Positions 1-31,092 of a stretch of 31,092 nucleotides of DNA are shown in pieces (the first letter of the stretch is position 1; each line of letters opens with the position of its first letter). The DNA comes from a virus. Made by a program: the position numbers and the translations under genes. The DNA lies in IMG/VR virus record IMGVR_UViG_3300030106_005687, positions 1 to 31,092 of that record, one strand, 5' to 3'. A model generated the notes under the pieces. The model did no database searches. It had not been told where the DNA came from and saw only the letters and a list, made by a program, of their open reading frames with translations.

Positions 1-112
1 TGTGTCGTGGGTAAGAATAGCAGGATCTGATTATAAGGAGCATGTTACCTATAAATTTTACGCACCAGATAACGAAGTACAGGAGATTTTTAGGAGAATG
101 AACAATGAGTAA
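1..112 (+). CDS. C-terminal end of an unknown protein, cut by the window edge
   Basis: An open frame runs from base 2 to a TAA at 110-112 and gives 36 residues that begin VSWVRIAGSDYKEH and end EIFRRMNNE. The start lies outside the window. The stop overlaps the ATG of the next gene by 8 bases, as expected in this tightly overlapped operon, which supports it as a real gene end. There is not enough sequence to name a family. Confidence 0.5.
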   Translation, partial: VSWVRIAGSDYKEHVTYKFYAPDNEVQEIFRRMNNE

Positions 113-371
113 AAAAGACATTGATTTAAAAGCATGGTTTTCGCAAAACGGCATTTCAATTCGTTATGAGTGGATGTCTCTTCAAGAGTACGAGATAAAT
201 GGTTATCGACAAGCGTATGTTACTGCTTATGTAAAAGCCAGTAGTTTTCAAAACGCTCGTGAACAAGCGGAAGAAGCACTTCTTAATAGTGAGGATTATT
301 TTTTAGAGGAAGTGTATGGGACAACTTATATTCGCCGATGTTCGGATCGAAAGAAAAAAGAGTATTTTTAA
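105..371 (+). CDS. hypothetical protein, 88 aa
   Basis: An 88-residue protein of unknown function. The ATG at 105 is preceded by TAGGAGAATGAACA, a good ribosome-binding site, and overlaps the end of the upstream gene. The sequence is mixed, with many aromatic residues (WFSQNG, YEWMSLQEYE, YRQAYVTAYV) and a basic end RKKKEYF. No signal peptide, membrane segment or recognisable motif is seen. It lies in the run of small early-type genes at the left end and may act in host takeover, but that is only inference from position. Confidence 0.7.
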   Translation: MSKKDIDLKAWFSQNGISIRYEWMSLQEYEINGYRQAYVTAYVKASSFQNAREQAEEALLNSEDYFLEEVYGTTYIRRCSDRKKKEYF

Positions 372-388
372 CGAAGAGGAGAACAACA

Positions 389-970
389 ATGAGTAAAAGA
401 TTAACAGGTGAACGGCTACGTAAACAACTAGTTAAACGTGGTGTCAACGAGTACGTTATAGAACAGCGTGTAGTTGAAAGTCGGAAGGCAGGCAGTGCTA
501 AACGTGCTAACAATATGCGAGATGTTGTGTGGCAGCGTCTGTATGGAGATAGATGGGAAGCCATTGTTAAAACTTTGACAGCCATGAAGAAAAGTTGTTA
601 CTACGAAATCAAGCGTTGGAAGACAAGTGAGATTGTTATACTGCCCAACGCCGCTACTATTGAGTACGCAACTTTATTATGTGGTGCGTTGAAGTTTCAT
701 CTTCGCAAGTTACAGGAGCTAAAGAAACAATGGAAGCCCCTCAAAGATCACGACGACTACTTACTACATGTAGCATTGGATGTGTTTAGAGATGAGGAAT
801 TAAACGTAGCGCACATGCGACTTAGTACACATGAACAGGACAGACTACGCGAGCCTAGAAGAAACAAGGTAGGGTTACTGTTACTAAGTGACATGGCTAC
901 AAGCCCGAAGTATAGACAAGCGAGGGAGGATTTATATGTCAAGAATGAGAGCGTATCTACACGCACGTAA
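389..970 (+). CDS. hypothetical basic protein, 193 aa
   Basis: The frame is open from 338, but the ATG at 389 is the likely start. It has GAAGAGGAGAACAACA directly upstream and leaves a clean 17-base gap after the previous stop, whereas the earlier ATG sits inside the preceding gene without a ribosome site. The product has 193 residues, is rich in Arg and Lys and looks mostly helical (a long segment around FHLRKLQELKKQWKPLKDHDDYLL). No catalytic motif or membrane segment is visible. Function is unknown. Confidence 0.65.
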   Translation: MSKRLTGERLRKQLVKRGVNEYVIEQRVVESRKAGSAKRANNMRDVVWQRLYGDRWEAIVKTLTAMKKSCYYEIKRWKTSEIVILPNAATIEYATLLCGALKFHLRKLQELKKQWKPLKDHDDYLLHVALDVFRDEELNVAHMRLSTHEQDRLREPRRNKVGLLLLSDMATSPKYRQAREDLYVKNESVSTRT

Positions 971-1070
971 TGTGCAAAAGAAAGAAAAGTATTTTACCAA
1001 GAAGAGACAAGAGCGTGTTCAACAAGGACGAGTGTTGAAGCGCAACCAACGTCAAAGAAAAGGAGAGTGA
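936..1070 (+). CDS. small, very basic hypothetical protein, 44 aa
   Basis: The ATG at 936 follows GGGAGGATTTAT and overlaps the end of the preceding gene by 35 bases. A longer frame back to 888 exists, but its start lacks a ribosome site. The 44-residue product is roughly 40 percent Arg plus Lys (YFTKKRQERVQQGRVLKR) with almost no acidic residues, so it could bind nucleic acid. No family is recognised. Confidence 0.55.
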   Translation: MSRMRAYLHARNVQKKEKYFTKKRQERVQQGRVLKRNQRQRKGE

Positions 1071-1072
1071 AG

Positions 1073-1267
1073 ATGATTATATATGTGATAAGTGGTGGTG
1101 GTGGTTCTTTTGAAGTGTTTTCAAATAAGAAAGACGCTGAGAAAGCTGCAAAAAAAGAGGATTATGGTGGTGTTCCTATCTCTATGGATAAACACATAAT
1201 TAAAACTAAAAAGGAACTTATAGATGTAATGAATCACCATGCAGGCGGTTGGGATCAAATGCATTAA
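1073..1267 (+). CDS. hypothetical protein, 64 aa
   Basis: Two starts are possible: GTG at 1067 or ATG at 1073. AGGAG at 1061-1065 is 7 bases from the ATG but only 1 base from the GTG, so the ATG is chosen. The protein begins with a beta-like stretch (MIIYVISGGGGSFEVF), then a Lys-rich helix (NKKDAEKAAKKE), and ends HHAGGWDQMH. This could be a small alpha/beta fold. No named family is recognised. Confidence 0.6.
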   Translation: MIIYVISGGGGSFEVFSNKKDAEKAAKKEDYGGVPISMDKHIIKTKKELIDVMNHHAGGWDQMH

Positions 1268-1282
1268 AGAACTGAGTGCGTG

Positions 1283-1317
1283 CGCGAGAGAACAACCTAG
1301 CAAACTGTTCTCTTGCG
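1283..1317 (+). terminator. 12-bp hairpin between early genes, possible terminator or attenuator
   Basis: Bases 1283-1294 (CGCGAGAGAACA) pair with 1306-1317 (TGTTCTCTTGCG) through 12 base pairs with one G-T wobble, around an 11-base loop. The following bases (GTTTGTTTATATT) are T-rich but not a clean T run, so it may be a weak terminator, an attenuator or an RNA processing site. A competing short stem (CAAAC at 1301-1305 with GTTTG at 1318-1322) could form instead. It fills most of the only sizeable gap in the left arm. Confidence 0.5.
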
Positions 1318-1341
1318 GTTTGTTTATATTACGATTACAAT
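1313..1341 (+). promoter_or_regulatory. possible sigma70-type promoter
   Basis: TTGCGG at 1313-1318 is followed after 17 bases by TACAAT at 1336-1341. The second box matches the -10 consensus at five of six positions; the first matches the -35 box at three of six. It is 28 bases upstream of the ATG at 1370 and immediately follows the hairpin, so it could restart transcription there. AT-rich sequence gives such matches by chance. Confidence 0.3.
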
Positions 1342-1369
1342 TAAGTTTAACTATAAGAAAGGAGAACTT

Positions 1370-1672
1370 ATGCGACCGATTAAGGTTCTTGAATTACAAA
1401 ACAAACACGAGGTAGATTTAATAGCTACCTGCGTGCTTGATGTACTGAGTGATTTCAAAGACTCAGTATCCACACAAACTCTGGTAGATGAGTGTAGTCA
1501 GGACGGCGTGTCCTCTCCTGCTACTACCAATAGAAAAATTAGTTTATTAAAAGGTAAGAATTTTATTGACAGTAAGTTTATAAAAGATAAGCGCCAGATA
1601 CTAATAAAAGTTTCCTCTATTGGAATGAACTACTTAAAAGAATGGGAGAAAAATAATGCGTCCTGTAGATGA
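1370..1672 (+). CDS. winged-helix-like DNA-binding protein, 100 aa
   Basis: The start is taken at ATG 1370, preceded by AAAGGAGAACTT; the frame is open further upstream but only through the hairpin region. The 100-residue product has the layout of a small winged-helix domain: a helix (LIATCVLDVLSDF), then a helix-turn-helix (VSTQTLVDECS then ATTNRKISLLKGKNFI) and a basic wing (KFIKDKRQILIKVS). It resembles the MarR/PadR style in general shape only. It probably binds DNA and may regulate phage or host genes. Confidence 0.6.
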   Translation: MRPIKVLELQNKHEVDLIATCVLDVLSDFKDSVSTQTLVDECSQDGVSSPATTNRKISLLKGKNFIDSKFIKDKRQILIKVSSIGMNYLKEWEKNNASCR

Positions 1673-1940
1673 GAATAGTGTTCGTAGTGTAATTATAAGC
1701 TACATGAAAAAATCCCCTGTAAAGGAACACACGGCAAGAAGTTTATCGAATGTTTTAAAAAAGAATGAAGGGCATGTACGAGCAACCATGTTGAGATTGT
1801 GCAAAGAAAATATACTTGGTAAAACTTTTTCTGAAGAAACTTTTAAAAATGGGCAAAGAAAAAACGTTTTCTTCTTGCGAGAAAATGATTTTATAGATCC
1901 ATCAATTGTGTCAAGACCTCCTCAGAGAGAGACATTATGA
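1656..1940 (+). CDS. winged-helix-like DNA-binding protein, 94 aa
   Basis: The ATG at 1656 lies inside the end of the previous gene (17-base overlap) with GGGAGAAAAATA upstream. Residues about 10-60 look like a winged helix: VRSVIISYMKK, then HTARSLSNVLKK, then the recognition-type helix EGHVRATMLRLCKENIL, followed by a basic turn and strand (GQRKNVFFLRE). The arrangement is like that of the protein at 2515-2859, so the two could be distant paralogues. A regulatory role is inferred. Confidence 0.6.
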   Translation: MRPVDENSVRSVIISYMKKSPVKEHTARSLSNVLKKNEGHVRATMLRLCKENILGKTFSEETFKNGQRKNVFFLRENDFIDPSIVSRPPQRETL

Positions 1941-2146
1941 CTCACGTCTTATCGTTTATTTTTGGGGCTTTAGTGATATTTGCATTTTTCGAAACGAACA
2001 CCAGCCAACTAAAAAAACATTGGCAGTTTGCTTATCAAGTTGGACGTGATGACGGATACACGTTGGGTAAGGCAGAGTTTGATTTAAGTTACGAAGAGCT
2101 TGAAGCAAAATGTATGTTCCTTTACGCAGAGGAATACAAAAGATGA
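1937..2146 (+). CDS. small membrane protein with one N-terminal helix, 69 aa
   Basis: The start codon overlaps the previous stop (ATGA), so translation is probably coupled. Residues 4-19 (VLSFIFGALVIFAFFE) form one membrane helix or uncleaved signal anchor. The remaining 50 residues are soluble and mixed in charge (YQVGRDDGYTLGKAEF). Small single-helix membrane proteins are common in phage early regions and can act on the host envelope, but no specific function can be assigned. Confidence 0.6.
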   Translation: MTHVLSFIFGALVIFAFFETNTSQLKKHWQFAYQVGRDDGYTLGKAEFDLSYEELEAKCMFLYAEEYKR

Positions 2147-2397
2147 CTAAGATAATTACCATAGACGGATTCGATAAGGCAATCATGGGACGCTCCTGTA
2201 TTTGGGAGAGGACAGGGCATCGCGAAGACAGGGTTGTTTATTCAGGAGAAAAAATTGTAGAGATACTAGTGGAAAGAGATGGTATGACTTCTGATGAAGC
2301 ACTGGAGTATATTGAATTTAATATAGAGGGAGCCTACGTGGGGGAACAAACTCCTGCAGTTTTGTGGAGAGATTTAGACGAGGAAGAGTTTCAGTGA
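2143..2397 (+). CDS. hypothetical acidic protein, 84 aa
   Basis: The ATG at 2143 overlaps the preceding stop as ATGA and has GCAGAGGAATACAAAAG upstream. A longer frame from 2110 exists but starts inside the preceding gene with no ribosome site. The protein is acidic, especially at the C-terminus (WRDLDEEEFQ). The central segment (TSDEALEYIEFNIEGAYVGEQTP) resembles a pattern common in small phage proteins of unknown function (two helices then a Tyr-Val-Gly-Glu-Thr-Pro-like stretch). Confidence 0.65.
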   Translation: MTKIITIDGFDKAIMGRSCIWERTGHREDRVVYSGEKIVEILVERDGMTSDEALEYIEFNIEGAYVGEQTPAVLWRDLDEEEFQ

Positions 2398-2534
2398 TTA
2401 AACCAAGAATGTACTGTAAATCTTGCGACACATTTAAACAAGTTAATTTAGGTAGGCGTGAAGGCAATGACTGGATTTGTGTTTCTTGCTTTAAAAAAAT
2501 AGAAGATAAATTTAATGGCAAAAACAAAAGATAA
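2394..2534 (+). CDS. small twin-CxxC zinc-ribbon-like protein, 46 aa, GTG start
   Basis: A frame of 46 codons starts with GTG at 2394, overlapping the previous stop as GTGA, with GAGGAAGAG upstream. An ATG at 2409 is the alternative. The product carries two CxxC knuckles, YCKSC and CVSC, about 18 residues apart, which is the spacing of a minimal zinc ribbon, and ends in a basic tail (NGKNKR). Its 3' end overlaps the next gene by 20 bases. It may bind zinc and nucleic acid or a polymerase; no named family is recognised. Confidence 0.6.
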   Translation: MIKPRMYCKSCDTFKQVNLGRREGNDWICVSCFKKIEDKFNGKNKR

Positions 2535-2859
2535 GATTCCAGTAAAACAAAAAGTTTATAATCTTTTACTTAAAAATTATGGTAAAGGTTTCACTACCCC
2601 AGAGGTGGCTTCGGTGCTTCGCCTTGAGATACAGGCTGTGCGTAATGCCATGTTCACGCTAGTCTCTAACAGATCTGTGTATAAAGTCCCACATAAAAGA
2701 GGTTGCTTTAAATTTTTTGCTAAAGATCCAAAAGCTCCGTTTTCAAATCAGGACAACACTTACAACAATATGGATTATCTGTCGTTGTTCGGAAAGTCAA
2801 AAGCGTCTATAACCAAGAAAGATCGGGTACACATTCGAGCGTACAAATTTTTTAATTAG
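2515..2859 (+). CDS. winged-helix DNA-binding protein, 114 aa
   Basis: Residues about 10-65 form a clear winged-helix pattern: VKQKVYNLLLKNYG, FTTPEVASVLRL, then the helix QAVRNAMFTLVSNRSVYKV and a basic wing ending GCFKFFAK. The rest is basic and polar with no other motif. It starts inside the preceding zinc-ribbon-like gene (20-base overlap). With the genes at 1370 and 1656 it makes a set of three small DNA-binding proteins before the replication genes. A role in transcription control is inferred. Confidence 0.65.
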   Translation: MAKTKDKIPVKQKVYNLLLKNYGKGFTTPEVASVLRLEIQAVRNAMFTLVSNRSVYKVPHKRGCFKFFAKDPKAPFSNQDNTYNNMDYLSLFGKSKASITKKDRVHIRAYKFFN

Positions 2860-2870
2860 AAGGGAAAGTA

Positions 2871-3728
2871 ATGACAGAAAAACTAACAGAGAAATTTAAA
2901 AGTGTTCTTGGTAAATCTTTTGACGATGCTGATAAGGAAAATGACAGGACGTTGGAGATTGCGGCAAAACGTAGTGTTGGTTTAAATATAGATATGCCGG
3001 AGACTCATTCTATTTTGGTGGCTACGCCCATGTATGGGGGCATGTGTACAGGACACTACACCATAGCAATAATGAACTCTATAGAAGCACTTAAAAAAAT
3101 AAAAGTGGAAACTTTACTTGCCAGTGTGATGAATGAGTCTTTGATACCTCGTGCAAGAAACGAACTGGTGAGATTGTTTTTGGATCAAACTAAATGTTCA
3201 CATCTTATGTTTGTAGACGCAGATATGTATTTTTCCCCTAACGCAATCACTACTCTTTATAAAGCTGACAAAGATATTATTTGTGGGATATACCCAAAGA
3301 AAGAAATGGATTGGAGCAAAGTATCAAAGGCGGCCCAAAATGGTATAGCAGACTTGGAGAATCACGCATCATCATTTGTTGTTAACTTACCTCATGGCGT
3401 GGACAAAGTTGAACCTGATGAAGAGGGGGTTGTAGAAGTTAGACATGGGGGAACTGGTTTCATGTTAATCAAACGCCAAGTCTTTGAAAAACTAGCACCA
3501 CACGTTCCTGAGTATCGAGCATCAACAAAACGTAATGAAAAACAAGAATATATAAAACCTTTAGTAAGACAATTCTTTGACACAAGTATAGATGAAACAG
3601 GCTGTTTATTATCTGAGGATTATCATTTTTGTGGATTATGGAAAAAACATGGTGGCAAAATTTACGCTAACACTAAACTAAAATTTAACCATATAGGCAC
3701 ACAAATTTTTGGAGGGAGTATTGAATAA
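2871..3728 (+). CDS. GT-A fold glycosyltransferase, family 2-like, 285 aa
   Basis: The ATG at 2871 follows AGAAGGGAAAGTA. The protein has an N-terminal strand (SILVATPMYGG, residues about 47-57) of the nucleotide-sugar site and an IPRARNELVRLFL helix before the metal-binding DXD motif in FVDADM (residues 116-118). An acceptor-side loop RHGGTGFMLIKRQVF follows (191-205), then SEDYHFC (248-254) and a late histidine (H274) that could be a metal ligand. This arrangement is known in phage and bacterial glycosyltransferases that transfer a sugar from a nucleotide-sugar donor. The target may be modified DNA, a virion protein or host polysaccharide; its place beside replication genes makes DNA plausible, but that is inference. 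Confidence 0.8.
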   Translation: MTEKLTEKFKSVLGKSFDDADKENDRTLEIAAKRSVGLNIDMPETHSILVATPMYGGMCTGHYTIAIMNSIEALKKIKVETLLASVMNESLIPRARNELVRLFLDQTKCSHLMFVDADMYFSPNAITTLYKADKDIICGIYPKKEMDWSKVSKAAQNGIADLENHASSFVVNLPHGVDKVEPDEEGVVEVRHGGTGFMLIKRQVFEKLAPHVPEYRASTKRNEKQEYIKPLVRQFFDTSIDETGCLLSEDYHFCGLWKKHGGKIYANTKLKFNHIGTQIFGGSIE

Positions 3729-3985
3729 TGTTTAATAAAAAAGAATCGAGTACAACAGATACACAGGTGGGCGGCACACATTATAAAGAGATGGGAAGCG
3801 CACAGCCGTGGGAAGTTTTAAGTAAGTGGTTAAGTCCTACACAATTTAAAGGGTACTTGTTAGGAGAAGCTATTGCATATCTTGCACGAGTAAATATAAA
3901 AGATACTCCCGGCAAGGGAGGTTTACAAGATATTAAGAAAGCACACCATACTCTCACGCACTTAATAGAACAGTTAGAAAAGTGA
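3728..3985 (+). CDS. DUF3310 family protein, 85 aa
   Basis: The start overlaps the previous stop (TAATG). The protein shows the DUF3310 signature: GGTHYKEMG (residues 15-23), then QPWEVLSKW, GYLLGEAIAYLARV (42-55) and LQDIKKAHHTLTHLIE (66-81). In most members the middle reads like GNAIKYL.R followed by a helical segment with paired basic residues. DUF3310 proteins are widespread in phages next to replication or nucleotide genes. Their biochemical role is not established as far as I know. Confidence 0.85.
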   Translation: MFNKKESSTTDTQVGGTHYKEMGSAQPWEVLSKWLSPTQFKGYLLGEAIAYLARVNIKDTPGKGGLQDIKKAHHTLTHLIEQLEK

Positions 3986-4266
3986 CACCAGAAAAAAAAG
4001 TAAAGAATAAAGTTGTAAAGATTTTAAAAGAATTAGGGGCGTACTATTTCTACCCTGTACAGACTGGGTATGGAAGAGCAGGTATCCCTGATATTGTTGG
4101 ATGCTATCGAAGTCATTTCTTTGGCATCGAATGTAAGGCCGGTAAAAATAAAGCTACAAGTTTGCAACTTGTTGAGTTAGAAAAAATACGAGATGCAGCG
4201 GGAATAGCAATAATTATTAATGAGGAGAACGTGAATGAAACAGCGAGACTTATTAAAGGAGAGTAA
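3982..4266 (+). CDS. VRR-NUC domain nuclease, 94 aa
   Basis: Translation starts at GTG 3982, overlapping the previous TGA. The whole protein is one VRR-NUC domain, a PD-(D/E)XK-type fold: helix KVKNKVVKILKELGA, then AGIPDIVG (P36-D37), GIECKAG (E50 and K52) and a conserved Gln (LQLVELEKI, Q62). These are the expected active-site residues in order. Stand-alone VRR-NUC proteins of this length are common in phages and probably cleave branched or damaged DNA; eukaryotic FAN1 carries the same domain. The stop is directly followed by the polymerase ATG. Confidence 0.88.
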   Translation: MTPEKKVKNKVVKILKELGAYYFYPVQTGYGRAGIPDIVGCYRSHFFGIECKAGKNKATSLQLVELEKIRDAAGIAIIINEENVNETARLIKGE

Positions 4267-6249
4267 ATGAGTGCGCCGTTTGAGCGCATACTAGTTATTG
4301 ATTTTGAAACTAGGTGGGATAAAAAAGACTACACCCTAAGAAAACTTACAACAGAAGAATACATTCGACATGAGAAGTTTAAAGCCTTTGGTGTAGGGTA
4401 TCGGTACTACGGAGAAGACGAGGTAACTTGGGTATCTGAAAAAGATTTACCTGAGTTCTTTGACTCTGTACCGTGGGATACGACTGCAGTGCTGGCACAC
4501 AACGCACAGTTTGATGTAGCTATTCTGTCGTGGGTGTATGGACACACACCTTGTTTTATATTTGATTCACTGTCAATGGCTCGTGCGCTACGAGGGCTAG
4601 AAGCAGGCAACAGTTTGATGCAGCTTGCCAAAGAGTTTGGCTTACCTCCGAAAGGTGATGCGGTTCACAGCACTGATGGGTTAGAATTTTTAACTCCTGA
4701 AATAGAACAAGAGCTTAGTGATTACTGCAAGCATGATGTTATGCTATGTGAAGAAGTATTTAATCGCTTGTATAAAGGCTACCCTAAGAAAGAGTTAAAG
4801 CTAATTGACATGACATTAAAAATGTTTGTCAATCCAGTATTACAGTTAGACAGCGATATGCTACAGGTTGCTCTGGAAGAGGAGCAGCAAAAGAGAAAGT
4901 CTTTGTTAGCTAAACTTAATGTGGAAGAAAAAGATTTAGCTAGTAACGATAAGTTTGCAGAAGTGTTGCGGAGTATGAGTATCAAACCTCCAACAAAGAT
5001 TAGTGTGCAGACAGGTAAAGAAGCCTACGCATTTGCAAAGAACGATGCACTATTTCAACAGCTTTTAAATTCTACCAATGAAGACATAGCTTCTTTATGT
5101 CAGGCTAGGCTGGCTGTTAAGTCTACACTAGAGCGCACCAGAGCGCAGAGGTTCTTGGATATATCTAAGCGAGGAGCATTACCTGTACCTCTTAACTATT
5201 ATGGAGCGCACACTGGGAGATGGTCAGCTAGTAAAGGATCAGGCTTAAACTTACAGAACTTAAAAAGAGGTTCGTTCCTACGTAGTTCTATAATGGCCCC
5301 AAAAGATTCTGTGCTTATAGTGTGTGATTTATCACAGATTGAACCTCGTATCCTAGCGCACCTGACAGATGACTACAACATGCTTGATATATTTTCAAGA
5401 GGTGGAGATCCTTACGCAGCGTTCGGGGCAAGGATGTTTAACATTCCCGGCATGACAAAGAAGACTCACCCTGAGTTACGGCAGTCAGCTAAGTCAGCAT
5501 TACTAGGCGCGGGGTATGGGCTAGGGTGGTCAGCTTTTGCTGCTCAATTATTAACAGGGTTTCTAGGAGCGCCCCCTCTCAGATACACAGAAGAAGATGC
5601 TTACAAGTTAGGGGTAACGACAGAAGATGTGTATGACTTTCTTGATATGGAAGATACAAAGGAAAGACTTAGTGATATAGCGTGTACCTGTACACAGAAA
5701 GAATTAATCATACACGCTGTGACTGCTAAAAAGATTATAGATAAGTATCGGGAGGCCGCAGCACCTGTTAAAAGTTTTTGGAGATGGTGCGGTGATCGTA
5801 TTGATGATTCCTTATCTGATGATGGGAATGACTTTAAGCAAGGTAAGGTGTATACTTATAAATGTTTACAAGTGCAGTACGAAAAAGTAGTATTGCCAAG
5901 CGGTCTTTGTTTACGGTATCCTAATTTAAGACCGGATAAAGATGACAAAGGTCGTTTGCAGTGGGTGTACGGTGAGAAGAAGAAACGATTGTACGGTGGT
6001 AAGTTAACCGAGAATATAGTTCAAGCCGTTGCTCGATGTGTTATGACAGATGGAATGCTACGAATACAAAAGAGGTATTCGTGTGTGTTAACTGTGCATG
6101 ACGAAGTTGTATGTGTTGTACCAAAGGTGGAGGAAGAAGAAGCGAAAACTTGGGTTTTGGCTCAGATGACTATGGAGCCAAAGTATTTGCCGGAGCTTCC
6201 TCTTAACGCTGATGTTGATTCAGCACTTAGATATGGAGATGCGAAATGA
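4267..6249 (+). CDS. family A DNA polymerase with 3'-5' exonuclease domain, 660 aa
   Basis: Replicative phage polymerase of the Pol I type. The N-terminal proofreading domain has DFET (D12, E14), HNAQFD (79-83) and YCKHD (Y153, D157), a complete DEDDy set. The polymerase domain has TGRWSA, motif A CDLSQIEPRI (D354), motif B RQSAKSALLGAGYGLG (R405, K409, Y417) and motif C TVHDEV (H611-D612-E613). All catalytic residues are present. There is no 5'-3' exonuclease domain, as usual in phages. Residues about 425-490 between motifs B and C look like an insertion carrying ACTCTQK. The gene abuts the VRR-NUC gene and overlaps the next gene by 4 bases. Confidence 0.95.
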   Translation: MSAPFERILVIDFETRWDKKDYTLRKLTTEEYIRHEKFKAFGVGYRYYGEDEVTWVSEKDLPEFFDSVPWDTTAVLAHNAQFDVAILSWVYGHTPCFIFDSLSMARALRGLEAGNSLMQLAKEFGLPPKGDAVHSTDGLEFLTPEIEQELSDYCKHDVMLCEEVFNRLYKGYPKKELKLIDMTLKMFVNPVLQLDSDMLQVALEEEQQKRKSLLAKLNVEEKDLASNDKFAEVLRSMSIKPPTKISVQTGKEAYAFAKNDALFQQLLNSTNEDIASLCQARLAVKSTLERTRAQRFLDISKRGALPVPLNYYGAHTGRWSASKGSGLNLQNLKRGSFLRSSIMAPKDSVLIVCDLSQIEPRILAHLTDDYNMLDIFSRGGDPYAAFGARMFNIPGMTKKTHPELRQSAKSALLGAGYGLGWSAFAAQLLTGFLGAPPLRYTEEDAYKLGVTTEDVYDFLDMEDTKERLSDIACTCTQKELIIHAVTAKKIIDKYREAAAPVKSFWRWCGDRIDDSLSDDGNDFKQGKVYTYKCLQVQYEKVVLPSGLCLRYPNLRPDKDDKGRLQWVYGEKKKRLYGGKLTENIVQAVARCVMTDGMLRIQKRYSCVLTVHDEVVCVVPKVEEEEAKTWVLAQMTMEPKYLPELPLNADVDSALRYGDAK

Positions 6250-6548
6250 GAATACCAAAAAAAGTAACGGTAGGTAAAACTGACTACCGAATACATAAAG
6301 TAACTAGGATGGATAAAGTTGGAGCAATGGGAGAAATTGATTACGATACTAAGGATATCACCATTGCAGCACGTAGTAGTAGAAAGCCACACAGAAAATT
6401 TTCTAAGGAAGAAATGGCTGATACATTTTGGCATGAGATTACTCACGCTATTCTTAAAGACATGAACTCAAAGCTGCATACTAACGAATCATTTGTGGCT
6501 AAGTTTGCAAACAGGCTTACAACAGTAATTAGCACAGCAAAATTTTAA
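6246..6548 (+). CDS. HExxH putative zinc metalloprotease-like protein, 100 aa
   Basis: The start overlaps the polymerase stop (ATGA). The protein has an N-terminal beta-rich part (TVGKTDYRIHKV, GEIDYDTKDITI) and then a helix with FWHEITHAIL (H63-E64-xx-H67), the zinc-binding site of zincin peptidases. E81 is a possible third ligand. This compact form is known in phages as a small HExxH protein related in motif to SprT or ImmA-type proteins. Substrate is unknown. Its position between polymerase and nuclease suggests a DNA-linked role such as clearing proteins from DNA, which is inference. Confidence 0.7.
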   Translation: MRIPKKVTVGKTDYRIHKVTRMDKVGAMGEIDYDTKDITIAARSSRKPHRKFSKEEMADTFWHEITHAILKDMNSKLHTNESFVAKFANRLTTVISTAKF

Positions 6549-7216
6549 TGGATCAAAAGATACGCTGGTCACATTCATCATTAAAAGATTATGAGGGGTG
6601 CGCTCGTCGGCACTATGAAGTAAAGGTATTAAAAAATTACCCGTTCATAGAAACCAAACAAGTTATCTACGGAAAAGAATTTCATACAGCCGCAGAAAAC
6701 TTTGTTAAAGATAACACTCCACTACCAAAACAATTTTCTTTTTCTCAACAGTTACTAGACTCTCTTCTTAAAAAGGATGGAAGAAAGTTTCCTGAGTATG
6801 AAATGGGGGTAACAAAAAACATATCCCCATGTAGTTTCAATGACAAGGATGCGTGGGTGAGAGGAATTATTGATTTGTTAATTGTTGATGATGAGAACTT
6901 TACAGCGTGGGTGTTTGATTATAAAACAGGGAATGACAAATACCCTGACATAGATCAATTAAAGTTAATGTCTTTGTTAACATTTGCACACTTTCCCCAC
7001 GTTAAAGAAATAAAAGCAGCGTTACTTTTTGTAGTTAAAAACAGCATTGTAAAACATAAAGTTACAGTAGCTGATAGAGATAAGTTGTGGTGGGAGTACC
7101 GGGAGAGAGTTGCAAAACTTGAAGCATCTTATGCAAACGATGTTTGGAACCCCACGCAGACACCCTTATGTAATTGGTGTCCTGTCAGTAGTTGTGAGTT
7201 TAATCCAAGACATTAG
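6548..7216 (+). CDS. PD-(D/E)XK exonuclease, Cas4/AddB-like with probable Fe-S cysteines, 222 aa
   Basis: The start overlaps the previous stop (TAATG). The N-terminus (WSHSSLKDYEGCARRHYE) is typical of the RecB/AddB/Cas4 nuclease group. Catalytic positions are GKEFH (H46), RGIIDLL (D109), DYKTG (D124, K126) and DQLKL (Q137). Cysteines C18, C208, C211 and C216 match the one-plus-three pattern that holds an Fe-S cluster in Cas4 and AddB proteins. It probably resects or trims DNA ends during phage recombination or host DNA breakdown. It sits directly before a SNF2-type helicase, an arrangement frequent in phage replication modules. Confidence 0.85.
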   Translation: MDQKIRWSHSSLKDYEGCARRHYEVKVLKNYPFIETKQVIYGKEFHTAAENFVKDNTPLPKQFSFSQQLLDSLLKKDGRKFPEYEMGVTKNISPCSFNDKDAWVRGIIDLLIVDDENFTAWVFDYKTGNDKYPDIDQLKLMSLLTFAHFPHVKEIKAALLFVVKNSIVKHKVTVADRDKLWWEYRERVAKLEASYANDVWNPTQTPLCNWCPVSSCEFNPRH

Positions 7217-7231
7217 TTGAAAGGAGACTAA

Positions 7232-8803
7232 ATGGAAATTCTAGATAACAAGGCGTTGTTGCTACGCACACGCAGTCCAGACAAGTACAACATAATACCT
7301 TACAGTAAAGTTGTATCAGAAGAAAATGGTATTAGTTTAGTTGCTGTACGGTGGGGCTTAGAAGAAGTAAGAGTATTAAAAAATTTAGGGGTAAGAGAAG
7401 TACCTTCTCCTATCAATGGAAAGTACACATGGCCCGGACGGTTTGTTCCAATGGAACATCAGAAAGAAACATCTTCGTTTCTAACATTAAATAATAGAGC
7501 GTTTGTATTCTCAGAACCCGGCACTGGTAAAACATTATCAGCTTTGTGGGCAGCAGACTATCTGATGAGAACTAAAAAAGTTAGACGTTGTTTAATCTTA
7601 TGCCCTGTCTCTATTATGCACAGTGCGTGGATGAGTGATCTTACTAATAGTATTATTCACCGCAGTGCAATAGTAGCGCATCATCAAAAAGCATCGCGTC
7701 GTGTAGAGATGGTGCAAGGGGATTATGAGTTTGTCATTATTAATTATGATGGGTTAAATCTTGTGGCTGATGAGATCAATGCTAATGGTAAGTTTGATTT
7801 AGTGATTGCTGATGAAGCCAATGCTTACAAAAACGTATCAACTAAACGTTGGAAGTCTTTGAACAAGATACTAAGGCCAGATACTTCATTGTGGATGATG
7901 ACAGGTACACCAGCAGCACAATCTCCTCTTGATGCGTATGGTCTGGCAAAGTTAGTTAATCCAAAAGCTATACCAAGATTCTTTACAGCGTGGAGAGACT
8001 TAACAATGAACAAAGTAACAATGTTCAAGTGGCTTCCCAAGAGAGATGCACAAGATAACGTTCATCGTGTGCTACAACCTGCTATCCGATTTACGAAGCA
8101 ACAGTGCTTAGACTTACCCCCTGTAATAACTTTGACTAGAGCAGCTAAGTTAACAGCGCAACAACAAAAGTATTATTTAATGTTGAAGCAAGAGATGATT
8201 GTTAAAGCTGCTGGAGAAACAATCAGTGCTGTCAACGCAGCTACTGAGGTTAACAAGCTACTACAAATTAGTGCAGGTGCAGCATACGCTGACAACGGAG
8301 AAGTAGTTGAGTTTGATTGTAGCTCTCGACTAAATGTTCTGATGGAAGCGTTAGAGGAAACAGATAGAAAGGTCTTGGTGTTTGCTACCTATCGACACTC
8401 TATAGATACTATTGTTTCTTATTTAGAGTCAAAAAATATATCATGTAAAAAAATTGATGGATCAGTTAGCGTATCTAAACGCACCCAGATATTTAAAAAC
8501 TTTCAAACTACAAGTGACCCTAGAGTTTTGATAATACAACCACAGTCTGCAGCACACGGTGTCACACTTACTGCAGCCGACACTGTTGTATTTTGGGGGC
8601 CAGTTATGTCTACTGAAACCTACATTCAATGCTGTGCTAGATCAGATCGTAAAGGTCAGAACAGTGACAAGGTAACAGTCATACATATTGAGGGTAGTGA
8701 CATTGAGCGTAAGATGTTTAAGCGCTTGGCTTCACGAGTAAAGAACAATAATTTATTAGTTGAACTATATGAGGAGGAAATAAAAACGCTTGACAAAAAG
8801 TAA
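7232..8803 (+). CDS. SNF2/DEAD-like superfamily 2 helicase, 523 aa
   Basis: The ATG at 7232 follows GAAAGGAGACTAA. The protein has both RecA-like lobes of an SF2 ATPase: MEHQKETSSFL (Q-like motif), Walker A EPGTGKTLSA (GTGKT 97-101), motif Ia ILCPVSI, motif II ADEANAYKN (194-197, DEAN in place of DEAH or DEAD), motif III TGTPAAQ (224-230), VLVFATYRHSID (motif IV) and motif VI QCCARSDRKGQ (466-476). The RSDRKGQ ending is typical of SNF2-type enzymes. It probably unwinds or remodels DNA in replication or recombination with the adjacent nuclease. Confidence 0.9.
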   Translation: MEILDNKALLLRTRSPDKYNIIPYSKVVSEENGISLVAVRWGLEEVRVLKNLGVREVPSPINGKYTWPGRFVPMEHQKETSSFLTLNNRAFVFSEPGTGKTLSALWAADYLMRTKKVRRCLILCPVSIMHSAWMSDLTNSIIHRSAIVAHHQKASRRVEMVQGDYEFVIINYDGLNLVADEINANGKFDLVIADEANAYKNVSTKRWKSLNKILRPDTSLWMMTGTPAAQSPLDAYGLAKLVNPKAIPRFFTAWRDLTMNKVTMFKWLPKRDAQDNVHRVLQPAIRFTKQQCLDLPPVITLTRAAKLTAQQQKYYLMLKQEMIVKAAGETISAVNAATEVNKLLQISAGAAYADNGEVVEFDCSSRLNVLMEALEETDRKVLVFATYRHSIDTIVSYLESKNISCKKIDGSVSVSKRTQIFKNFQTTSDPRVLIIQPQSAAHGVTLTAADTVVFWGPVMSTETYIQCCARSDRKGQNSDKVTVIHIEGSDIERKMFKRLASRVKNNNLLVELYEEEIKTLDKK

Positions 8804-8839
8804 AATATTTGACAAACTTTTTTTTTAAAGGAGATTCTG

Positions 8840-9244
8840 ATGACTACAGAAAATGCAGTACCACTCGACAAACTTGCAGCTTGTCGTAGAAAAATTAAAG
8901 CTAAGATTCAAGAGATTGATAAGGATGCTGAGAATAAAAAGAAGTCTTTACAAGACAAACTAACTTTACTGGATCAAGGTATCAAAGATCAGATGTTGGC
9001 GTTGGGAGTTAAGAGTGTGAAGACTGAGCAAGGCACTATCATTCTTAGTGAGAAGACAACGTATGCTACTAATGACTGGGCAGAGATGGACAAGTTTGTT
9101 GTAGAGAATGCAGTGCCTAGTTTGTTGCAGCGCCGCATCTCACAAACAAACATTCAACAGTACCTACTTGAGAACCCTGACAATATTCCTGCTGGGTTGT
9201 ATAGCAATACTAACTATCAAGTATCAGTGCGGAAACCCACATGA
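8840..9244 (+). CDS. phage protein of unknown function with N-terminal coiled coil, 134 aa
   Basis: The ATG at 8840 has a strong AAAGGAG site 8 bases upstream. Residues 10-50 form a charged coiled coil (KIKAKIQEIDKDAENKKKSL); residues 55-130 are a conserved-looking domain with GVKSVKTEQGTIILSE, DWAEMDKFVVEN, LLQRRISQTNIQQYL and NIPAGLYSNTNYQVSVRK. This pattern (coiled coil, TxxGT strand, DW, R-serine-Lys helix, PPG-like end) is one I know from many phages next to ssDNA-binding protein genes. Its function is not established as far as I know. Coupling to recombination is possible from the neighbours. Confidence 0.7.
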   Translation: MTTENAVPLDKLAACRRKIKAKIQEIDKDAENKKKSLQDKLTLLDQGIKDQMLALGVKSVKTEQGTIILSEKTTYATNDWAEMDKFVVENAVPSLLQRRISQTNIQQYLLENPDNIPAGLYSNTNYQVSVRKPT

Positions 9245-9945
9245 GTTTTATTAAACTATCAATAGCAAATAGCGTATTTAAGTTGCGTGGGTCTAGTTCT
9301 GAGGGAGTAACAGAGCTAGATGTTGTGTTGATAAACGCTGCTAAAAACTACAGTAGAGTTTATTACACATCTACTTATGATCCAAACAATCCACGCAGTC
9401 CTGATTGTTGGTCTAGTAATAACGTAAAGCCGGATATGTTATCTCCTGAGATACAGTCTGATACATGTAGCACTTGTGAAAAGAATATAGCAGGATCAGG
9501 AGTGGGTGCTACAAGGGCGTGTAGGTTTTATCAATACGTCGCGTTGTTATTAGCCAATGATTTAGGCGGCGCAGTTATTCAGTTAGCTGTGCCGGGGTCT
9601 TCTATATTTGGTAAGACAGATGGTGGAAGCTACTCAATGAAATCTTATGCTAAATATTTAGTGCAAGAAAACATTGATCCTGAAATGCTTGTCACTAAAA
9701 TGTCTTTTGACCCAACCTCTATGGCAGCAAAGATATTATTTAAACCTGCTAGGTGGTTGACTGCTGAAGAACAAGCTCTTGTTTTAAACCGAGGTAAGTC
9801 GGATGCTGCAATGAGAGCAATCAAGATGTCGTTTGCACCTGCGAGTGTGAGTAATATTGATGCAGCTAATTTAAAACTTACTGACAAAAACTTTGCAGTA
9901 TTGTCGCAAGCTATGGGCATGACCGCAGATATTAAATTTAACTAA
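9241..9945 (+). CDS. four-cysteine phage protein, candidate ssDNA-binding or recombination factor, 234 aa
   Basis: Starts in overlap with the previous gene (ATGA). It carries a likely metal site from C56 (DCWSSNN), C76 and C79 (DTCSTCEKN) and C94 (ATRACRFYQ), separated by a Gly-rich GSGVGAT loop. Beta-rich segments follow (VIQLAVPGSSIFGK, TKMSFDPTSMAAKILFKPARWL). The C-W-S...P-D...CxxC...RACR pattern occurs in many phage proteins encoded beside replication genes; I know no proven function. Its last 22 residues contain a segment similar to the N-terminus of the next protein. Confidence 0.7.
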   Translation: MSFIKLSIANSVFKLRGSSSEGVTELDVVLINAAKNYSRVYYTSTYDPNNPRSPDCWSSNNVKPDMLSPEIQSDTCSTCEKNIAGSGVGATRACRFYQYVALLLANDLGGAVIQLAVPGSSIFGKTDGGSYSMKSYAKYLVQENIDPEMLVTKMSFDPTSMAAKILFKPARWLTAEEQALVLNRGKSDAAMRAIKMSFAPASVSNIDAANLKLTDKNFAVLSQAMGMTADIKFN

Positions 9946-9956
9946 AGGAGTATTTT

Positions 9957-10901
9957 ATGAGTGATTTGACCGTGTTGAACAAGAATAACTTTGCTGCTAT
10001 GGCAGAAGCTATGGGCATGAACGCTGATACAGCAAAGAGTAGTGGTAGTACATTAGCGCGTCTTGCTATTGATACTAAAGGAGTGTTTGGAGAAACGTCT
10101 GTCAAAGGTAAAAAGAAAAAGGTGGAGATTGTTTCTGCTGGTAGTTATGTTCTTAAGAAAACTGATGGCACAAAACTGTTTCAAGAGACTGTAGAGATTA
10201 GATTGTACATTCAACGATTTCAGTACGAGTTGTATAAGCAGGACGGTGATAAGAAATCTTTTATTAGATCCGTGTTAGCAGGTAATTTTAGTAGTGATCT
10301 TCCTGATTCCGCAGGCGGTATGAACTGTGGTAGACAGCGAGGGTATGTTGAAGATTACAATTCACTTACGCAAGAACAAAAAGATGTTAAACGTGTAAGA
10401 GTATTATTTGGAGAAGTAAAATTCACTGACCCTGTAGATGAAGAAGGTAATGAAGTCGGCTCTGTTACAACTCCATTCATATGGGATGTTAAGAACAACG
10501 AAGCGTTTAAGATTATGGGGCAGCCTATCGCAGAGATGATGGAGCAGCAGATACTTCTTCCAGAGCGTTGGATTTCACTAGGAACAGAAGAGCGTTCATC
10601 TCCTTCTATAACATGGTATATTCCAACTGCTTCACTTCTTCCTGATGTATTGCCGTTAGGTAAAGAAGAGCAGAAACTGTTTGCAGATTTTAATGCTTGG
10701 ATAAAAAATAGTAACGAGCAAACCATGAGTAAGCACAAGTCAACAAGTGTCGCGCCTGCTGCTCAGAGCGTGGAAGTTTTAGAAGATGTTGTTGAAGAGC
10801 CGGAAGTTCGTAAGGTAAAAAAGGTTGCGCCAGTGAAACCAAAACAGTCAGACTTAGGTAATGTTGTAGACGAGATTGATAATTGGGATACGGATGACTA
10901 A
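9957..10901 (+). CDS. probable single-stranded DNA-binding protein, 314 aa
   Basis: The ATG at 9957 is preceded by AAAGGAGTATTTT. After a short leader (residues 7-24 similar to the end of the previous protein) comes a beta-rich core (VKGKKKKVEIVSAGSYVLKK, FQETVEIRLYIQRFQYELYK, KRVRVLFGEVKF, ATTPFIWDVKN-like strands). A Pro/Val-rich linker (residues about 245-300) follows, then a very acidic end VVDEIDNWDTDD. A flexible linker with an acidic tail is the hallmark of phage and bacterial SSBs, whose tails bind partner proteins. The neighbours fit. I do not see a classical OB-fold signature, so the call is probable rather than sure. Confidence 0.6.
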   Translation: MSDLTVLNKNNFAAMAEAMGMNADTAKSSGSTLARLAIDTKGVFGETSVKGKKKKVEIVSAGSYVLKKTDGTKLFQETVEIRLYIQRFQYELYKQDGDKKSFIRSVLAGNFSSDLPDSAGGMNCGRQRGYVEDYNSLTQEQKDVKRVRVLFGEVKFTDPVDEEGNEVGSVTTPFIWDVKNNEAFKIMGQPIAEMMEQQILLPERWISLGTEERSSPSITWYIPTASLLPDVLPLGKEEQKLFADFNAWIKNSNEQTMSKHKSTSVAPAAQSVEVLEDVVEEPEVRKVKKVAPVKPKQSDLGNVVDEIDNWDTDD

Positions 10902-11182
10902 TGGCGTACTCAGAAAAAACTAAACAGCTTATAGCTGATGCACCCCCTTCGCTAGGAACTAACCTAGCGCAGTGGGCTGTACAGCGGGGTGTGTCAGTAC
11001 AGCAGGTAGCGACTGCAACTGGAGCAACTCGACAGACTGTATATAACTGGTTTACAGGCACAACATTAGTAACTCCCGCGTATCAAGAAAAAGTTTTAAT
11101 AATACTAAACATACTTAAAAGTATTTCAAAGACTGATGATGCGTGGAAAAAAATTTGTGCTGCTTTAAAATTACATTTCTAA
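10901..11182 (+). CDS. helix-turn-helix DNA-binding protein, XRE-like, 93 aa
   Basis: The start overlaps the previous stop (TAATG). Residues about 20-55 form a helix-turn-helix: NLAQWAVQRG, then SVQQVATATGATRQTVYNWFTG, the usual order for a Cro/C1-type domain with the recognition helix TRQTVYNWF. The C-terminal part is helical and basic (YQEKVLIILNILKSI). It sits between the SSB-like gene and the primase gene, so it could regulate this region or bind at a replication site; either is inference. Confidence 0.75.
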   Translation: MAYSEKTKQLIADAPPSLGTNLAQWAVQRGVSVQQVATATGATRQTVYNWFTGTTLVTPAYQEKVLIILNILKSISKTDDAWKKICAALKLHF

Positions 11183-11198
11183 GAAAGAAGGAGACTCA

Positions 11199-14057
11199 AT
11201 GGAACCAGAAGAGTTCTTATCAGCAGTTCTACCTTCATCGGGACTGTACTGCGTTTGTGAATTTACTACAAAGAACCGGAATCATTTCTTCTCGAAGACT
11301 ACGAAAGAGATGGTGCAAAATTCAAACAACTTAGTACAACAGAATATAGATTCTTACTTTGCTCTAGCGTCATTCAAAAGTAAACGCCGTACTCAGGAGC
11401 AGGTTGTGGCACAGAAATCTTTATTTGTGGATCTTGATGTAGATAGTGACAAGCCTGACAAAGCGTATGCTACAAAGAAAGAAGCAGAGAAAGCCTTTAA
11501 AAACTTTATGAAGACTACAGGGTTAGAAAAGTTTGGGCAACCCATTGTTGTTTCTTCGGGGGGTGGGTATCACATATACTGGCCGTTTGAATCAGAAGTT
11601 TTTGATGTGGCTACTAGGTGGGTAGCGTTTACTGAAAACTTTAAACGCCTATGTAAGCAAGAAAATTTAAAGATTGACATGGCAGTTACGTCTGACTCAG
11701 CCCGCATACTACGCGTGCCGGGGACTAACAACTTTAAACTTGGGGTGGATAAACCTAGACCAGTAAAAATTCTTAAAGCTAGTAATGATCGGTTTAACTT
11801 TGAAGAGTTAGAGCAGTGGGTATCTAGTAAGGTGGTTACTGAATGGCAGGCTCCACAACAAAAAGTTAACGGCGCATCTCCGGAAAGAGTTAAAGAGTTA
11901 ATTGAAACGACGGAAACAGTTTTTAAAACAATCATTGATAAGTCAATGAAAGATAGTGGTTGTGGACAATTAAGATACTTTATTGAAAACGCCCATGAAC
12001 AAAACATGGAGCCGTTATGGAGAGCGATGTTGTCATTAGCTCAACCATGTGTTGATGCAGATGAACAGACTATGTGGTTGACTAAGCTACATCCATATGA
12101 ACCAGAGAGAATGCACGAGAAGTTAGCGCAGATTAAAGGCCCATATTCTTGTGTAAAGATTGATAGTGCGAACCCCGGTGTCTGTGATAAATGTAAACAT
12201 GTATCAAAGATTACTAATCCTTTAATTCTAGGCAGACGTGCTAAGACATCTACGAAACAAATAGAAGTAGTTGTAGAAAAAAATCCTACTGCCCCTGTTA
12301 AACGTCCTGTACCTCCACGTCCTTTCTCATATGGTGCAAAGGGTGGAGTTTATATGGATAAAGAATTAGTAGACTCTGATGGCACTAAGACAACTCAGCA
12401 GATAATGATCTTGTCGTATGATTTATTCGTAGTAGATATTCTTCAACATGAATCAGAACACATAGTTCATATGGTTGCAGCTAGACCAGAGGGAAGTGTG
12501 GCAGTTACGCTACCGCAACGTGCGGTTGTTTCTAAAGATGAAACAGTAAAAGTGTTGGCGCAACAAAACATCATTGCATCCTACGGACAGGGTAATGATA
12601 AAAACTTATTTGCTTATGTTCGTGCATGTGTAGAAGAAGCATCAGTGCAACGAGGTGCAGTAAAAGTGCCGTCTAGTTATGGGTGGCAGGATAATAACTC
12701 GTTTGTTTTTAATGAGCAGATCTATACAGCGAGTCGGCCAGACCCTAGACATGTACCCATGCGAGGGCTACACAACTTAAACTCAGCTTGTTCTCCTGCA
12801 GGTAGCCTAGACAAGTGGGTATCTATAGTGAACATGATAAAAGCAAAAGAATTATATGGGGTGTTGTGTATGTCACTCATAGGCTTTGGCTCTCCTCTTA
12901 TGAGATTCACAGGCTTTGATGGGATCACATGGCACTTAGGATCAAGTGCTTCTGGAACTGGTAAGACTTTAGCTCTTGAACTAGCATCCTCAGTATGGGG
13001 GCATCCTACTAGGTATAGGGTGGGTAAAAACACATCAGACGTAGCTATGCAACAGCGTCTAGGTTTACTAAATAGTTTGCCACTTATATCAGATGAGATA
13101 ACAAGTAAGAATAGAAAAGACTTTGAGTGGTTTCCTGCGTTTGTATTTGATATGGCAGAGGGTCAAGGTAAACAACGAATGGAGGCAGGGGCTAACAAAG
13201 AACGAGAGAACACAACCTTCTGGGAATCAATGGCGCTACTGTCTTCTAACACACACGTTACAGATTACTTATCAGGCGCTCGTAAGCACTCATCTCAAGG
13301 AGAAATACTGCGAGTCTTAGAGTGGAAACCTACAGAAAAAATATCATGGGCTGAGGGAGAAACAGATCAGATATCCGCACTTAAATCTAATTATGGTGTT
13401 GCAGGGCATAAGTTTGCTGCATGGCTAGTTAATAATATGGATACAGCAAAGAGTATAGTGGCAAAAGTTAAGGACAAATTAAAAGTAGAGTTTGAGTTTT
13501 CAGATGATGAACGCTACTGGTTGGCAGGGTGTAGTGCATTAATAGCAGGGGGCATACTAGCAGGCCGTAAACATGCAGGCATAATTGATTACCCGATACA
13601 AGGCATAGTTGAGATACTGAAAAGTATAATTACAGAGTCTCGTAAAGCTGTTAAAGATAATGTACGAACTGCAGATGATGTATTGAATACTTATATTAGA
13701 GAATACTACGGTAAGTTTGTCATCGTTAGAAAGAGCGATAACAATCTTGTATCTTCATTTGGTAGTGATGGTGTAATAGATCAGACTATAACTCGTAGTG
13801 AGATCTTTGGTAGGGTAGAGCATGGCATGTCACCGGGGTATATAGATTTTTATTTAGAAGAACAACTGCTAAAGAAGTATTGTTCTAGTATGAGCTTTGG
13901 ATACTCTGACTTTAAGAATCAAATTGAAAAGAAGTATCGAGTGTCATACAAGAAAAAAGATATGTTAGCAAAAACAAAGGGGCCAACCATGCGTGTGAAC
14001 GCAATGCAAATATCTAGAAAAGAAGATGAAGATTCAATACCCGTGGAAGAAACTTAA
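11199..14057 (+). CDS. primase-helicase: archaeo-eukaryotic-type primase fused to DUF927-type ATPase, 952 aa
   Basis: The ATG at 11199 follows GAAGGAGACTCA. Residues about 70-200 look like an AEP/PrimPol catalytic domain: LFVDLDVD (D78, D80), SGGGYHIYWP (120-129, with the catalytic-type His), D160 in LKIDMAV and RVPGTNNFK (172-180). A cysteine set follows (C318, C329, C332; GVCDKCKH), probably zinc. The C-terminal half is a DUF927-like ATPase: YGWQDNNSFVF (494-504), Walker A SASGTGKT (583-590) followed by LALELASSVWG, Walker B LPLISDE (627-633), DMAEGQGKQRM and sensor LLSSN (680-684). It should prime and unwind DNA at the phage fork with the family A polymerase. Confidence 0.85.
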   Translation: MEPEEFLSAVLPSSGLYCVCEFTTKNRNHFFSKTTKEMVQNSNNLVQQNIDSYFALASFKSKRRTQEQVVAQKSLFVDLDVDSDKPDKAYATKKEAEKAFKNFMKTTGLEKFGQPIVVSSGGGYHIYWPFESEVFDVATRWVAFTENFKRLCKQENLKIDMAVTSDSARILRVPGTNNFKLGVDKPRPVKILKASNDRFNFEELEQWVSSKVVTEWQAPQQKVNGASPERVKELIETTETVFKTIIDKSMKDSGCGQLRYFIENAHEQNMEPLWRAMLSLAQPCVDADEQTMWLTKLHPYEPERMHEKLAQIKGPYSCVKIDSANPGVCDKCKHVSKITNPLILGRRAKTSTKQIEVVVEKNPTAPVKRPVPPRPFSYGAKGGVYMDKELVDSDGTKTTQQIMILSYDLFVVDILQHESEHIVHMVAARPEGSVAVTLPQRAVVSKDETVKVLAQQNIIASYGQGNDKNLFAYVRACVEEASVQRGAVKVPSSYGWQDNNSFVFNEQIYTASRPDPRHVPMRGLHNLNSACSPAGSLDKWVSIVNMIKAKELYGVLCMSLIGFGSPLMRFTGFDGITWHLGSSASGTGKTLALELASSVWGHPTRYRVGKNTSDVAMQQRLGLLNSLPLISDEITSKNRKDFEWFPAFVFDMAEGQGKQRMEAGANKERENTTFWESMALLSSNTHVTDYLSGARKHSSQGEILRVLEWKPTEKISWAEGETDQISALKSNYGVAGHKFAAWLVNNMDTAKSIVAKVKDKLKVEFEFSDDERYWLAGCSALIAGGILAGRKHAGIIDYPIQGIVEILKSIITESRKAVKDNVRTADDVLNTYIREYYGKFVIVRKSDNNLVSSFGSDGVIDQTITRSEIFGRVEHGMSPGYIDFYLEEQLLKKYCSSMSFGYSDFKNQIEKKYRVSYKKKDMLAKTKGPTMRVNAMQISRKEDEDSIPVEET

Positions 14058-14205
14058 AAAGGGGCAAGGATTTTTTGTCCCCTGTTTAAATACGCAAAAG
14101 GTTTATGAGGAAGGATTAAAAGAAGCTATATCTCAAAAAGTATTAGATGCTAAAGCTATTATAGGAATTAAGCAGCAACGGCTGGGCGTTCTATTCTTTG
14201 TTTAA
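14026..14205 (+). CDS. small conserved-looking phage protein, 59 aa, overlapping both neighbours
   Basis: An ATG at 14026, inside the last 32 bases of the primase gene, opens a 59-codon frame to TAA at 14203-14205. The product begins MKIQYPWKKLKKGQGFFVPC and continues with VYEEGLKEAISQKVLDAKAI and GIKQQRLGVLFFV. The layout YPW-xK(L/M)-x-x-G-x-x-F-(F/V)-VP near the N-terminus, a central helix and a short strand at the end matches a small phage protein type I know from marine phages (function unknown). The ribosome site is weak (AAAAGAAG), so coupling to the primase gene is likely. Its last 38 bases are antisense to the end of the giant leftward gene. Confidence 0.65.
   Translation: MKIQYPWKKLKKGQGFFVPCLNTQKVYEEGLKEAISQKVLDAKAIIGIKQQRLGVLFFV
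14056..14083 (-). terminator. rho-independent terminator for the leftward operon
   Basis: Read on the minus strand, GGGG-A-CAA pairs with TTGCCCC (seven base pairs, one bulged A, seven-base loop) and is followed at once by TTTTT. It lies about 85 bases past the stop of the giant gene, where leftward transcription should end. On the plus strand the same hairpin is followed by TGTTTAAATA, so it may also act weakly on rightward transcription. It lies within the coding sequence of the 59-residue gene. Confidence 0.7.
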
Positions 14206-17200
14206 GTTCTTTAAATTTTTTTGATATATCAATTCTTAATTGTTTAAGTCTTTTTATTTCTTTTCTTTTTTCATCTGCCGTTAAATCTTTACTACCTCGA
14301 ACAAATGCTTCTCTGTTATTTATTTTACCCATAGTACGCACGTATCTACCTGATGCAGTGCTTAACTGAATACGTGATAAGTTTTTCTGCAAATATTTTT
14401 TTGCCTGTTCTGGTTGATTGTTTTTTATAAAGTTGTTGTATGTTTTCTTTGCGCTTGTAGCATCAGCAACTGTTTCATATGCTTGGCTAATTAAATATCC
14501 TGAGTCTGTAGGTTGAAAAAAACTTTTTACTAGAGGTACATCTGTGATATCAAACGATGGCTGCTCAACACTTTCTCCTGTAGGCATGGCTTTAAATCCA
14601 AGTGCATCTGGAATACTAAGTAGGGCTAACCCCAAAGAACCTGTGTAACCACGCACTATGTACTCTGCTTTTAAAGGCGATATACCAGCGTAGCCTAGTG
14701 TTTTTAATAACTCTGGGGTGCTTGATTTGTATTGAGCTATTGGATCTGTGCCAGAAAATCTACCTCCTACAACAGGAGCATCTAAGAAGAAAGAGTAATT
14801 AGATTGAGCTTCTATTATAGGTTTTAAAGTTAAAGGTATATCTCCCGGAACACTACGAACCGCCATCTTACCTATGTCTTTTAAAATACTAGAGGCTTTA
14901 TCATCACTAGCCATTAAACGAACAAGCCCTTCAGGAATGGCTTTAAATATTATTCCTAACTCAAAAGGTATTGGTACTTTAAAAGGCTTTTCCATACCGG
15001 GTACTGGCACAAACCAATTACCAAATCTTTGATACGGCTGTGCATTTTCATACGTCTCGTCATCATCCCACGCAATAGCATAAGCTGCAGTAAGAGCAGC
15101 TAATAAAGCTCCACGTTTTAATAATTTAGTTTTAATTTTTAATCTATCTTGATAAGTCATAGTGCCTTTCATTGCTCTATAAGTTACATCAAGACCTTGA
15201 ATGTTTGCTGAAAGAAAAGGAATCATAGCATTTAAAAACATTACACTGGGAGAAACACCTCGCCTAGTAAAGTTCATAAGTTCTAAAGATGCTAACTCAG
15301 CTTCACGTTTAGATAGCCCTTGTTTAATAAACGAATCGTAGTTGTTTGCGCGTGTTGCTATATCACCCGATACAGCCAAAGCATCTAAGTTAGCTGCTAT
15401 CATATGCCAACCCGGTTTGCCTGAAGCTATTCCAGAAAATATTTTTTTAACATCTCTAGGAGAACCAGAGAATACTTGACCGCCACCAACTCCTGCGGCA
15501 CGAAGTTCTTTTGCAGCGTCACTCTCTCCTTTAGCCATTTTACCTAATGTTTTAAACGCTCCTAGTATAGGTACAGTATTACCTCCACTTGTGAAACTAG
15601 CAATCACAGAGTCTCTAAATATCTGACGTAGTGCATAGTCAGGAGAACGAGTAATAAAAGATCTAAAGATATTTGTAGGGATACTAAACACGTTCATTAT
15701 TCCGGGCAGAGTAGTTTGTATGCCGTCTAATCCTTTAACTAATAAATCAGCAGGCATATCTTTAAATGCTTCTACATTCTCTGGAGTAATTTCCCACGTT
15801 GTTTCTTTACCATTTTCTTTTGCAGTAATTGTAGTAGGCTTTTTCTTAACTGCTTCACTAGAAGAAACTTTCTTTGCTATGCCCAAGCCTTCTAGTGTTA
15901 AAGCTACGTTTCTTGTAGCTATGTTACGTAACGCAAGATCCATTATTATCTGCGTATTTTGTAATGCAGTTTCTGTAATGTCTCGTGCAAGGGGTTGTTG
16001 ATTTTTTAAATCTTCTGGTAAACCAACTAACTCTTTAAGCTCTGGCTGTTTAGATAAGTTACCAATCTTAAGAACTTCTTCTCCATCAATAACTAAATCA
16101 ACTATTCCATCTTTTCTAGGGCGGTACGCTGGGATATAATCTTTTCTTCGTTTTAATTCTCTTGCTTTATTTGCATCAATATACCCTGTATCTGCAAGCA
16201 AATTAATTAAGTCATTGTTGTATTCGTTGTAATATTTTCTAGCTTCTTGAAATGCTTTGTTGTTACGGCCAGCCTGTTGTACAGCGTCTCTTTGTGCTTT
16301 AGAAATTTTATCTAAGCCTAGCTTTCTTACTCCATCAGGAATAGATTCAGCCCTTTCTATTAGCATGTACCCAGTAAATGCTTTCGTTGCATTAGCATCT
16401 TTAAACTTTGCTCTACCAAGAGCTTCTGCAACTTTTTTTATAGAAGATGTTTCTTTTTTTATGTCTCTACCAATGCTAACTTCCCCAGTTTTAGGGTCTT
16501 TTATAACTTGTGCTACCCCAGTGGTAGCAGCTTCAGCAACTAGACTTTGGCGTTGGTCATACTTTCTTATAAAATAAGTTAAATCAGTAGCTGCTATTGC
16601 ATCTAATAATGGATTGCCAAATTTATCTTTTAATGTTTGCCCGGTTATTTTAATTCTTTCTAAGATATCGGCTCTATCAATAAACTGCGTTCGAAAATTA
16701 AGACCCTCCCAGTTTGCAGTTAATTTTTCATATTGTGACGTAGGCTTTTCAATTATCTTATCTATTACTTCCATAACATTAATGTTTGGCGTAGTAAATT
16801 CTGGCACAGTCGCTGCGGTAGATAAGGAAATTGTGCCGTCTTCATTGCGGTAGGTGTATGCTTTACCTTGTTTAAAGTTTTTCTCAGCTTGACGCATTAA
16901 GAAAAATAATTCATCTGTAGATATTTTTGGTAGTGAAATAAAACCAAAGTTTTTTACTAAAGTATTTCTAAACATGTAGACCATATCTTGTAAAAACTTT
17001 TTAACTTTACTAGCAAATGTTTTTGTAACAGGTTTATCTAGTTTTTGTGCAGTATAAGCAATGACTTCACGAAGAGCTTTTAGCTGTGCTAGTCGTACAA
17101 CTTCTTTACTAGATAATGTACCCTCTTCTAGGCCACGTTGTGTAGAACTAAGACTTTCTAAGAATGCTTGTTGTGCTTCTTTCTCTACCCCAAGTTCTCT

Positions 17201-20200
17201 AGCTAATTCAAATACAGCAGGATTATCTTTTGTAGCAGGGTAAGATTTTTCAACACGTTTAAGTAGCTTATCCATGCCATCTTTACCAAGCATTCCTTCA
17301 AACGTGTAGTGTCCTACTAACTCATGGGCTAGTGTAATCTCTAAGTCTTCTATACTTTCGTGATGACTAGTAATTACAAACACTGTGCCGTCAGGCATTA
17401 CTCCACCTTTTACTCTATTAGCATGGGCGCTCATGTTTTGAAATGCTAAGTTGTCAAGTATCTCGTTTGGTAGTTGAGTTGTATCTTCATAAACATTAAG
17501 TGTAATGCCCATCTTTTTAGTCTTAGCTTGCATGTCTTTTAAAAGAGGTGCGGCTTCAGTAAATTTTACTATTCCGAAGTTAACTGCCCCAATTCTATAT
17601 AAAATGTCTTGCCCAGATATACTATTGATAAGATTAGTAGTTTCAGTGTCATCAAAAGTTTCTATTGGGTCTACGCCAAGACTTTTAAGACTAGCTTTTA
17701 GTTTATCTTTTTCTTGTAATTCTTTATCAAGAAATTTATCATACTCACTTGGATCAAAACTTACAGAAGTTTGTGCAACTACAGCATCTGTATAATTTTC
17801 TTGTGCATTTTTTAATTTTGCTTGGGCATCTGATAACTCACGAGGCTGTGTTGTTGGGTCTTTTTCTAACTTAATTACTTCAGCTTTAGCATCTGCAACA
17901 ATAGCTTTTAATTCTTCAACTTCTGTATTTAATTCTTTAGCTACAGTTTTTCTATTTTCAGGAGATACGTTATCAAAAAGTATTCTTATATTATTAGCAT
18001 GTTCTTTAGCTTCACTAAATAAAATATCTTTATTTTTTGATAATGTTTTTATTGTGCGCTTACGAGTTGCTGCACTATCTCCTTCTTCTTTTATAGTTTG
18101 TTTAAAATATTCAACAATTTGTTCTTCAGTTTTAATATCTTTTTTAATATCTTTTTTTTGCCTACTGCTTAAATTTAAATCGTTTAAAGATTCTTTAAGC
18201 TCTTTTATTTTTTCTTTTCGTATATCTAAAGTGCTTTGTTGAATATCAAAACCTCGACTAAGTTTTTTATTTTTTATATCTTTTTGTATATCCTCTATTG
18301 CCTGTATGTAATTTTGTTGTCTGGCTCGTGCGTGTAGTAACTTACCTTTAAAAGAACTAATCGAGGCTTTTAAACTTTTTTTATCTTTTTCAGACATCTT
18401 AATAATCGTGCCTGCTATTTTTCCTTCTTTAATTCCTTCTTCTAACTCTGCTTGCTTGTCAGCGATTATATTTTCATATCTAGGAATGTCATATATTTTT
18501 TCTTTTTTTCTTATTTCTTTTAAAGATTGTTTATTTAAGTTTGTTGGGTCTATAACTTCAGTTTCTACTCTAATTCCCGGTAAATCTAAACCTGTTTGTT
18601 GTTTAGCTTTTGCATCTATATCAACCTTTGGTAGTTTTGCAAGTTCACTTTTTGTTTTATCAAGTTGTTTTTGTACAACGTCTCGTATAGTTTCAGTTTG
18701 TTTGTTTCTAAACTCAAGAGTTTTTTGAGTTTGTTCAGCAGCTTTTATTTTTGCTGGTAGTTCTTTTAATAAAATAGATAGTGTTTCTTTGTACTCAGCC
18801 TTTGGATTTTGTTTTGCTTGAGTGATAGCAGTTTTTATAGTTTTTATGTCTGTTTTCAAATCATTGAGTTCTTTTTTAGCAAGCTCTGCATTTTTCTTAA
18901 TAGCTGCTATATTAGTAAAATCAAACACAGTTGTTGCCAACTTCCCCGGCTCAAGTTCTTCAAGCAATCTTACGCCTGAAATTTTTTTTGATGTTTTTAA
19001 AACTCCTTTTGCTTGTAATTTTTTTAATTGATTAATTAATATTTTTTCTCTTCTATTTAATATAGCGTCATTTTTTTTAGCAATCTTTTCATCAGGATTT
19101 CTTGGAGCAGCACGGTCATTTTTTAAAGAGTTAAAAGACTCTGAAAGCTCTACAACATTTTCTCTATTTAAAGCTGTTAAATTATTTTGAGCTTCATTTA
19201 TTTTTTTAAGTTTTTTTAATCCTTTTTCTAATCGATCATTAAAAGGTTTAAGTTTCTCTTCTAATGTTTTTATTTCATCAATTAATTTTTCTTGTTTTTC
19301 TTTTTCTGGTTGAATAAGCGTACTAGTATCTTCAGGTGGAATATCTTCAATTTCTTTAAGTTTATTTTCTAAATTTTTAAGTTTTGTTTGTTCAGACTTA
19401 ATATTAGTTTTAAACTCTTTTATACTTTTTCTTATGTTTGGTAATTTTTTAGGATCTGTAGCAGAATCTTTTTTTGCTTCTTCAAGAATTTTTAAACGCT
19501 CTTCTAAATTATTAAGATTAGTTTTAACTGTTTCTATATTTGTAGGAATTAAAAATTCTTTTTGAGTTGTTTCTATTTTTTTATCTAAGTTGTTTAATCG
19601 CTTAGTTAATCTAGTTTTATCACTTTGTGTTTTTGCAGTTTTTAAATTTTTTTCTACCGCAGTTTTTTCGTCAGTTAGTTTTGCTATTTTAGTGTTTACT
19701 TTTGAAATAACAGAGTTAGCTCTTGTTGTAATTTTTTTTATATCTTCTGTAACATCTTTTAATTCTGTTTTTAAGTTATTAAGATTATCTTGTAAAATAT
19801 CTTCTTCTTTTCGTTTTATAACTGGGGCAACATCTTTAGGTGGAAGCTCTACTTCTAACTCCGGCTCAGGCTTAATACCTTTACTATCTTTAATTGTTTT
19901 TAAATTATCTTGACGTAGATTTTCTATTTCTTTAAGAAGACTGTAGACTTTTTTATCTGTAGGCAGTTCTCCTGTAGGCACATCAGTAATTCTGTTAAGT
20001 AGACTATCAAAAGAACTTTTTAATTTTATACGTAGTTGATTTTCTTCTAACTCAGTAAGAGGTTGTTGTTTTTTAGAATTTCTATAAGCATTTACTTCTT
20101 TAACAGCATTTTCTACATAAGTTAGTGTTGCCTCATTAGCATCTTTAACAATCCTAGCTTTTAAACTTTTTGCTTTTGATGTATCTCTTTCACTTATTCC

Positions 20201-22942
20201 AGCTTTTAGTTTTTTTATTTTTGCATCTACGTTAATTTTTTTTCGTTCTAACTCTCTTTGTTGCTCACGATTAGCTGCAGCTAATTTTATTTGCTCTGCA
20301 TAATACTTTGAATCATCCGTTAATCTTTCTATGTCTTGTTTAGCTTTTGCGTTACGCTCTCTTTCTTTTAAAGTAAGTGTGTCAGTAACACCTAAAAAAT
20401 TTCCACGATCTAATTTAAAAGCTGCGTCTTTAAAGTTTGTAAATGCAGGCGTTGTAGCATCAACTTTTTTTGTATCTTTAAAAGGAACATCTCTACCTTT
20501 TAATTGTTTAGTTATTTGTCTTATTTGATTATTAATATTATTTTTTTGAACTACGGTTAAAAATTGTTTAGTTATTTGTCTTATTTGATTATTAATATTA
20601 TTTTTTTGAGCTACGGTTAAATCTTCGTTTGCTAAACGATCTTCAAGCGCATCTCTTTTTTGTATTAGATTATCTTCGTTTGCTAAACGATCTTCAAGCT
20701 CATCTCTTTTTTGTATTAGATTAAGATCTTCTTGTCTTATTGCTGCACTTTCAACCGCTTGCCCAGCTATAGCTTCAAATCTTTTAGCAGCAGCACTAGT
20801 CTCATCGGCTCTGTAGTTATCATCATCGGCTCTGTAGTTATCAATAAGTGCTTGAGCGTCTGCTGCCAATGCGTTTTCAAAGTTTTTTTGATAAGCTACT
20901 CCTACAAATTCAGAATATTTGCCTGTAGGTTCTTTATTTAGATCACTTATAGCTGCTGTTTTAACTCTGTTTAAAACATTAAATTTCATTTCATCTTGAG
21001 CTAGTTGTAATCCTTTTCGTGTTAGTTGGCCTTTTTCATTAAACAATGTAACTTTTGGAGAAACAGCATTTAACACATCTCCTATGCGTTTTTTATTTAA
21101 TTCTTTTAACCGTTCGTTAATTTCAGGAATATACTCATAAGCAGGACTTTCTTTATCAACTTTTATACCAAGAGCTTTTCCTGATACAGGAGTTAAAATA
21201 CCCTCATACAATTGAGCTTCTAATTTTTTTCTAGTTTCAAAATTTGCTTTAGGAAATACTCCTGTCATCTCTAACTTATCAATATATCGCGCATATTTTT
21301 CTATGTTCTCATCTGTAAGCAAAGCATTTAGTTGTTCTTGTTCTCTAGCTTTTCGTTTATCAATACCTTCTTGCGGTCTTTGTCGAGCAGATGCTGCAAT
21401 TGCTTTTAAAGAAGTTCCTATATCTTGGTTATATATTTTGTTTACTTCTGCAACTCTTTTTTTATTCTCTATTTCAAACAAATCCCCTTGATCTGTTTCT
21501 TGCTGCACTTCCTCTAACTGTTTGCTTAAATTTGAAAGTTTAGTAAACTCGCCTTTACTACTGGCATTTATCATAGCATTTTTAATGCGAATTTCTTCTT
21601 GCTCAACTACAGAACGATCCCTAGTTTTTATTATCTTACGTGGAGTTAACTTTAAATCAGGCGCAATATTTTTTGCTTCTTCAACAACTTTATTTCTGTT
21701 AGCTTCTAATCTTTCAAGTTGATTAGTTAATGCACTAATCTTAGATACGTCTGTATCAGTTTTGGTAGCTTCTTCATTTATTTTTATTTGTGTATTAGTA
21801 ATATCTTCTGACAAACTTTGATACACTCTTGTAAACTCTGCTTCTTGTTCTGCAACTTCTGTTTCTCTTTTTATTTTTGTTTCCTCATCAGGAACAAAAG
21901 GATCTCTTAACAATCCTCCAAGAAGATCTGTTTCTATTTCTTTTTTAGCAGCTTCATCTGCAGCTTTTTCTTGAGCAAGTTGTGCTTGTCGTGCTTCTTC
22001 ATCAGCCACAGTTTTTTGATCGAACCTTGTTTTTCTACCGCCTAATGCAGAAGTAGTTATAGCTTCCGCTAAAGCACCAACTGTAAAGCCAACTCCTGCT
22101 TCGTCAATTATTTGATCTCCAACAATAAGAGGTTGGTCAGGATCGTAAACCTTTTGTGCAATAGCATTTTGAATTATGCCTTGTGTTACTTCTGTAGCTG
22201 CTTCAAAAACACCTACTCCCGCAGGATCTAATAATCGTTGAGAAAGTTTTGTGCGTAGTTCACCAGCTATCTCGCTATCAGTTTTACCTGTTATACGTTT
22301 TAACACTCTAAAAGAAGGAACAACAGCATCTATTAAACCGGGAAGAATACCAAGTCCTGTAGCAGCAGCTACTTCTCCTTCTGTTGCACCTGCTTCTTGC
22401 GCTCTTTCACGGGCTTCACCAGCACCTACTGCTCCACCAAAAGTCGTAGCAGCGCCTGTAGCTAGTTGTCCTGTGGCTCTTGTGCCTGCCCCTGCTAATC
22501 TTGCTACTCCGACTGCGGCTCCACCCGGCACTAAGAAAGATGTAAAGCTACCAATACCTTCTCCAACCTTTGGAAGAAATCCATATAGTCCTTCAGCATC
22601 TCTGTATTCTGGTGCAAGCTCAGGAGACAAGGCTTCACTAACAGCCTCAAGTCCACTTACTACAGGAGTCTCTGCAGACTCTGGCAATAAGGCAGCTAAA
22701 CCTTTTCCTGCTGTTTCAAGAGATCCAACAAATCCTCTACCAACACCCTTAACTGTTTCTTTAAGAGCGCCTCCAAAAGTAGGATCAGGTAATTCTGGTT
22801 CTGGTTCTGGTACTAGTTCAGGTTCTGGCTCAGGCTCTATAGAACGTAGCACTCTAGCAATAGCTTCATCATCTGTTAAAGGAACAGGTGAATCAACTCT
22901 AAATGCTCCTTTGTTTGGTATATTAACTTGATAACTAGGCAT
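14168..22942 (-). CDS. giant polyvalent-type virion protein with zincin and LPD38-like regions, 2924 aa
   Basis: One unbroken frame of 2924 codons. The ATG at 22942 follows AGGGGAATAAATATTT. Regions in order: N-terminal part with an EPEPEP stretch (35-50); a Gly/Ala-rich segment (about 60-300) like those of membrane-inserting internal virion proteins; charged helical sequence with three tandem duplications (about 700-814); about 900 residues of Lys/Glu-rich helix or coiled coil (870-1740); a zincin-like domain with TLAHELVGHY (H1873, E1874, H1878) and REVIAY (E1959, possible third ligand). The C-terminal third has NIATRNVAL, RSPDYALRQIFRDSVIASF and GVGGGQVFSGSPRD, resembling the LPD38 large polyvalent protein-associated region. 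Such proteins are packaged and injected with phage DNA. No lytic transglycosylase or polymerase motif was found. Confidence 0.8.
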   Translation of the reverse strand: MPSYQVNIPNKGAFRVDSPVPLTDDEAIARVLRSIEPEPEPELVPEPEPELPDPTFGGALKETVKGVGRGFVGSLETAGKGLAALLPESAETPVVSGLEAVSEALSPELAPEYRDAEGLYGFLPKVGEGIGSFTSFLVPGGAAVGVARLAGAGTRATGQLATGAATTFGGAVGAGEARERAQEAGATEGEVAAATGLGILPGLIDAVVPSFRVLKRITGKTDSEIAGELRTKLSQRLLDPAGVGVFEAATEVTQGIIQNAIAQKVYDPDQPLIVGDQIIDEAGVGFTVGALAEAITTSALGGRKTRFDQKTVADEEARQAQLAQEKAADEAAKKEIETDLLGGLLRDPFVPDEETKIKRETEVAEQEAEFTRVYQSLSEDITNTQIKINEEATKTDTDVSKISALTNQLERLEANRNKVVEEAKNIAPDLKLTPRKIIKTRDRSVVEQEEIRIKNAMINASSKGEFTKLSNLSKQLEEVQQETDQGDLFEIENKKRVAEVNKIYNQDIGTSLKAIAASARQRPQEGIDKRKAREQEQLNALLTDENIEKYARYIDKLEMTGVFPKANFETRKKLEAQLYEGILTPVSGKALGIKVDKESPAYEYIPEINERLKELNKKRIGDVLNAVSPKVTLFNEKGQLTRKGLQLAQDEMKFNVLNRVKTAAISDLNKEPTGKYSEFVGVAYQKNFENALAADAQALIDNYRADDDNYRADETSAAAKRFEAIAGQAVESAAIRQEDLNLIQKRDELEDRLANEDNLIQKRDALEDRLANEDLTVAQKNNINNQIRQITKQFLTVVQKNNINNQIRQITKQLKGRDVPFKDTKKVDATTPAFTNFKDAAFKLDRGNFLGVTDTLTLKERERNAKAKQDIERLTDDSKYYAEQIKLAAANREQQRELERKKINVDAKIKKLKAGISERDTSKAKSLKARIVKDANEATLTYVENAVKEVNAYRNSKKQQPLTELEENQLRIKLKSSFDSLLNRITDVPTGELPTDKKVYSLLKEIENLRQDNLKTIKDSKGIKPEPELEVELPPKDVAPVIKRKEEDILQDNLNNLKTELKDVTEDIKKITTRANSVISKVNTKIAKLTDEKTAVEKNLKTAKTQSDKTRLTKRLNNLDKKIETTQKEFLIPTNIETVKTNLNNLEERLKILEEAKKDSATDPKKLPNIRKSIKEFKTNIKSEQTKLKNLENKLKEIEDIPPEDTSTLIQPEKEKQEKLIDEIKTLEEKLKPFNDRLEKGLKKLKKINEAQNNLTALNRENVVELSESFNSLKNDRAAPRNPDEKIAKKNDAILNRREKILINQLKKLQAKGVLKTSKKISGVRLLEELEPGKLATTVFDFTNIAAIKKNAELAKKELNDLKTDIKTIKTAITQAKQNPKAEYKETLSILLKELPAKIKAAEQTQKTLEFRNKQTETIRDVVQKQLDKTKSELAKLPKVDIDAKAKQQTGLDLPGIRVETEVIDPTNLNKQSLKEIRKKEKIYDIPRYENIIADKQAELEEGIKEGKIAGTIIKMSEKDKKSLKASISSFKGKLLHARARQQNYIQAIEDIQKDIKNKKLSRGFDIQQSTLDIRKEKIKELKESLNDLNLSSRQKKDIKKDIKTEEQIVEYFKQTIKEEGDSAATRKRTIKTLSKNKDILFSEAKEHANNIRILFDNVSPENRKTVAKELNTEVEELKAIVADAKAEVIKLEKDPTTQPRELSDAQAKLKNAQENYTDAVVAQTSVSFDPSEYDKFLDKELQEKDKLKASLKSLGVDPIETFDDTETTNLINSISGQDILYRIGAVNFGIVKFTEAAPLLKDMQAKTKKMGITLNVYEDTTQLPNEILDNLAFQNMSAHANRVKGGVMPDGTVFVITSHHESIEDLEITLAHELVGHYTFEGMLGKDGMDKLLKRVEKSYPATKDNPAVFELARELGVEKEAQQAFLESLSSTQRGLEEGTLSSKEVVRLAQLKALREVIAYTAQKLDKPVTKTFASKVKKFLQDMVYMFRNTLVKNFGFISLPKISTDELFFLMRQAEKNFKQGKAYTYRNEDGTISLSTAATVPEFTTPNINVMEVIDKIIEKPTSQYEKLTANWEGLNFRTQFIDRADILERIKITGQTLKDKFGNPLLDAIAATDLTYFIRKYDQRQSLVAEAATTGVAQVIKDPKTGEVSIGRDIKKETSSIKKVAEALGRAKFKDANATKAFTGYMLIERAESIPDGVRKLGLDKISKAQRDAVQQAGRNNKAFQEARKYYNEYNNDLINLLADTGYIDANKARELKRRKDYIPAYRPRKDGIVDLVIDGEEVLKIGNLSKQPELKELVGLPEDLKNQQPLARDITETALQNTQIIMDLALRNIATRNVALTLEGLGIAKKVSSSEAVKKKPTTITAKENGKETTWEITPENVEAFKDMPADLLVKGLDGIQTTLPGIMNVFSIPTNIFRSFITRSPDYALRQIFRDSVIASFTSGGNTVPILGAFKTLGKMAKGESDAAKELRAAGVGGGQVFSGSPRDVKKIFSGIASGKPGWHMIAANLDALAVSGDIATRANNYDSFIKQGLSKREAELASLELMNFTRRGVSPSVMFLNAMIPFLSANIQGLDVTYRAMKGTMTYQDRLKIKTKLLKRGALLAALTAAYAIAWDDDETYENAQPYQRFGNWFVPVPGMEKPFKVPIPFELGIIFKAIPEGLVRLMASDDKASSILKDIGKMAVRSVPGDIPLTLKPIIEAQSNYSFFLDAPVVGGRFSGTDPIAQYKSSTPELLKTLGYAGISPLKAEYIVRGYTGSLGLALLSIPDALGFKAMPTGESVEQPSFDITDVPLVKSFFQPTDSGYLISQAYETVADATSAKKTYNNFIKNNQPEQAKKYLQKNLSRIQLSTASGRYVRTMGKINNREAFVRGSKDLTADEKRKEIKRLKQLRIDISKKFKELKQRIERPAVAA
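20502..20621. repeat. 60-bp tandem duplication in the giant gene
   Basis: Bases 20502-20561 and 20562-20621 are identical except at one position (20550 A against 20610 G). The unit is 20 codons, so the frame is kept. In the protein it doubles a segment with the core NNINNQIRQITKQ, and the single difference turns VAQ into VVQ. Near-identity means a recent event. Confidence 0.95.
20621..20722. repeat. 51-bp tandem duplication in the giant gene
   Basis: Bases 20621-20671 and 20672-20722 differ only at 20649 (G) against 20700 (T). The unit is 17 codons and encodes LIQKRDELEDRLANEDN followed by LIQKRDALEDRLANEDL. It adjoins the 60-bp duplication, so two separate tandem duplications touch each other. 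Confidence 0.95.
20802..20843. repeat. 21-bp perfect tandem duplication in the giant gene
   Basis: TCATCGGCTCTGTAGTTATC plus one A occurs twice in a row, at 20802-20822 and 20823-20843, without any mismatch. It is seven codons and gives DNYRADD-DNYRADE in the protein. Confidence 0.95.
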
Positions 22943-22948
22943 AAATAT

Positions 22949-24739
22949 TTATTCCCCTAAAGGAGTAACCTTAGTAAGACTATCCTCAGCATCTCCTATA
23001 AATTCACGAGCTAGTCTTTTCGCTCTGTCTTCAAGATCTTTTAACTCACTAGCATTAGCAGGATCTTCAGGATCAAATGGTGCTTGCATAGATGCAGATT
23101 TACTTCTTGCGTATGAAGAAAGTAATTTGGTGTAAATACTACTTACAGTGTCTGCATAAAGTTTTACTTTACGCGCCGTTGCTTTCTCTCCCAACTCTTG
23201 TCTAGCAATTTTATTCGCTTCAGCTTTAAATTTATTTGCTGCTTTTTGAGTTTCTTGAGTTAGTTCAGCACTGACTAAATTTGAAGCTACGGTATATTTA
23301 GTTTTTTGATTGTTAGCTTTAGTAGTTTGTATTTGGTCTTCTACTTTTTCAATTTGATTTTCAATTTTATTTACTGCGCTTCTAGTTCGAGCATTATTTT
23401 GTTTAGTGGTTAAATCTTTAAGTTCAGCTTTTTTAAAGTTAAGTTTCTCAGTATTGTCTTTAATTTTTTCTAATCCGTTTATAATAGTTGGAGTAGCTGC
23501 TTTAGCTCCTTTGGTTATGGCATTAAGAATACCGCCCGGTGTAGAACCTATCTCACCTGCTGCCACTAATAGAGCTTCATATCCTAATTTTGTCTTTAAT
23601 CCTTTTAAACCTTTCATGGATTCATTAATAAGGTCTACACGGTTTTTAGTTTCATCTCCGTACAAGCGTTGATCTTCTGCTATTCTTGCTTCAATTAATG
23701 TGTTAGGATCTGCTTTTAACAAGTCTTGTTTTTTCTTACTTAAAGTAGGTATAATCGTTTGTTCGGTAGTAGGAAAAACACCTTCTAATTTTGTTACATT
23801 CTCTTTAAACACTGTACCCGGATCTGAGTAAGCATTTGATGTAATCTCTGGAATAGTTTCAGATTCTATTTTTTTAACAGTTGGCTCTGCGTCAGATGAT
23901 GATGATGGTGGTGGGAGTGCTACTTTTTTAGTTTGTTCTTGTCCTTCTCTAAAAGCGTCACCTAAATTAAAATTTAAGAGAGGTGTTTTTTTTGTTTCTG
24001 TTTCTGTAACTTGGTTTATTTGTCGAGGAGCTACAGGAGTTTGTGAAGAATCTATTCCTGTCATAGCTTTTTCAAGATTAGCTAAATAATTTTGTTTCAT
24101 CTGAGTATCTTTAGCACGATCAAAGCCGATGCCCGGCGCCATCCTATAAGGATTTTCATCTAGAAATCTTTGTGTTAAAGCATGAGCAGGATTATCTACT
24201 TGCTCATAATAAGATCGTTGTCCGGGAATTGATTTATATCTTTTTATTTTTTCTGGAAAAGGATTTCGTCCACTTCTTAACAAAGTTTCTACTCTGGTTC
24301 TTTCATCTTTATTAAGATCTTCAAGAATTTGTTGTAAATTTACAAAGCCAGTGCTTTGAAATGCAACTATACCTCCACCTTTACCTGCAGGAGGTTTGCC
24401 CCCAATAGTAGCCATTTGATTTTGTGCTGCTAAGTTTCTAACAGCAGGCTGTGACATATCTAAACCCAACCCCTCTTGAGGAGCAGGCGCAGTTAAAGAC
24501 TGCATTACACTAGGAGGCTTAGGGCCAGCACCTTTAATTTTCTCTGCCGTGTTTTTTCTAGCTTGTAACTCTCCAGCTAACAATAAATACTTTTTACTTC
24601 CTACATCTTGTGGACGTTTAAGAGTTATCTCTCGTAACATATTTTTTAAAAACGGTATTCCTTTTGGCCCTTGCGGTATAGCTTTTTTAATTAACGCATC
24701 GAGCTTTGCGATGTTAGGATCAGATATTGTAAGTGCCAT
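22949..24739 (-). CDS. probable internal virion protein with GGGIVAF segment, 596 aa
   Basis: The ATG at 24739 follows AGGGTAAACACT. Early residues suggest a short helical domain (MALTISDPNIAKLDALIKKA). Then come Pro/Gly-rich linkers, the segment GKGGGIVAFQSTGF (about residues 122-136), a Pro/Ser-rich middle, and long Lys/Glu-rich helices in the C-terminal half (KAELKDLTTKQNNARTRS, NKIENQIEKVEDQIQTT). GGGIVAF-type segments are common in marine phage proteins encoded with structural genes. There is no enzymatic motif. It lies directly upstream of the giant gene in the same operon (6-base gap), so the two are probably made together and may both be packaged. Confidence 0.65.
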   Translation of the reverse strand: MALTISDPNIAKLDALIKKAIPQGPKGIPFLKNMLREITLKRPQDVGSKKYLLLAGELQARKNTAEKIKGAGPKPPSVMQSLTAPAPQEGLGLDMSQPAVRNLAAQNQMATIGGKPPAGKGGGIVAFQSTGFVNLQQILEDLNKDERTRVETLLRSGRNPFPEKIKRYKSIPGQRSYYEQVDNPAHALTQRFLDENPYRMAPGIGFDRAKDTQMKQNYLANLEKAMTGIDSSQTPVAPRQINQVTETETKKTPLLNFNLGDAFREGQEQTKKVALPPPSSSSDAEPTVKKIESETIPEITSNAYSDPGTVFKENVTKLEGVFPTTEQTIIPTLSKKKQDLLKADPNTLIEARIAEDQRLYGDETKNRVDLINESMKGLKGLKTKLGYEALLVAAGEIGSTPGGILNAITKGAKAATPTIINGLEKIKDNTEKLNFKKAELKDLTTKQNNARTRSAVNKIENQIEKVEDQIQTTKANNQKTKYTVASNLVSAELTQETQKAANKFKAEANKIARQELGEKATARKVKLYADTVSSIYTKLLSSYARSKSASMQAPFDPEDPANASELKDLEDRAKRLAREFIGDAEDSLTKVTPLGE

Positions 24740-24744
24740 AGTGT

Positions 24745-26007
24745 TTACCCTAATAATTTACTAAGTGCTAGTCCAGACAAACCTAAACTGGCTACTTGAC
24801 TAGCAGGTGCAACAGGTTGTTGATAGATAGCTCGTCCTCCAGTTTGTGCAAGATTAGATGATCCTCTAAGAAGATCAGACATAAATCCTAAACGTGTATA
24901 AGGATCAGCTTGTTGTGCTTGAAAATCTCCATACGCCATATCTAACATAGCTTGTCGTTCTGCTTGACGTTGCGCGGCCATTTGATTTTGAAACTGGATG
25001 TTTGCTATTTGCGTTTGAGCTTGACGGCCAGCTAAATCTCCTAACACTGCGGCTGATTGTGTAGCTGCTTGTGTTCCTTTTAATCCTAACTCAGCCCCAA
25101 ACTGTTGATTAGCTTGATTAGCTAAAGCTGCTTGAAGAGCTTGATTTGCTCCTAGCCCTTGCGTTTGTAAAGATGCTGCAAGATTTTGTACTCTAGCTTG
25201 TTGCTCAGCATCTAAATTTGCAAGTGCTGTTTTTAAACCGATGTCAGCGCCAAGAGCCTGTACTCCCAATTTAGCAGCACGATCTCTTTCAAACTGTGCT
25301 TGTGCTGATTCATAAGCAGATTGTAATCCTTGTGCTTGGATGTCTCCAAGCTGACTAGCTAATGCAGCTTCTCGTTCTCCTTGAAGTAGAGCTTGCCTTG
25401 CTCCTCCATAAGTTCCTTGTCTAGCAGATGCTAGGTTTGTAGAAAGTTGAGTTCGTTTAGCATCATCTATTGCAGCTAACTTTTGACGGTCTACAACTTC
25501 TTGCATAAACGGAGAACCGTATTTAATTACTTCTTCACTACTAAATTCCGGTGCTACAAGATTAGGATTATAAGTAGTCTGTGCGCCTTGCATACCATAT
25601 TGTGTAAGTTGTGGCGCACTAACCGCAGTTGAAGTTGGATCATATTGAGAACCTGTTAGCGATTGTAGTCCAGCAGTTTGAGCAAGACTTGCTCCTGCAT
25701 CAAAGCCTCCGGGTGTTTGTAAATTTTGTGCGGCAAGCCTAGCTTCTTGTTGTGCAACAGTTGGCCCAGCAATTCGTTCTCCTCCATATACTTGATAAGG
25801 AGATTTTTCTACATCAGAAAGTGCTGCTGCTTTCCCCAGCACATCTGCCATGTATGGTTCAGCATATTCTGGAATAGTAACTTGACTTACTTGAGTAGGT
25901 TGACCTCCACCAGACCCACCTTCTAAAGTCATAGGTCGATTGCCCGGCCCGCCTCGTTTTACAAATGCCCTTTCGGGTAACATTTCATTCCATGCGTCGT
26001 TTCTCAT
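24745..26007 (-). CDS. probable internal virion protein, Ala/Gln-rich helical, 420 aa
   Basis: Start overlaps the upstream stop (ATGA) with GAGGTAAAAAT as ribosome site. After a Gly-rich N-terminus (GGPGNRPMTLEGGSGGG), VTIPEYAEPYMADVLGKA and GSPFMQEVVDRQKLAAIDDA look like repeated segments of phage virion proteins. The remaining half is Ala/Gln-rich helix (LANLDAEQQARVQNLAASLQ) with a Gly/Ala-rich end. The pattern YM..V.D.QK...AI.D... with a following GTYGGARQAL stretch is one I associate with marine phage structural proteins. No enzyme motif is seen. Probable ejected or internal structural component. Confidence 0.6.
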   Translation of the reverse strand: MRNDAWNEMLPERAFVKRGGPGNRPMTLEGGSGGGQPTQVSQVTIPEYAEPYMADVLGKAAALSDVEKSPYQVYGGERIAGPTVAQQEARLAAQNLQTPGGFDAGASLAQTAGLQSLTGSQYDPTSTAVSAPQLTQYGMQGAQTTYNPNLVAPEFSSEEVIKYGSPFMQEVVDRQKLAAIDDAKRTQLSTNLASARQGTYGGARQALLQGEREAALASQLGDIQAQGLQSAYESAQAQFERDRAAKLGVQALGADIGLKTALANLDAEQQARVQNLAASLQTQGLGANQALQAALANQANQQFGAELGLKGTQAATQSAAVLGDLAGRQAQTQIANIQFQNQMAAQRQAERQAMLDMAYGDFQAQQADPYTRLGFMSDLLRGSSNLAQTGGRAIYQQPVAPASQVASLGLSGLALSKLLG

Positions 26008-26417
26008 ATTTTTACCTCAACAATTTTATAACGCTCTTTAGCATCAGCTATTTGTGTCCAAAACCTTGCCATAGATTCTCTTACGGCTCCTTGAACTTTT
26101 GTTGCTCCAAAACTTTTTACTAACGTTTTTAATTTATTAAAAGATTCTTTATTAACTATTCCTTTACCGCCCATAGAAATTACAAACGCTACCCTATCAT
26201 TAGGTAGATTATAAATATTGACGGCTGCTGCGCCTTTTATTAATTTATCTTCACTAACAGCAACTATCAACATCCATTCTCCTTTTGTAATATATACCTT
26301 AGTTTGTTCAACAGTATAATCACCTTCACAAAACGCTAGTCCATCTTTTAAAAACTTTTCTACATCAGGCCACACAGTATGGATTAAAGAAAATGGAACA
26401 ACCTCAACAGAATTCAT
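26004..26417 (-). CDS. GNAT-like phage protein encoded among structural genes, 137 aa
   Basis: Start overlaps the previous stop (TAATG). The order of elements fits a small GNAT-type fold: VWPDVEKFLKDGLAF, GDYTVEQTKVYITKGEW, MLIVAVSEDKLIKGAAAVNIY, RVAFVISMGGKG, a helix FNKLKTLVKSFGATKV, and a closing segment ARFWTQIADAKERYKIVEV. The classical Q/R-xx-G-x-G/A acetyl-CoA loop is not clear, so activity is uncertain. Similar small proteins sit among virion genes of many phages, some annotated as acetyltransferases. It may be a structural or assembly protein using the fold. Confidence 0.65.
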   Translation of the reverse strand: MNSVEVVPFSLIHTVWPDVEKFLKDGLAFCEGDYTVEQTKVYITKGEWMLIVAVSEDKLIKGAAAVNIYNLPNDRVAFVISMGGKGIVNKESFNKLKTLVKSFGATKVQGAVRESMARFWTQIADAKERYKIVEVKI

Positions 26418-27514
26418 TAAGCTGGCATGATTTTATTTACATTAACGGCGGGCGCTTGTTTTTCTTTACCTGTCCTTTCTTTACGAACCTTATCCATCAT
26501 AGCGTACAATCGCTTTGCTCCTGCATTACTAGAGCCATTCCCTAAATGCGAAACAACGTCTGCAGGTATAACAAACTCTCCGTCTGACAGAGCCGCCTCC
26601 TGTACATTATCTATATTTGCAGGGATAGTATCACTCATGCCATCTCCCATTCCTCTTAAATACGCACCTCTATTATTTAAATTAGCTAATCCACCCATTG
26701 AAAAAAACCGTGGTCTAAAATAACGAAGCTCATCGGTGTCTTCATCTCTTGCACCTGTTCTATAGGCTACGCTCTGAGTGCTGGGATCATAATCGTAATT
26801 TTTTATTTGTCCTGTTTTTTTCTTATATTCATAAGGCTCTTGGTCAAGCATAGGAGTAACAGAAGTTAGTCCATACTTAAATAAATCTCCTCCTGTACCA
26901 ACAAGTTCTCCTGCTTTGTTTTGTGATAACCCTTGAACAAAAGCCTCACGCCCTCCTTGAGTTCCTAAATTAGTAAGACCTTCTCCAGCTAGGCTAAAAT
27001 TTTGCCCTGTTGTTTGAATGGTAGGGCTTATAACATCAGGATTAATACTAGGAGGCACTGCAGCTTCAGCAGCTTTTGTCACACCGTCTACAGTTGTTGC
27101 TTTTACAGCCTCCCTACCCGGTGTTATTCCGCTGGGTGTAGCAGCAGCACCTGATGCAGTTAATCCTGCTCCAAGCCCTCCTCCACCATATGCTCCAAGC
27201 CCTGCAGTTACGCCTTTTTGTAGATCGTCTGTTACTAATGCAGTTCCTCCTCCAACAATAGCTCCTGCCATCATAGGATTAATCACCCCTTGTGATCCTA
27301 TAACTAAAGCAGCGCCAGCTAACGTAGGAAGAATGTCGTCAAGAAACCCAGCTTCAGGAAGTCCTGTTGAAGGATTAATACTTAGACTTCTATTATATTT
27401 TTGAGCTAAAGTTTGCAATCCTCCTACTTCAGAGGGAGTCATATGAACGAGCATTGAATCATTACCACGTCCTTGAGATTGTATTGCTTTAGCTAACGGT
27501 TGCATATTATTCAT
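26417..27514 (-). CDS. probable virion structural protein, 365 aa
   Basis: The ATG at 27514 lies 3 bases after the upstream stop. The first half is Gly/Ala-rich and hydrophobic (ILPTLAGAALVIGSQG, AGAIVGGGTALV), as in internal virion proteins that contact membranes. The C-terminal part holds MGDGMSDTIPANID and AALSDGEFVIPADVVSHLGN followed by AGAKRLYAMMDKVRKERTG. This LS-x-GE-(F/Y)-VIPA-DVV-x-x-LGNG motif with a following AG-x-x-LYxMM helix is common in phage virion-region proteins. Exact position in the particle is unknown. Confidence 0.7.
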   Translation of the reverse strand: MNNMQPLAKAIQSQGRGNDSMLVHMTPSEVGGLQTLAQKYNRSLSINPSTGLPEAGFLDDILPTLAGAALVIGSQGVINPMMAGAIVGGGTALVTDDLQKGVTAGLGAYGGGGLGAGLTASGAAATPSGITPGREAVKATTVDGVTKAAEAAVPPSINPDVISPTIQTTGQNFSLAGEGLTNLGTQGGREAFVQGLSQNKAGELVGTGGDLFKYGLTSVTPMLDQEPYEYKKKTGQIKNYDYDPSTQSVAYRTGARDEDTDELRYFRPRFFSMGGLANLNNRGAYLRGMGDGMSDTIPANIDNVQEAALSDGEFVIPADVVSHLGNGSSNAGAKRLYAMMDKVRKERTGKEKQAPAVNVNKIMPA

Positions 27515-27517
27515 ATT

Positions 27518-27817
27518 TTATCCAATAGTAACTGTTACACTACCTAAAGATGTTGTTGCACTAAGACCAGCTACGCCTACATCTTGCGGTAATAATATTT
27601 TAACGTTTCTTCCGTCTCTATACAAACTAAAAGGCGGTAATCCTACAGGTGCTTCTGGTAAATCTGTTAATGTTAATCCTTCTAGGTGCAAAGGATTTTG
27701 TGAATCCAAATGCGTAAAGTATATATTTAATACTCTAACTAATTGATCTAAATAATTTCTGTCGTATTCTTGTGGCGCTAAAGGAAGTGGAGGCGCACGA
27801 AATGACCTCATTGTCAT
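27518..27817 (-). CDS. small virion-region protein, 99 aa
   Basis: Start overlaps the previous stop (TAATG) with GGGAGAAGATA upstream. The N-terminus PPLPLAPQEYDRNYLDQLVRV followed by LNIYFTHLDSQNPLH matches a small protein type found beside structural genes in many marine phages (proline leader, then an EYD-x-x-YL-x-QL-x-R-x-L helix). The remainder looks like short beta strands and ends GLSATTSLGSVTVTIG. No enzyme motif. Function unknown; probably a minor virion or assembly factor. Confidence 0.6.
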   Translation of the reverse strand: MTMRSFRAPPLPLAPQEYDRNYLDQLVRVLNIYFTHLDSQNPLHLEGLTLTDLPEAPVGLPPFSLYRDGRNVKILLPQDVGVAGLSATTSLGSVTVTIG

Positions 27818-29688
27818 TATCTTCTCCCATCAGGACGACCGTCTAATCTAGGAGAACCTAACTTCCATGTTGTGCCAAGAGTGTCAGATGTAATTTTAAA
27901 CCCCATCTGTCTTGCTCTTGCTCTTAAAAATACTTGTTCAGTATATACATTTACATCTGTTTCTATTACATTTTTATCATTCTCTACACTATACGTGCTA
28001 CCCGGAAAGTTTCTAGGTTTTACTGTCATCTTAACTTTAGGCTCATTAGCATTAGAACCTGTAAAACTTACATCGGGGATAATTCTATTAACTAAAGTAA
28101 ACTTATCTCCATCTCCAATATCAAAGTCAGATGAAGTTATAAATGATGTCATAGCTGAACCATCTGCATCATTACCTATTTCGTGGTTAAACAAAGTATC
28201 TTCTCCAACAGCTTGTGGATTATTTCGTAAGTTAGCGTCTAACCAAGCACTTCTATCCAACGATCCATAAAACCATAAATTATCTTGATAGTTATAAACT
28301 ACGTAAGAATCATTTTTAGTGCTATTAGCAGAAGGATAAAACCACCACACTTCACTTTGAGATTCTATAGTGCCTGCATATACATATGCTAGAGCATCAA
28401 AGTTAATATTATTAAATACAAAGTCTCTAAGTGTGCAAGGAAGCGTAGCAACTTTTCCGTTATAAAGATAGAACTTATCTGCTCCCATCCAATAAACAAC
28501 ATTACTTGCCCCTGCTACGCATCTAGGACTGGCAACAGAAATATTAGTTTCTAACTCTTGAAGACCAAAAACATCTGTTGTGCCAAGAAACTGCATTGAA
28601 TGAAGTGACATATCTGTAAAAATTAATATCTCTTGTCTTGTTCTAAACGCAGTTATTATTTGTGAACCACTACTAACTCTTATAAACCCTGCACTATTAA
28701 GAGTAGATGGAGTAAAATTCTCAGGCTCATCTTGATTAGCAAAACGAATTAATAAAGGATCAAACGTATCTCCACCAAAAGGTGTCGCCCCAAAAGCAAT
28801 AAGATGCCTATCTACTTGAGACACCATAATCTGGCCCACTTCATCAGGAACATCAGAAGCATTTGAACGGCTTGATAATAAAACTGCCCTAGTTCCTAAC
28901 ACACTTTCTGGGTCTGCGTTGCTGCCTCTCTCCCAATAATAAATAGCTCCTTTACCATCAGTGTTAACATTCATAATTAAATCATTATCAAAATTATCAA
29001 AAAACCAAACAGTTAAAGGATTTATTACAGGTTGTAAAGAACCAGAACCCCAAGTTGATCTACCCCACGTAGATGTATTCCAGCCATATCCAAAAGAAAT
29101 AAACCCACTGCCTGCGGTTATTTCATACGTGCCTACAGTAGCTCCACCACCATTACCACTGTCACTGCTGTTTGCAAGAACTTCCTCCCCACTGGTATTT
29201 TTAGCGGTAAATGAAAATGTGTTGTCATTTATTTTAGTTACTTGATAATTTTGATTTAAAACTGAGGCTGTGATGTTTCCTCCAAGAGTCGCTGCGTCAG
29301 AAAAAGTGACAAAATCTCCAGTTGCTGCCCCATGTGATGCGTCCGTAACAGTAATAGTAGAAGAACCATTACTAGCAGCAAATGTTACATCTCCAGCACT
29401 TGTTGTTGAACGTATTGGTGTAATGTCGTTTAAATTACTAGCAACTTCTATATATACTTTATTGTTTGTACCTATAGCTAAAAAATTGTCTGAAAAAGAA
29501 GTTATCCATCCAAACAAAGCTCTACATGTTCCAGCTATCCTAGATGTGTTAGTTTGCCAACCTTTTATTTTTTCTGGGTATCCTTTTAAAAATCTAACTT
29601 TATCGCACTCATACCACCCGCCTTCGTTAGAATAGTTTGTAACATCTTGATTAATGCCGGGTTTAAATTGAAGTTTTTGAAGTGCCAT
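27817..29688 (-). CDS. probable tail or packaged-DNA stabilisation protein with inserted beta domain, 623 aa
   Basis: The N-terminus (LQFKPGINQDVTNYSNEGGWYECDKVRFLKGYPEKIKG) and the blade-like repeats that follow (FGWITSFSDNFLAIGT, TVWFFDNFDNDLIM, VDRHLIAFGATPF, IITAFRTRQEILIFTD, VYWMGADKFYLYNGK) resemble the beta-propeller protein found in podovirus tails, of the P22 gp10 kind. The C-terminus (FLRARARQMGFKITSDTLGTTWKLGSPRLDGRPDGRR) is a further typical end. Residues about 100-192 (ITVTDASHGAATGDFVTFSDA, YQVTKINDNTFSFTA) form an inserted domain, absent from the minimal fold, with the look of an E1_FCCH-like or adhesion-type beta module. Confidence 0.65.
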   Translation of the reverse strand: MALQKLQFKPGINQDVTNYSNEGGWYECDKVRFLKGYPEKIKGWQTNTSRIAGTCRALFGWITSFSDNFLAIGTNNKVYIEVASNLNDITPIRSTTSAGDVTFAASNGSSTITVTDASHGAATGDFVTFSDAATLGGNITASVLNQNYQVTKINDNTFSFTAKNTSGEEVLANSSDSGNGGGATVGTYEITAGSGFISFGYGWNTSTWGRSTWGSGSLQPVINPLTVWFFDNFDNDLIMNVNTDGKGAIYYWERGSNADPESVLGTRAVLLSSRSNASDVPDEVGQIMVSQVDRHLIAFGATPFGGDTFDPLLIRFANQDEPENFTPSTLNSAGFIRVSSGSQIITAFRTRQEILIFTDMSLHSMQFLGTTDVFGLQELETNISVASPRCVAGASNVVYWMGADKFYLYNGKVATLPCTLRDFVFNNINFDALAYVYAGTIESQSEVWWFYPSANSTKNDSYVVYNYQDNLWFYGSLDRSAWLDANLRNNPQAVGEDTLFNHEIGNDADGSAMTSFITSSDFDIGDGDKFTLVNRIIPDVSFTGSNANEPKVKMTVKPRNFPGSTYSVENDKNVIETDVNVYTEQVFLRARARQMGFKITSDTLGTTWKLGSPRLDGRPDGRR

Positions 29689-29689
29689 A

Positions 29690-29884
29690 TTAATTATTAA
29701 ATGTAATTATTATTTTAAACTTACCTTGTTCTTCTACACACTCAACATCTAAATCTTTTAAATGTTCAACAATATCAAGCACCAGCCACTTTATGTCTTC
29801 TGGTTGGTATTTTCTACCCTCTAATTCTACAGTAATCTTTGCAACTTGTTTGCTACCATCTTTTCTTTGTGTAACGACTCTCAT
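29690..29884 (-). CDS. hypothetical protein, 64 aa
   Basis: The ATG at 29884 is one base after the previous stop (TAATATG) and has no ribosome site, so it relies on translational coupling. The 64 residues suggest strand-helix-strand: a basic strand region (VVTQRKDGSKQVAKITVELEG), a helix (DIKWLVLDIVEHLKDLD) and a final strand (KFKIIITFNN). Function unknown. It lies between the lysin and the tail-protein gene. Confidence 0.6.
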   Translation of the reverse strand: MRVVTQRKDGSKQVAKITVELEGRKYQPEDIKWLVLDIVEHLKDLDVECVEEQGKFKIIITFNN

Positions 29885-29885
29885 A

Positions 29886-30275
29886 TTAATATGACCAGAT
29901 AGTTGGGCGAGGTCTTGTAGGAGAGTTTTTTAAAGTATCTAAATGTAAGAACCTCGCCCCACCTTTCTGATTTACTCCAATCCCTGTAAATTTTAAATCA
30001 AATGCTAATAATAAAAGTATGTAAGCCTCTTCTCTACTTACTAAAATATCTGCCGCTTGTCCTGTAGTATGTGATCCACCCTTACCTTTTTTCTTTGCTT
30101 CTACCGGATGAGTAGGGTCACGAAAACCAGAGCTTATTTTCATAGGTTTACCATAAGCATTTCGCAGTTGGTTTAACCTTGCTATAAACTCTGATTCCAT
30201 TTCACACTTACCTGTATGAGAACAAGTAAATTCTTTTTCAGAAAAATATTTAGATGCTGACCAATCTACACTCAT
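29886..30275 (-). CDS. M15-family peptidoglycan peptidase, likely endolysin, 129 aa
   Basis: Start overlaps the stop of the upstream small gene (TAATG). It has the Peptidase_M15_3-type layout: ASKYFSEKEFTCSHTGKC, then MKISSGFRDPTHP, GGSHTTGQAADI (H69, D76) and RFLHLDTL (H111), giving the zinc ligands His, Asp, His. SGFRDPTHP and GQAADI are the hallmark segments of phage L-Ala-D-Glu or D-Ala-D-Ala type peptidases. There is no signal peptide, so it should wait for the holin. It probably cuts the peptide stems of host peptidoglycan at lysis. Confidence 0.88.
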   Translation of the reverse strand: MSVDWSASKYFSEKEFTCSHTGKCEMESEFIARLNQLRNAYGKPMKISSGFRDPTHPVEAKKKGKGGSHTTGQAADILVSREEAYILLLLAFDLKFTGIGVNQKGGARFLHLDTLKNSPTRPRPTIWSY

Positions 30276-30394
30276 TATTTTTTCTTTCGTTTGAGACTGT
30301 TTTTTATTGTATCTGCTTGTTTTTGATGCATTTTAGATGCTTTTTCAAGCTCTCTGACTAATCTTCTTTTTTGTGCAGTTGTTAATTCACTCAT
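30275..30394 (-). CDS. tiny basic helical protein of the lysis region, 39 aa
   Basis: A 39-codon frame fits exactly between the holin and the lysin: its ATG overlaps the holin stop (ATGA) and its stop overlaps the lysin ATG (TAATG). The sequence, starting MSELTTAQKRRLVRELEK and ending LKRKKK, is a single charged, basic helix with no membrane segment. Small LT-x-x-QK-type proteins at this position are familiar in marine phages, function unknown. It is too short and lacks a lipobox or membrane helix, so a spanin is unlikely. Confidence 0.65.
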   Translation of the reverse strand: MSELTTAQKRRLVRELEKASKMHQKQADTIKNSLKRKKK

Positions 30395-30849
30395 ATTCTT
30401 GGCTCTTTCTTTTCTAGTAACTCATTAATCTCGCTAGATTTTTGTTTACTACCTACGGATGATCCAAAATAATATGCCAAAACCATAGTAGTGGCAGAAT
30501 TTAAAGCACCCAACACGTACACCAAAATATCTTTTGCTCCTGAGTTTATATCGACATCAACAAAAATAATAATTAAGAATAAACCAAAAGACATAGATAC
30601 TGTGCCTAAAGCAAGTATTGGTGTCACAGTTTTATTTAACCAACTGGCATTTTCGCTAGTAGCGATAGCAGTTTCTCGTCTTCTAGCTGAGTCTCTATCA
30701 GCATATTCAGCCTCAAGTTTCGCAAGCTCGCCTTTTTGCTCCATGTCTTTAAGCTCTTGCATAGCTTTGGCACGAGCAGCAGGATCAGGGATTAATCTCT
30801 CAACTAATTTTTCACCTATCGGTAGTAACCCTGTAAGTAGCTGTAGCAT
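30391..30849 (-). CDS. holin, 3TM-type, 152 aa
   Basis: The ATG at 30849 has an ideal AGGAG five bases upstream. The N-terminal 60 residues are amphipathic and charged (AAPD-like region PDPAARAKAMQELKDMEQ, then AEYADRDSARRRETA). Two strong membrane helices follow at about 73-97 (TVTPILALGTVSMSFGLFLI) and 108-130 (ILVYVLGALNSATTMVLAYY), then the FGSSVGSKQKS turn and a charged tail. This fits the phage holin-of-3TMs family, whose N-terminal helix counts as the third. It permeabilises the inner membrane so that the adjacent M15 lysin reaches the cell wall. Confidence 0.8.
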   Translation of the reverse strand: MLQLLTGLLPIGEKLVERLIPDPAARAKAMQELKDMEQKGELAKLEAEYADRDSARRRETAIATSENASWLNKTVTPILALGTVSMSFGLFLIIIFVDVDINSGAKDILVYVLGALNSATTMVLAYYFGSSVGSKQKSSEINELLEKKEPRI

Positions 30850-30858
30850 CTTTAACTC

Positions 30859-31050
30859 CTATGATTTGTAAAACTTTTTCATCAAGGTGCAACCACCTTC
30901 TTTTGTCTCTCGTATGACCCATGTAAAAGCATCATACCCATTCTGACATTGATAAACACACTTACCATTTTCGTACCAACTTAATCTACAGTAATACTCC
31001 TCTATATGTGACTCTGTTAGTGTTGTTAACATAAAAAATATGCTAATCAT
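30859..31050 (-). CDS. small cysteine-rich protein with hydrophobic N-terminus, 63 aa
   Basis: The ATG at 31050 follows AAGAGGCAAGCAA, and the stop TAG runs into the AGGAG of the holin gene. The first 11 residues are hydrophobic (MISIFFMLTTL), and four cysteines (C21, C31, C35, C54) could form disulphides outside the cytoplasm. The hydrophobic stretch is short for a normal signal peptide. Small proteins of this kind beside lysis genes are common in phages; the function is unknown. Confidence 0.6.
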   Translation of the reverse strand: MISIFFMLTTLTESHIEEYYCRLSWYENGKCVYQCQNGYDAFTWVIRETKEGGCTLMKKFYKS

Positions 31051-31092
31051 TTGCTTGCCTCTTGAATCATGTCGATTAAAAAGTAAATCATA
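31047..31092 (-). CDS. possible end of an upstream gene, cut by the window edge
   Basis: On the minus strand, codons from the window edge read MIYFLIDMIQEASK and stop at TGA 31049-31047, overlapping the next ATG (ATGA) like other junctions in this operon. Only 14 to 15 codons are visible, so whether the ATG at 31091 is a start or an internal Met cannot be told. The call rests on the overlap alone. Confidence 0.3.
   Translation of the reverse strand, partial: MIYFLIDMIQEASK

Follow-up and report, generated by a model that had tools for sequence, protein, structure and literature searches.

A short peptide is repeated across the junction of two neighboring genes in the window, the whole 31,092-base stretch analyzed here, which constitutes one virus record. 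The first copy lies near the C-terminus of a four-cysteine protein (4C), and the second near the N-terminus of an SSB-like protein (SSB). The repeat is real, beyond chance, old, and conserved as under purifying selection. It stands about an even chance of being an SSB docking helix resembling the B domain of gp32, copied onto the C-terminus of 4C for docking on SSB. The 4C gene (9241..9945, + strand; 234 residues) is recognized through a match to phrog_27714, family alignments and its fold. The SSB gene (9957..10901, + strand; 314 residues), recognized through its relatives and fold, encodes an N-terminal peptide, a predicted gp32-like OB core and an acidic C-terminal tail. Between them, the 4C stop codon, an AGGAG resembling a ribosome-binding site and a spacer before the SSB start are read directly at 9943..9956 (+ strand), and in the window the SSB frame differs from that of 4C. 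The neighbors of the pair encode a family A polymerase, a PD-(D/E)XK nuclease, an SNF2 helicase, a helix-turn-helix protein and a DUF927 primase-helicase-like protein, as well as a 134-residue protein with weak Gam-like matches. The 4C protein matches phrog_27714, a family of unknown function, over residues 26-188 (E 4.7e-27). Up to an E value of 0.1, the SSB-like protein matches neither a Pfam nor a PHROG family, in a search where the HMMER filters drop most weaker matches.

The C-terminal copy comprises 4C residues 213-230 (LTDKNFAVLSQAMGMTAD; 9877..9930, + strand), as defined by alignment, shuffles and profile comparison. The N-terminal copy comprises SSB residues 7-24 (LNKNNFAAMAEAMGMNAD; 9975..10028, + strand) and contains the conserved MG[MIV] element with M19 and G20. 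The initial annotation had reported these segments to agree at 10 of 18 positions on either side of the gene junction; both the positions and the identities are reproduced, with the stop codon, AGGAG and spacer lying between the genes. The DNA it described as shared is likewise present, as the 13-mer GCTATGGGCATGA read directly at 9910..9922 and again at 10008..10020 (both + strand). The consensus of the two copies is [ND]F..h...MGM.AD. They form the best 18-residue ungapped pair between the whole proteins, with a BLOSUM62 score of 54, a value not reached in 5000 shuffles of their 35-residue ends (highest 40) or in 60 whole-protein shuffles. Profiles built from the two sets of ends, 57 SSB N-termini and six 4C C-termini of which two belong to the window clade, align at a probability of 97.1% and an E value of 4.9e-11 in a single comparison. 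When whole-family profiles are compared and the ends are not singled out, hhalign aligns the peptide segment alone, and weakly (E 0.12, probability 0.5%). Profile comparison detects no homology between the 4C and SSB cores, whose link would lie only at the level of the modeled fold. In the AlphaFold models, helices are predicted with low confidence at SSB residues 12-18 and 4C residues 215-224, and the pLDDT of the peptide is low, approximately 59 in SSB and 50 in 4C.

The similarity also emerges from unrestricted scans. An HMM of 69 SSB N-termini was run against all open reading frames of at least 30 residues from 128 sequences, and its best matches outside SSB are 4C C-termini, with E values of 1e-5 for the window clade, 0.024 for lineage L032 and 0.24 for L056. 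The C-termini of L065 (8.9) and L034 (57), two of the five 4C lineages, lie at chance level when taken alone in the same scan. Across eight whole records, the second match of the SSB profile is the 4C C-terminus in six (E 8e-4 to 5e-3), and this whole-record search misses the 4C C-termini of L034 and L065.

The SSB copy is conserved among relatives collected from viral contigs (the best 80 matches each in two of the searches) and from phage records. M19 and G20 of the peptide are invariant in all 57 aligned SSBs, and MG[MIV] occurs near the start of 197 of the 200 relatives longer than 250 residues, counted among the matches listed and with repeated contigs included. The relatives include gp13 of HMO-2011 and proteins of the Roseobacter phages CRP-1, CRP-345, CRP-2, CRP-207 and CRP-603, all recorded as hypothetical; the CRP-2, CRP-603 and CRP-207 proteins have the peptide only in a looser form. 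HMO-2011 gp13 and its CRP-1 and CRP-345 counterparts are 37-41% identical to the window SSB over about 80% of the query, and their N-terminal peptide is of the same type. The window SSB belongs with the HMO-2011-type SSB-like proteins, being homologous to them along most of its length and sharing the N-terminal MG[MIV] peptide. Unlike the window, the HMO-2011-type phages have a family A polymerase gene directly upstream of SSB instead of 4C, and the SSB ends in a shorter tail of another kind. A profile search of 17 whole HMO-2011-type records detects no 4C, and the same profile recovers 8 of 8 positive controls. Since these phages keep the SSB peptide without a detected 4C, the peptide should function within SSB itself.

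The 4C family is characterized by four cysteines, C56, C76, C79 and C94 (codons within 9406..9522, + strand), which occupy invariant columns in 45 of 45 aligned relatives and likewise in a separate alignment of 10 sequences, and which may form a zinc site. Its members are of two kinds, either followed by an SSB gene and carrying the peptide at the end, or standing alone. The coupled kind comprises eight lineages (the window clade, L032, L034, L056, L065, L227, L239 and L283), whose 4C proteins share 26-66% mutual identity. Aligning homologues of both proteins, the check proposed in the initial annotation, reveals both ends to be conserved: all eight lineages retain both peptide copies, and neither end is left unconserved where both genes exist. 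The 4C copies read QAMGMTADIKFN, QAMGMTADIKR, KVMGMAANV, EAMGMAADIK, RAMGMIADI, HVMGMSSDI, QAMGMTADIN and GKMGMEVEV, the last being the most diverged. The stand-alone proteins, like phrog_27714, share the core and the four invariant cysteines with the window 4C. Counted from the chosen start, their length is about 300-330 residues; all bear an extension at the N-terminus, and most have an acidic tail that ends in WDD or similar. Unlike the window 4C, they have no MGM peptide and no SSB neighbor. The 4C of the window lineage is without that extension and acidic tail. A whole-record profile search of 14 stand-alone-4C records finds no SSB, with 8 of 8 positive controls recovered by the same profile. 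The N-terminal segment of the stand-alone proteins (...ELSAMAKALAGG...) was considered as a homologue and rejected: its match to the SSB N-terminus (probability only 37%, E 3.5e-4) aligns other residues, and it gives no profile alignment with the 4C C-terminal peptide.

Within this sample, the peptide on 4C strictly accompanies SSB. Among non-redundant proteins with complete C-termini, MGM lies near the C-terminal end in 15 of 15 4C proteins with an adjacent SSB (eight lineages) versus 0 of 71 without one, and the MGM peptide is found near the end of none of 4210 other open reading frames with 100 or more residues. The 71 include six from named phages (Rollin, RHph_TM3_14A, KPP25, Effie, Xp15 and ctUtU524). 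Downstream of 4C, at least 400 bases are present in 67 of the 71, so that a neighbor is visible there, and at least 1000 bases in 61; in the remaining four, the neighbor lies partly or wholly outside the view. As 4C bears the helix only where SSB is present, the simplest partner is SSB. The earlier suggestion of a common docking peptide is thereby sustained as far as a conserved protein element in all eight lineages is concerned, and the docking itself we infer from the co-occurrence.

The predicted folds point in a compatible direction. The SSB core (residues 31-264; 10047..10748, + strand), delimited on the AlphaFold model and its RB69 gp32 match, is predicted mostly with high confidence. 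The 4C core is mostly confident as well, with the cysteine loop around residues 71-91 less sure. The SSB model matches the RB69 gp32 core 2a1k_A (Z 8.0, rmsd 4.1, 171 residues), the phiC31 integrase-RDF structure 9teh_I (Z 7.8) and the gp32-Dda structure 8gme_B (Z 6.9, 166 residues), followed by BRCA2 OB domains (Z 4.2). The 4C model matches 9teh (VIA Z 7.8 over 148 residues; Foldseek probability 0.89, E 0.017), BRCA2 OB domains and RB69 gp32 (Z 6.5 each) and gp32-Dda (Z 5.1). Foldseek returns no PDB match at E <= 0.001 for either model, and the absence of gp32 or others from a Foldseek list carries no evidential weight. Compared with predicted viral proteins, the SSB model matches 53 at E <= 0.001; most are uncharacterized, and the matches listed include two proteins named as SSBs and one as a recombination directionality factor. 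A sequence search of solved structures with both profiles yields nothing beyond chance. By prediction, each core thus looks like T4-type gp32 and like the phiC31 directionality factor. These middling matches agree with one another and with a role in binding single-stranded DNA, short of proof, and on the models the two neighbors are probably coats of single-stranded DNA.

The origin of the repeat appears to be ancient. Summed over eight lineages, the peptide pairs from the same genome score 57, against a mean of 57.25 over all permutations, revealing no co-variation. The copies within a genome are no more alike than copies taken across genomes; therefore the duplication is old and each copy is separately held to the pattern. 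The initial annotation had also proposed the trace of a short duplication, made when one gene was split or joined. Such an event is supported only as an old one, whereas a recent duplication or gene conversion finds no support, as own pairs are no closer than crossed pairs. At residues shared by the two copies, identical non-ATG codons number 5 of 7 in the window, 6 of 9 in L032, 3 of 5 in L034, 1 of 4 in L056 and 2 of 6 in L065.

The tail of the window SSB bears a further sign of gene history. This lysine-rich, acidic C-terminal stretch (10698..10898, + strand), which ends in NWDTDD, is matched by both a 4C profile and a 4C tail HMM. The 4C profile finds it as its second match (10698-10883, E 1.2e-4), and among six coupled records it finds an SSB tail in the window alone. 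The tail HMM gives 16.9 bits (E 0.008) for the window SSB and 19.2 for L006, against at most 5.5 for 99 HMO-type SSBs, whose tails are of another kind. Among coupled SSBs, a model of stand-alone-4C tails gives 9.8-11.0 bits for L227-L229 and at most 4.0 or no match for the others; the other coupled lineages also possess long, lysine-rich, acidic SSB tails, without significant similarity to the 4C tail model. In the reverse scan, stand-alone 4C tails reach up to 24.3 bits (E 7e-5) versus 10.5 for the best of 35,934 other open reading frames; its HMO-type control, with a maximum of 62, is unusable, probably because coupled SSBs whose locus lacks 4C were counted in. Judged by these tail matches, the window pair looks like a 4C gene with an SSB gene placed between its core and its tail, that is, a 4C core with the peptide copy at its end, then the SSB gene, then a 4C-like tail. 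The similarity, which holds for the window clade, may be a sign of gene reshuffling at the junction. In the L056 lineage, 4C and SSB occupy one frame, with TAG and three codons before the SSB start, and a search for a single reading frame matching both the 4C and SSB profiles found none. In the SSB tree, which predates the finding of L227, L239 and L283, a single branch (SH-aLRT 94) separates the 4C-coupled SSBs (10 rows) from the rest. The peptide-bearing phages are not one clade in the 4C-core tree or in the first SNF2 tree, the latter with the window-clade contig copies L028-L030 unlabeled, which inflated its change count. A single clade of the 12 peptide rows against 23 others is not rejected (p-AU 0.171; L209 without a row). 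On these trees, the arrangement may have arisen once or more than once, and the change may have run in either direction.

The likely explanation is docking, with SSB as the most likely partner. The SSB helix occupies the same place as that of gp32, precedes a similar core and is kept in phages with no detected 4C, and its simplest reading is the same work as the gp32 helix. The repeated segment would be a short, conserved helix for docking that closes in an MGM.AD motif, and on SSB, where it is tethered before the core, it would correspond to the B domain at the N-terminus of T4 gp32. It would bind the core of a neighboring SSB, leading to a cooperative line-up on single-stranded DNA. The C-terminal helix of 4C would dock on the same SSB site, which would let 4C join or cap the strand coated by SSB, or be brought to it; both the receptor site and this mechanical role are proposed by analogy with gp32. 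The copy would have arisen anciently, once an HMO-2011-type SSB gene and a 4C gene adjoined. Because the 4C peptide occurs only where SSB adjoins in the viruses compared, the peptide is suggested to let 4C and SSB cooperate during DNA copying. A more tentative extension, itself somewhat doubtful, is a two-protein SSB system of gp32 fold with the cooperativity helix at opposite ends, in which 4C serves as a dedicated filament cap, terminator or loader. Since its helix projects from the C-terminus, 4C would attach to an SSB filament in an orientation, or at an end, that is closed to SSB itself.

Docking might also be directed elsewhere. Both copies could dock on one third replication protein, be it the family A polymerase, the SNF2 helicase or the DUF927 protein, which would thereby gather the two ssDNA-binding proteins. 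The genes for all three share the early region of the window with the pair, and the HMO-2011-type phages keep the SSB peptide with a polymerase gene directly upstream. The neighbor tallies, taken over loci of limited length in which some contigs repeat, weigh against this reading and render it unlikely, if still a serious contender. Among the 71 4C-only loci, 66 hold a relative of SNF2, 62 one of the helix-turn-helix protein, 58 one of DUF927 and 33 one of the polymerase, and yet the peptide is on none of their 4C proteins. The 163 loci with SSB and no 4C keep the SSB peptide, and no relative of SNF2, DUF927 or the helix-turn-helix protein was found in them; a polymerase relative was found in 13, in a search that HMO-2011-type polymerases may escape through divergence. 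The 4C peptide thus tracks the SSB gene and not the helicase or primase genes, since 4C-only loci mostly keep the latter without the peptide, and SSB is favored over primase and helicase as the partner for the same reason. As no SNF2 or DUF927 relative was found in the 163 SSB-only loci, the polymerase alone among the three candidates has been seen in both groups, and a third protein that all coupled phages have, such as the polymerase, may be the partner. Alternatively, the helix could pair with itself, so that SSB-SSB, SSB-4C and 4C-4C contacts would run peptide to peptide. The same predicted helix on two proteins would make a separate receptor unnecessary, but the segment is alanine-rich with a terminal glycine and has no heptad pattern by inspection, its hydrophobic moments are modest (0.20-0.53), and in passages of PMC11551737 the gp32 helix appears to bind the core of its partner and not a like helix. 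Self-pairing is accordingly improbable.

Two further readings would deny the 4C copy a docking function, and both conflict with the constraint acting on the protein. Over the last 22 codons of 4C, the seven sequences of the window clade show two synonymous and no amino-acid-changing differences. The same tally gives two synonymous and one changing for four L065 relatives, one and one for three L056 relatives, and none of either for two near-identical L032 sequences; L218, whose sequence was read separately, is left out. That the 4C copy is a functionless scar of gene insertion or duplication would agree with its location exactly at the gene junction and with the resemblance of the window SSB tail to 4C tails. 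A scar would hardly persist in all eight lineages despite the divergence of their 4C proteins, with the linker before the peptide changed or shortened, or accumulate in the window clade synonymous change alone, and this reading is very improbable. The last reading, an action of the repeat at the RNA or DNA level, for instance as a site for translational self-control of SSB, is close to negligible. It could appeal to the 13-mer common to both window copies and to T4 gp32, which controls its own mRNA according to passages of PMC10484735. Against it, codons vary between copies and lineages while the amino acids stay constant, and of the five lineages with codons compared, the window is the single one in which both copies contain the 13-mer.

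A gp32-like docking helix shared by SSB and 4C would account for an unannotated gene pair of these phages and would offer a function for the hypothetical HMO-2011 gp13 and its relatives. It would also provide a simple system for how a second protein ends or joins an SSB filament. Literature searches on two-SSB or gp32-paralogue systems, the RDF fold, the gp32 B domain and HMO-2011 produced nothing on this pair among the matches listed. A figure legend of PMC6918029 has SSB among its gene labels, and its authors may, as far as that legend indicates, already have named one of these proteins SSB.

The best structural match of the predicted 4C is the phiC31 RDF in 9teh, an integrase-RDF fusion. 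We presume the chain matched (residues 23-239) to be the RDF part, and in sequence the 4C profile matches no solved chain beyond chance (best E 1.3). The closest functional analogy of the SSB is T4 gp32, whose residues 1-20 or 1-21 give cooperativity by binding the core of a neighbor, as stated in passages of PMC3012046, PMC10484735 and PMC11551737; the crystal density of gp32-Dda, in the part of PMC11551737 concerned, is consistent with the helix lying against helix 141-152 of the partner. In the window SSB, the helix at residues 181-196 is the probable equivalent of gp32 helix 141-152. In the profile comparison itself, the peptide shows no significant likeness to the T4 gp32 N-terminus (best domain of the SSB profile, -2.9 bits), and that candidate was set aside. 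The LAST motif, as defined in a reference title within PMC10484735, is absent from the first 30 SSB residues. The window SSB has one invariant cysteine (C124, in 57 sequences), unlike gp32 with its four zinc ligands, one histidine and three cysteines according to a passage of PMC3012046. The pair is therefore filed as gp32-like in working, rather than as gp32 family, since SSB displays neither the zinc site nor the LAST motif nor a match to a family model. In architecture, T4 and RB69 gp32 and the window SSB are alike, with an N-terminal docking segment, an OB core and an acidic C-terminal tail in the same order. The SSB peptide precedes the core where gp32 residues 1-20 stand, and the window tail ends in EIDNWDTDD, the ends of its coupled relatives being acidic too. 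Unlike the T4 and RB69 systems, that of the window comprises two proteins of predicted gp32 fold, the second with the peptide at its C-terminus, thereby placing a candidate docking helix at the end of a family that otherwise carries no such helix and that has it, in the sample examined, only together with SSB.

The gene for the four-cysteine protein is directly preceded in the window by that of a 134-residue protein (positions 8840-9244), whose PHROG matches are weak and Gam-like: phrog_13900, 'minor head protein', and the Mu Gam-like phrog_253. By eye, lookalikes of this protein precede the four-cysteine protein in four of the other lineages where the SSB-like protein follows it (L032, L034, L056 and L065) and in the named phage Rollin, where the four-cysteine gene has no SSB neighbour.

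In the L056 lineage, the stretch from the TAG stop of the four-cysteine gene to the SSB start occupies positions 3989-4003 of L056. The SSB gene lies in frame with its neighbour and starts three codons past this TAG, so the two together constitute a 553-residue open frame split by one stop codon. In the SSB of the window-clade sequence L006 (L006:3001-4008), the linker preceding the acidic tail is lengthened by a 22-residue insertion, absent from the SSBs of the window and of L001-L005. Elsewhere in the window, the opposite (minus) strand has one 2924-residue ORF (positions 14168-22942) with long charged stretches, coiled-coil-like by eye.

The top structural match of the predicted four-cysteine protein model (window 9241-9942) is the phiC31 structure that contains integrase and recombination directionality factor (RDF). 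In phiC31 the RDF gene, gene 3, is annotated as hypothetical and lies in the early gene set, before the genes for primase and polymerase. Some proteins of the four-cysteine type may be directionality factors that have gone unrecognised; alternatively, an SSB may be the ancestor of the RDF.
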